Shown here: positions 1 through 64,000 of the stretch, piece after piece
Layout: each line of letters opens with the position of its first letter
Numbering within the stretch: the stretch's first letter is position 1
From: Paramacrobiotus metropolitanus
Lineage: Eukaryota; Tardigrada; Eutardigrada; Parachela; Macrobiotidae
Direction: 5' to 3'
NCBI RefSeq assembly: GCF_019649055.1
Contig: NW_026570241.1
Coordinates: forward strand, 1,378,501 to 1,442,500
Length of the DNA: 64,000 nt
The notes under the pieces: model-generated
Seen by the model: the letters and a program-made list of their open reading frames with translations, nothing else
Databases searched by the model: none
Told to the model about the DNA's origin: nothing
Position numbers and translations under genes: made by a program

Positions 1-615
1 CTGTGCAATATTCCCAATTTCAACGTTATTGAGAAAGTGGAATACGGTACGCTGCCGTCTGGCGCTTGTGGCTGGGTGCGCAGTGATGGCGTGACCTTTA
101 CCGTTATCGGGGTATTTGCTACGTATCTGCCCATGGCCTTGTTGGGGGTGATGTACACTGGTTTATTTCTGCACTCGCATTTCGCGTGGATCGGAAAAAA
201 TCCCGGCAGTGCGCGGCAGCGGGCTATCTTGACACGGCGATTATCCATTGCGAAGGCGTTGTTTTTCTCCTTTGCCTGGTACTTTATGTGTACGCTACCA
301 CCGCCGATCTTGACCATATTCTACGCTGGCTGGTGGCGGAGTGAAGTGCGCCTACTGTTGTACACGCGAACCGCGCTGGTGCTGGGATATGCGGCGAGTC
401 CGGTGCGCTACGTAACTGTAACGCGTTTCAGTTACAAAAAAGTCTTAGCGCAACATACGTTTTCTTTATATTGGTTTGGTTGATTGCCTAATTTCATTCA
501 TGCCTTTTTACTGGTGATCAAATCTGGTTGTTAAAGAACCGCTTATTATTTGTAGGTGTTTTTCTTCGCCGTGAACGCTGATTACCGAAAGACGCTGAGA
601 AACTTATTTGTCTGA
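1..615 (+). CDS. Orphan rhodopsin-class GPCR A, 5' end outside window
   Basis: Coding exons are 1-402 (entering from the left edge in frame 1) and 556-615. What remains covers the end of TM4 through TM7 and the short tail. The second extracellular loop holds LPSGACGW, whose Cys should pair with the Cys at the top of TM3. TM6 reads FAWYFMCTLPPPIL. Exon 1 ends ...GYAASP directly before a GT donor (GTGCGC) at 403, and exon 2 starts after TGTAG with VFFFAVNADYRKTL, so the NPxxY region is SPVFFF. The coding sequence is very similar to the gene at 2780-3834, and both intron and 3' flank align with it, so the two are recent tandem duplicates. Ligand unknown. The gene looks intact as far as visible. 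Confidence 0.85.
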
Positions 616-2779
616 ACTGAATTAGGGTCAAAGGCACAAAGGGCTTCATATTGTGCAGTTATTAATGTTATTTGCTTGGTCCTTGACCCCTAGTTAATTC
701 TGATAAATTATTTCTCTTGTTGGCTTTTTCAGAAAGGTTGCATTATTTCTCGGAGAGAAGAATATAATTACTCTTACATAATCTTGCTTGTAAAGCATGA
801 GCGTGTAACTATCTGACTTGCGAAGTCGAAACGATATTCATCTGCAATGTAATGTGAGTTCGTATTGAATCTTTAATCGCAAGCGCGAATGAAATTGTAC
901 CTTAATTATCGTCCTGATTGGTGCCGCACGGCAGAAATTAAATCAGTATATTATTATACATAATCTATCATCCAGGGTCTGTGATACTACGGTCTTGCTG
1001 AGACAAAAAATATTGCAGAATTATGAAGAAATTTGAGATTCATACTACGAACATGGGTTAACTGTAATTACGCATGCGTCCGCCAGACGCCAGAGCATTT
1101 AAACCACTCGAATTTCAAGGAATTAGTGAGTCTTGACTCGTTCCACAGCAAGTCCGGCGGTCTTAAAAAATTATCCGATTACAGGACGGCAGTGATGCTA
1201 CGTGGGAGGAGATTCTGCTTATGTCCAAGGCTCATTAGTCCGACGACCATGCCGTACTGCGAATTTAAAATGTCCAGAGCGGCAGTATACGTGCCGGCCT
1301 GTTCATTAAACTCGTGGTTGCTGGCTGTAAGTATAAAGCTGGAAGGTATTCACCATCAGAAGAAAAGATTTCAAAAAATTCGGAGTTCGGTACAAGAATG
1401 ATTGCTAATTGCACACTATGCCTTGACTTCGTAAACTGGACGCAGAAAAGGAGAATGTGTCATACATTTAATGCTGCAAAAAGGAATCTCTTGTAGTAAT
1501 TTTCTTCGGCAAATTTTCATGCAGTACGCAACCATTAACACTGAAGAGAAACTGCGTAATATCCTGTTTGCGAAACTCAAGAATCGGCTCTTGCTTGCAG
1601 TAATCGCGACTAGAAACCAGCATTAGCCGCAGCTTGCAAGCATTGTTCTAACATCGATGTAACACCAGAAAAGTCACTTCCCGTCCTCACCGTATATGAG
1701 TATTTCTTTCATTTTTCTCAACTGAATGTATGCAATCGCTGACTAACAAACGGTTGCTTACAAATATTGTACGCACTTTGTGATATCTACTCGTGTTTCT
1801 GGTTATTCAGACAACTCGGATAGAAGTAACCTGAACGCTGTAAATAGCCTGTTATTTGCCAACACCCGATTACCACACCTATTTGCTTTTTACGGATGAA
1901 CAATTTATTACGGTAACAACACAACCAATGGTTGTTTTCGGCATAGGTTTTGTAAAGCGCGGTTTGCATCACGTGACAAGTGATATATCGGCATAAATAC
2001 TGCGGTGCAAAATGGACAGAAGGTGGCATTTGTAGTACACCGCTGGTGAAATCTGATTGCAACGAATTTCTGTGCACGGTCATTATAATCAAGTTTATTT
2101 CCAGTATCTACCGGAAGTTATCTCCCGTAACTGCTAATTTTGCAGGAAAGGAATGGATTAGAAAAATCGCATTCGGCAAGATTCTACGGAATTTTTCCGT
2201 CTACCGACTTTAGAGATACATTACAGCATAATTTTTGTCTTCACCTTTGCGGTAGGATTTCATGCGGTCATGTGCTCCATATGCATTACGCAGTCGCAAC
2301 GCGAAATTGTAGACTTAATAACCGCAAATTTAGACTGCATTATGGCATCCGCACTCTGAGAAACATAATTAAGATATCATAATAATTGGATGGCATTTGC
2401 TTTAATACGTCCGACTGCGCTGGAACGGACAAGAGATTCTAATAACATGCAACAAAATATTTCTTCGTAGGACGTAGACCATATGAGACGCTTCAACCGG
2501 ACTGCATAATACAGTTATTACAGTAAACGGTACATAGAATGTTGCACAGATATTAGTATTCAACGTAACCTACAAAACAGCTACAAGTACTTTGTACATT
2601 CTTATTTATGAATTAGGACTAAATAAATACATAGTGTGCCACTTTAATTTTTAAAGCTCTAGACGCATTCTATTTTTTCAAACGATTAAACAACTTTTTG
2701 AGCAACGTTATTTTAAAATACTAACTTTCATTTTATGCTGGAATAAATATACAAATAGTCAAATACTGTACGCTAAACG
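616..2779. other. Intergenic, duplicated 3' flank
   Basis: No convincing gene; short open frames here lack homology I recognise and overlap on both strands. About 775-1100 is recognisably similar to about 4725-5045 behind the next GPCR: both carry TGCCGCACGGCAGAAATTAA and a later GCAGAATTA block. The remainder is AT-rich and unremarkable. Confidence 0.6.
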
Positions 2780-3834
2780 ATGTGGAATGCTTCCAATTTT
2801 TCCATGTCAAATCAAAAAACTGTATCAGCAACGGAACTGACAATCTGGCTTGCGGTACAATGCGGCATTGGCGTAATCGGTGCGGTTTTAATTGGTCTGT
2901 TGTTCATTGTAATACTGCGACTGCGAACACTACGTACCGATTCCGGGCTGTTAATCGCGCATTCCCTGTTGATCGATTTCATGTACTGCACAATGGTCAA
3001 TCCAGTCAGTAACTTTCCAGTATTCTTCACTCAAATTCACCTTCGGGTGCAGCTGTATGATTGTGTATCTCGCGGCGCGTTTCAGTTACTTGTTACGTAT
3101 GCCGGCAACTGGACCGCGGTCGTATTGGGTATCAACCGCTTAATTGCCATTACGCTACCATACTTTTATACCCGCACAACGTCCTTTCGGTTCTCTCTAT
3201 GTATCATTTTATTTACTTGGGCTATTTCGTTCCTATGCAACATTCCCACGTTCAATGTATTTGATAATCTGGAATACGGGACGCTGCCGTCTGGCGCCTG
3301 CGGGTGGGTGCGCAACGATGGAGTGACCTTTACGGTCATCGGGGTGCTTGCTACCTACTTGCCCATGGCCTTGTTGGGGGTGATGTACACTGGTTTATTT
3401 GTATATTCGCATTTCGCACGGATTGGTAAAAATGGCGGCAATGCGCGGCAGCGGGCTATCTTCACAAGGCGATTATCCATTGCCAAGGCGTTGTTTTTCT
3501 CCTTTGCTTGGTACTTTATGTGCACGCTACCACCTCCGATCTTGACCATGTTCTATGCCGGATGGTGGCGGAGTGAAGTGCGGCTGCTGTTGTACACGCG
3601 AACCGCGCTCGTGCTGGGATATGCGGCAAGTCCGGTGCGTTTTGTGACTATAAATTATAAATGTTTTCAGTGACCAAGTAGTTTTACGCCAAAATAATTT
3701 TTCTTTGGACTGACTGCCTAATTTCCTCCATGTACCTGTGACTAATTTGCTAAAGAACCGCTTGCTCTTTTTAGGTTTTCTTCTTTGTCATGAATGCTGA
3801 TTACCGAAAAACACTGAAGAGTTTGTTCGCCTGA
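2780..3834 (+). CDS. Orphan rhodopsin-class GPCR B
   Basis: Exons 2780-3634 and 3775-3834, 304 residues; the start is the first ATG of the open frame and gives a short N-terminus with Asn glycosylation sites at residues 3 and 6. Seven hydrophobic segments are visible: TM1 about 20-48, TM2 about 56-82, TM3 about 95-122, TM4 about 138-158, TM5 about 182-208, TM6 about 233-258 and TM7 about 268-292. C95 at TM3 and C173 in loop 2 can form the usual disulfide. The DRY site is INRLIAI. TM7 reads GYAASP | VFFFVMNADYRKTL across a phase-0 intron of 140 bp, so NPxxY is replaced by SPVFF. The tail is very short with no palmitoylation Cys. Plasma-membrane receptor by family; ligand and G protein cannot be told. 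Confidence 0.88.
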
Positions 3835-6253
3835 ACAGAAATGGCTGTATACAGAAAATTTCAGAGCAGTACAAAATTTGCGCCGCTCTGCTGTGAAGTT
3901 TTCTTGACATGTTGTTTATCTCTGCCCTCTAGAGCAGTTCAGTGAGAGTTAACTACCCAGTAGGTGTTAAATAAACCTTGTGAAGACGAGCAGCGCTTAA
4001 AAAGCTACAAAATAAAATGGATACAACTACCAGGGAATTAGTGGATAAACAGACAGCTGTGATGATTTTTATTGGCTGCGCATGATTAAGAATAGAAGTA
4101 GTTTAGAAAGCTTGTACCAGCTGGTCCGTGCAATCCTGTTTTTTGGATCAACTTCCACTGAGCATCTACAGCCAGTATTGTTTTCGCGTGATCATGAAGC
4201 AAAGATACATGCACGTTCCGCATAATTTTCTGATCCTGGTGGTGTTATGCTTTAGGGCGCTGCGTATTACTGACCATAAATAGATAATAATGTCAATTCG
4301 GTCTGGAAACAGTAATTTTCTGTGTCGCAGCCTTTATTGTCCTGTGGTTGGTACAATCCAAGATCGTCAATACATGTAGTTCACAATTTCACGAAAATAA
4401 TCAAACAAAGTGCTACGTAATTAACAACAAGGCAACATTTTGGCGCCGCAAAAAGGGCAAGCCGACCTGCACATCACAAAGAGGCCCAAAAAAGAATGAA
4501 GTAGCAAAATTTGGCAATAGCAAAATTTGGCAAAATTTGACAATAGCCACCCGATTAACAGTAGTCGCAAGCGCTGGCGCACTACTTATACGGGCATTAC
4601 CGAAATTCATTTAGTAGCTGCGGCGATGGACAGCGTTTTCTTCGTTTACATTTAAACACAGTCACGGGCGTCACAGCTACACCATTTTTCCGACAGGATA
4701 TAATCCAATATACCACTTTTCATATATCTAACTCATCTTGCATGTAAAGCGTAAACCGGCAGTTACAATTGCTCTATAACTTGCAGAACCGAAACGGTGT
4801 AATTCTGATATTAATTCTTCTAAACGCGAAAGAAATTGTGCACAATCATCGACCTGGTGGATGCCGCACGGCAGAAATTAATCAACATTTTAATTATAAC
4901 AGTTAACCAGTTCTGCAGCGCTACAGTCTCGACGAAACACAAAATACCGCAGAATTACGAAGCAAAATGAGAATCATACACAATTTTTAATGCGTGATTC
5001 CGTTTCTGGGCTACACGTCTGCCAGGCGCAAGTAAGTACATTTAAACCTGGTGGCTTGCTGGCAAAAAACACAGCCGTACTTTGCTATTGCTTTATTCGG
5101 CTAGTTGTTTCGAAAACGGCTCGGTTTCCATGTTCAGCAATGCATTAATCAGGTGACAGACAGAACATTCTGTGCAAAGTACGGTAATTCATTCACGCAG
5201 AGTTACAATGGAGGCTATAACACTGCCACAGACAGATCGTATGCAGCAGTTCGCAAACGCGAGCGCCAGCTTTATTTTAACGCACATCGGCGCTAACCGG
5301 CTCGGGCAGAGCAAGACGTTCAACAGAACCAGACTAAGAGAATTCTAAACAGGTAGACAGCAAGCACATCTCTAGGGTAGACAGCAAGCAGGGAAGGCGC
5401 CAATCCTCTGCTTCGACTGATCTCCCTGTCTACTTCCATTTGGCACGATTGGTGCTGCGGACATCACAGGCCTTTCAGTCCAAGCCGTTACTGAGTAGCC
5501 AGGGTGGTATTGTGATCCTCCATCTCCCGTGCCCGTCTCCTTGGTGGTATTGCTGCCTCAGCCAAGCACTTCGCACACAGGCCTTGCGGGCCGTGCACTC
5601 GCAGCCTGAACTTGCTGCTCTATATCGATTGTCGTGACGCAAGACATATACGATCGAGATTAGCAGTTATTCCATTGGCTTAAATGCAGTAAATCTCTTG
5701 GCACTGCAATTAGAATTTTTAGCAACACGTTTAATGCCAAATAATTTCAAGTAGAAAACCAATCAGTGAACATTCTTATTAAACTAATGACTGTACATTT
5801 TGTACGATATATCGGTGTTAGTGCAATTTATTAATTTATCAGAGCCAGCATCCAACGGACCTTAACATTTTGAAAAACTGAGGCAGTTGAATTACGATGA
5901 TAAATGCTGAGTTTTTCGTGCGTTCACAATTGTTTTCTTCCAGATAGATGATTTGAATTGCTCATTTACAAACAGAATCTGGGTTGATTTTAGCTTCAAC
6001 ATTAAATAATTACTACAGGACTATAGGTCACTGAATTATGCTCGTACTTCAAGTGTAGATCGCTCCATCTGTCAGCATTTTATTATTTAGTGCAATCTGA
6101 GGTTAGTGCATGCCCATCAGTGTAATTTATTCGATACCGCCGTCTTCGTTAACGCTTTATTCCAAATCGTCGTTGCAAAAGGGCACTTAAAATAATGTGT
6201 ATTTTATAGAATGAACTCAACAACTTAATTGTCATCGCATCTGTATACGCAAA
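3835..6253. other. Intergenic
   Basis: The first 1.2 kb resembles the flank behind GPCR A (see 616-2779). Short frames at 4348-4614, 5105-5296 and 5440-5637 show no family features. A short near-repeat, AGGTAGACAGCAAGCA then GGGTAGACAGCAAGCA, lies near 5350-5390. No RNA gene recognised. Confidence 0.5.
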
Positions 6254-7448
6254 ATGGCAGTAATGTCGGACATTCATAACCTTTCCTTGTCCAGCAACAC
6301 CACAGTCATTTCGGCTACCGAAATTACTGTCTGGATCGTGGCTCAGCTTGGTCTGGGCGTGATTGGTGCCGTCTTAATAATTCTGCTGCTAATCGTCATG
6401 CGTCGCATGCGGACGTTGAATACCGGGTCCGGACTACTGATTGCCCACTCGTTAATAATGGATCTGCTGTTGGGCGTTGTGGTCAGTCCGGCCGTCAGCC
6501 TTCCCATCTACCTCACCCAGATGCACATCGCTTTTCCCTTCAACTGTGCCGTGGGCGGCGGATTCTTCCTAGTTATCGTCATCAACGCCGCCAACTGGTC
6601 ATCGGTGTCCGTGGCTGTCAACCGCTTTGTAGCCATCATTCTACCGCATAATTATCACCGCATCGCATCAAAACGATGTTCTTTGATCGTGCTGGCTGTT
6701 GTATGGGGTATTACGCTCGCCATCAACCTGCCGATTTTCTTCGTTCCAGGACTGCAGCGCGGTAGAACCGCGTCGGGGACATGCGGTTTTGGTAACGGAA
6801 ATGTGCTGACCGTGCTCTTGACCTTGGGCACGTACATCCCGGTTGTTTTAATTGGTTTGATATATGGCGGCCTGTTTGCTGTTTCTCGAGTCTTAAAACG
6901 ATCGGAAATGTCGAATGGACGCGATGATGTTCAACAGTTGCAGTTGAAAACCATGCGAAGAAGATTGTCCGTTGCCAAAGCGTTAGTTTTGTCGTTTGTA
7001 TGGTATTGTATTTGTTTCTTGCCACCAGCTGTTCTCACGCATACTGGTGGGATGTGGTTGACGAAAGAGCTACGATTTATTCTGTACACGAGAGCTGCGC
7101 AAGTATTGGGATACGGCGCTAGCCCAGTATGTATTACTGTATATATTATGGTTTGAAAATAAATATTACATAATAGTTATTTTATACATATTTACCAACT
7201 GAACGTTTTTTTCACAGTACGGTACAACAGCTACTGTTGTTTTATAGGTGTTCTTCTTTGCCACCAATGGAGACTATAGACAAGCATTAAAGTCACTACT
7301 GTGGAAGCCATGGTTCTGCTCCAAGAGGACATCACCAGTGCAACCCCAGCTGACACAGATTGCAGGAAACAGTTCCTTACAAATGAATAGCCACTTTGTA
7401 CAGTGTACTCCATTTAGAGCGGAAAATATTTTGGTACAGCGGAACTAA
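6254..7448 (+). CDS. Orphan rhodopsin-class GPCR C
   Basis: Exons 6254-7126 and 7248-7448, 357 residues. Start ATG lies in AAAATGG; an ATG four codons downstream is an alternative. TM1 starts with ITVWIVAQLGLGVIGAV and is followed by a full set of seven helices. Cys pairs are NCAVGG at TM3 and SGTCGFG in loop 2. The TM3 end is VNRFVAII, TM6 is FVWYCICFLPPAVL, and TM7 is GYGASP | VFFFATNGDYRQAL. The intron (7127-7247) sits at the same phase-0 position as in A and B. Unlike A and B the tail after helix 8 is about 50 residues and Ser/Thr rich, which could take arrestin-type phosphorylation (inference). Closest relative in the window is the interrupted receptor at 9925-18685. Confidence 0.87.
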
Positions 7449-9924
7449 TGACCTCCTCCTTGCTGTCTCATACTGGTAGCTTTCTGCGTTGTCAGTTTTC
7501 TAAGGTGATTGCAATCGTTCAGCCAGCTGCAGATATTGCGTTTGACGATCATAGATGTTTCATGACAGTACATACTGCGGATAGTCATGGTTTACAGATT
7601 GTCCCAGAATCCAGGTCCGCTTGACGCTGTACAGATAATGTGACCGGTTTGCGACAATAGCATATTTGAAGTTGTGCAGTTGGGCAAGCCATAATCTGCA
7701 GCGAGGCTAACCATAATCTAAAACTCCAGTGCCTGTACATTTGTGCATATACCTAACTGATAGTGAGATACTCATTCTTTCGCGCAGACGAAATATATAT
7801 GTAACCGAAAACACCGGTGTCTTAAACAAAATACCATGCAGTTAGTAATCTTGAGAGATTGTGCGTACATAATTGACAACGGTACAATCGCTAATAAGGT
7901 GTGATTTCGGCTCTGTTGTGTCATTTGGAATGAGACATTTCGCAAGGTTAAGCATATGCGTCTATGGGCAAAACACCAGTGAAATCCACACTGCAACGTG
8001 TATACCCTCTTCTACCTGTTTTTTTTCTAAGTACGATCAAAGAGAGCTTATTCAGCACAAAATTTAGTACATAACTAAACTAATCTTAACAATTTTAGCA
8101 ATACCAGTAAAATGTCACACTCCGTTTTCTGCAAAAGCAAACAATGTCCCAAGTTATAGCTCTTGCCATATACACGTGGCCAGGGCGGCGACTTCGCTGT
8201 ACTTCAAATGGCTTTTGATCTACTCTTGTACAGAACTTGTGATGTGTGAGCGTCGTTTACTTGTCGCTACAACCTTTATGAAAAACGATTTATGACCAGT
8301 TTTTAGCAATGACATACATCGTATGTTCACTTACAGTTGTTAGAAATATTGAATTTTTTTTACGACTTATGTAATATATTATTATGTATTATTTACACTT
8401 TTCTACGATTTATTACCCATTTTTTAAATTTTATACAAAACTGAACTAGTTTTGAGAATTTTAAGCAGATTGTTAGTGTCGAGTAGTAACAGCAAGTACT
8501 AACATTACTCTGTAACATTAAGTACAGTACTCAATTATTTATACATCCTGAAGATATCCCGGACAACGCATGCTCGCCCTATGAGATCCAAAATAAACTT
8601 TTATTTAGCGCGCGTTTTTCGATATCTCAGTCATAATCAAACTGGCTAATACAACCAAAGCTAAAAGCAATCGCCGTTAATTCACATTCTGTTTAGAAAA
8701 TTTACTGGGGCATACTTACTGTAAGCACAATTCAAAAATACGACAACAGATTTGCAAAATGTCAGTGCAGAAGCATGGTTAGATTACTTCCATACATATG
8801 GAAGTATAACTTATTTAGCTGTTGTTATAGTAAACAACATTAAATATATATAATTAAAAGGAAAGCGACATTAAACGAAGTTATTTGATCTGATTCCGAA
8901 TGAAGTTTTGCATATGCTTGTAAAGCAGTCCTATATGTATCGCGCTACTGTCTCATTTCAAATGACAATGGCTAGGCACGCTACGCCTCGTATACCCTCG
9001 GCACGCCTGATTGTACGGTTGTCTAAGCGCTGTACAGCCTGTACGGTACGAGTATATACGTATGACGAGGCTGTCAATGGACAATTGGACACCGGGAATC
9101 TTGATTTTAAGATCGATGTATTTCATTAGCGAATTATCAAATTTATTAAAATCCCAGTAATTACTTACGGTTTCACGATATTCAAATCTAATTGCTTTGA
9201 TATTTAAAGGGCTACGAGTTGTGCTGTTTCCGCTTAGTCGCTTCCATGTAGCACAAAAGATCCGACATTGGATAGACCGGCAGAGCTTCTTGATAATGAA
9301 TTCTGGTGACTTTTAAAGTTTTTAATTATCTAACAATCTTTTTTATTACAACGGTTACACTGTGCATACAATAAAAACAGAGCCGCTTAAACTATAACAA
9401 AAAATCTCTGTAAGCCTATCTACTCCATCCATGGTCCATTTCGTACCAACGCTGTAAGCACCTGTAATACGAAAGCACGTCTTGTATCACGTTGCCCGAA
9501 CCACACAAACATAGTTGATCAATTACTTGCCCTGCGAACAATGCTTTTATAAATATCAAATCTTGATCTGGGCGTGATGGGTGATCGGTGCGTGCACTAT
9601 CCCGTCTTCGGCGTCTTGGGAGAATTGAAGATACCGCGCTGAATACCATATGCGTATCGTGCATGCCATATGGCATATTTCCCTACCGGTAGCTCAATTC
9701 TGTTGAATGTACACAGTGCTGCTACAGAAAACGGTGTGCCCGTTTAAACATCAGATTTGAAAAGCTTAATGCAGATTTACTTGCCCCGACATCAACATCT
9801 CATTAGCTTTTTTGTTAAATCAACCAAGTATATTACTCGTCATTTTTTACCGTGAAAGTGAATGAACTAACCTGCATCTTATACAGACTTATACAGCATT
9901 CCCGGCGAACCGTTAAGCAGATTT
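7449..9924. other. Intergenic
   Basis: 2.5 kb of AT-rich sequence. Small frames (7772-7996, 8908-9129, 9416-9676) have no recognisable domain, signal or splice context. I see no gene, RNA or clear repeat. Confidence 0.5.
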
Positions 9925-10202
9925 GTGACCATGTCAACTACTTACAATAGAACATTGTTGCACAACAGCACATCTACAGATATTTCCGCTACGGAAATAA
10001 CGGCATGGATTGTGGCCCAACTTATTGGTCTAGGCGTGATGGGTGCGACCTTAATTGTCCTACTGTTAATCGTCATGCACCTCAAGCAAACGCTGGGTAC
10101 CGGTTCCAGACTGCTGATTACCCACTCGTTAATAATGGATCTGTTGTTGGGTCTGGTGGTCAGTCCGGCCATGAACATTCCGATTTATCTCACCCAGATG
10201 AA
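9925..10202 (+). pseudogene. GPCR D, 5' half (TM1 to TM2/3) cut by retroelement
   Basis: From ATG 9925 the frame encodes an N-terminus with Asn sites (NRT, NST), then ISATEITAWIVAQ, TM1, and TM2 ending IPIYLTQM. It is closely related to GPCR C until 10202, where sequence switches to the Gag of the retroelement. The remaining receptor is found beyond the element at 18245-18685. The segment from the top of TM3 to TM5 is missing, so the locus cannot make a receptor. Confidence 0.85.
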
Positions 10203-10719
10203 GGCATACCGCGTCACAATCGTGCCGGAGCTAGCTACGGCCCTGGCTAAGTATCAAGATCTGATTGCGGCATACGTCGACCGGGGGGTTCCGACCGCCC
10301 ATTGGCTCGAGTATGACCGGCAATTCAGATCGCTCATGACCAGCCACCCTCATGAAATTGACATGTGGGCCCGCCAGCATGACGACACTTACGCCGATTA
10401 TATCCAAAACGCCGTGCCAGAGGAGGCTGCCAGCGACAGTGCCCAAGAAAGTAGATTGAAGAAGACAGCAGCTCCCACGGACAAATGCCGGAACTGCGGA
10501 GAGCTGGGGCACTTTATCGCCCAGTGCAAGCAGCCACGCCGCGGCCAGGCCGGTTACGTACCGCCCTTTCGTCCCGCCCCAGCAGCGGGGGGCGAAATCT
10601 GCCGCAATCATAACTACGGCCACTGCACCGAACCATGCAAACATCGGCGCCTTCACGTCTGCGAGCACTGCCGGGAAAAGGACCACAAAGCACCCCAGTG
10701 CAAAGCCGGAAGTCGCTGA
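10203..10719 (+). pseudogene. Retroelement Gag, C-terminal fragment (copy 1)
   Basis: Frame encodes the C-terminal 170 residues of Gag: a CCHC knuckle (CRNCGELGHFIAQC) and a second Cys/His cluster starting CRNHNYGHC and ending KDHKAPQC, the pattern usual for DIRS/Ngaro Gag. The N-terminal half present in copy 2 is missing. By chance the frame is continuous with GPCR D upstream, making a 264-codon chimeric ORF from 9925. Relative to copy 2 it has two extra bases near 10250 that keep this part in frame. Confidence 0.8.
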
Positions 10720-10729
10720 GCCGTCGAGA

Positions 10730-12398
10730 GTTCCGGCAAGCGCTTGGACGCCCCTGCGTGCCGACGCTTTTGCCAGGCTGCTCACGGATCACCCCGATAA
10801 AGATCTCCGTCAGTTCATCCTCAACACCTTGCGTACCGGAGCTGATATTCGGTATACAGGACCGCAACAAAGCCGGTCCACAAGTAATTCACAGTCCGCA
10901 CGAATTCACCACGACGCGCTCCTGCAAAGCATAAGAAAGGAGGTTTCGCTGGGTCATACCGTCGGACCATTCTCTGCTCCTCCGCTGCCTCACTTCGTCG
11001 TTAACGCGCTGGGCTGCCGTCCAAAAAAAGACGGGGGCCATCGGACTATAATGGACCTTTCCCAACCGTACGGAAACAGCATCAACGACTACATAAGGGG
11101 CGATGAAATGCCCTTGCAGTACTGTTCAGTCGACGATGCTGTACGCCTAGTCGTGACCGCCGGCAAAGGCGCAGTGATGGCCAAGATGGACATCAAGTCC
11201 GCGTTTCGCCTCATTCCTGTCAGACGCGCCGACTGGAACCTGCTGGGGTTCAAGATTAGCGGTGAGTACTTTTTCGACATAGTGCTACCGTTCGGTTGCC
11301 GCTCTTCACCTTATATCTTCGAATTCTTCTCCCTTGCTGTTCACTGGTGTGTGGGAAAGAGAGCACGGCTAGTTACCTTGCTACACTACGTAGATGATTT
11401 CTTTTTCGTTGGCAAACCTCGGACGATCGAGTGCAGTCTGCTCATGCAGTCTATGGAGGCAGTGTGCAGCGAGCTTGGGGTGCCATTAGCTCTGGACAAA
11501 ACAGAGGCCCCGCCACTCGGCTGACATTCCTCGGCATAGTGCTTGACTCGGTGGCGCAGACTCTCAGCCTGCCCAACAATAAGCAGCTAGACATAATGGA
11601 AACCCTCAAGAATTGGGTCGGAAGGAATCCTGTACCACTAACGAGCTGCAAAGTCTGATCGGTACATTGTCTTTTGCCTCAAAATGCGTACCATCCAGTC
11701 GGCTGTTCACGAGGCGAATGATAATGCTGCTTTCCGCCTTCCATGGACGTTCCACTATCACTCTCACCGACGACTTTCACAGTGACCTGGATTGGTGGAG
11801 AACATTTCTGCCACAATGGAACGGCACGGCCCTCTTCCTGGACCCGGACTGGACCACCTCTGACGTACTGCACCTTTATACAGACGCATCCGCCACGCTT
11901 GGTCTGGGAGCCTTTTATCAAAACGAATGGTTCCAGCTTAGGTGGCCAAAGTGGATCCTGCAACGCCCGCCATCAATTGAGTACCTGGAGATGGTTCCCA
12001 TCCTCCTCGCGGCTATTGTTTGGGGGCGGAATTTGTGGCGACGAAAAATCATTTTCCATACTGACAACGCCGGCGCTGTGGAGGCATGGGCACGCCTGCG
12101 CTCCAGCAGCCCGGGCGTCCTTGATCTTATGCGGCGCTTGACGCGGGCGGCGGCAGATAATAATTTCACCCTAACCTTGAAACACGTTCGCGGCGTTGAT
12201 AACGGAATAGCTGATGCCTTATCTCGTTTTCAGACGGAGCGGTTCCGAAAGCTGGCCCCTCAGGCGTCGCAGTCGCCTACACCATGTCCGGACATTTTCG
12301 GGAGCCTGCAGGAGTCTTACGACCAAACCCGACTCTGCAGCGCCTCCTCGGCGCAAACATTTCCTCATCCTCCCGAACGACATACGATTCTTCGTTGA
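10730..12398 (+). pseudogene. RT-RNase H polyprotein, copy 1, two frame breaks
   Basis: Same protein as the intact copy at 15001-16671. The RT core is present with the YVDD box near 11389, then the frame breaks near 11511 (GAGGCCCC against GAGGGCCCC in copy 2) and again near 11626 (AAGGAATCC against AAGGGAATCC). Both breaks are single-base losses in G runs. RNase H continues to 12398. The start is not at a clear ATG; the frame is open from inside the end of Gag. Confidence 0.8.
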
Positions 12399-13302
12399 GC
12401 CGTTTCAAGCATTTTGCCTTGCCAATCGCCTAACACCGCTCCCAGCAGCTCCGGCGACGGTCGCTGCGTTTGTCGCGCAGCTTTTCGAGGACAAGGCAGC
12501 TTATCGGACATGCAAAGTGTATTTGGCGGCGATCCACAATCATCATCGAGAAGCAGCGTTGCCTAACCCAACAGCCGACGACCTGGTCGTGCGGGCGGTT
12601 AACGGATACAAGCGGCTTAAGGGGCCGACGCCTGATCAACGTCTACCGATTACGCTGAACGTGATGCGCATGCTCAAAACGCGACTGGCAGAGCACGATA
12701 ACACTGAAGAGGCCGTGATGCTATGGAGCGCGTTCTGCATGGCTTTCTTTGGGTTCATGCGAGTCAGTGAGCTGGTAAGCAAGACGTCCAGCTTGTTCGA
12801 TGCGGCATCAACCCTGACATGCAACGACGTACAGTTGACGGGCGCGCGTGTGATAGTCTCACTGAAACGGACGAAATCGGACCAGTGCGCAGCAGGCACA
12901 AAGATCGAGCTCACCGCAACTAACCGCTCAGTGTGCCCTGTCCGCGCTATCGAAGCTTACCACCGGCAGCGGGAGATGCAAGGGGGAATGACAAAACCTT
13001 TCTACCGCTATGCCGATGGTCGCTATCTCACACGGGAGCGAGTAGATCGATCCCTGAAGTCTCTCCTGGATGCCCACCCCGACCGCCTGCGCTTCAGTAC
13101 ACACAGCTTCCGCATCGGAGCGGCAACCGAAGCGGCCGCTCAAGCGCTGCCGAAGGAGGAGATAAAGCGAGCCGGACGATGGAAAAGCGACTGCGTTGAT
13201 CGTTACATCCGGCCTGACGCGCTCACTAACCCGAACTTCTACCGGAAAGGGGCTTGTTTGGGGGCGAAGGGACCGGGCACAGGCGGAAGGTGCCGGCAGT
13301 GA
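12284..13302 (+). pseudogene. Tyrosine recombinase, copy 1, one frame break
   Basis: Starts at the ATG 12284, overlapping the end of the polyprotein by 115 bases. One C is missing near 12407 (CGTTTCAAGC versus CGTTTCCAAGC in copy 2). The rest is open to 13302 and includes the catalytic region: Arg in FMRVSEL, HSFR of the HxxR box, and a Tyr in VDRYIR. In this class of element the recombinase inserts the circular cDNA without a target-site duplication. Confidence 0.8.
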
Positions 13303-13448
13303 GCAATCTGTACCGCAAAGTAAGATACTCAGCTGTAATTGCGCACTTCCGGCCATGCCGGCACTCTTCAAACCTCATTTACCGCACGAAAAGTCTGCAA
13401 TATCCCAGCATACCGGATCCCAGGATAGGAAATTCGCTTACAATTTAA
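13262..13448 (+). repeat. Split direct repeat B, first copy
   Basis: Runs from GGGCGAAGGGACCGGGCAC to CTTACAATTTAA. The same sequence recurs at 17536-17722 and 18014-18200. It directly abuts repeat A, forming the B-A junction expected from circle integration. Confidence 0.8.
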
Positions 13449-13628
13449 ATGAAAGTTAAGTGTAACTTAGCTAATGTTAAATTGGCGCAATTTACGAATT
13501 CCTGTACAGTTGTTTCCCTGTTAATCCCGGCACCGGCAGCATGGTGCCGTGTGCATTTTGCCTTTCGCGCGTTACAGCTTACTCGCATTCGTGTTTTCGG
13601 CTACATTCATGCTGTTACGTTCGAATTT
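13449..13628 (+). repeat. Split direct repeat A, start of copy 2
   Basis: 180 bp from ATGAAAGTTAAGTGTAAC to GTTCGAATTT, matching 17723-17902. It forms the left end of the full-length copy and probably holds its promoter (inference). Confidence 0.8.
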
Positions 13629-13702
13629 CTGGAATCTCGCTAAAATCTTCCAGCAATACCCTTCGTGTCTTTAATTTACGGTGATCAGAAGCATTCTGCA
13701 TA

Positions 13703-14990
13703 ATGCCACCAAAGAAAAAGCCTAACCGAAACCTGAGCCCGAGAAAAACGCGCTCTGGCGGCGGCACCAGAGGAGGCCGGGCTCCCCAATCCAGGATGCG
13801 TCCCAGCCGAAAGCGCGACCGATCCCAGTCACCTGCTCCTACAATCAGGTCGAAAGTCGTAGTTGTGGATCCAACGGCACCCGATTTGCAAACCGTGATG
13901 GTGCGACAGGACCAACAGCAGCGACAAATCCAACAGCTCCTGGATATTGTCACACCGCTGGCAACCAGGGAGCTTGGGGTTCCCCGGCCTATCTCTCCAG
14001 CAACTGCATCTGTCATCCAGATCGAGTCGCACCCGGACGGAAAAAGGGATGTGCATCACAGCAGAGGAAGCAGCGGACGCGCGCATCGCCGACGAAGAGG
14101 TAAGAGCAGCAGTTCTAGGAGCCGCTCCTCGTCTCACAGCCGCTCACCCGCCCGCCCGCCGATTTTCGACCGTCTGGGTCCGCATCCCTGCGGAAATCAA
14201 CGAAGCGGATACCGCGCATCATCGTCCGCTCGAAACGCTCTGCTCGATCGGGCGAAGCACCTGCCAGCGGTCCCCAGCAGGGTTCGCCGGCGACTTGCGG
14301 ACCCAACGCGGTACGTCGATTTTGATTGCTTGCTACCAAAAAACCGGGTGGAAAAACCGAAGCATGGAGGCTCCAAGCTGGTAATGTCAAGAGGACACGT
14401 CGTGTTAAAGCCAAACGAAGTGCGCGTAGTCGTTGACTCCTTCACCTCCTGGATCCGCGCCTTTTCCGTGTTCCTGGCATACCGCGTCACAATCGTGCCG
14501 GAGCTAGCTACGGCCCTGGCTATATCAAGATCTGATTGCGGCATACGTCGACCGGGGGGTTCCGACCGCCCATTGGCTCGAGTATGACCGGCAATTCAGA
14601 TCGCTCATGACCAGCCACCCTCATGAAATTGACATGTGGGCCCGCCAGCATGACGACACTTACGCCGATTATATCCAAAACGCCGTGCCAGAGGAGGCTG
14701 CCAGCGACAGTGCCCAAGAAAGTAGATTGAAGAAGACAGCAGCTCCCACGGACAAATGCCGGAACTGCGGAGAGCTGGGGCACTTTATCGCCCAGTGCAA
14801 GCAGCCACGCCGCGGCCAGGCCGGTTACGTACCGCCCTTTCGTCCCGCCCCAGCAGCGGGGGGCGAAATCTGCCGCAATCATAACTACGGCCACTGCACC
14901 GAACCATGCAAACATCGGCGCCTTCACGTCTGCGAGCACTGCCGGGAAAAGGACCACAAAGCACCCCAGTGCAAAGCCGGAAGTCGCTGA
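13703..14990 (+). pseudogene. Retroelement Gag, full length with one break (copy 2)
   Basis: ATG 13703. The N-terminus is strongly basic (MPPKKKPNRN and Arg/Ser-rich runs near residues 125-155), the middle is unremarkable, and the C-terminus carries the CCHC knuckle and the second Cys/His cluster, ending AGSR before TGA at 14990. Two bases are missing near 14522 compared with copy 1 (GCTATATC against GCTAAGTATC), which breaks the frame between the middle and the zinc knuckles. About 430 residues when in frame. It would form the nucleoprotein particle. Confidence 0.8.
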
Positions 14991-15000
14991 GCCGTCGAGA

Positions 15001-16671
15001 GTTCCGGCAAGCGCTTGGACGCCCCTGCGTGCCGACGCTTTTGCCAGGCTGCTCACGGATCACCCCGATAAAGATCTCCGTCAGTTCATCCTCAACACCT
15101 TGCGTACCGGAGCTGATATTCGGTATACAGGACCGCAACAAAGCCGGTCCACAAGTAATTCACAGTCCGCACGAATTCACCACGACGCGCTCCTGCAAAG
15201 CATAAGAAAGGAGGTTTCGCTGGGTCATACCGTCGGACCATTCTCTGCTCCTCCGCTGCCTCACTTCGTCGTTAACGCGCTGGGCTGCCGTCCAAAAAAA
15301 GACGGGGGCCATCGGACTATAATGGACCTTTCCCAACCGTACGGAAACAGCATCAACGACTACATAAGGGGCGATGAAATGCCCTTGCAGTACTGTTCAG
15401 TCGACGATGCTGTACGCCTAGTCGTGACCGCCGGCAAAGGCGCAGTGATGGCCAAGATGGACATCAAGTCCGCGTTTCGCCTCATTCCTGTCAGACGCGC
15501 CGACTGGAACCTGCTGGGGTTCAAGATTAGCGGTGAGTACTTTTTCGACATAGTGCTACCGTTCGGTTGCCGCTCTTCACCTTATATCTTCGAATTCTTC
15601 TCCCTTGCTGTTCACTGGTGTGTGGGAAAGAGAGCACGGCTAGTTACCTTGCTACACTACGTAGATGATTTCTTTTTCGTTGGCAAACCTCGGACGATCG
15701 AGTGCAGTCTGCTCATGCAGTCTATGGAGGCAGTGTGCAGCGAGCTTGGGGTGCCATTAGCTCTGGACAAAACAGAGGGCCCCGCCACTCGGCTGACATT
15801 CCTCGGCATAGTGCTTGACTCGGTGGCGCAGACTCTCAGCCTGCCCAACAATAAGCAGCTAGACATAATGGAAACCCTCAAGAATTGGGTCGGAAGGGAA
15901 TCCTGTACCACTAACGAGCTGCAAAGTCTGATCGGTACATTGTCTTTTGCCTCAAAATGCGTACCATCCAGTCGGCTGTTCACGAGGCGAATGATAATGC
16001 TGCTTTCCGCCTTCCATGGACGTTCCACTATCACTCTCACCGACGACTTTCACAGTGACCTGGATTGGTGGAGAACATTTCTGCCACAATGGAACGGCAC
16101 GGCCCTCTTCCTGGACCCGGACTGGACCACCTCTGACGTACTGCACCTTTATACAGACGCATCCGCCACGCTTGGTCTGGGAGCCTTTTATCAAAACGAA
16201 TGGTTCCAGCTTAGGTGGCCAAAGTGGATCCTGCAACGCCCGCCATCAATTGAGTACCTGGAGATGGTTCCCATCCTCCTCGCGGCTATTGTTTGGGGGC
16301 GGAATTTGTGGCGACGAAAAATCATTTTCCATACTGACAACGCCGGCGCTGTGGAGGCATGGGCACGCCTGCGCTCCAGCAGCCCGGGCGTCCTTGATCT
16401 TATGCGGCGCTTGACGCGGGCGGCGGCAGATAATAATTTCACCCTAACCTTGAAACACGTTCGCGGCGTTGATAACGGAATAGCTGATGCCTTATCTCGT
16501 TTTCAGACGGAGCGGTTCCGAAAGCTGGCCCCTCAGGCGTCGCAGTCGCCTACACCATGTCCGGACATTTTCGGGAGCCTGCAGGAGTCTTACGACCAAA
16601 CCCGACTCTGCAGCGCCTCCTCGGCGCAAACATTTCCTCATCCTCCCGAACGACATACGATTCTTCGTTGA
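15001..16671 (+). CDS. RT-RNase H polyprotein, intact (copy 2)
   Basis: Open from within the end of Gag through 16671 in one frame, without a clear ATG near the start, so translation probably depends on frameshift or reinitiation after Gag. N-terminal TPLRADAFARLL segment, then RT fingers and palm (AKMDIKSAFRLIPV, FGCRSSPY), the catalytic YVDD at 15658-15669, then RNase H with LYTDAS near 16150, IEYLEMVP, HTDNAGAVEAW and DNGIADALSR. RNase H acidic residues appear present. It overlaps the recombinase start by 115 bases in another frame. This is the intact version of the broken protein at 10730-12398. Confidence 0.85.
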   Translation, partial: VPASAWTPLRADAFARLLTDHPDKDLRQFILNTLRTGADIRYTGPQQSRSTSNSQSARIHHDALLQSIRKEVSLGHTVGPFSAPPLPHFVVNALGCRPKKDGGHRTIMDLSQPYGNSINDYIRGDEMPLQYCSVDDAVRLVVTAGKGAVMAKMDIKSAFRLIPVRRADWNLLGFKISGEYFFDIVLPFGCRSSPYIFEFFSLAVHWCVGKRARLVTLLHYVDDFFFVGKPRTIECSLLMQSMEAVCSELGVPLALDKTEGPATRLTFLGIVLDSVAQTLSLPNNKQLDIMETLKNWVGRESCTTNELQSLIGTLSFASKCVPSSRLFTRRMIMLLSAFHGRSTITLTDDFHSDLDWWRTFLPQWNGTALFLDPDWTTSDVLHLYTDASATLGLGAFYQNEWFQLRWPKWILQRPPSIEYLEMVPILLAAIVWGRNLWRRKIIFHTDNAGAVEAWARLRSSSPGVLDLMRRLTRAAADNNFTLTLKHVRGVDNGIADALSRFQTERFRKLAPQASQSPTPCPDIFGSLQESYDQTRLCSASSAQTFPHPPERHTILR

Positions 16672-17560
16672 GCCGTTTCCAAGCATTTTGCCTTGCCAAT
16701 CGCCTAACACCGCTCCCAGCAGCTCCGGCGACGGTCGCTGCGTTTGTCGCGCAGCTTTTCGAGGACAAGGCAGCTTATCGGACATGCAAAGTGTATTTGG
16801 CGGCGATCCACAATCATCATCGAGAAGCAGCGTTGCCTAACCCAACAGCCGACGACCTGGTCGTGCGGGCGGTTAACGGATACAAGCGGCTTAAGGGGCC
16901 GACGCCTGATCAACGTCTACCGATTACGCTGAACGTGATGCGCATGCTCAAAACGCGACTGGCAGAGCACGATAACACTGAAGAGGCCGTGATGCTATGG
17001 AGCGCGTTCTGCATGGCTTTCTTTGGGTTCATGCGAGTCAGTGAGCTGGTAAGCAAGACGTCCAGCTTGTTCGATGCGGCATCAACCCTGACATGCAACG
17101 ACGTACAGTTGACGGGCGCGCGTGTGATAGTCTCACTGAAACGGACGAAATCGGACCAGTGCGCAGCAGGCACAAAGATCGAGCTCACCGCAACTAACCG
17201 CTCAGTGTGCCCTGTCCGCGCTATCGAAGCTTACCACCGGCAGCGGGAGATGCAAGGGGGAATGACAAAACCTTTCTACCGCTATGCCGATGGTCGCTAT
17301 CTCACACGGGAGCGAGTAGATCGATCCCTGAAGTCTCTCCTGGATGCCCACCCCGACCGCCTGCGCTTCAGTACACACAGCTTCCGCATCGGAGCGGCAG
17401 ACCGAAGCGGCCGCTCAAGCGCTGCCGAAGGAGGAGATAAAGCGAGCCGGACGATGGAAAAGCGACTGCGTTGATCGTTACATCCGGCCTGACGCGCTCA
17501 CTAACCCGAACTTCTACCGGAAAGGGGCTTGTTTGGGGCGAAGGGACCGGGCACAGGCGG
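16557..17560 (+). pseudogene. Tyrosine recombinase, copy 2, one frame break
   Basis: ATG 16557 (MSGHFREPAGV). N-terminal SAM-like region SSSRTTYDSSLSRF, then the catalytic fold with FMRVSEL and HSFRIGAA. One extra base near 17399 (GGCAGACC versus GGCAACC in copy 1) shifts the frame before the catalytic Tyr, which lies in VDRYIR near 17475. Upstream of that it is intact, where copy 1 is broken. The C-terminal end differs between copies because of a G-run length change near 17535. Confidence 0.8.
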
Positions 17561-17722
17561 AAGGTGCCGGCAGTGAGCAATCTGTACCGCAAAGTAAGAT
17601 ACTCAGCTGTAATTGCGCACTTCCGGCCATGTCGGCACTCTTCAAACCTCATTTACCGCACGAAAAGTCTGCAATATCCCAGCATACCGGATCCCAGGAT
17701 AGGAAATTCGCTTACAATTTAA
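17536..17722 (+). repeat. Split direct repeat B, second copy
   Basis: B1 of copy 2; matches 13262-13448 apart from one C/T change (CCATGTCGG) and G-run length. Confidence 0.8.
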
Positions 17723-17902
17723 ATGAAAGTTAAGTGTAACTTAGCTAATGTTAAATTGGCGCAATTTACGAATTCCTGTACAGTTGTTTCCCTGTTAATC
17801 CCGGCACCGGCAGCATGGTGCCGTGTGCATTTTGCCTTTCGCGCGTTACAGCTTACTCGCATTCGTGTTTTCGGCTACATTCATGCTGTTACGTTCGAAT
17901 TT
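17723..17902 (+). repeat. Split direct repeat A, second copy
   Basis: A2 of copy 2, same 180 bp as 13449-13628. It is followed by a 111-bp spacer (17903-18013) that is not seen elsewhere in the window. Confidence 0.78.
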
Positions 17903-18013
17903 ACCACCCGCCCGCCCTACAGGGCACATTCTGACTGTTGGTTTCTCTGAGCTGTTGTTGCAAGTTGTTTTGATTCTGTCATGCACATTGTTACTGTCAT
18001 TATCATTAAAGGG

Positions 18014-18200
18014 GGGCGAAGGGACCGGGCACAGGCGGAAGGTGCCGGCAGTGAGCAATCTGTACCGCAAAGTAAGATACTCAGCTGTAATTGCGCACTT
18101 CCGGCCATGCCGGCACTCTTCAAACCTCATTTACCGCACGAAAAGTCTGCAATATCCCAGCATACCGGATCCCAGGATAGGAAATTCGCTTACAATTTAA
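18014..18200 (+). repeat. Split direct repeat B, terminal copy
   Basis: B2, right end of the element, ending CTTACAATTTAA at 18200. GPCR-derived sequence resumes shortly after. Confidence 0.78.
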
Positions 18201-18685
18201 AAATGTGTTTGGGAGTGCGCGAAAGTGCAAGTTTTCGTTCATGTACACGAATTTGGTACCATGTACCGGCCCACTTCCCTTAAATGGCTTGATGTATGGC
18301 GGTTTGCTTGTTTATTTGCTGATTTGGAGACGATCTGTCATTTGTCTGGTATTGTGTCTGCTGCCTGCCCCCGGCTATTCTTACGCATGTGGGCGGAATG
18401 TGGTGGACGAAAGAGCTGAGATTTATTCTGTACACCAGAGCTGCTCAAGTGTTGGGATACGGTGCTAGTCCAGTAAGTGCAAGTTGTGCAACCTAGACTG
18501 GTTCTAATACGGATTGCCAAAGCTATCAATAGTACTATAATTTTCTACTCTAGGTGTTCTTCTTTGGCACTAACGCAAGCTATCGGCAAACTTTAAAGAT
18601 ATTGTGGAAGCGATGTTTTGTTTTCAAGAAGATAGTGCCGATACCGCTCCAACAGAACCAAATTGCAAGAGAGAGCTGCTTGTAG
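18201..18685 (+). pseudogene. GPCR D, 3' half (TM5 relic, TM6, TM7, tail)
   Basis: After the element, a damaged TM5 (GLMYGGLL near 18287-18312) is followed after a deletion by TM6 (CLPPAILTHVGGMWW) and TM7 ending GYGASP at 18472, then a GTAAGT donor. Exon 2 (18554-18685) is intact: VFFFGTNASYRQTL and a tail of about 30 residues ending at TAG. The splice site and tail match GPCR C. Frame changes occur upstream of TM6, so this is the dead remainder of the locus started at 9925. Confidence 0.8.
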
Positions 18686-19819
18686 ATGAACGTCGCTGCT
18701 CATTACGAACCGAAAATATTACAACTGAACCAATGTTTTTCTTACTATTCGCTGAAGACATGGCAACCTATAACTGTTGTCAACTATTGCATCATTAATC
18801 TGTGTGTCTTCACTGTTTCAGAAGATCATCCGATAATTATTAGAAGAAGCCCTGTACGCAAAAAACCGTAAACTGCAGCCGTTTTACAATTCAAGTTGTC
18901 TCTTGCTGTATTGTGCCTGCAATAATAATTGAAGCTAAGTTTCCCCATTGCATGTATATCCAGAGACATGCGCTGTTGAAGAAATCGTGACAGCGCTAGT
19001 GGTAGCGGGACATTTCGTCGTGGGACATTTCGCCACAGGTTTTTCATCACAGCGGCTAATTTGTTTTAGGACAACTCGTTTTGCAGCCATTTTGTTGTGC
19101 GATATTTGGTTGCGCGACTTTTGGGGAGTCGAAAAGTTATCGACTGAATTACGGGAACGAACAGTCATATTTGCCATTTGCCACAAAACGAGTTGTCTTT
19201 TGAAGAAATGTCCGAAAAACCAAATGTCCCGCGACGATCTGTCGCGTAGCCATTTGCCGCAAGCAATTTTAACTATTTAGGACGGCATGACCTTAATCTT
19301 CAGTACATACCATTCGGTTTAATATACGAGCGTTATACATACACTCATACAGCTCTTGTTCTTGTATTCGAATTTTAGAAAAGCCATGAAGCTACGTTAC
19401 GAGAACGATGGTGGTACGAAAGTGCAATGAAATAGTGGATTAGCTGTCGCCTAAATTTTGTGTCTGCCGTTTTATGTCCGAAGTGTTCGAATTTGTGGTT
19501 CCAGAAACAAAAAATATAACAAGAGCTGCATTCCTATTTTTGTCTTGCTTATGCCCTGTACTTTCTAACTTTAGCATTCACATTATACCACTAATTATTC
19601 TATCGAAGCGTTTTATATCCCGATCACGGAATCCACAATAGTTATGCTGCATGATTTACATGAATAACAATCGCTCATTATTCGGTAAATCCGGGCAGCA
19701 TATCGCGAACTCACTCACACACGGTTCGGCATCGTTTTTGCAGCGCTGGTGTTGCATCTATAACGGCAAAGCGCAGTGTGCATCATATTTGCGCATAAGG
19801 AAGCGTTGCTGGTTCGACC
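18686..19819. other. Intergenic with MITE-like repeat
   Basis: Apart from the palindromic repeat at 19003-19262 I see only AT-rich sequence; the promoter of the BTB gene must lie near its end but I cannot identify a core element. Confidence 0.4.
19003..19262. repeat. Imperfect palindromic MITE-like repeat
   Basis: Left part has GCGGGACATTTCGTCGTGGGACATTTCG and GACAACTCGTTTTG; the right part carries the reverse complements CAAAACGAGTTGTC and AAATGTCCCGCGACG. The two halves fold on each other with an unpaired centre. An open frame across it (18948-19280) is an artefact of the repeat. Confidence 0.5.
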
Positions 19820-21924
19820 ATGCCAGAAAACACGGTATCAGTACATTCACAGTCATCATGGGGATGGCAGTCGAAATTTAGCGCTTTACCCGATCGCATT
19901 GCCTTCCTTCTGGAGCGCAGCATCCTCAGCGATGTGGAATTCATACTGGGCACGACGGCGGATGCGCTAACGGTTCCAGCACATAAGTATTGTATTCGCC
20001 GTTTTTCTCATACCAGTGGCTTTCTTCATACAAATTTACTTTGCAGGTTTATTCTAGCATCAGCCAGCAAGCGTTTTGAGCGGTTATTCTACAGTCCCTC
20101 ACCGGACTTCTCCGACAGTAAACCGATTACGATTACCCATGTTACCCCGTCAGCTTTTCGCAGTGTACTACGGTAAAAATAATTCTGCATTGTGCTAACT
20201 CCGACTGCCAGTTCCAAACCATCTTTTAGGTACATTTACACCGATAAGACGGCTCAGATGGTACCAAACGATGTGATGGATACCCTGTATGCCGCGAGGT
20301 ATTATGAACTGCCGGTGCTCATAGCACTGTGCGAACAGAATGCGATGAGTTTGTGCCGCGCGAACAATGTACTTACCATTCTCAATAAAGTAAGCACAAA
20401 ACAACGATAAAAATGTCACTAATATTTGTACAGCAATTCGATCAGAAAACGGTCTTTTAGGCTGTTCAATATGGAGAAGACAATATCGTGGAGTGGTGCT
20501 TCCCAATCATCGACCAGCACTTTCCGGTTTTGACCGCAGACGCTGATTGGCTGCAGATTAGCCTGGACACACTTAGACGCATTTTATCCAGTGACGGATT
20601 ACAAGTCAAAGAACTAAATGTCTATAATGCAATGGAAAGGTAAGAATTTACATAGATTTCATATATTTTAGTAACTGTCAGATTGCAGGCTATTTAGATG
20701 TTTTACAATGTTGATTGTTTTTCGATAGATGGGCGTGCCATGCCTGTGAACGTAATGGTATAACAGCGTCTGTCGCTAACAAAAGAGAGATGCTACAGAC
20801 CGTCTTCTTTCTCATCCGTTTTCCCTTGATGACTACTGAAGAGTTAATTTCCTGTTCGGCTAAAACTAAGGTCAACATTATTTAATTAATTACGATATTT
20901 TTATTGTTCTACTGTACCTTATTTACCTAGAAGGGTTTGCTGAATATGGAAGAGTTGAATGATTTGCTGCTTCGCGCTTTCGATTCTTCTTCGTTTCGCG
21001 TGTCAATGTTCAATATGGAACCGCGGGCTTACGGAAAAGCAGGGGAAGAGATCGTTATTAAACGTTTTTCTACTGTCGCACCAATGAAAAATAAAGCTCG
21101 CAGTGGAGTGGAAGACCTGATAGCGTAATAATAATAATTAAGATTTGCCCTAACCAATCGCTGATTTTCCGCATGTAAAACACCAAACCGTAAAAGGCAG
21201 CAAGTTAACAAATGCCGAAAGATCTGGCTAATGCAAGAGGAACGAATCAAATCAATGTAACCGGTATCATTGGTTCTTATTTTTATTACGTTTGTCTGTA
21301 TTTGTAGTTTCCGAGTTAGCCAGCCGGTTAAGCTGCAGACCGTTGGGATCTTCGGCAACGCATCACGCTTTGCCAAATACAATGTCATTATGAAAGTGAT
21401 ACGCGTGATTGCCGATCAACAAGAGATTATCGCCAGCCGCGACACAATGTGTACCGCGGAGAATACTAATTGTATCTTTCGAGTGGCGTTTGAGGAACTC
21501 GTGCCCATTGAACCGGAAAACTTCTATATTGTCTCCGTTATTCTCGATGTAAGACATAGCTTTTTTAAATTGTACGCTTAACGAGCTTAATGAACGCTTA
21601 ACAATTAATCACGGTACCATTATCAGTTCACAGTCCTAAGGGTTAAAAAAATTTATTTACCAGGGCGAACAGGCGTGGTACGGTTGCGGCGGGAAGCCTA
21701 GTGTGGACAGTTCAGGAGCGGATAATATTCTGACGGTTGATTTCTTCGAAGCTGGATTGGCTCCATCGTCGGCTCACCGTGCACGGCACGCGCATTACGG
21801 GACACGTCATCTCACGCAGCGGCGACGCCACACCAGCGGAAATATCACCAATGTCAGCGAAGGACAAATTCCTGAGCTGATATTTCGCTCGATTGCGTTA
21901 ACAAGGAAAATGATGGTAATTTAA
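19820..21924 (+). CDS. BTB-BACK-PHR domain protein (BTBD1/2/3/6 type)
   Basis: Eight exons join in frame with GT-AG borders: 19820-19986, 20047-20172, 20230-20389, 20461-20639, 20729-20870, 20931-21124, 21308-21548 and 21664-21924, giving 489 residues. The BTB domain is about 30-140 (LSDVEFILG, VPAHK, then FILASASKRFERLFYS and LRYIYTDK), BACK is about 145-290 (ARYYELPVL, CRANNVLTILNKAVQYGED, FFLIRFPLMTTEEL), and a PHR-like beta domain forms the C-terminus (TVGIFGNASRF, IPELIF). This order is that of BTBD1/2/3/6, substrate adaptors for Cullin-3 ubiquitin ligase; that function is inferred from family. The match to the family is diverged, but every junction keeps phase. Introns are 52 to 183 bp. 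Confidence 0.85.
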
Positions 21925-22390
21925 AGAGTTTTCCCAGGAATGCTCTGCTTATTACAGTTTAAATAGCAGAGCTCCTGATACAAATGTGGTCACTGGAGAG
22001 AATTCTTTCTGGAGATCGATTTTTTCTTACAGTACGAGCACGAATCATCTGGACATACGCTGATATAACGTGCATATTCTTATGTTTCCGGCTTTCCGGA
22101 TGTTGCAATACACACATAATCACGTTTTCACTTTGCACCATGTATCATAATGCAGATTACTAGGGAATTTTATGGTCGGCATTAAATCCCTTCAAGCAGA
22201 TAAAAAGGGAATAATTTTATTGTCGGAATTAAATCGCTTAACATTCTCGTGGAGCATACAAGTAACTATTAAATGGAAAAGGTACAATAACGGCTTGTTA
22301 GTGTAAGAGTATTAGTTCAATCCGGTGACCTTACAACATTGCACATTCCTGTAAGTGGAGCTTAAAATTTCAAGTACGTAGCCTTCGCCT
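21925..22390. other. Intergenic
   Basis: Nothing recognised between the BTB gene and the minus-strand GPCR relic. Confidence 0.4.
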
Positions 22391-22820
22391 TCAAGCTACT
22401 GTTGGGACGCTAGCAATGCGAGTATTCTTTCCAAGCGTTATCCGAAGGCGTAAGCAGTCCTTCAGCAGTGTTAGATATTCTGCACTCATGACGAAGAAAA
22501 ACACCTGAAAACATTCCACAGCTTAATACAATACGGGGCAACAAATACGATAGTGCACACTGGACAGAATAAAAATCCATACTAAAAAACAACTGTCAGT
22601 GTACTGATTGTACGTATGCGTATTAAAATACGATACGTATTAAAATACGTATTAAAATACGATGTAGCAACAGCCGATACTACGTAGTATCGGCTGCTGC
22701 TACATCGTATTTACGTGGGTTGCATAATTAAGTGACCTTTACAGGTAAAAAAATCTACTTACTGGACTTGCAGCACAGCCGATTATTTGCGCTACTCGCG
22801 TGTACAGCACCAGTGTGGTT
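22391..22820 (-). pseudogene. GPCR E relic: TM7 end and last exon only
   Basis: On the minus strand, 22820-22763 encodes LVLYTRVAQIIGCAASP followed by a GTAAG donor, and 22504-22391 encodes a full last exon starting VFFFVMSAEYLTLLKDC (38 codons with stop, the same length as in GPCR F). TM1 to TM6 are absent upstream. The intron between the two pieces contains a 58-bp palindrome. It is a truncated tandem copy of GPCR F. Confidence 0.75.
22655..22712. repeat. 58-bp near-perfect palindrome, no loop
   Basis: Two 29-bp arms (22655-22683 and 22684-22712) meet head to head at ACTACGTAGT with one mismatch. Just left of it the unit GTATTAAAATAC is repeated three times (22619-22660). Confidence 0.9.
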
Positions 22821-23482
22821 TGTTTTAGATAAGATTCTTTGTATCGACCGTGTTCTGGTTGGAAAGATCTGTTGTTTCGTGTTTTCATTGAAATCATGTT
22901 ATTTTCTGAGTTGTGCATCAGTTGTTATGAGAACTTGACGAGTGTCCGAGTAATGTAAAAATGTTTCACAATAGCAAATGGTGCAATCATCGAACTATAG
23001 TAGCCAAACTCCACTAACGGAGATACCTTACCAGGCTAGCAAATTGAAAACGCTAATTAGTCAAAAATTATGTAATAAGATTGTGACACGCATGCAATAT
23101 TGAACTTATTGTTAATTAACATAAAGCGGATTGACAACTGTTTAATATTATTGTTCCCTGGTTCGCTACTTTTTTACACAACAATGCAATACAGAAAAGG
23201 GGGTACTTTATTAGTAGTGATAACCCACCTGCGTAGCGGAAAGAACCTCTAAAAGAAAAAAAAATTCCAATTTCCAGTTATTGCCGGACGCAGTGCCAAG
23301 TCTGAGCGCATATAACACTACGTATGCTGCTATATGTCGTGCATGCTGACCGTTGATCATCAAAATACTGAACAGACAGAACATATAATTATTATGCAGA
23401 ACGGGCAGAGCAATTGTTTAATATTAAAGCAGTATCATCTATTACGCCTCCCAAAGATTTGGGGATTAAAATTATTTAGTCG
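22821..23482. other. Intergenic
   Basis: No gene or repeat recognised. Confidence 0.4.
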
Positions 23483-24626
23483 TCATGTTACGGTTGCGAC
23501 GTCTGCAGTGCGAACTTTGCTTCCTAGCGTTCCACCAGTTCGAAAGCAGTCTTTCAACAGTGCCCGATATTCTGCATTCATGGCGAAGAAAAAGATCTAA
23601 AACCATCAAAGCGCTTATCAAAATCTCTTGAGCAGCGAGTAACTTAGAGGACACATTACATAGTAATCGAAAAAACAAACACTGGAGTATTATCGGGAAA
23701 CGTATTTCAGTTTTTAATGTGGCTGTTGCACTGAATATTAAGATGGCCTTCAACAATATACTCGCACTTACTGGACTTGCAGCGTAGCCGATTATTTGCG
23801 CTACCCGCGTGTACAACAGCAGTCTGGCATCTTTGTTCCATAAAAACCCCGAAAATATAGCCAACACCGAGGGCGGTAGTGTGCACAGCGTATACCACGC
23901 GTACGACAGGAACAACGCTTTGGCGATTCCAAGCCGTTTTTTCCACGCGTTGCGCTGACGATCCGTGGAATTATAACGGCGATTATACAGTTTTGGCACG
24001 TGGGTATAAATACAAAGTCCGGTATAGAACACACCCGATAAAATAAGAGGCAGGTAGATACCAATGGCTCCAGCCAGTGTTAAGGTCACACCTTGAACAC
24101 GCAATATTCCACAAGCACCGGACGGTAGCCGACCGCGCAGCATACCGGGAACGGTAAAAATCGGTACTACACAGCTTAAGACGATACTCCATACCAGTAA
24201 TAATACACCGACAGAAAAGCGTTGTGAAGAAATCCGTGGATACAGATGAGGGAAGGCAATGGCGATGACACGATCAACCGACAACACCACCGCCGTCCAG
24301 TTACTCAAGTATACGTGAAGCAAAAGCAAAAAACTCGACAAACTGCACTGATACGCCACTGGTATGTTCATTTGCGTGCAGTAAATGGGAATGTTGATGA
24401 CGGGATTCAGAATGAGGCAACAGCTGAGATCGATTAGTAACGCTTGCGTGATCAGCAGTCCGGAACCAGTTTTTATTTTTTGCAGTCGCGACATAACGAT
24501 CAGAAGCAGGAGGACCAACACTGCACCCAGAAAACCGAATGCGAACAATGCAGCAATCCAGATATTAAGTTCTGTAGCGGAAAGGGCACTAATCTTTGGC
24601 AATGAAGAATTCGTAGAGTTTTCCAT
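23483..24626 (-). CDS. Orphan rhodopsin-class GPCR F
   Basis: Exons 24626-23772 and 23596-23483, 322 residues. I start at the ATG giving MENSTNSSLPK, the same N-terminus as the relatives at 27616-28981 and 30733-31799; the frame is open 19 codons further up but that extension is not shared. N-terminal Asn sites, seven helices, Cys at TM3 (QCSLSSF) and loop 2 (SGACGILR), TM3 end VDRVIAIAFPHLY (an Asp-Arg, nearer to DRY than the Asn-Arg of A and B), TM6 SYAWYTLCTLPPSVL, TM7 GYAASP | IFFFAMNAEYRALL. The intron (175 bp) is at the shared phase-0 position. The cytoplasmic tail is about 24 residues after helix 8. Confidence 0.87.
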
Positions 24627-25169
24627 TTTACTTTTATTGTAAAGATGTCTAACTGACGTTTTATAACCAGTTCCACTCTCCACGTTTGTGATGACGCTTT
24701 GAAAATTACTTTAAACATGCAGATCTGGCTTATATAGGATCCTAGCATGTTGAGCTGATTGCTTGGTAATACGAGATTTATAATTTTGTTCTGCGAAAGT
24801 GCTTGACCTTGACGTAGCACAAACGATAATAGCAACCAGAACTCTGTGAGCACAAAACAGTGCTACTTGTAAATTTGTGTGCTTAATGGTGTAGTTGCAT
24901 CGAACATTGTGCGCGATATTACCGCTAGGTGGAGTTGGTGACTGTTGGTCTGGTACGTGACGAATCTCAGAACCCGGCAGTCCCGTGAAAAGTTTACGAA
25001 ATGCAGGTCGTTTCACAATATCAAAGTTAAGTTACGCTCTTCTGCAGTCCTGTGTTGTTTGCGAATTAGGGCCGCAAAATTATGGTGCCGTGGGTTATAA
25101 GTCGACCGCAAAATTATGGTGCCGTGGGTTATAAGTTAGCGGTTTTGCATTTCGGCTGATCCGTTATTC
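24627..25169. other. Intergenic with a 31-bp tandem duplication
   Basis: Perfect 31-bp direct duplication at 25072-25102 and 25106-25136 (CCGCAAAATTATGGTGCCGT...). The promoter of GPCR F must lie just above 24626; no core motif is obvious. Confidence 0.5.
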
Positions 25170-25600
25170 ATTAACAGACAAAATCTGCGTTATTTCCGTT
25201 ATTCTCGGCGTAAGGTATAGCTATGGTACGTACAATTAACAATTGCCCTTAGCAGCAGAGAAAACGAGCGTTGCAGCAGCATGAACTGCTCACTGTATTA
25301 ACTGCACAGTCAAGGACTCGGTTATTAAATTTAAAAAAAACACTGAATTAACAGGGTAAAGTTAAATCGGCGTGGTACGGTTGCAGCGTAAAGCCGACCG
25401 CGCATAACGCCGGAACGGCTGTGCTCGATTTGTTCTACGCGGCTTGTTCTGATGACTGATTTCCTCTAAACGGAAGCTGCTCCATCGACGGCACACTATG
25501 CACGGCATGCTCATTACGAATTTCCGGGACACGTCATCTCATAAAGCGGTGACGCCAAATAAGTCCTGAGCTGATACTCCGCTAGCAGAAAATTCACTGT
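25170..25600 (+). pseudogene. Decayed copy of the BTB-PHR gene 3' end
   Basis: 25185-25260 resembles the end of exon 7 and its intron (TTATTTCCGTTATTCTCGGCGTAAGG versus CTCCGTTATTCTCGATGTAAG), and 25370-25590 resembles exon 8 (CGTGGTACGGTTGC, GGGACACGTCATCTCA). Indels remove any long frame. It is a partial duplicate about 3.7 kb from the parent. Confidence 0.7.
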
Positions 25601-25987
25601 ACGTATTACGAAAGCTTTTTATAAGGAAAGCCATGGCAGTACTAAACTATTAAGGCAAAAAAGCGACACGCCTACTTCCGGTGCTACGTCACGATAAGGC
25701 AAGCCATCCACCAGCGCTATGCTTTACGGCTCGTATGCTCCATAGGTTGCTATGATAAGCGCTTTGAGGTTTGTTCAAGTTCAATACGAGTGACCTACAG
25801 TTTAGAAGAAAGAGAAAAAAATTTTAAGATTTCTGATGTATAGTTTGTGTGGAGTTTGGGCTGATTGGAGGATTCAGAAAGGTTCCGAAGTGTATGCAGT
25901 TTGCTTACAACGGTCGTGCGGTCTGGACCGACCGTTGAATTGACTTTGTATGGTAACTCGATTTGCTTTCAAAACGTTTTTAAAACC

Positions 25988-26485
25988 TCAGTTCGCCTTT
26001 TTTACTGTAAACGTTTGCACCAGAAAACGTAAAATTTTCTGGGCTTTCTTTTGAACTATACCACGATGATTTTGTTGCACGATAAAGCGAAATACATTTA
26101 CCGTACCACCAATAGAAGTATGTGGCGTATACACAACGGCTTGCCTTAGTATTGCGCAATCGAATTCGCTTTGCTGCCTTAATACAAGCCCATCCAACAA
26201 TTCTTTGACCGCTGTAAGCGGGAATTTAAAGAAACGTGGGCCTGAGCCATTTAATGTGCTTCGACACGTCACGCCACATGGGTCTGCGTATTCAGCGTAA
26301 ATAAGCAACAAATCTGCATGTATTGCAGTTGCTGTATCTGTGATATACATTGTAATATGTTTAGCGTTATTTATTGCCATCATAATTGATATTAATTTTA
26401 TGCTTTCTGGGTGATGTCTGCCACAACAGAATTCTGCCAGAATCTTTACAAATCTATTCCAGTGCGATATGAGAAGGTCTTCCAC
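25988..26485 (-). CDS. Hypothetical protein, 165 codons
   Basis: One open frame from ATG 26485 (MEDLLISHWNRFVK) to 25988. Soluble, no signal peptide or membrane helix, mixed charge with a basic end (FTVKKAN). It contains AVKELLDGLVLRQQSEFDCA. I do not recognise the family. A 38-bp piece of the coding sequence (26183-26220) recurs as an exact inverted copy at 26781-26818. It could be a single-exon gene, an exon of a larger gene or a repeat-derived frame. Length without stops is the only strong support. Confidence 0.4.
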   Translation of the reverse strand: MEDLLISHWNRFVKILAEFCCGRHHPESIKLISIMMAINNAKHITMYITDTATAIHADLLLIYAEYADPCGVTCRSTLNGSGPRFFKFPLTAVKELLDGLVLRQQSEFDCAILRQAVVYTPHTSIGGTVNVFRFIVQQNHRGIVQKKAQKILRFLVQTFTVKKAN

Positions 26486-26818
26486 GCGGGTGGCGCTCGA
26501 ATTGAGTACTACTGATATTTCGTTCCATATTTCGTTTTATGGATGGTAGTTCATAAACTGATCTTTTTCTTTTGTACGTAATTACTGATAATTTAACTGT
26601 GATAATTCTAACTGCGATCTGTTTGGTTTTGTTGATTAACCTGATAATTTTAACTGTGATGATGCTTTATCGGTGATTAATTGTGATCTAATATATTATT
26701 GTTGGTTGAATATTTATAAATATATCTGCCACTACACTACGATGCGTATTTGCATTACTGTGCGCGATTTATATGTGCTGCGCTTACAGCGGTCAAAGAA
26801 TTGTTGGATGGGCTTGTA
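26183..26818. repeat. 38-bp perfect inverted repeat, arms 26183-26220 and 26781-26818
   Basis: CGCTTACAGCGGTCAAAGAA... at 26781 is the exact reverse complement of 26183-26220, separated by 560 bp. No extension of similarity beyond the 38 bp is visible. Confidence 0.9.
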
Positions 26819-27615
26819 GTATAGTACTGCCATGGGAAAGCCTATATTACGCTAATTAAAAACAGGTAAAGGTCCAAACAAAGGTGACCAGGTGATTTTC
26901 TTTCTGCTCATTAAAACAATCATGAAATCAGCAATTATCAGGTGGCCTTTCTTGTGTCTGAGCATGTTGTAGTGTACTGCCGTAATGATGATTTCCGCAG
27001 GAATCGCAGTCCAAATTCCTTCGAAAATAATTGCAACAGTGACACTGTAATCTAATGGCTAATTTCCGGAATTGTGATGATCTTAATTTCGTTCTCGTGG
27101 AAATTTCGGCGAAAACGAGACGATAATTGAACCATGCGATGAGTGTTGGTTAGCAGAGTAGCTTAGGTAATTGCCAAGCTGAATAAATGTCGAACACAAA
27201 AAGCTAGTAGGAAGAACCGCTGGTTGAGAAACCCAAGGTCTTATACACCGTAGTCCTAAGAAAAGTTTATTTTATGTTAGAAACCTAACGTAAAATATAC
27301 TAACACAGCTCAAAGGAGTAGCATTCTGTTTTTGCTTTGAAAAAAGGGACAAAAAAATCTTGTTCTGTCGAAAACACGGAGATTTGGGTAGAACAACCAG
27401 TAACGATTAATTTTACTAGGTTTCAATAAAATTGAATGGAAAGAGACAAACAGGTAGGTGGTAAACGAGACAAGGCTTAAATAGCAGCTTTCAATCTACC
27501 CGGTAGTAATTGTATTAATTATTTAATATTAGTTTATCGCATTACGCCTCCGAAAGCTTGGAACTCCAACGTTTGGGAGCCTTAACGCAACTGTTTGTGC
27601 CGTTGGCTGTGCGAG
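26486..27615. other. Intergenic
   Basis: AT-rich; holds one arm of the 38-bp inverted repeat (26781-26818) and repeated AATTTTAACTGTGAT-like phrases near 26590-26660. No gene seen. Confidence 0.4.
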
Positions 27616-28981
27616 CTATCCTTCCAAGAGTGTTACGAAGACAAAGCAGTCCTTTAGCAGTGTCCGATAATCTGCATTCATGGCGAAGAAAAAAGCCTAA
27701 AACCGACAAGGTTTTGGAAAACACTTCACTTAACAAAAAGCAAACGAAAAAAGATGCTACACAATATACAGACATGATTATTTACTTACTGGACTTGCAG
27801 CGTAGCCGATTATTTGCGTTACGCGCAACACTGAGGGCCGGCAGGGTGCACACCGTATACATACCACGCAAACGACAAAAACAACGCTTTGGCAATGGCA
27901 AGCCGTTTTTTCCAGATACCGCGCTGACGATCCGTAGAATCCACAATATGACGGCGATTATACGTCTTTGTCACACGAGTATAAATAAAAAGCCCGGTAT
28001 AAATTATACCCAATAAAATATTAGGTAGGTGGCTGCCAGTGGTTGCACCGTGCACACGCAGCGATCCACAGGCGCTGAACGGCAGTCGCGCGTGCTGCAA
28101 TCCAGGACCGGCAAAAATCGGAACGGTGCAGCTTATGGCAAGACTCTAAATGACTAACAACAGACTGACTGAGAAACGCTACGAAGCGATGCGAGGATAA
28201 AGATGCGGGAAAACCCGATTAACGGCCAGCACCACGGCCGTCCAGTTGCCCAGATATATGTGGAGCGGAAACAAGAAATCCAGAAGAATACAACGGTACG
28301 TTGTCCGAATGTGCATTTGTGATAAGTATATCGGGACGTTGATGACGGGATTGAGAATGAGACAACAGCTGAGATCAGTTAGCAATGCGTGTTTGATAAG
28401 CAGACCGGAACCTGTTCTTAGTTTTTGTAGTGGCGACATCACGATCAGGAGTAGCAGAAAACACAGCCCCCAGAAGACCGAAACTGAACAATGCTGTAAT
28501 CCAGATTTTGAGTTCCCTTACAGACAGGCAGGCCCGTAGCGAGGTCCGACGGATAGGGGGTGCGCAAATTGGCTGCGCCAGTTGCGCCCGTTTTTAAGTT
28601 CGGTCTGCGCCAACTGCGCCCGTAAATTTCAGAGTCTGCGCCCGTTGTGCCCCCCTTATCCCTTGGACTTCGCCACGACCCTGCTCCTTTGAACAGCAGA
28701 TCAAATCCTACCGTGTGCCGTATTCCCAAATTTACAAAATCTGTACACGTATTCAACACAGCACCGCGCATGCGCCACGGGCGCACCGGTATCGGCGCCC
28801 GCTGTGCCCTTAAAAAATCTCTTGAATTTTGCGCCCGCGCGCCCGTGCGCCAGTTTCGGGCGCAAAATAAATTCAGAAGTTAGCCGAGGAGGGGAGTGCG
28901 TGTCCCCGTGCGCACCCCCTCGCTACGGCCCTGCAGACAGACACCAGTTTTCGGCACCGAAGAGTTCGTAATGTTGTCCAT
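27616..28981 (-). pseudogene. GPCR G, decayed and interrupted by a transposon
   Basis: From ATG 28981 the minus strand reads MDNITNSSVPKTGV, is interrupted by a 405-bp insertion (28529-28933), and resumes with RELKIWITALFSFG. TM1 to TM5 segments follow (TGSGLLIKHALLTDL, YLGNWTAVVLAVNRV, LLGIIYTGLFIYTRV) with several frame breaks and deletions, including loss of much of TM6. TM7 ends at 27790 at a GTAAG donor, and the last exon 27696-27616 (AFFFAMNADYRTLL, 27 codons) is still open. Closest to F and H. Clearly non-functional. Confidence 0.82.
28529..28933. mobile_element. Non-autonomous hAT-like transposon, 405 bp
   Basis: Terminal inverted repeats CAGGCCCGTAGCGAGG / CCTCGCTACGGCCCTG (15 of 16 match) and an 8-bp target duplication CAGACAGG / CAGACAGA (7 of 8). 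CAGGG termini with 8-bp duplications are typical of hAT. The interior is GC-rich, much more than its surroundings, with GCGCCCG-type repeats and no transposase. Confidence 0.75.
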
Positions 28982-30732
28982 TATTGTTATTTATCCGATG
29001 TAAAATTTGTTAGACTTTTTACAACCGGTAGCTAATACATTACACACCACAGTTTAATAACACGGAAATCACGATGAATGATCCTGGATTGTGCTAATTG
29101 TTTGGTAACGCGAGATTAATAACGTACGATGGTGTAGTAGGTTCAGTCTGTACATGACCTTGGTCCTTGGAGTAAATTAGCAGTCCTTTTGCAGCCAGCA
29201 GAAACGCGCCAAGCTTAATTAAACAGGTCACCTGCACACAGTGACGTTACAATGTACGGGTGACCTGCCCTACATTATTACTCATGCAGTTCCCCAAAGG
29301 CTGACGGAAATCGGAATATGTACCGGTACAATTAGTTTCTTTTGGCAAAGAAGCGTAAATTTGTAGCCGTCAAAAACATGAATTGATGGAGGCGGTCCTC
29401 TTTACGTTTGCCGCCGCCTTTACGTTTTCTAACTTTATCCATGCTTTCGCCTTTGCAACCATGTAAACCGCCACCGTTCTGTTTGCCATGATTCAAAACT
29501 CCTCCGTTTTCGATTGAATAAACTTTTAAAAAATAAATCAATGCCAACACGTTGCCGCATCTAGATTTTCTCGTTTCACAGATTGTATTGTATTGTAAGT
29601 ATTTACTCGATGATAAAGGTCAGACTGACGGCCCGCACTTGTCAGCTGTTTTAATGACACAGGAGCCGATATGTGGTGCCAAAAATGCTAAAGAAAAGAG
29701 GTGAAAAGAGCTACAGGATTAGAGAATGTATGGCAGACCATCTGAGGCCGCGACCAAACGGATAACAAAGAGCCTGCGCCCACGCAGAATCCAACCACTA
29801 TTCTAGGACAGCTTTAAAATTTTAAATATACAATTATATTCTTGTATTATCACACAAATGTCCATGACAGAGCGTGGCTGTTAGTGCAGTGAGAGTAAGT
29901 GTTACGATTTCTCTGGCAATAATGTTTTAGGATATACGGGTAAATACTTTGCATGACGCAGACGTCGACAGACGCTGACAGCTCGCAACGCCCACGAATT
30001 AAAAAGGTTTTTTCAATAATTATGAACTGAAGGGCACGATGAGGAACACGAGAAACACGAGGAACACGATGAAATATTGATAGTTTGCCTTGCATCGACC
30101 ATAGTCAGTTATTCGAGTCTAAAAAGTTCGGGATGGGGATGGTGTTCGCTGCATGCAAGATGATCGGCATCCGAGTGACCATGTGTATCTGATGCAAATG
30201 TGTCTAGAAAGAGCTCCTCGTACTTGTAGAAATATTTCACGTCCACTGATGTCACGTGACCGGTCTGGTGTCGGCGGATGTTGCAGTATGTGCGTGTACC
30301 ATATGTTTCCTCATGCAGCGTGTACAGCAAACCAAATTATTCCGGAAACAACTTCCGGCATTGTATTACAGGATCTTTCTTGTAGCTGCTTAGTGGAGTG
30401 AGTCGGCATCTTGCCAGTGTAATGTCCGCGTACTGACGCAAATGTTGACCGATAATAAAATGTCAACACGAATAATTAGTGTCTATTTTGATTTTGATCT
30501 TGATCAAAGTCAAACATCACATGCGTCGTAAGTCCCAAGATCACCGGCAATATTAATACACCAAAACAGTTCTGTTTATGTCCTGTAAATACCGAAACCA
30601 ATACTTCGTAATCGGAATGCTGAAAAAATTCCGAAGAATGACCATTAATGTATGTAACAGTTCTTGACAAAGACACATGTCCCCCAACAGGGAAGAAGTT
30701 CACTATTTTGTTATTAACAAAAAAGTGATATT
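28982..30732. other. Intergenic
   Basis: No gene recognised. A short GAGGAACACGAGAAACACGA-type tandem lies near 30037-30070. Small frames at 29332-29550 and 30109-30401 show no features. Confidence 0.45.
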
Positions 30733-31799
30733 TTATATTACGCCTCCCAGGGAGTAGGGCTTGAAACTTTGGTGAGCCTTTGTGCTGCTGTTGACTGCTC
30801 GGACTTTTCCTCCATGCGGTTTATGAATACATAAATAGTTCTTCAGCGCCGCCCGATAATCTGCATTCATGGCGAAGAAAAAAACCTGAAACCAGGAAAT
30901 AAAGTTTTGGACATAATCCTTTAGCTAAATAAAAAGAGTACTCTTACTGGACTTGCAGAGTAACCGATGATTTGCGCTCCCCGCGTAAACAGCAGCAGTC
31001 GGACTTCCTTATTCCACCAAAACCCGTAAAATATGGCCAACACGGAGGGCGGCAGTGTGCACACCGTATACCACGCGAAACACAAAAAGAGGGCTTTAGC
31101 AATGGCTAGCCGCTTTTGCCAGATAGTGCGCTGTCGATCCGCGGAATTACGACGATAATGGGTCTTTGTCACACGTGCATAGATAAAAAGCCCGATGTAG
31201 ATGATGCCCAATAAAATAATGGGCAGGTAGCTGCCAATGGCTCCCACCACCGTAAAGGTCACGCCTTGCAGACGCAACAGTCCACAGGCACCGGACGGCA
31301 GTTGTCCGTGCAGCATCCCGGGAACGGCGAAAATCGGAACGGTGCAGCTCATAGCAATACTCCACACCACAAGCAATACGCCGACGGAAAAGCGCTGCGA
31401 TGAAACGTGTGGATACAGATGCGGGAAAACAATGGCGATGACCCGATTAACGGCCAGCGCCACGGCCGTCCAGTTTCCCAGGTAGATATGAAACGGGAGC
31501 AGGAAATCTGGTAGAATGCAATGGTACGTCATCGGTATGCGCATTTGCGTCAAATAAATCGGGATGTTAATGACGGGATTAAGAACGAGGCAAAAGCTCA
31601 GGTCGGTTAATAATGCGTGCGTGACTAACAGTCCCGAACCGGTTTTTAGTTTGTGCAGTCGCGACATGACCATCAGAAGAAGGACAATCAAGGCAGCACC
31701 TATAAAACCGAAACCGAACAATGCTGCGATCCAAATGTTTAGTTCCGCAGCGGAAGGGGCGTTGCTTTTCAGCATGGAGTAATTCGTTGTGTTTTCCAT
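30733..31799 (-). CDS. Orphan rhodopsin-class GPCR H
   Basis: Exons 31799-30948 and 30885-30733, 334 residues; start at MENTTNYSML by comparison with F. Asn glycosylation sites at the N-terminus, seven helices, Cys at TM3 (HCILPDF) and loop 2 (SGACGLLR), TM3 end VNRVIAIVFPHLY, TM6 FAWYTVCTLPPSVL, TM7 GYSASP | VFFFAMNADYRAAL. The intron is only 62 bp and phase 0 at the common site. The tail is about 35 residues and basic. Intact, and the best-preserved member of the minus-strand trio F, G, H. Confidence 0.88.
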
Positions 31800-33144
31800 T
31801 TTTCGCACGATGCCTTTAGTGTATGGTTTAGCAATGTACTATCAGTAACGTAAACGCCGTACAATCGAATTCTTCAACAGGCTGCGCCAGTTTTCCGTAA
31901 AACAGCACTTTAACCATTTTGGTCGAGTTTAAGTGCGCGAACCAAGACCTTACAACTGTTCTGTAAAACGAAGACAAGATAACGTGTGCCCCACTTAAAT
32001 AGTTTCAATAGCAAAGCTACTGCACAAAGAAATCGCTCGCACGCTATTATTTTGCAATTAATGACTCGGCAAAATGCATACAAAACGTTTTCGTATAGAA
32101 TGATACCGCTTGACAAAAGCTTATAGCAGCGTAGAGCAATGCCAGGATTTTATCGTTGGGCTTCGATCACCAGTCATGTGAGAAAAAGGTCATAATACAG
32201 AGTACTAATTGTGTTATCAATTCGAATTAGCGATATCGTGTTACAAACTCGGCCTTTTCTAACTGCAGTCCGCTAGTTTCTGTAGAATGATACATGTAGC
32301 GAGATCGCATGCCCGCACATGATCAAGTAATTTTCATATTCAGTCCCCAGGCATTAGTCTTTTAAAGTACGACGGAAGCGCGGAAATTACCCAGTTGAAG
32401 GACGTCAGCAGGTCAGTGAATTAATTTAATTATTATTAATTAGTGTGGTAAATATTGTCCAATGCGCACAGATGCTTTGTCGCGCTTGCTCGATAAGTGT
32501 TGCACATCTTCGAGGAAACCGTTGCCCTTTATGTTTGTTTATCCACATATCCACTTAGAGAGACAAAAGCTGCCGGAACCAAGGAGGTCCAAAGAATATG
32601 ACTGTTCAAAACAAAGTTGCCTGCTTATATTTTCGATGGTGAGTCTGTCATGGTAATATATGTATTAATTTTAGTACATTTTAGCGGTGCATTTTAGGTA
32701 ATAGGTATTCACGATTAAATCTTCGTTGTTTGCTACGCTCGAAAAGCACAAAATCTAAGAAACCTTTGACCCAAAACCGGCAAAACTGATCCGCCCATGT
32801 AATTTTTAGATTCGATTAAAATTACAACACCGTTAAATTAGCGATGAACCAACCCATCGTAACAAAATTCACATGTAGCTGCCACTTAATTACTAATTAC
32901 TATGTACCGTATGTATTTCGTTACCATTCGCTTTTTTACTACAAGTATCCGCATCGGTGGTCAGCGCTTAAACATACAGAGTAGGACCATAGGTTACAGT
33001 ACTACCGCTCAAAACTATGTACCATCGAAAGTGGACATTGGCAAAGGAGTTGAGAATTTCTCAAATGGGAAGGCATAAGGACATCATCGATAGCATTCCT
33101 AAAACCGGTTGCGCTGCGGCTGTTCCATGGAAGTTAAAGTATCG
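31800..33144. other. Intergenic
   Basis: No gene or clear repeat seen. The short frame 32462-32656 has no recognisable features. Confidence 0.45.
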
Positions 33145-34209
33145 TTATATCTCTAAGGATTCCAGGGGAATATGTCCGGCTGCACTCATCCTCTTTTCCC
33201 TCCCCATCCTTGCTGCACGATTCACCAAAGTATACATCTTGTTTTTCAGTTTCGCGGCCAGTCGTTTAATTTCACTACGCACATCAGCCAGACACAAGGC
33301 AAACAACAGCGGGTCCACCACGGCTTGCACCGGATACAAAATCCACAGTAACTGCCAGACAATATCGGGGACGATGACGTTGTAGTACTTGCTGATAATA
33401 CTCACCACGTGATTCGGTGTCCAAATCAAAGCGATACTCACCGTCATCGCTGTCAGCGCCACAAACGATTTCGACTTGTAATACACGGGACCCTTCAATC
33501 CATCTGGCGCCACCAGTTTCGCATGATGTTGATTATTCCGCACATTTTTATAGCCGATAAAAGGAAACGATAACAAGATAATGACGTCAGCAGCGTAGAA
33601 GACCAATGTCAGATAGACTTCGCTCCATTCGCCGGGTGCGTCGATATTCAACCGGCATCCGTTGGTCAAGGGTAGTGGGTAAGAAACGCGGTCCCGAATT
33701 ATCATCGGCAGGCAGAACAGATGCACTGCAATCCAGAGAATTGCGCAAAAAATAACCGCCAACCGGGGAGTATGAACAGCGCGATAAGAAATCGGCCCAA
33801 ATACCGCCCAAATGCGGGTTAACGACATAAGGGCGTGCGACAAAGCGAGGACACCTGGAACCAGCCAGTTTCCGTAAAGGTAAAGGTCGCAAGCGAATTC
33901 GCCCATCCACCATGTTGTTGACAAGAAGGAGACCATCTCTAACGGCAGCATACACACGCACCAGCAGAGAATATTGGAGATAAGTATGGAGAGTAGATAT
34001 ATCGTGAATGATGTGATGAGGTAACGTTTTATCAACAGTAGAAGTAATAAGCAGCCGTTCGATAAAAGAATTAGGATGAATAAAATTGGCCATATCCATA
34101 CGAATGGTTTTGTCCGTTCGCTACTGTCCGAAAGATCCGAATATAGCTGGCTGCTGTTGACGTTGTGCGCTTCGGGCGAAACGGTTGATATTGAATAATT
34201 TTTATACAT
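33145..34209 (-). CDS. Intronless rhodopsin-class GPCR I
   Basis: Single exon, 354 residues, ATG 34209. Extracellular Asn sites (NYS, NSS), TM1 about 37-60, then seven helices in all; Cys at TM3 (FACDLYLYG) and loop 2 (NGCRLNI). TM3 ends LTRIWAVFGPISY, TM6 IALIWTPNHVVSII, TM7 AVVDPLLFALCLADVR with an Asp-Pro version of NPxxY. The tail has basic residues and several Ser. No intron at the TM7 position, so it belongs to a different subfamily from A-H; WAV after the TM3 Arg and DPLLFAL link it more to L and M. Biogenic-amine signatures (Asp in TM3, CWxP) are absent, so the ligand cannot be guessed. Confidence 0.88.
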   Translation of the reverse strand: MYKNYSISTVSPEAHNVNSSQLYSDLSDSSERTKPFVWIWPILFILILLSNGCLLLLLLIKRYLITSFTIYLLSILISNILCWCVCMLPLEMVSFLSTTWWMGEFACDLYLYGNWLVPGVLALSHALMSLTRIWAVFGPISYRAVHTPRLAVIFCAILWIAVHLFCLPMIIRDRVSYPLPLTNGCRLNIDAPGEWSEVYLTLVFYAADVIILLSFPFIGYKNVRNNQHHAKLVAPDGLKGPVYYKSKSFVALTAMTVSIALIWTPNHVVSIISKYYNVIVPDIVWQLLWILYPVQAVVDPLLFALCLADVRSEIKRLAAKLKNKMYTLVNRAARMGREKRMSAAGHIPLESLEI

Positions 34210-35599
34210 TTTTAATCAGTGATATGTATATCAGAATACAAATTTGTCGTAAGGATACCGACTGACTTACCATTAGAACGATCCAAATTCCACATGCAAA
34301 TACAATATGAAGCTACTTTGGACTGCATCCACTCCAATCAAATGGTTTCCGGATCTGAAGGGCGCGCCTGGTGCATAGTGCATACATAGCAGCTGATGGA
34401 ATTCTGCTATCTGGAATAAAATTCCCAAAAGGACAAGACGATGTTTGCACAAACATGGTGACAAGTGTGTCAATCATTAAAATATTGTTTGTGTTCCATA
34501 TCTAATTACCATGCGGTAATACAACTGTGCGCCTGTAGGAAAGATGTGTTGCAGCACACTCCTCATTCCAAACGGTTTATCAGCTTTTGTGGACGTCACT
34601 ATCAGTAATATCTATAAAATCTCGTATTTTATGACTTGATATTTGTCTGTTCTGCTGCACTCATGGCATGACTCTGTAAAAACTGGAAAGTGGAAAGCAG
34701 TTCACCGCAACATTTAATGCAAGTTAAAGTTCCTCTTCGGAAGCGATTGCATAATGGCTTCCTGGGAGCAATTTTTACTGTATGCATGTTTGTACGTAAT
34801 ACTCAATCTGTAAGGAAGTGTTAACTGCAATTTAACTAAGCCGATCGGTACACCTTTGTGATCAGATTTCGCACGGCAGTGATCACCCAACAATGGATAT
34901 TACCGTTACGGAATTAAAAATCCGATATTTAGCTATCTGCATATTATTACAGCTTATATGTAAAAGTCAAAAGATAGGTATCTAATTTATCGGATCAGCA
35001 AGCAGTAGAGAACGCGGCATTATCTAAGTTCCAAAAATTTATTGTCCGAAATTAATGATTTGGGTCGGTAACTGGATCTGTTTACTGCTTACTGTTGCCC
35101 CAGGCGTATAGGAGCTATGTATAATTAATGAATCAAAAGGATCTTTCCGCTAACGAGAAAAATAGACGAGACACTAGGCTTCCCTGAACATGGTTATTTG
35201 GCAGGATCGTATTGCAAATAGCGTTTTCTGGGCGCAGTACTGTTCTGGCTTCTTGTCTCCTAATGAGACGGATAATCATGGCGCCCAGGCCTTGCGCTAT
35301 GGTAATGTAATGTCACTCCTTCTTTGGTTCTGAACTTTGGCGCAGTCAGCTCTAGATTGTCCACTGCTTTCTTTGCAACTGTCATGAGCTACCATTACCA
35401 TTGTTTAATGCAGCATCCAAACGTTCCTGCTAACCACAAAAATAACGTTAGTGCACTTGTAATAAACTTTCGTGGTTTCTCTCGGCTTTCTACCCTTAGT
35501 TAAATGCTTCGGATCGACCACATCCATCTTTCCCGCTTATAGATTTTTGAATTATCACTTTGGAATTTTTAATTCGCTTGATATTATTAAAATAATCAA
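34210..35599. other. Intergenic
   Basis: Divergent spacer between GPCR I (minus) and J (plus). No gene seen. Confidence 0.45.
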
Positions 35600-36970
35600 A
35601 TGGTTTTTACTAACAATACAACCGGGAATTTCTCGTTTCCTACCGTTGGAACAATTTCCAAAACGGAAGTAACAATCTGGATTGGAATACAGTTTTTTCT
35701 GAGCCTACTGGGAGCTCTTCTCATCGTGCTCCTCTTGATGCTGATGTCCCGTTTGCACAAACTGAAAACCGGCTCTGGCTATCTCATCGCGCATGCTCTG
35801 CTTGTGGATCTGACATTCTGCCTGGTTATCACGCCCATCACCAATATCCCCATCTACCTTAAGCAGATAGATTTCGTCTTCCCGTACGATTGCACCTTCA
35901 CCAGCTTTTTAATGCTCCTGATCGTGTATACAGCCAACTGGACGGCCGTGGCACTGGCCGCTAACCGGCTGATCGCTATTTTACTACCGTACTGGTACAA
36001 GCGCTTTACATCACCGCGTTTCACTGCTTGCGTTGTGATGATGATCTGGAGTATGACGATGGTTTGTGCCGTTCCCACACTGGATCTGTTACCGGGATTG
36101 AAGCACGCATTATTGCCATCCGGCAGTTGTGGAGTGGTGAGGAATGAAGGGGTGACCTTTGCCATCTTGGGTACACTGGGAACGTACGTACCGCTGGTGT
36201 TGCTGACGATTATGTACAGCAGTTTATTCTTGATGTTTCGACTGGGTCGCCGGTTTAACGAAGGGAGGAGTGAGAGCCACAAAAATCTCCTGAAGAGGAG
36301 GTTGTCGATTGCGAAAGTGTTGGTTTTATCGTTGTTGTGGTACTGTTTGTGCACTCTGCCAACGGTCATTTTGACAATGTTTTATGGTGCTTGGTGGAGG
36401 AGAGATATAAGGTTACTGCTGTATACGAGAACCACGCAAATTCTCGGCTACGCGGCCAGTCCGGTAGGTATATACGTGCACTGTAGTCAACCGTTCCCAT
36501 TGCGGTGTTGAACAAAAAGTAATATGTATTAGGTACACGTAAAACTAATAGTAGGTATGCAACAAGGCGATATTCGGACCATGATAGGATCAGGCCTGCT
36601 CTTCGTATAGTATATCCGTTCTTTGTATCGTACAGCTGCTCTTCGTACCGTTAGAATCCTTCAAAAATCAGTGATCATATTCGAAAATCATCCAGGATCT
36701 CTAGGTTTTAATTCTGTGGTATGGTTAGTTTGATTACTGAAAGCGCTAAATGAGTATTCTAAAGATACCAGAGCAGGCTGATCTGGTTTTTATCACCGTC
36801 GGGAAATCGTCTTGTAAATGTACATAAAATTATGTTCATAACTTAATACTGATTTTCTTAAGGTTAAAGTTTATTAGATTAACTTTTTCTGTCTTCAGGT
36901 GTTTTTCTTAGTGCTGCGACCGGAGTACAGGATGGCCGTGAAACGACTGTTAAATATCGGAGATAAATAA
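35600..36970 (+). CDS. Orphan rhodopsin-class GPCR J
   Basis: Exons 35600-36463 and 36899-36970, 311 residues. N-terminus MVFTNNTTGNFS has Asn sites. Seven helices; Cys at TM3 (DCTFTSF) and loop 2 (SGSCGVVR); TM3 end ANRLIAILLPYWY; TM6 LLWYCLCTLPTVIL; TM7 GYAASP | VFFLVLRPEYRMAV. The intron is longer (435 bp) than in the paralogues but at the same codon. Tail very short (about 8 residues after helix 8). Intact. Confidence 0.88.
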
Positions 36971-37452
36971 GATCTACAGATACGCGTCCGTAGCTAACTT
37001 GTGTGTACGTTAACTTTAATACCTGCGCCCGAGTTATGCTGGCTTTCTTGTACCGTAGTACTACAGTGCCAAAAATCTCCCTGACCAAATTTAATAGACA
37101 TTAACTAAATTCTGCACGCCATTCTTTTGCTTAATTTACAGTTACCAACTATATTTCGGGCAAAATATCGGTAATCTGTTGAAATAAAAACTTATTAGTC
37201 GGCATTCATTAGATAGAGGAAATAAGCTTAAGGCAACTACCGGAAACAGCAACGAACGGAGTCACAAAGCGCAAAATAATGTCCGGCAATTATATTTTTC
37301 CTCCAAGCTTAGCAATATGATCCACACTTAAAGTGCAGTGCAACAGATTTAATTATCCCTTGACCGGCAAACCCTATAAAATGTTGTAAGAAAAAAATGG
37401 AAAATACTAGTACAAAGGTTTTCAAAAAAATGTTATTGCGGTAAGCTAAAGA
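36971..37452. other. Intergenic
   Basis: Spacer between two converging genes; nothing recognised. Confidence 0.4.
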
Positions 37453-40400
37453 TCATCTGTCCGTTTCCAGTAGATTAGGCGCTGCACAGTTGTTTTGATT
37501 AAAAATCACGTATGGTTGGTTTAATTGCACGTAATGGTTTTGAGCGTCGCGGTCAACAAGCGTTTCAATAGTCTGAACCAACGAGGTAAAACTTGGCCTC
37601 TGCGCAGCGTCATATCTCCAGCACTGTTCCATAATTTTGCACCTACCAAAATTCAGGATGGTTTCAAAATGCTGTGCGTTCAAGGTTACGACATCAGGCA
37701 CAAATTCTTACGTACTTGTTAGACTTAGTTTCTTAGATTCTTCTCTACAAGTCTACCGAGATGCAATACAACATCCGGAACAGCCACAAATTCGTTACTG
37801 TGTAATTACAATACAGATATTTTTGGGCAGTACTTAGTACTTACACCTCTTCCGGACAGTTTGGTGGCGCTACAGGTCTCAGGCCTTCATGCAGTGCTGA
37901 CGTGAACTCTTGGAGCGCAATTTGACGGAAAGTGTCGTGATAAGGAACCTTGCCGAACGAAAACATTTCCCATATGACGATTCCAAATGACCACACATCA
38001 GTTTTCTCTGTGAAGATCCTGTCTTGTAAACTCTCCGGTGCCATCCATCTGGCTGGAATTTTGGCATTCTGGAATTAACGAGTGAAGTTTAACGTTGTTC
38101 GCGCTTAGTGCAGCACTTCTCAGAAAGCAGGGAAGGTACGAGTATAAGCATTCAAGCGTACGAGCTGAGTTTTTCGCTTTAAAAAATTCACATGAAACTT
38201 TTAAAACTTGGACAACTCTCTACATTGCAACCGTGATACGCGTGCAAAGACACGGGACGACATCCAGGAATTTTGGGCTACTAGTACCTGAGCGTCAGCC
38301 ATTCTATAATATTCCGACTTCTGTTTGGCCAATCCGAAATCACAGATTCTCAGAATCTTGTTGTCGTAAACCAGAATATTTCGAGCAGCCAGATCTCTGT
38401 GAATAACACTGTGAAGGGCCAGATACTCCATCCCGCGGCTAATTTGGTATGTGAAGTTGATGAATTCGCGGTTAAGTAGAGAATATTCTGCAGGCGTAGG
38501 GAGATCACAGCCAACTGTGTCGGTTGTTGGGTCACACACGGCAGCGTTGACATAGCGCAATTCACTGCCCTCGGATTTCCGGGAAAGCTTGCCCTGATCA
38601 CGAAGATACTTGAGCAAACTGCCGAATGGTGAGTATTCCAACAGAAGATGCAGTTGCTCTTTAGAAGCAGACACAAGAAGTTAACCTTTGCTAACCTAAT
38701 ATCATTGCTGCGTTTTACAGAAATTTTATTTCTAACGTTAGTAACGTACCAGCTAAAACTATTCCCAGAAGATTGACAATGTTCAGATGTCGCCCAACGG
38801 AACCGTGTATGGCAGCTTCCTCCATAAGCAGCTTATGTTGATTAGCATCGGCAAAATTTTTGACGCATTTGACGGCCACCGTCCTGGGTGCAGCGCATTG
38901 CCGCAGCTTCATTGCTCGTCCCTTCCAGACAATTCCAAACTCGCCTTCATCGAGTTTTCTCTCTACGGCGAAACCATGCACATCGATTATAAAAAACCAC
39001 GATTATAAAAAACCACGATTATAAAAAACCACGATTATAAAAACAGGAAATTTATACCCGTTTCTTCATTGTTCAAAGGCTTAAGAACAGAATCAACAAG
39101 CCGTTGTTACACAAATTTCTACCTATTTTCAAAGCCCGTCTTGGAATTTTTAGTCGAGCGACCGTCGCCGGCATTGTCCATGCACGGTACATTTCAGTGA
39201 TGTGCTTGTTTGTCGCAGCTCTTACATCAGCCACAGACGTACTGGCAGCTTCCCGACGTTTCATCCGCCTGTGCCAATAACAAAGCAAACCTAATAACAG
39301 CAGTACAGCCGATAGGAGCGTGCCAACAGAAGCCCAGATTTTCAGCTGCAGATCTGCTCCCTCAGGCAAATCTTCTCGCACGATGATGTAGTCAATCAAC
39401 AACTCTGTTGTCATGTTGGCCGGACGGAATCCCGGGAACGCCGCTAGTTCGATCAATATCTGCATTCGAGTTGTCGGAATTTTTTCCACATCTGTCAGCG
39501 CTTTGATTTCTACATCATCGACGAACCATGTAATGCGGTCTTTCCGCCACTGCATTCTAAACAGGTGGAACTGCCCGTCGGCTAAACAGCTGTCGGCGGC
39601 ATATACAAAGTCGGCGACATCGCCCAACGACGGCGGACCGTAGCTGACTCCGATCTCCACGCGGTTTGAATCAGCCGTTATTAAATCAGCAATGTAGATC
39701 GCTTGCTCCTTACACACTGGCGATTCATCAAAGGCGCATCGATGATCAACCAGACGAAAGTAGGATGCAACCGACAAGAAGCGGAGATTACCCACCGGCA
39801 GCTTGGCGCGTATCACGACTTCCCCGTAAGTAAAGCTGAAGACAGATCCACTACTGATTTGGCCAGCGTAGTAGGAAGGACGGGAAGAGCTATCGGATCT
39901 GACTTCCGCACGGATTTGTAGTAAACCATCGGCGACCTGCACATTCTCAGGGCGTAAACGCATAGTGCGGTTCATACCGAGCGATTTTGTGGCAGTGCGG
40001 GTTCTCCAGCCGCTTAGAGACGGGCTCTCGAAATCTTCACGATACTTTTCCGCCTTGTGGACAACTGCAATGGTTTTAGTAAAAGTATCACGAATAGCCG
40101 GCGAAGAATCATAATACATGTCTACCCTGCCTAGAAACAGATGCGTAAAGTTACTATACGTCAAACGTTTTCCGGTGAACGATTTACTTTGTCGTACTTT
40201 TGCAAGGACTTTCAACAGGTATCGCTGGATTGTGTATCCGAACACTGTTTTTGAATGCAGTGGGACATGTCAGATGGTCCTTGTTCTTGCAAGCCAATTC
40301 GCCATACACGTATCCTTTTAGTGCTGGACAATATACCCATTGTTGAGACTCACTGGCCCACAGCGTATCTACCATAGCAAACGATGTCCATACGTTCATA

Positions 40401-41245
40401 AATTGTAATTCGCACGACTCTGACATGAGACGAAATACAGTAAGGCAGTCGTATCAGTAAATTTACCGACTGTGAGAGTATATTCAAAAACAACGCGATG
40501 GTCTTCCTCCACCGGAATCCCATTTCGGATGACCTCCAGTGACAACGCAGTGGTGTGGGAGAAGGCGGCTGTACGAAACTGCCCAGCACTTTTTGTAAGC
40601 TGGTATTTTGTAGAAGTACTACTGTCTCGCCAAGTCCACATTTCTTTTAACAAAATAAGCATGGTGGAGTTGCTCACTGTCTGGTGCTGATATACATAAA
40701 TGACGTCCGTTTGAGGCATATGCAATTCTCTGAAATATAGTATCACTACTCGAGTACTGTTTCAGCATCACTAAAAAATTGCAAACTACGTACAATTTTC
40801 GGTAATTGCTCCTGATTACCTGATGTAATTATGCTTCGTACGTATTGTATAATACGAGTATACGAAGACGTGCGTTTATAGATATATGTAAGTAAGTACA
40901 GTATGATAGTATCTATAATGTACCGATGTATACTAACCTCACATTGACATACAACGTGTATTTTCGGTGATTAACAGGAACAACGGCAACAGTTAGAGAA
41001 ACGTTGCAGTTCCTCAATGGATATTTTGAGAACTGAAATGTTCCACCGTATTTTGATGCAGTTATCACGGGTCCTTCTCGGTTACAGTAATCGTCGAGTG
41101 CAATGCTGCTGCCAGCCGGAAAGGCGCTAGACATTAGTGCACTGTCCGTGATGTCAGCTGTTAATAGCTGTGGTAATTGCAAGGAAAACATTAAAAAGCA
41201 GCAGAAATTGGAGTTATGGAATCTGGATTCTGCGTTTCTGGCCAT
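37453..41245 (-). CDS. Receptor tyrosine kinase with CUB-like and GH16-like ectodomain
   Basis: Eight exons, all in phase with GT-AG borders: 41245-40938, 40729-40467, 40419-40198, 40130-39123, 38962-38750, 38658-38288, 38068-37845 and 37642-37453; 932 residues. A hydrophobic leader (about 10-35) is followed by a CUB-like domain (about 50-190: [28 protein letters not shown]), a linker, and a GH16 beta-sandwich (about 296-515: [56 protein letters not shown]). One membrane helix follows (about 529-550), a basic stop and the kinase: [16 protein letters not shown] (K632), HRDLAARN (D760), DFGLA (D778), [19 protein letters not shown]. Kinase catalytic residues are intact and there is a kinase insert as in PDGFR/VEGFR-type kinases. 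The GH16 active site ExDxxE is replaced by AIYIAD, so it should bind rather than cut glucan. Confidence 0.85.
38985..39044. repeat. 16-bp tandem repeat in the kinase-gene intron
   Basis: Nearly four copies of GATTATAAAAAACCAC inside the 160-bp intron between the membrane-helix exon and the first kinase exon. Confidence 0.9.
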
Positions 41246-41942
41246 AACGCGTTTGTAGCATCCCAAGTAAATAAACAAATACTCTTAGTAAAAAATCCTG
41301 GCCTTGCACGGCAATGCTTACTAACAGGAACTACATATACCGCATTTCCTGCAATAACATATACGGCGAATCGATCACTCTCCTAAATTGCCGCAGTATT
41401 AAATTTACTGTATATATTTATTGTTCAGCTTGTAGCTGTGTTATCAGCATAAAGATCATGTTCGTAAACGGGATGATAACAATCATCAACACATTCCGTA
41501 TACACGCGTTTCACTGTGATAAAGACAGCTTTAAGCATTCAATTCCGGGAGCGTTGCTTACACGACATTACCAGAAATTATGGTAAGCTTCCGCGAAGTC
41601 GTAGCTAAAACTCTCATCTAACGCTAACGTTTACTTGCCTCATATTTTTAATTTGTATGCTTGAAGTACAGTTTAGAACGTTATATTTTAGATTGTGCTA
41701 CATAAAAATCACCACCCATATTGTAAACATCAATCGAATTAAATTACACATAATCGAGAACAAACGAAGTAGTATAACGAATTTCTCACATGGTTAAAGT
41801 TATGTATAAAAATCACTTAAGTCGGACAAAAATACAAACAGTACAAACTAGAGAATATTCTCGTCATATTAAGGACAAACCAGCAGACGAGTTAGTTTTG
41901 GATGTTGCCCGTATTCATAGTCATAAATAAACTGCAGAGGGC
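41246..41942. other. Intergenic
   Basis: About 0.7 kb between the kinase gene start and the defensin-like gene end. The 5' region of the kinase gene; no core promoter motif is obvious. Confidence 0.4.
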
Positions 41943-42275
41943 TTATTCCTCGTAGCTGATACACAGGCATTTGACCGGCGTTCCCAAGCAAATTCCCGTT
42001 CCGCCGTTCTTCTCCTTGCACCATTCTGAACACTCCTCTTCTTTGTTGGATTCGCACAGTAAGTGGACATTTCCGCCCTTCATGGTGTACGACGCTCGCT
42101 CATATGCGCGATTTGTGCGTCCTGCGCGCGGATCTTCCAGAACAACGCCATCTTCCTGGTCCGCTTGAAAAGCAGAATCTTCCTCCGTTGTTCGTAATGA
42201 ATTATCCTCGACTGGCTGGCTGAACACCAGCCATAACGTCGACCACAAAATGAGAGCCGTAAGAGCCAGCTGCAT
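41943..42275 (-). CDS. Secreted defensin-like (CS-alpha-beta) cysteine-rich peptide
   Basis: Single exon, 110 residues, ATG 42275. Signal peptide about 1-20 (MQLALTALILWSTLWLVFSQ), an acidic propeptide to about residue 60 with Arg sites suited to processing (EDPRAGRTNR), and a C-terminal domain with exactly six Cys: C74, C82, C86, C96, C103, C105. The spacing C-x7-C-x3-C-x9-C-x6-C-x-C is the cysteine-stabilised alpha-beta pattern of invertebrate defensins and related peptides. Net charge of the mature part is near neutral to acidic, unusual for a membrane-active defensin. It lies about 0.7 kb upstream of the receptor kinase on the same strand. Antimicrobial use is inferred; another secreted role is possible. 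Confidence 0.72.
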   Translation of the reverse strand: MQLALTALILWSTLWLVFSQPVEDNSLRTTEEDSAFQADQEDGVVLEDPRAGRTNRAYERASYTMKGGNVHLLCESNKEEECSEWCKEKNGGTGICLGTPVKCLCISYEE

Positions 42276-42730
42276 ATTTATTTTACATCAGGCCAATTAC
42301 CAAAAAAATGACTGCATTTGCGATGTATGCGACGAAGGTATGGCTATGTCAGTAACACGAAACTTTGTACTGACATATTACGCACATTCCGCTTCTGATT
42401 ACTGATATTTTTCTGATCTTGTCAACTGCACATTAAACGATCAACGCGCTTCAATACGGATATACTGTACCTACGTCGTACTGTCATTCAGTTAGCACCG
42501 CTGTGATCTTGTGCGTAAAATACTCAAAAAAAGCCAGGATAATGCGCAAAGATGATTAATCACAAATGCAATAGATTACGCTGCGTAAAATTATTGTATT
42601 CACAGTAAATGTTATTTATTGGCTGTGTGGCTGTGTCAAAGTTTCTAGAACAAGTTTTAGTTGTTTGTGATAATGTTAAAGGCGGAAGCGCAGTGGAAAA
42701 GCGAAACAGCGAAAATTTTACAGGTTGCAT
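42276..42730. other. Intergenic, up to the gypsy insertion
   Basis: 5' flank of the defensin-like gene. Nothing else recognised; it ends with the GCAT target duplication (42727-42730). Confidence 0.4.
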
Positions 42731-43128
42731 TGTAACATGATTTATCATGTGTACATGCACAACGTATGTACTGGTCGTTGGCATAACAGTAACAGTGAGT
42801 TGTTACACAACTCACTGGCCAACAGAGTTGTTACACAATGCATAAGTGCCGGTTGGCGTTCGAGCCACAGTGCGTTGCTGTATAACGCACTGGCCAACAA
42901 AGGCATATTACGCAACACGGAAGTGCATCCGTTTGAATGTCATAACTTCTATTCACTATACGCCAATAACGTTGTGTAACTGGACGTTGTCTTGTCCATC
43001 TGTTCTCATATATAAGTCCTATGTTTTCAATACTAAAAATCGTTGATAGTTTTAGTCAGTCTTAGATCAATAAAGACTTATACCATCTAGCCAGCTTTGA
43101 GTTACAGTTAGTAAGAACCTACGTTACA
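42731..43128 (+). repeat. 5' LTR
   Basis: 398 bp. It starts with an inverted repeat ACATGAT-TT-ATCATGT, then two hairpins: AGTGAGTTGT-TAC-ACAACTCACT and CAGTGCGTT...AACGCACTG, each followed by GGCCAACA. A TATA-like TATATAAG near 43008 and an AATAAA near 43069 fit U3/R borders. Confidence 0.9.
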
Positions 43129-43423
43129 AATGGTGGCTCCAGTGGTCTTTAAAGTGTTTACTATCAACCTCCATTGACCTTTCCACACTGATCCCACTGT
43201 ATCTACCGATCTTTATGGATTACAATGGATTACATTTGACCTTTATGTACTAAACTGACATAATAGTTCCATACAGCTTACAACATAAGTGAACTATCGG
43301 TTCCGATCCAGCTGTCTACATCTGACATTTCAGTCCGATTCCTGTTTCTGCTATAACCCTGACCTTTCCATATTTGTCCACCATATGTACTGAACGGATT
43401 ACTCTGTGACCTCTTATCAGTTG

Positions 43424-43936
43424 ATGCCGAACACTCGTAGTAACACCGACATACCGGATAAGAATTTTGAGCAAACCGACATCGAGCTGCGCCTTGCCAA
43501 CCAGGCAGGTAAGACACGCAATACTGACAATAGAGCGACAGACACAGACAGTGACCTTTCCACAACATCAACGCCAAATCCAGCAACAATGACCACTATC
43601 ACATTTGAGGATACCCAAGTGCAAGCAATCCATACAGGACTACAACCACTGATTTCAAAACACGACATCCTCAGACGGTTTAGCCTAAACGACATCCCAA
43701 TCCTAATTGACCTTTACAACGTGATCACTGTTACTGACGAAGCTGACGCACTATCCCAACTCCAAAATGGAACTTTTCCATTCAAGATGTCCAAGGCTGA
43801 CCTTAAAGCATTGTATCTAGCAACAAAGGATAGGGCCTTCCAGTCATTAATCAACACAAACAATGTGTACGGAAGAAAGATCGACCAACTTCTTCAAGAA
43901 ATGACCTCACTTAAACAACAACAACAGCAACAACAA

Positions 43937-43983
<47 letters not shown>

Positions 43984-44988
43984 ACAACAACAGCAACAAA
44001 CTGGATCAACTCCCATTACTACCATTCTTCAAACGTCCGGAATGCAACTTTCTCCTAAAGATTTCCGAAATTTGGCGGTGAGTCACACGAAGATGTACGC
44101 GAGTTTACCGAACGCTACGAAAGTTTTACCCGAGTTTATGGATGGACGGAAGCGACAAAACTGACGAATCTTAACTTGTGCTTCATCAACAATGCCTTAA
44201 GATGGTGGGAATCGGAGCAAACCAAACATGTAACCTGGATCAGCGCGAAGAACGCCCTGCTTAAAATTTTTGGCCCTACTGACCTGGACTACGACCTGAA
44301 GAAGGAAGAATACCAGAACTTAGCGAAGTCGGATCCTCCATCATACGTCACGAAAGTCCTGAAAATGTTTGATGTCATCAACCCTACAGCCACTGAGCAC
44401 GAAAAGGCGAACGAATTATTTCGTGAACTCCCGACACGCATGAAATCGAACTTTGTCACCAATCGACCGACAACCGTAGCCCAGTTCCTGGACAAGCTGA
44501 AGACCGAGGCAACTAAGGAGCAGTACAAGGAAAAGGCCCAAAGGGAATCAGAGGCTGATGACTCAAAAGCAAAGGTTTTCTTTACGGAAACACGGAACAG
44601 CGAAATAACTGATTTGTCTAAACGCCTGGATCAAGTAGTCAACATTGTGGAAAACATAACACGAGGATCCCAGCCCAACTTCCGGCGTAACGAAAGCCGA
44701 TTTAACGGACGCAACACTCGTTCAGATGCAATATGTCACCGCTGTGGTAATAAAGGTCATATGCAGAAGGACTGTTGGACAAAATGCAATAAATGTGGAA
44801 GAAAAGGTCATGTCGCTCGCGAATGCAGAAGCCAGGGACGAAATACGGACCAGAATTACAGAAGAAACCCGAACAATTTTTCCAGGGGAGGAAATTCTAA
44901 CCGCGACAGTAATAATAACAACAGGCAACCGTCGTACTTCAGCTACGAAGAACACGACGACACACTGGAAATACCTGAGTTAAACTAA
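43424..44988 (+). pseudogene. Gypsy gag with one frame break
   Basis: Probable start MPNTRSNTD (43424). N-terminal acidic and low-complexity region, a run of 28 Gln (43916-43999), then the capsid region. The frame shifts near 44075 at GGCGGTGAG, after which ESHEDVREFTERYE and CFINNALRWWE read normally. C-terminus has two CCHC knuckles (CHRCGNKGHMQKDC and CNKCGRKGHVAREC) and an Asn/Arg-rich tail ending at 44988. Single-base change in a G run; could be real or a consensus error. Confidence 0.82.
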
Positions 44989-44999
44989 AGGCCGTGGCA

Positions 45000-47900
45000 G
45001 ATAAGGCTCTTTTGCTACGGTAAACAATCAACTGGTCTGTACAAATTCGACATCCGGCGCAATAACCTGCAAAGTACGAGTTGACAATGAGCCAATAGAA
45101 GCCATCGTAGATACCGGATCAGGAATTTCAATAATAAATCAGAAATTTTTTGAGAAAAAGAATTTGACTAAACAACCATGGAACGGTACCATCGCAACGT
45201 CCGCATCAGGTGATAAACTCAACATTTCAGGATCATGCAGAGTCCCCATAGATTTGATGAAAGAGAGAGTATGGGTGAAAGCAGCCATACTAGAGGGGTT
45301 CCCATATGCCATGCTGCTTGGGACCGACTATCTTCGGTCAACACCCTTTGTGATTGATTTCAAACAAAATAAAGTCTTCAATCCCAGGCACGTCTAATGG
45401 CCGATTTAAAGAACACCATGCCAGTACCATCCACGAATACGCTACTCCGCAACCGGACATCCTCAGCACAACCTTTGCCCAAGTTTGGCCGATTTGGTCG
45501 GAGGGTTGGAGATGTACGAACACCCAATCAAACGCGCGATGAGAGGGAGGAGCAGCACTGTTCATCAGTGAAGAACCTAGGAATCACTGAAGGCATGATG
45601 TTAACAAAGAAGTCTCCGGGGAAGAAAGAAGTAGAGAGAAGAGAAGAAAGAAGAGAGAAGAGAAAAGATTGAAGAAGAGAGAGATAAAGAAAGAGAAGAG
45701 GAGGAGAAGGCGTACGCAGAAGAAAATGGGCAATTAAGCCCGAAAGACCTCCTGGGGGACTCATCAAAATTTATAGAGGACCAGCTGTCAATGGCCGACA
45801 TTGAAGATATGGTCAAGCTAGGACCGGAACTCACCGGTGAAGAGAAGAAAATGCTCCTGAAATTACTGTTTAAATACCGCGAGATTTTTCCAACGAAGCA
45901 ATCACCAATGGGACGTGCAAATTGTGCGAAGTGTTACATCGACACCGGTAATAACGAACCAACATCAAGGCACCTGAGACGATTTTCTCAGTGGGAACGT
46001 GAGGCAATTGATAAGCAAATAGATGAATGGATACACCTAGGAATAATATCACCTTGCCAATCCCAGTATGCAGCTAATTTAGTTCCAATACAACAAAAGA
46101 TAAAATTCGTATATGTGTGGATTATCGGGACCTCAACAAAATTACTGTCAAAGATAAATACCCAATTCCAAGGATCGATGACTGCTTAGAATCGCTTAGA
46201 GGTAGTAAATATTTTACTAGTCTAGATCTAGTTCAAGGATACCTGCAAATTCCGATTGAAGAATCATCCAAGGTGAAAACAGCTTTCCTTACTTCGACAA
46301 ACCAATACCAATTCGAGGTGATGCCTTTTGGCCTTACCAATGCCCCCGCGACATTCCAGCGCATGATGAATAAAATTTTTACCGGATTAATTGGCCAATA
46401 CATCGTTATTTACCTGGATGATATAAACATCCATAGCCGGACATTTCAGGAACACCTTGAGCATTTAGAAACAGTTTTACAAAGATTAACGGCAGCAGGA
46501 CTAAAACTTAAACCATCAAAGTGCAACTTTGGACACCGTGAAGTAGAATTTTGGGACATCTTGTCAATCCAGACGGCATATTTCCCAATCCCAAAAAAGT
46601 AGAAGCCATACAAAACTACCAAGCCCCGACAACCAGGAAACAGCTTCGAGGATTTATCGGGATGGTCGGATATTACAGCAAGTTTATCCCGAACCTCGCT
46701 ACAATATCGGCACCCTTACATCAACTGACCTGCAAAGACACACCTTTCCAGTGGACAGAAACACAGCAGAAAGCTTTTGAAACATTGAAGCGAGCATTAA
46801 CAACGAAACCCATTCTGGCACATTTCGACCGGAATTTACGGCACATAGTGGAGACGGACGCCAGTGGTGTTGGACTCGGTGCTGTTCTACACCAAGTCGA
46901 AAACGACGGAAGGAAAACGGTCATCACCTACGCGAGTAAAGCTTTATCAAAATCCGAACGGAACTACAGCGCCACGGAACAGGAATTATTAGCAGTAGTG
47001 TGGGCACTCGACAAGTTTCGCCCATATATAGGCGATCCAAATAGAACTTTTGAAGTTATAACGGACCACAATGCTCTGCGAGGACTTATAAACGCAAAGA
47101 ATCTTACAGGACGTCACGCACGTTGGATTTTAAGGTTACGGCAGTATAATTTTAATATCGGATACAGAGCCGGAAAAGAGAACGTTGTCGCCGATTGCCT
47201 GTCAAGATATCCTTTCGACAATTCCAACACGCCTAAAATCTGAAATTTGCCAACCCGTTATTTCACATAACGACTTCCAACCTAAAACAAGAGCAACAGA
47301 CAGACAACTTCTGCAGGCGAATTTCCAGTATCCTTAAAGGCCCGACGCACATCGAAGCCTATAAATACCGGCGTACACGATTCACGTTGATAGCTGACTT
47401 ACTGTATCGCATAGCATACCGGAACGATAAAATGGTTACCCTGTTAGTCATCCCAAGATCAATGCAGAGAGAAGTTTTGCATAATGCACACGACGCAAAT
47501 GGACATTTTGGAACTGAGAAAATGTATCACCAACTTCACGACAAATATTACTGGCCCGGCATGACGGACTCCATATCTGCATATATTAAACAATGTATTT
47601 CCTGTAATGTTAAAAAGCCTCCACCAGGCAAACCATCAGGTTTGATGCAACCGTTTCCGTGGAAGGACCTTGGCACACCATCGGAATAGACTATCAAGGC
47701 CCGTATACAACATCCTCAAAGGGAACCAATACGTTATAGTTGCAATCGACCACCTGTCCAAGTGGATAGAAACAAAAGCCGTAAGAAATGCCACAGCAGA
47801 GAACGCCGCTAAATTTATAATGGAGCAAATCATCCTACGTCATGGGGTACCAAAATACATCGTATCCGATCGAGGGAGACATTTTTGCAATGATCTTTTG

Positions 47901-48699
47901 TCACAGTTGACGAAGCTTCTAAACTGCAAACAACGGTTTACGACTTCATATCATCCACAAAGTAATGGAATGACAGAGCGAGCAAACAAGACTATTGCCG
48001 AATGTCTGTCGAAATACTGCGACGACCACAACAAATGGGATAACTACTTGCCCTTCGTAACACACTGCATTAATACAACCGTCAACGCCACTACAAAATA
48101 CTCTCCATACGAACTCCTACATGGACGCCAAGCAACATCTGCCCTCGACACAGCATTAAACCAACCGGAAGCCTTTCACGACCTTGACCATTATGTGAGA
48201 GACTACGGAATATATAAAAGATGCACAGGAATTAGCCAAACTACGATGTATTGATGGAAACGAAAGAAATCAAGTACCGTATAACGAGAGGAGAGTAGCT
48301 GCGCAGTACGAACCAAATGACCTTGTGTACCGCTGGAACGTACCTCGGCTTGTTAACAAAGATGGCAAAATTATCCCAGCCGACACTCGGCTTACCACCA
48401 AACTGCTTAAACATTGGCACGGACCGTATCGCGTAATCCGACAGTTGAACAACGTTAACTACGAAATTGAGAACATAAACGGAAAACGCAAGAAGGACGT
48501 TGTCCACGTTTCCCAACTGAAACCGTGGTACGACAAGTTAGATGAAGAGGAGAATATCCAACTCGCTAAAACGACTCCAAAAGAACAACATACAACAGAG
48601 AACAGAGACACTGGAAGCAACACCAAAACACCACACAGGGACAACAATGAGCCAAGATACAATTTACGTGAAAGAAAAACAAGACCAGTTTATAAATAA
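45000..48699 (+). pseudogene. Gypsy pol (protease, RT, RNase H, integrase) with frame breaks
   Basis: Protease: IVDTGSG near 45110 and YAMLLGTDYL. A Lys/Glu-rich linker follows, encoded by a purine-only-like stretch (45620-45720), with a break near 45670. RT: DYRDLNKITVKDKYPIPRID, FTSLDLVQGY, FGLTNAP, and catalytic YLDD near 46420; breaks near 46110 and 46550. RNase H: VETDASGVGLGAVL, TEQELLAVVWAL, and ITDHNALRGL. Integrase: HHCC zinc finger (HNAHDANGHFG, CISC), DDE residues in VAIDHLSKW, SDRGRHF and GMTERANK, with breaks near 47690 and 48230; a GPY/F-type end (WHGPYRVI, HVSQLKPWYD) closes at 48699. All catalytic motifs are present, so damage is only by small indels. Confidence 0.88.
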
Positions 48700-48728
48700 T
48701 TTTCAATTATTTTTTTCTTTAGAAGGAG

Positions 48729-49127
48729 TGTAACATGATTTATCATGTGTACATGCACAACGTATGTACTGGTCGTTGGCATAACAGTAACAGTGAGTTG
48801 TTACACAACTCACTGGCCAACAGAGTTGTTACACAATGCATAAGTGCCGGTTGGCGTTCGAGCCACAGTGCGTTGCTGTATAACGCACTGGCCAACAAAG
48901 GCATATTACGCAACACGGAAGTGCATCCGTTTGAATGTCATAACTTCTATTCACTATACGCCAATAACGTTGTGTAACTGGACGTTGTCTTGTCCATCTG
49001 TTCTCATATATAAGTCCTATGTTTTCAATACTAAAAAATCGTTGATAGTTTTAGTCAGTCTTAGATCAATAAAGACTTATACCATCTAGCCAGCTTTGAG
49101 TTACAGTTAGTAAGAACCTACGTTACA
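48729..49127 (+). repeat. 3' LTR
   Basis: 399 bp, the same as the 5' LTR but with CTAAAAAATCG instead of CTAAAAATCG. Confidence 0.92.
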
Positions 49128-51007
49128 GCATTTTAGATAATACAAAGTAGTGCATTTTCCATAGTGTATTTCAGATAGGGATAATGGAAAAACAAGGGTT
49201 ATGATTGAAAAAGTGCTTCCGTGTCAATTTTTATCTGAAACAAGGGATAGTAACTAGCCGTAACGCGGATGTGTGATAAAATGGAAATGACAACTTTAAT
49301 AAACAACGCAATTTTTCTGCTGGAAATTAATGACACTTTGGCAATCGGTTGAAAAGCCGCTAGCGTTACTTTTATAGCATACGAAAATCGTTATCATGCA
49401 TACTTTACTTCATCCGCAAATACACATAAGTTTATCATACTGTGGTAAAACTGATGGCTAAATGCAATATCTCATTTAAATAAATTAATATCATCACTTA
49501 ACTGTCGGGGCCAACCGCAGCTTCGTCTTAACTTTACTTTCGCTTTAGACGAGTGTTAAGTTTTTACAAAGGCGCGACTTCCTTTACGAGGATGCCGGAA
49601 GTGGTCCGATTGTCTGCTTGTTTCAAGTGTCTTTTTACACCATTCAAGTTTTAAGGCGGACATTCGACGACAGTTTATCCGGAGGTTACCGGTATGACGA
49701 CGATTTTAAGTGCGTGATTGATTTTACGTTTAGTCTGTCTCTTCTTGAAAAAACAATTCCATCGGATGTGTACGGTTCTCAGTTGGATTCCTCTTTGGAC
49801 ATATCCGTAGGCGGGAGCGTACGGATGCAGACAACATCCTAAAACTCGATAATGCAATGGCACTGATTTTATCCCCGTTATTCCATGCTGAGATAACGGT
49901 GATTGACGTGCGACCTTGCATTATCCGTACTGGTAATTGATCGTTTAGCCGTGAGTGGTCGGTGATCGCTGAAACCGGACGTGCCTCACAGCTCTGGACA
50001 AATTGATCTTGAAAGGGATATTAAACTGCTATCCTGGCGATGTCCGTATTACTACCTCATGCCTTATTTATCTGTTACGAATCTTTCTCTCTGTTTTTCC
50101 CATATTAGTAATTACACTGCCATAACGCTGCATGAAGAATGTATTCGGTATAAGCATTAAATATCGGTACATGTGCGTGACTTTTCTTTTTAACTTGTTC
50201 TAATGGCAATTAGTTAATGCACAGTATTGAAAAGACTTCGTGCCTGGCATTACTCTATCATACTGCGATGAAAGTACGTTTATTCATTATTTTATGTTTT
50301 TCGTATCCCTGTTTTCCACAGCCTAACTGCGCAGCGTAGGCACTGAAAATATCTTCCATGCGCACTACTGAAATAGCCAGCATGATTCGGCAAAATCGGT
50401 AGCGTGATATTGCTGCCAACTTGAACTTTACGAATCCAGGAGTTATAATTTACTGCTGCGTAGGCTGCCGTAGTAGGGCTCTCGGGGAAATTACTATTTT
50501 CACAATCGTCAAAGGTAGCCTGGTGCTGTGACGTTAATGATCATGCCGGGCCGTTGCCAACCAGCCGGTAATTATATCTGGCGGGAAGTATGGATGCACT
50601 ACACAGGAGTACGCGGAAATGAATAGACGCGGTATCATTCGATCTTCCTCGATAATTAATAATCTATGGCTTCCTCGCTGGAGTTGATAATTTATTGGCG
50701 ATGCATCCCTTATTCCCTTTCATAAGGAAACCCTTGCGGCGCAAACACGCTGATACCCTCGTGATCTTCACGCTTCTTTGATGAGATACACTATCGTCAT
50801 GTGCAGTTATCACCACTAATTTAATTCTTTGCTTTAACCGCTTATGACGCACTTGACCATCGTCAATACAGCCGACGACCAGAAAACGCATTCTATCTTT
50901 GCAATTAATAACAGCTACATCATCCTGATTCTGCCTCTCCGCGCAACACGTTTTAAATTCACGTTGATTTACGTTTTGGAGAGTCATTCTGAGAAAAGAT
51001 AGCAAAC
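49128..51007. other. Intergenic
   Basis: No supported gene. Frames at 49618-49842 and 50664-51080 (minus) have no features and the latter overlaps the next receptor start. Confidence 0.45.
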
Positions 51008-52195
51008 ATGTGGAACCAGTCCAACACCACCTTGCACCGTTCCAACGCTTCTTCATCAGCCGTGACCGTGCAACTGACAATCTGGTTCACGGCACAGCTG
51101 GGTCTGAGCCTCGGCGGCTCAGCGCTGTTCATGCTACTCCTGCTGGTCATGTACCGATTAAATAAACTCCAAACCGGATCCGGTCTGTTAATCGCTCACT
51201 CACTGGTGATCGAGCTGGTTTACTGTCTGCTGATGAGTCCCATCACGACGATCCAGGCGTTCTGCCAGTATTTCCAGGTGCCGTTTTATTACAACTGCCG
51301 GTGGATCGGGTTCTTCTTAATCCTGATTTTATATACGGAGCACTGGTCCGGCGTGATGCTGGCGTTGAACCGCTTCATTGCTGTCTTGTTACCTCATGCC
51401 TATAAAAAGGTCTCGTCCAAGAAAGGATCGGCCGTCGCCATGGGTTTTGCGTGGACGATGTCCTTCTTCTTGAATCTGACCACATTGCAGTTTATTCCGG
51501 GACTGCAGTACACCCGGCAGTCGGCAACGTCCTGTCGGTGGGTGGGTGGAGATGGTGTGGCCTTTCGGATTGTCGGACTGCTTGGAACGTACATCCCGAT
51601 TATTATCCAGACAACGTGCTATGGTTCACTGTTTCTAATTTTTCAAGTAAAGAAGTTCAGGGAAACCCCGAGCGCCAACGGTGGGGAGAGACCGTGCGCA
51701 TCGGTCCAGAAGCGACTGGCAATGACCAAAGCGTTGTGTTTCTCGTTTCTATGGTACTGTGCCTGCATTCTACCGCCGGCGATCATGACACAGATTGATA
51801 CGGGCGCTTGGAAGCAGAATCTGGCGCTGCTGCAGTATTCCCGGACGTCGCAGCTGCTGGGCTATGCTATAAGCCCGGTAAGTCAAGGCTTCTGCATTTA
51901 ATATTTCGTAAATAATTTGCCTTATGCATCAGATATTTTGTTAATAATAAGACTTATGCGGTTATCGTAGAATATCAATTATACCACTGCATCCAGCAAT
52001 ATGTCTCGTGTTCTAGCAATCGACGTTGGATACTTTTAGGTGTTTTTCTTTGCCGTCAACGACAATTACCGCAGCGCTCTCAAGCAAGAATTTCAAAGAC
52101 TATCTGACAGCAACATAGCCGGAAGGAACTGCAATATGAAAATAAGCCATCTCGATACTACCCCATTGCAAGCGTGTACCAGTAACACAGCATAG
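51008..52195 (+). CDS. Orphan rhodopsin-class GPCR K
   Basis: Exons 51008-51877 and 52040-52195, 341 residues. N-terminus MWNQSNTTLHRSNAS carries several Asn sites. Seven helices, Cys at TM3 (NCRWIGF) and loop 2 (ATSCRWVG), TM3 end LNRFIAVLLPHAY, TM6 FLWYCACILPPAIM, TM7 GYAISP | VFFFAVNDNYRSAL. The intron (162 bp) is at the shared site, which ties this distant locus to the 1-37 kb array. The tail is about 35 residues with Ser/Thr. Confidence 0.87.
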
Positions 52196-52734
52196 AGCGC
52201 AGAGCCGAGTGCTGATTTAACTTATTGTTATGTATAGCCGGAAAATCGTTTCCATTGTTTTCCTAATTCATTCCGATGAATATGATAACAATAGGGCGCA
52301 TCTGTATTCAGTATTAATATGATAATATCTCCGTCTTGACTACCTAGTACGCACAGTTTTACAACAATTACCGAGATGTACATGTTAGACATCTACAAGT
52401 AATTGATTTACTGCTTTGTCTTAGTCCACGAAATTGGATCAACGAAACAAATGAGAATTTTCTTCCGGATAAATGGTATCGTTTAGCACTTTTAATCAAA
52501 GCAACAATTTTACCTTGTTACCTGTTTCCGTCTATACCCAATAACAAACACGGTAATCTGAGCGGTTGTTTATCGAAATCGAATACATTCGATCATTAAA
52601 AGCGGTCTTCTTTTCTTTTCCGGATCGACAGCATAGGTTACCAACTTGAATAGGCTGACCAAAACTGCAAATTCACCTTGTTGAGTCATTTCTAATTACT
52701 GCCTACTGGTAAGGAAAAAGATAACATCCATGCT
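52196..52734. other. Intergenic
   Basis: Nothing recognised. Confidence 0.4.
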
Positions 52735-54022
52735 GCATGGCTAGGTAGTAGGTAGTTAGTACCTAATACTCATGATCGTCCTCATACTCATAATTCTACT
52801 CTGACTACTCACTCATATTCAGTAACTTATACTCATAACGTATATCATAACCATAATCATATCATATTTCTGCTCATAATCATAACCCATACCCGTACCG
52901 CTCCACATACTAGGGTTGAACTTTCAAACGTTTCAGATTTCATTCTTCGAATTAAATTATTTCAAAATTAAACGTGGGCTTTATGCATTCGAACCCGTTC
53001 GAAATGAAAAAAATCTCTTTATTATTTAAAATTCTGTTATTTTAAAACGTAAATTTTCAAAAGTCGCAACGTTTTCTCCCATTTCTGTTCATAAGGGAAC
53101 ATGAAAAGCAGGAAAACGAAAAGGTAGTGAACGGAGAGAATGGTACGAAGTACATAAGTTATAATGTCACCTTTTAAATTCGTTATTAAATATCTAGAAC
53201 TCATGGCCGTGGTAAAACGATGATTTCGGTGAGCTGCTGTTAACAGCAGTTCGACAACAAGAAAAGCAAATGCTGAAAATCTGAAAAACATGTAAAAAAG
53301 CTGTTATTGATGCAGTAAAATGCAGTAAATTGGTGCAGTTTCTTCCAATAAACTGAATAAAGGTATCTCCGAAAGTCGTAATACTTTCCGTTCTGCATCC
53401 TTCATGTTCAGTTTCGTCATATTATTCCTCCACCGTGGCGGTGGCGAGGGAGTTTGGCTTTGTGGCTGGAACTCATGGACTGCGGCGCGGAGCATGCCCA
53501 TTGAGCATCCGCGCTGGACTACTGGGCATCACCGGCGACGGCGAAGCAACCGGCATCCGTGCCGGCGATGACGGTTGGCTTAATATATCATTCACTTCCG
53601 GCACATCAGCCAAAACCTTTTTGGTCACAAGAGGATGTGGATTCGGTTTTCAATTCCTAAAGGAAAGGTAAATTACTGGACGACGGTTGATTGACACTGG
53701 CCGCACTGGGACTGCGACTGTGTCGCGATTCCATAGCCGGCTTCTTGCCATCCAGACTGGGTCTGCCCAATATTTATCCGCGCTCAGCTTGTAACTGTCA
53801 TGTTATTTCGGCATGAATTTGTGTCAGCGAAAGTCACGAAACACTAAGCACTGGTATGAGTAGTGGTACGGGTATGAGTTATGATTATAAGCAGAAATAT
53901 AATGACCGTGAAGTATGATTATGATATACATTATGAGTATAACTTGCTGAATAAGAGTAGAATTTATTGAATTATGAGTATGAGGACGATTATAAGTATT
54001 AGGTAACTGCGTAGCCATGCAT
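52735..54022. mobile_element. Element with about 165-bp terminal inverted repeats
   Basis: 52735-52899 is repeated in reverse complement at about 53865-54022: both hold GAGTATGAGGACGAT, TATGAGTATAA, GCAGAAATAT and GGTACGGGTATG in the same order, with indels. The 960-bp interior has no transposase; a short GC-richer part at 53430-53760 differs from the AT-rich remainder. Non-autonomous or fold-back DNA transposon is the likely nature. Confidence 0.6.
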
Positions 54023-54723
54023 GCCCTGCTGCATAAATTTGATGACATTCATTTACTGGTTCAATCGGCGATCGCCGTTAGTAGGCCTGACAACCATAGC
54101 CCATCGCATAAAACAGTACGCAAATATTCTTGGTGGGATGTATTACATTACACGCGTATTACACAGTCATGTGTTAAATTACATTACCGTAAATTGTAAC
54201 TAACTGGACTGTTGTACTTACTGTTGTACTTAATTACCTCGCGATTTTTTTTATTCTAGATTACAAGGAATATACTAGTATATATATTTATCAATACTTG
54301 CAGAATGTCCAGATATTTGCAATAATGCATAATATTTCTAACTTGTTAGCTTACAATAATGAAATAAAACTTGTGAAAACGCAGCTGCCACCGGAAATCG
54401 GTCACGCATAGGTAAATCCTTGAGCAAACTAAAGCGTTGACGAAATAAGATACTGTAAAACTGTGGTATGCAGATGTCCTTTGCGTATATGGACCGGATG
54501 CTGAGTGATTAATAAATGCTGTCCCTATATGCTCGTCCAGACTCAGGAGAATGCTAGGCGCGTATGTGGGAATTCGAAAGTTTTCAGCTGACTTCATCAT
54601 GTGATATTGTGGATATTTGCTGGCGTTAAGAGGATGGCGATGTACAGCTAAAATATTAAATGTGTATATTCGTTAAAAAGTTTCAAATCCGACATAACTA
54701 AGCGGTTCGTTTCAATCGTACAA
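54023..54723. other. Intergenic
   Basis: Nothing recognised apart from AT-rich sequence. Confidence 0.4.
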
Positions 54724-56095
54724 ATGTGGCAGCTTTCCAATTTCACCAACCAGTACAATGAAACGCTACCAACCGGTGGTTTCACTTGGAAAACTGAAGT
54801 TATCATTGGCATCTTCATAACAATAACCGGTGGTACACTGAATGCAGGATTATTATGCATTATTTTCTGGCATTATTCCAGTATGAACAACCCGTTTAAC
54901 TTGTACGTCGGCAACCTGTTATTAGCCAACTGTCTAATGGATTTGCTTTTTGGTATCCCGGATGTTATCCTGTACGGCTACACCATCCCGGATCCCTTTT
55001 TCACAATCCCGTTGTGCACGTTCATCGTGTATGCAACATACATGGTGGGAACGTTTTCCATGTTCGCCCACTGTCAGTTGACTGTTAACCGGTTATGGGC
55101 GATCGTCTTCCCGATTTCCTATAAATTTCATCATACGCAGAAAGTGGCGCTGGTCAGTTGTGCTGTCCCGTGGATTGCGGCGCATCTCCTTCAGTTACCC
55201 TTATTTATCGCCGCGATAACATACGGGCTGGATGTGGGGGAATGGGGTTGTGCGGTGAATTTGAAGAAAACCAGTTTCTTAAAAACCACCAGCACCATCA
55301 CATCTTTTGTCATTATCGGCGTGGAAGGAATTATGCTGGCTATGTATCCGATTGTGCTGTACCAGTATCGCAACCGTCAGCGGACGAATAATGCTGTCCA
55401 CAGCAATTTCGCGGATAAGGGTAATATCGATATCTGTAGACAGCAGATATTAAAAAATTAGACACAATAAAATTTCGTACGATATCAGAAAACTGTTACT
55501 GTATTTATAGTTTAAATGCATTGTTTCGCTTGGAAGTTTTACAACAGCACGATTAGTATCATCACTATTTTGGTACCAAGCGCTTATTAAACACGATTAG
55601 TATCATAGTCTGCAATTAATCCTCCTTATGAAAAGTGTGTATTGGATGTTTTTTTGCTGTATGCTACATAAGAATGGCATGTTATCCGTATCCTATTAAA
55701 TCCGACGAGTGTTGTAATAAAACAAACTAAGTCCAGGTTATCAGAAATACGGCCTAATTAATTTTTATACTATGACTTTTCAACTAATTTTAGGTCCTAG
55801 CGCAACAGTTGCTGCCGCAACCAGGCGAAACATACCAACGGTGAACAAGACACGGTTACAAAAATCCAATGCCTTTTGGGCGCTGACATTGCTGACAGGT
55901 GGTGTACTGGTGTTTTGGACTCCCAGCGTTTTATACTACGGGCTGCTTCCTGTACTCAATACATACGATCCCAAAGTAGCGTACATTGCTGACCTCTTGT
56001 ACTTCACGCAGATGGGCATCGATCCACTGATACTTCTTTCATCCCTGACAGACGTTCGTAAAGCGGCATTCACTACGTTCGGCTATAAGTTGTGA
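54724..56095 (+). CDS. Rhodopsin-class GPCR L (second subfamily)
   Basis: Exons 54724-55420 and 55794-56095, 332 residues. Asn sites in the N-terminus (NFT, NET). TM1 about 26-50, TM2 begins NNPFNLYVGNLLLANCLMD, TM3 with PLCTFIVYATYMVG and end VNRLWAIVFPISY, loop 2 Cys in EWGCAVN, TM5 IIGVEGIMLAMYPIVL. A phase-1 intron of 373 bp falls in loop 3, unlike the TM7 intron of receptors A-K. TM6 GGVLVFWTPSVLYY, TM7 GIDPLILLSSLTDVRKA with DPLIL for NPxxY. Very similar to the gene at 58706-59884. Confidence 0.88.
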
Positions 56096-56734
56096 CTGCA
56101 TTGAACCTAATTCATGGAAACACTGTACTATCCAAGCATGCGGTAAAAGTTAGCAAAATTCATCCGAAATTTTATTCGGTAAACTTGTGGTTGCGATCTA
56201 TTTGGAATTGGAGTGAATTGTTCAACCACACGGTAATGACGAGCGAATAACGAAGAACCGTATAATAATTATTATGATTTGCTAAATTTTACCGAACTGC
56301 GATACAATACATCATCATTACATGATGACTGATCTTTGCATACTTCTATAGAAAAACCTTGCAGATGCGTATAATGTTAATGCAACGTTTTCTCCACATT
56401 TGCCTCACTATCTCAGACAACATGCACGCAATCCAATCTCGTTCAAAAGAATTAAAAAAAGCGTAAAAGACTTGCTCAACACAAGGTCGCACAAGACAGG
56501 AAGAACGTTAGCTGAATTCCATAGCTCGCAGTTGATTTAAAAGTAAGGCCGCAGAAATTCTGTATACACTGTTTACGCACAAGCAACGTGCTATACACGC
56601 AGCCAGATTTTCTGGAATCGATTTAGATATCACAGGTCCACACCCGTCAATTAGTAGTTCAATGCGCTTGAACAGCGGCATTCATTTGGTCCTGATCGAC
56701 AATGTGTTCATTTATTTGAAATTTTAAGCGGGAG
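56096..56734. other. Intergenic
   Basis: Nothing recognised. Confidence 0.4.
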
Positions 56735-57058
56735 CTACCAAAAATGCAGTTGGCAATCTCCAAGATGATGCAATCCAGGCTCCGTTTTCCGCCCGTTTTC
56801 CGTTTTCCGCCCAATAGGTTCTTTAGTGTGCTGCGTAAACGTTCTCAGCATTTCGGGCGACATATACTTGAAAGTTCCGCAGACGCGCTGAATGTCGCCT
56901 GAACACGTATCAGTCAACTGCATCTGAATGGGGTCATCTAAATCACATATCACTAGAGAATTCCAGTCTTCCCTAACCGGATTGACAAGAATGTTATGCG
57001 GCTTCAAATCTCGGTGAATTATATTGTTTTGGTGGAGAGCCATTCGGAGCAGTTCCAT
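56735..57058 (-). pseudogene. Ser/Thr kinase-like fragment (C-lobe)
   Basis: Minus-strand frame contains IIHRDLKPHNILV, then CDLDDP where DFG is expected, then CGTFKYMSPEML, clear protein kinase catalytic-loop to APE sequence. The following part breaks at a short repeat of GGGCGGAAAACGG (56795-56815); beyond it a kinase-like LDCIILEIANC reads in another frame. No N-lobe is seen upstream. Probably a relic, possibly an exon of an unrecognised gene. Confidence 0.6.
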
Positions 57059-58705
57059 ATATCCGTTCCATTTGTGCAGTTTGAAGCTAGTTTTATCACT
57101 CGCAGTACAACTTAATTCCGCATCTTAGTAATTACTGGAATAAACAAACCAACGGTCTAGATAACTTCATGAATTTAATAAATAATATTGACAGCCCCTA
57201 GCCAAAGACAGCTTATGATAACGCTACAAGCTCTAAGGATGCTGCAACATTTGTACTGTATATACGGGTAGTTGTTTTGAAAGCTAAAAAAAAACACTGG
57301 AAGTTTTTCCGTAGTGGCTTGCCGTATAGCAGATCGCCGTAACACGTTACCCACGTTAACCAATCAGCGCCGGCAAATTCATAAACTACGAACCGACGAT
57401 AATGCCACAAATATACTCAAAACGGGCTACATAGTACATACGTACGTTACAAGTACTTCAGTTTCCTAACAATCGGTTGTTAGATTTATGGTTGTGGTTG
57501 TGTACCATGTAGTGTGCTACAATACATTATGGATCACAGACCGTATTATGAAATCACATTCTCAAGCCGGTTTAGCCGTTTAGGTGCTGCGCCATCACTT
57601 TCCAAGGTCATGCAGCAGTAAGCGGTCGAAAGAGTGAAAGTCGTACAAGCTCATCCGGTAAACAGGATACCACTGTAAGCGGGAAAAATGGAAAGCTTAA
57701 GCTTGTCGTTTAACATACTACGGCGCGCCACACCACTGTAGTGACCTTAACGACGACGCGGAAGGGATATAAAAGTAGTTTATGTGGTCAGGTGCGCACT
57801 GAGCATTCTTTGATTGCACTCACTACTCACTCTACCATACACTTGCAGCCCTTAATTTTCGGCATTTCAATTGCAATTAATACAGTTCACGTCTCATTTT
57901 GCCGCCGAGAGTAATAAGCAAACCTGGTGCATTCAAACTTCCTATTGTTGTAGCCGCGAGGCCTGATTTGCACAACAGAGAGAGCGGAAACCTAGGTAGT
58001 TTAATTTTTATCGATAGAATGTTCAGTGCAGTGCACTGCACATTGCAGTTGACCAATTTGGCACTGCCGAACCGCAAAGTGCAGTTGACCAATTTGCGAG
58101 AGGAATCGAAGTACAACGGTTAAGCAGTTGAACTACCCAAAGATATTCTTCAACATAATAGAGATGCATGTTTATAACACAAAGTGATTTCTGTATTTAA
58201 GCCCTGAACAATGTGAGACCTTTCCGCCTAGCGATATGCGTCCGCCGATATTTAATCTTCCGGCACGGTCTACACAGGTCAGTCATTTTATGTGGTTACG
58301 TTAATGGATACATACTGGTGGAAGTGTGCACCGCGTAAAACAGCTGCAACCAGTTACCACACTACTGTAGTGTACGGATGGCGTTTGATCATGTAACTCC
58401 TCAGAGACTACAGGAAAGCTAGTACGCAATGCAATGATCTACGTCATCTGAAAAACAATAAATATATTTAATTCCAGCTGGGAAATATTGTAATTTGCTG
58501 AGTGATTGCCATGGTCAAATAATGCCAGTGGGCAAACAATGTCAGAATATTATTTGACTGCGACGAAGCTCCGCACAATACATACAACCGTCTGTATCGC
58601 TCTGGTTACAGTAATTAAACGTTTCTACCACACCGCTATTCTTTCATACTACGTAGTACCAATGTATCTAACAGCTTAACAGCGGACCGTACAGGCAACG
58701 TAATC
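57059..58705. other. Intergenic
   Basis: No supported gene. GATATAAAAG at 57766-57775 is a good TATA-like site but no convincing coding frame follows. GTGCAGTTGACCAATTTG-like units repeat at about 58040-58100. Confidence 0.4.
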
Positions 58706-59884
58706 ATGTTAAATTTGACCAACCGGCAAAATCTGACCTTATTAGGAAAGGAATTTATTTGGAAACCCGAATCAATTGCTGGCTTCACAATCGCAACAGC
58801 CGCTTTTCTGCTTAACGCTGTTTTGCTTTATGTTATTTTAACGCATTACAAAACCATGAATAATCCGTTTAATTTGTACGTCGGGAATCTTTTCTTTTCC
58901 AACAGCGTAGTCAGTCTCCTGTACGGCATCACAGATAGTGTGCTGCATGGTTTTCCCGAGAATTCACCAATTTTCACTATTCCATTGTGCACTTTTTACC
59001 TGTATGCCAGCTTCGTAATCTCCGTAACTTCGATGTTTGCCCATAGTCTGATTACAATTAACCGGCTGTGGGCCATAGTTTTTCCCTTATCGTATAAATT
59101 CCGGCACACGCAGAAGATAGCGCTGATATGTTGCGCGCTATCGTGGATTTTGGCGCATCTCGCACAGTGTCCCATATTCGTGGAAGGCCTACTGTACGGG
59201 TTGGATGCCCAAACAGGATGTATCGTGAATCTCCAGAGAAACGATTTTATTTATTACTGGAGCTTTTTTAGCGGCAGCATCGGCCTGGCTGTCGAGATAA
59301 TCACGCTGGCGATGTATCCCATTGTCTTGTACAAACATTATCAGCATCGCAAGATGACCCTTGCAAATCACAGCGATTTTGCAACCACCGGTAACTGTCT
59401 CATTAAGCGTAAAACCCATTTTGATTAGAGGTCAATGTAATACGGCGCATCTTAGTTTGGTTTAGCGGTCAACATGAATATTTATCCAAACTGTAGGAGT
59501 ACTATGTATTTTACGATTAATTAATGCAAGATCTGTAGATTGTGTGGTTCAGCCATTGTTGCTATCTGTGCATACGTAGGTACCGAGGAGCATGCTGCAC
59601 GTTACGCTGGCGCGGCGCCCAAAAGAAGCGTTACAAGCAAAGCCCGTCTCCAGAAAACGAACGCTTTTTGGGCTCTTACACTTTTAACTGGAGGCATATT
59701 GATTCTGTGGACGCCCAATGTTTTGTATTATGCACTTGGCCCTGTATTGTCTGATTCCTACAACGAGCGTCTAGAGTTCGTTCTGAATCTGCTGTACTTT
59801 GTGCAAGCAGCTATCGATCCATTGATTCTGATGATTTCTTTAAATGATGTGCGGGAAGCTGTGCACGCTACATTTGGGTATTAG
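58706..59884 (+). CDS. Rhodopsin-class GPCR M (second subfamily)
   Basis: Exons 58706-59390 and 59580-59884, 329 residues. N-terminus MLNLTNRQNLT has Asn sites. TM2 NNPFNLYVGNLFFSNS, TM3 with PLCTFYLYASF and end INRLWAIVFPLSY, loop 2 Cys in TGCIVN, TM5 EIITLAMYPIVL, TM6 GGILILWTPNVLYY, TM7 AIDPLILMISLNDVREA. The phase-1 intron in loop 3 (189 bp) matches the position in L, so the two are a tandem pair. Intact. Confidence 0.88.
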
Positions 59885-60416
59885 TAGGCTGAAGCAGATA
59901 GCATGTTTACTGGTATACGCTAATGTGTATTTACTGCAGTAATTAACAAAATCTCGTACTATTCCAGTCTGCAAAATGATGCGCAGTTATCAGGTTTGTC
60001 TAATGCAGGTAAATCAATAATGACCCTACTCATACTTTTTTATTTTACTTTTGGTTAGACTTACACCTACCAGACTTGCAGCTGCAGCAAGTTCTTCCGT
60101 AATAGAAGAAAAGAAGCGTTGAAATGGTCACCAAACAAACAACTGATGGCCAAACAAACAATAAACATCTTGTTTACAAACATACTGCATACGACGTGCA
60201 TTTAACACAAACAATTCGGCGTCACAACACCACCTTATGTTATTGATTTACGATACATCGTCCAACCCGGTAAAATTCCATTTGTTTGTTTAAATTTTCC
60301 CCACCCATTTCACCCCTTTCTTTGATTAAATTTTCCCTCCTTTTTTCTCCCTTTTTTGTTTTTTGCCAACATAACATGCATCATTTTTTTGAGTTTATCA
60401 CTTTTTTTGTTTTTTG
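59885..60416. other. Intergenic, boundary before viral-like block
   Basis: AT-rich with long T runs near 60340-60420. The left border of the viral-like block probably lies in or near here, but I see no terminal repeat. Confidence 0.35.
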
Positions 60417-61378
60417 TTAAGCTTTAAAGTAACAAGTGAAACAGTTGTTTATCATTTTCCAAAAGTAGCCGTAGCACTGCAATACTGCAATCGGTATTTT
60501 GACGATTTGTGATTTTTTGGTTTTTGTTTTTTTCACGAATAATAGGTGAAACTTTACACCAACACAAAAAAACTCGGATTTTTGAATCACCACAGTTCTG
60601 CAAACAGGACACTGTATCAATCTATCTGAACAGTTATTGCAGCAGGCCAGATGATTACATGGGCGGAATACAACTTGACTTCATTGTCTAAGCAGACCTT
60701 ACATTGCACTTTCTCCAGGGGTTATTTTCTTTTCCTAGCCGCATACGCTTGAGATACCTTGTCACAGATCTGCGCTGATTCCTTTGCTTGCTTGGTCTTA
60801 ACGTCGTAGACATACTGTTCTCCTTTTGTGCTATGACAAATGGACATATGGGCGACGCTCTGGCGTGCTCTTCCCATGCTCCATCGGTGGGAACCCATCT
60901 TTCAAGCTCTCGTCCGCAGTGAAAGCACTGGACGCAATCACCGTTCCTGCTATAAAACCAACCGGCTTGGGCCATGACCCTGGGATGCTGAGCTTTTGAT
61001 TCAGGCCACTCGGCAAATGTAGAAAACGAGCCTTGTAATCCATCATGTCTGGAAAGCGCACAGCGTAGCTATAGGTCCCCGGAATAGCAACTGGCGCTGA
61101 CGCCCACACCTCCACGACGTCTTCTCCTTCCGCAGTAATGGGTTCAGGTGTTCTCTTGACATTGGACAGTTTGGAAACAGTAATTGATGATGCCGCCTTG
61201 GGCTTCGGATTTTACCCCATCCGGACATAATACCGTCACAATATGCGCACTGAACTTCATCCCCGGTTCCACGATAAAACATTCCGGCTAAGGCCAAGTA
61301 CGTCGGTGGAAGTAAACTATTGTCCCAATTGGTGTGTTTAAACGTAGCCAGACGATGGATCACATTACGCATGTCCAT
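60417..61378 (-). pseudogene. Inhibitor of apoptosis: BIR-BIR-RING, frame-broken
   Basis: ATG 61378. BIR1: RLATFKHTNWDN, CAYC and HHQLLFPNC. BIR2: AGWFYSRNGDCVQCFHCG, and HARASPICPFV. RING: a CKVCLDNE start, CNHLACC, and CPVCR near 60600. The pieces lie in different frames, with breaks near 61130 (between the BIRs), 61015 (inside the BIR2 start) and 60650 (inside the RING). Zinc ligands are present in each piece. Host IAPs inhibit caspases and act as ubiquitin ligases; viral ones block host cell death. A TATA-like TTTATATA complement lies at 61462-61469, 84 bp upstream of the ATG. Confidence 0.75.
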
Positions 61379-61695
61379 TTTTGCTGTTTAATGACAAAAA
61401 AACTGAATCAATAAAAGCCTGTTTCTAAAACCGAAATCTAAATTTTGCTTGACCATCGTAGTTTATATATAATACCAATAAGGACGAAGCTCTTGAAGTC
61501 TCCGCCTTTACACCTTCTAACAAGGCTTGCAGGGGAAAAAGGCGGAGCAAAATTATCGATTTTTCAGCCAATCGCTACAGTCTTGTGTTGGGAAAGTTTG
61601 ACCAATGGAAACCATTGCTTTCCATAAAAGGCGGAGTTTTGAGGATTTTATGCGAATCAAAATCCAACACCTTGCAGTCGCTGTAGTCGTGAGGA

Positions 61696-61704
61696 TATAA
61701 AAGG
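61696..61704 (+). promoter_or_regulatory. TATA box of the unknown ORF
   Basis: TATAAAAGG, about 30 bp ahead of a TCAGT initiator-like site at 61726 and 97 bp before ATG 61793. Confidence 0.6.
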
Positions 61705-61792
61705 CTAGCGGGTAAACCTTGAATTGTCAGTTGCTTTTCAGTTCCGTAAGAAAAATTGTTTGCTACTTGTTAGTCGCTTTTGCAATCAAAAA

Positions 61793-62246
61793 ATGGATTT
61801 TGCACGCACTTTGGAGATTTTGGGAGAGCTGAACGGATACATCATCTATAAGGTCAACAATGGTAAGTATGTTTTGGAACACGAAAAGGTCAGTCTTGTT
61901 CTAGCTTTTGATCAGGAAACAGACGGTTACAAAGATCATGAAGAGGCGTTCCGGAAAGGAGTGCGTCTGGGATGTAGTGAAATTTCGGACGTCCTGAATA
62001 AGTTGAAAGCGGAACTATCCAAGCAGCGATGGACAAGGCAATCACAAGCAAATCTGCGGAAAAGGTCACTCTTGCCGGACCTGCTTGTATGGATGTACTT
62101 TCAGTATCCATCCTAAATATGGGCGGATGATCCGCTTTTCACAACCCGGGCGCTCTTTACAGATTCCATACCGAGGATTTTTGGATGTAGCTCGCATTGT
62201 ACAGGACAGCTTCTGGGGTCCTGAGGGAGTGTCCATGGATACGTAG
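61793..62246 (+). pseudogene. Unknown viral-block protein, about 150 codons
   Basis: ATG 61793 (MDFARTLEILGELNGYIIY). An acidic, soluble frame runs to 62116, but coding-like sequence appears to jump frame near 62025 and again near 62105 and continues to TAG at 62246 (for example IPYRGFLDVARIVQDS). No signal peptide, membrane helix or family recognised. Placement between the IAP and TBP-like genes, with its own TATA box, suggests it is a viral gene. Confidence 0.5.
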
Positions 62247-62420
62247 GCTAACAGCATTTGACTTGTGTAACATAATGCACTATTTCGATTTACTATGTTT
62301 TTGGTCTTTTACTAATGACAATCTACAGCTTTGTCTGGGATACTTTAGGTAGCAAAAGAAAATTAAATAGGATAAAAAAAGGGCTAATGCCTCTATTCGC
62401 GACAGACTGAGTAAGAAACG

Positions 62421-62429
62421 TATATAAAG
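62421..62429 (+). promoter_or_regulatory. TATA box of the TBP-like gene
   Basis: TATATAAAG, 39 bp before the first ATG (62468). Confidence 0.55.
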
Positions 62430-62467
62430 AATTCGTGCTCATTCTGTCGCGATTAGTGTGTTCAGCC

Positions 62468-63013
62468 ATGGAGATACACAACGTTATTTTGTCCGTCAGG
62501 TTTGACAGAAGGATCGACTTGACGCGATAACCCGTGTTTTCGGGAACGATGCTACTAAGATGAAAAACTTTAACGCCGTTAACCTTCGCTTGAATGGTAA
62601 CACATTCTGTCAACTGTTTGCGAACGGCAAGGCCATCATAAACGGCGGTAAGTCAGTTGATGAAGCGGAGCAACTGCTGCTCTTTATAAGCTGATGTTAC
62701 TTCTGCATGATTTTACTTTGGAGATTAAGGTACTTAGTATAGCAAATATCGTAAGCACTTACCGTCATAGTACAAAAGTCAATCTTGCCAATTTATACAA
62801 TAAAAGCAGAACAATACCGGAAGTAAGTAAGGCATTTTTGAGCCTGAACTATTTCCAGCAGTTCAGATTAAATTTAAGTATTTAGGAGCCACAGTTAACG
62901 TGTTTCATACGGGTAACTGCGTTCTTTTAGGATGTACATCCGTTGTACAAGTGCAGGCAGTTGCAGAAGCGATAAAAAACCTCCTGCAGTTAATTAACCA
63001 AAACTCCCAGTAA
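62468..63013 (+). pseudogene. TATA-binding-protein-like protein, frame-broken
   Basis: Two TBP-type repeats are visible. Repeat 1 (62468-62690): IHNVILSV, then FNAVNLRL, then FANGKAIINGGKS, matching the order NIVATV / FAAVIMRI / FSSGKMVCTGAKS of TBP. Repeat 2 (62720-63013): ANIVSTY, NLANLY, then VNVFHTGNCVLLGCTS and an Ala/Ile/Leu helix, matching NIVGS / IFVSGKVVLTGAK. Frame changes occur near 62530 and 62848, and a stop at 62690 separates the repeats. About 180 residues with no N-terminal extension, the size of a TBP core. Intercalating Phe of TBP are partly absent. Role: viral transcription, by inference. Confidence 0.65.
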
Positions 63014-63111
63014 TCGTAAAATTTTAGACTTTTCAACGGAAAATTTTCGGAATTTTGCGGATTTTACAGGTGTGCTGAACTAGCGGCTTAAGGTCGAATT
63101 ATCTGAGGTTT

Positions 63112-63737
63112 TAGAAATGGAAAAATCACTTTTGATTTTCGTTTTAAAACTCCTTGCACAATTTACATTTCAGGACCAACAATGTCTGGGAAATCAACGT
63201 TTACGTTGCAACTCTTGAAAAACGTTTCACAAAGTTTCACTCCCGTCCCTACTCGTATTGTTTACGCGTACGGTACGTGGCAAGAAACCTTTTCAACTTT
63301 TGACGAATCTATTGAACTTGTACAAGGCATTGATTCCATTATTAATGACGAAAGCTTTTTCAGAAAAGGTGATACAACGCTGCTAATTTTGATGATTTAA
63401 TGGAGGAAATAGCATCTGCTACTAAGGCATCCGCGTTATTTACCCGTGATGTTCACCACAAAACGTTTCTGTTGTTTTCATCTCACAAAACCTTTTCAAG
63501 CAAGGAAAGAACATGCGTGATATTTCTCTCAACTCACAATATATGGTCGTATTTAAATCTGTTCGCGACACACAGCAAATAAAAAAACGCTAGCGCATCA
63601 GCTGGGCATGCCACACTTGCCAGAAGCTTATAAAAAGGCTATAAAGGAACCGTTTGATACTTATTAATTAACTTACGTCCGGAAACCCCGACAAGGCCCG
63701 CTTACAATCGAATATTTTTGGCCGAAGAATCTATGTA
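63112..63737 (+). pseudogene. FtsK/HerA-type DNA packaging ATPase, frame-broken
   Basis: Walker A GPTMSGKST at about 63174 after a hydrophobic strand (CTIYIS), then RIVYAYGTWQ, a Walker B region near 63390 where the frame is broken in TTTTGATGAT, LFTRDVHHKT, a sensor-like FISQNLFKQGK, and RPETPTRPAYNRIF. Breaks near 63395, 63465, 63583 and 63653, several in homopolymers. The order and wording of these motifs match the packaging ATPase of adintovirus/Maverick elements. No in-frame ATG is obvious at the start. Confidence 0.75.
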
Positions 63738-63738
63738 G

Positions 63739-64000
63739 AAAAATGAAGCCAGAAGAAATTCTCGCTTAATCGACGCTCTACGTTTGATGACACCCAGACA
63801 GCAGAGAGCGTTTTTTCAATTTTCTACTACTAAACAGGTCGCTGCAATTGAAGAAGCCTGCTTGAACCTTATTAAGCAACCAAAGGGGTTAAGTAAAACA
63901 CATTTAGCGAAAGCACGTGCTCATGTTGGAAAAATAAAGCGACTAGCTGATCGGAATTTAACGCGTGAAAAAAGAAAAAGCTTTACAGCAAAAGGTGGAT
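63739..64000 (+). CDS. Small basic virion-type protein ending in KGG motif, cut by window end
   Basis: Open frame from 63739 to the end; first in-frame ATG 63787. Content: ALRLMTPRQQRAFF, EEACLNLIKQPKGLSK, HVGKIKRLADRNLTREKRK and AKGG at the edge. In adintovirus-like elements a basic protein of this kind follows the ATPase and carries a GG-type protease processing site; assignment is by that pattern. No break seen so far. Confidence 0.55.

Follow-up and report, generated by a model that had tools for sequence, protein, structure and literature searches.

A Family of Putative Pseudo-Glucanase (GH16) Receptor Tyrosine Kinases in Eutardigrades

The Window Gene and Its Product

The window, a stretch of 64,000 nucleotides, is part of contig C21 (1,453,483 bases) in the 170 Mb genome of Paramacrobiotus metropolitanus, a eutardigrade of the superfamily Macrobiotoidea. 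On the minus strand of the window eight exons can be joined at GT/AG sites into one frame of 932 residues without a stop, as had been read from the letters and was reproduced with a splice model. The NCBI protein for this locus found by protein search, P0001 (893 aa), contains the same eight exons and also uses the proposed junction 39123/38962. However, the acceptors of exon 3 and exon 4 are at 40368 and 40064 in P0001 and not at 40419 and 40130, as the sequence-only reading had them. In tblastn searches with the 932-residue model the two extra stretches that result from this are largely without match in the paralogues L012, L013, and L015, and one of the two is likewise largely without match in each of L010 and L011, which favors the borders of P0001 and makes isoform X2 with its 893 aa the likely product of the gene. 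The P0001 record carries precomputed Pfam domains for both the kinase and GH16. It is named “vascular endothelial growth factor receptor 1-like isoform X2,” a label that refers to the kinase only and leaves out the glucanase head. The gene comprises the following features:

Exon 1, 40938..41245, minus strand: start codon, signal peptide (by eye), and first half of the putative N-terminal beta domain; the splice model equals P0001
Exon 2, 40467..40729, minus strand: second half of the putative N-terminal beta domain, previously read as CUB-like (splice model, P0001)
Exon 3, 40198..40368, minus strand: short cysteine-rich module (P0001 boundary; start previously read as 40419)
Exon 4, 39123..40064, minus strand: GH16 pseudo-glucanase (by sequence), membrane helix, juxtamembrane segment, and kinase start (splice model, Pfam, P0001; start previously read as 40130)
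GH16 domain, 39373..40044, minus strand: P0001 residues 255-478, nucleophile Glu replaced by Ala (AIYIAD vs. EIDxxE)
Membrane helix, 39283..39339, minus strand: P0001 residues 490-508, Kyte-Doolittle mean 2.26 over 19 residues
Exon 5, 38750..38962, minus strand: kinase P-loop and catalytic Lys (VAVK) (splice model, Pfam, motif check)
Exon 6, 38288..38658, minus strand: kinase insert and a stretch of 11 residues (splice model, Pfam, motif check)
Exon 7, 37845..38068, minus strand: end of the activation segment, APE, and the following helices (splice model, Pfam, motif check)
Exon 8, 37453..37642, minus strand: kinase end, C-tail with a stretch of 13 residues, and stop codon (splice model)

GH16 and Kinase in One Protein

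In Pfam the window protein matches Glyco_hydro_16 with an E-value of 1e-7 (32.1 bits, cut-off 22) and PK_Tyr_Ser-Thr with an E-value of 4.6e-78 over profile positions 1-257 of 258. According to hydropathy and the order of the Pfam domains, a strongly hydrophobic stretch lies between the two, and the single membrane helix that had been placed between ectodomain and kinase was thus recovered. The tyrosine kinase had been described as complete, and indeed the VAVK lysine, HRD, DFG, and APE were found.

As all gene models are computational, a gene for a GH16 membrane protein and an adjoining kinase gene might have been fused by prediction. Against such an artefact, exon 4 alone encodes GH16, the membrane helix, and a kinase-start motif of ten residues, so that the link between GH16 and kinase does not depend on one splice. 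Moreover, the paralogue L015 (C130, 1471-2667) has an open frame of 399 codons that crosses the junction and takes in GH16, the membrane helix, the P-loop, and the catalytic Lys, and its 69-nt intron is placed by the splice model further on, before HLNIINLLG. The order also recurs across the P. metropolitanus genome: 24 of 41 GH16 clusters have a kinase on the same strand within 6 kb downstream, compared with three upstream on the same strand and three on the opposite strand in the controls, a count that is rough since it uses the positions of 150 of 172 kinase matches, includes a cluster (C154:34981-38107) that probably reaches the kinase of the next gene, and misses C7:2097427 (L051), although the L051 model has a kinase. 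Spliced models of paralogous loci have the order GH16, membrane helix, and kinase in 12 of 13 cases, where two models (L050 and L051) stop within the kinase, the exon borders lean toward P0001 since the aligner was guided by it, and some short introns inside the GH16-membrane helix exons are alignment artefacts. L060 (C35) has no kinase in the 3.6 kb downstream. In the region searched, the NCBI protein P0006 agrees at 100% with the gene model for C154, and separate annotations from another tardigrade superfamily agree with the fusion. A prediction artefact is therefore extremely improbable, and judged from the sequences the architecture of GH16, membrane helix, and kinase is virtually certain to be real. 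The claim of a receptor tyrosine kinase with a GH16 ectodomain can be made more strongly than in the sequence-only reading, as it extends to a multigene family in two superfamilies of tardigrades.

A Eutardigrade Family

By sequence, the window gene is a member of a eutardigrade family with about two dozen genes in P. metropolitanus. In protein searches the window-type query matched solely its own NCBI protein, and an alignment query gave four further weak matches, i.e., kinases and one GH16 protein, none of them with both domains. The wider family was found with the type-b query, for which 8000 candidates were scored and 641 matches obtained. Among the best 120 of these 641 matches, in a search that favors close relatives, at least six proteins have both the kinase and the GH16 Pfam domain, and all are from tardigrades: P0006, P0007, P0008, and P0013 of P. 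metropolitanus as well as P0011 (775 aa) and P0016 (711 aa) of Hypsibius exemplaris. Our own Pfam scan placed both domains above the cut-off in P0011, P0016, P0013, and P0008. A search of related genomes had been proposed for the same architecture, and it is present in the two annotated H. exemplaris proteins. Since H. exemplaris belongs to the superfamily Hypsibioidea, the fusion shared with P. metropolitanus is older than the split of the two superfamilies, unless it has arisen twice. Furthermore, GH16 sequence was matched in three stretches of P0013 and in two of P0009, which suggests tandem GH16 domains in both proteins.

Midpoint-rooted trees built for 15 GH16 domains and, separately, for the kinases that go with them (two of these 15 being partial) contain the same deep split between seven receptors with the N-terminal domain and eight simpler ones (98/96 and 99/97 support), while the finer branching differs. 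Both Hypsibius proteins fall among the eight simpler receptors in both trees. The common deep split is as expected if the GH16 and kinase modules have diversified together.

The N-Terminal Domain and the Cysteine-Rich Module

The N-terminal domain had been described as CUB-like, an assignment for which the searches gave no support: no Pfam CUB match was obtained at an E-value of 10 in the window protein or in seven N-terminal domains, and a profile of seven sequences found no PDB sequence at the same threshold. In the predicted structure of P0001 (full-length mean pLDDT of 62.7) residues 68-187 are almost all beta, with a pLDDT of 39-86 by blocks of ten. A fold search with this model by VIA gave kinases in all 50 rows. 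Against the viral library, the named rows are mainly kinases, followed by phage tail, lectin, and glucanase proteins at low TM-score. Eight models (window, L049, L051, L052, L053, L059, L024, L045) extend over both halves of the N-terminal domain; in each of them an intron splits the domain, and read-through of this intron in L053 meets a stop. The exon 3 module with C-P-A-L-K-G-Y-V...C...C is common to the paralogues with the N-terminal domain, being present in six of seven members and as a variant in L052. Pfam searches at an E-value of 10 with the window protein and four paralogous N-terminal regions revealed neither CBM39 nor another known glucan-binding module, and none of the five Pfam matches of the window protein at this threshold is an immunoglobulin family, the ectodomain match being GH16.

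The GH16 Head

The window copy has both a GH16 profile match and the jelly-roll fold; it lacks the catalytic motif, reading AIYIAD where an active GH16 has ExDxxE. In all 15 kinase-linked proteins aligned, the nucleophile Glu is lost and replaced by Ala, Ser, or Val, whereby L051 and L059 have a Glu one or two residues before the aligned position, so that the loss in these two depends on the alignment. This set leaves out L054 and L057 (already represented by P0006 and P0007), L056, L060, P0008 (same gene as L061), and kinase-less or partial loci. The nucleophile Glu is kept in all nine kinase-less public GH16 comparators, two of which are named bacterial proteins (P0040, P0086) and the others metagenomic or unnamed, and in the kinase-less L029 of the same genome. 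At the acid/base position the 15 proteins have Asp in 11 cases, His in one, Asn in two, and apparently Glu in L058, where it stands beside an alignment gap. In five of eight type-b proteins, including both from Hypsibius, the strand that once formed the active site reads WPPx[IV][ST]xxDx[RK]G, and the divergent members L059 and the C9 group have kept little of the cleft motif.

Over the exon that carries GH16 and the membrane helix, dN/dS is 0.09-0.36 in nine chosen paralogue pairs, which indicates purifying selection in these pairs (dS exceeds 1 in three of them, and the window copy is not included). As pairwise averages over these nine pairs, the dN/dS values give no sign of diversifying selection or rapid evolution of the ectodomain. 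Together with the loss of the nucleophile, this makes the GH16 head look like a conserved pseudo-enzyme and not like a decaying one. It could be argued that the head has remained an active glucanase, now anchored to a kinase, as the fold is intact, 11 of the 15 proteins have Asp in place of the acid/base Glu, and L058 appears to have retained the Glu. Yet Ala, Ser, or Val occupies the nucleophile position throughout, and according to entry titles laminarinase variants in which Ser or Ala replaces one catalytic Glu occur in complexes with ligands, as expected if such proteins are inactive. We consider an active enzyme highly improbable.

Kinase and C-Tail

Most sequence matches listed for the window kinase are VEGFR, FGFR, PDGFR, or FLT3, with 9p9u, labeled EGFR, as the top match in four stretches, and the fold of the kinase in the P0001 model matches PDGFRA, VEGFR2, KIT, FGFR, and CSF1R, but also RET and MET. 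DFG is kept in all 13 kinase-bearing models, the window included, and HRDLAxRN in 12 of them, with HCDLAARN in L061; the L052 model lacks the usual VAVK. As HCD replaces HRD in L061/P0008 and in Hypsibius P0016, some members of the family may be weak or inactive kinases. The tail motif Y-x-x-[LM]-x-x-[PQ]-Y-x-x-[FY]-N was found in 15 of 19 rows, including both Hypsibius proteins, where three genes are represented twice; it is absent from P0008 and from L050, L051, and L061, three models that stop short of the tail. This motif resembles the PLC-gamma-binding Y-L-D-L site of FGFR1, a likeness which suggests that tyrosines of the C-tail recruit SH2 proteins.

Proposed Mechanism and Ligand

The receptor that we propose would carry a catalytically dead GH16 head of the laminarinase fold on a single-pass receptor tyrosine kinase, with an N-terminal beta domain and a cysteine-rich module as further parts in the subgroup of the window gene. 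The GH16 cleft, unable to hydrolyze, would hold a polysaccharide, with a beta-1,3-type glucan or a related microbial, algal, or fungal glycan as the likeliest candidate. This polymeric ligand would bridge two receptors, whose kinases of the PDGFR/KIT/VEGFR/FGFR type could then trans-phosphorylate each other, as their intact catalytic motifs suggest, and the conserved tyrosines in the C-tail (Y-x-x-L/M-x-x-P/Q-Y-x-x-F/Y-N) would finally recruit SH2 proteins. The earlier idea of a sensor signaling by tyrosine phosphorylation appears sound from sequence, given the nucleophile loss in all 15 proteins, the purifying selection among paralogues, the kinase motifs, and the tail motif. Furthermore, the GH16 fold matches laminarinases, some of them in entries with laminari-oligosaccharides by title, and this fold makes a glucan or another glycan a plausible and the likeliest ligand. 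Several points count against it: loss of the catalytic glutamate may also accompany loss of sugar binding, no known glucan-binding module appeared in the Pfam searches, and little of the cleft motif is left in L059 and the C9 group. In addition, the overall dN/dS gives no sign of the rapid ectodomain evolution that is often expected of a pathogen sensor. Taken as a whole, the mechanism of a pseudo-glucanase receptor with a glycan ligand is in our judgment evenly poised.

The main rival is a protein or peptide as ligand of the dead head, with a role in development or physiology. Known ligands of the PDGFR/KIT/VEGFR/FGFR class, to which the kinase belongs, are proteins, and purifying selection would fit such a role as well. 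There is also a precedent in beta-Klotho, whose GH1-like domains, each lacking one conserved Glu, bind the tails of FGF19 and FGF21 (PMC10229096). Nevertheless, a family of about two dozen copies, possibly with kinase-less paralogues, is more what one would expect of a recognition repertoire than of a hormone receptor, and the GH16 fold has been kept whole, so that we regard a protein ligand as possible, though rather unlikely. If the ligand is a glycan, it might come from the animal itself (cuticle, egg shell, or basement-membrane polysaccharide) or from food algae and not from microbes. According to entry titles, GH16 homologs have a wide range of polysaccharide substrates that extends to mucin O-glycans and carrageenans, and the WPPx[IV][ST]xxDx[RK]G strand in five of eight type-b proteins hints at a conserved ligand; even so, we consider this origin quite improbable.

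Possible Role in Immunity

A survey of tardigrade transcriptomes did not detect homologs of GNBP1/3 and Relish and reported components of the NF-kB pathway as missing, while PGRP homologs were present in most eutardigrades and Toll-like receptors were found (PMC7056985). The survey raised the question of novel immune mechanisms and noted that missing genes may be unexpressed. The GH16 receptor kinases are a candidate answer to this question, no more. Defensin-like genes lie upstream at two of the GH16-kinase loci. It is conceivable that tardigrades sense microbial cell-wall glycans via expanded pseudo-glucanase receptor tyrosine kinases with direct tyrosine phosphorylation, some of them paired with defensin-like genes. 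The linkage to the latter represents one or two independent events, and we regard this immune role as unlikely overall. If true, it would constitute a tardigrade pattern-recognition system unlike the Toll and Imd circuits.

Comparison with Known Systems

It is mostly the ectodomain that sets the classes of receptor tyrosine kinases apart, and to our knowledge none of these classes is built on a glycoside-hydrolase fold. Among the papers listed by searches of 5.39 million open-access articles, none described a GH16 receptor tyrosine kinase by title or beginning of the abstract, and no paper on a GH16-kinase family appeared by title in an open-access search on the expansion of tardigrade receptor tyrosine kinases. 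The protein records are already public and mostly named after their kinases. If present across the lineage, the family would represent a new class of receptors and a clear example of an enzyme turned receptor. It would also be a candidate means by which tardigrades perceive microbes, food, or glycans of their own, and the pairing suggests a new mode of sugar sensing in an animal, e.g., for sugars of fungi, bacteria, or algae. The idea is testable, since at least two annotated members (P0011, P0016) are present in the laboratory tardigrade H. exemplaris.

With the PDGFR/KIT/VEGFR/FGFR class the tardigrade receptor shares a single membrane helix, the sequence and fold of the kinase, and the kinase insert, and the Y-x-x-L of its C-tail resembles the PLC-gamma site of FGFR1. 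In contrast, the PDGFR/VEGFR/FGFR class has immunoglobulin domains, where GH16 and no such domain was found in the tardigrade receptor. From GH16 laminarinases and endo-1,3-beta-glucanases the tardigrade domain differs by the loss of the nucleophile, by its membrane anchoring, and by the fusion to a kinase. Insect GNBPs, or beta-1,3-glucan recognition proteins, are alike in being animal GH16 proteins without catalytic residues and with a likely role in recognition. GNBPs are secreted and have an N-terminal glucan-binding module, whereas the tardigrade receptors have a membrane helix and a cytoplasmic kinase, and no glucan-binding module was found in them. beta-Klotho resembles them in that pseudo-glycosidase domains serve FGFR signaling, yet these domains are of the GH1 type and belong to a co-receptor apart from the kinase, while the tardigrade GH16 is joined to it (PMC10229096). 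The closest architectural analog is found in plant GH18 (chitinase-like) receptor kinases such as tobacco CHRK1, in which a glycoside-hydrolase ectodomain likewise sits on an intracellular kinase; the domain is GH18 instead of GH16, the kinase is a plant receptor-like kinase and not an animal tyrosine kinase, and enzyme activity is expected there by the review that describes them (PMC5485988).

GH16 loci and kinase variants elsewhere in the genome

Besides a kinase-bearing gene at C9:538763, contig C9 of the Paramacrobiotus metropolitanus genome carries two paralogues of the receptor, and a further GH16 locus is found on contig C25:

C9:586402 (L024), N-domain, GH16 and membrane helix
C9:597224 (L045), N-domain, GH16 and membrane helix
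C25:1201946 (L029), GH16 with the EIDVME motif intact

L024 and L045 have a short tail past the membrane helix, after which the frame ends (VVYENTACSKSV and VVYENTVCGKSV, respectively), and none of the kinase matches listed (150 of 172) lies within 6 kb downstream of either locus. It is possible that both encode kinase-less or decoy receptors. L029, which has none of the listed kinase matches nearby, is probably an ordinary glucanase. In the annotated protein P0008, the product of the GH16 locus L061 on contig C136, HCD replaces HRD and one kinase segment is present repeatedly; the genome sequence of this locus likewise has repeated kinase exons, which may be due either to exon duplication or to an assembly artefact. 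The Cys-rich module of exon 3 has weak matches at C56:697302, C56:645399 and C68:288986 (E 6e-4 to 4e-3), none of them with an adjoining GH16 among the matches listed, and therefore this module may occur in other genes as well.

Reading frames adjacent to the receptor

Two features flank the receptor gene in the window:

35591-36511, plus strand, open frame of 306 codons, seven-helix (GPCR-like) by eye
41943-42275, minus strand, single-exon gene of a cysteine-rich, secreted-looking peptide (110 aa) that shows a defensin-like pattern of the CSalpha-beta type

The GPCR-like frame is located downstream of the receptor, and the peptide gene ~0.7 kb upstream on the same strand. The top Pfam match of the peptide is the scorpion toxin-like domain Toxin_3, below the cut-off (E 8e-4). 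Across the genome it has 10 matches in total, including:

C7:2129021 and C7:2130347, two defensin-like relatives, on the strand of the neighbouring GH16 receptor kinase

Both lie ~4-6 kb upstream of that kinase, whose exons are at C7:2121316-2124820.
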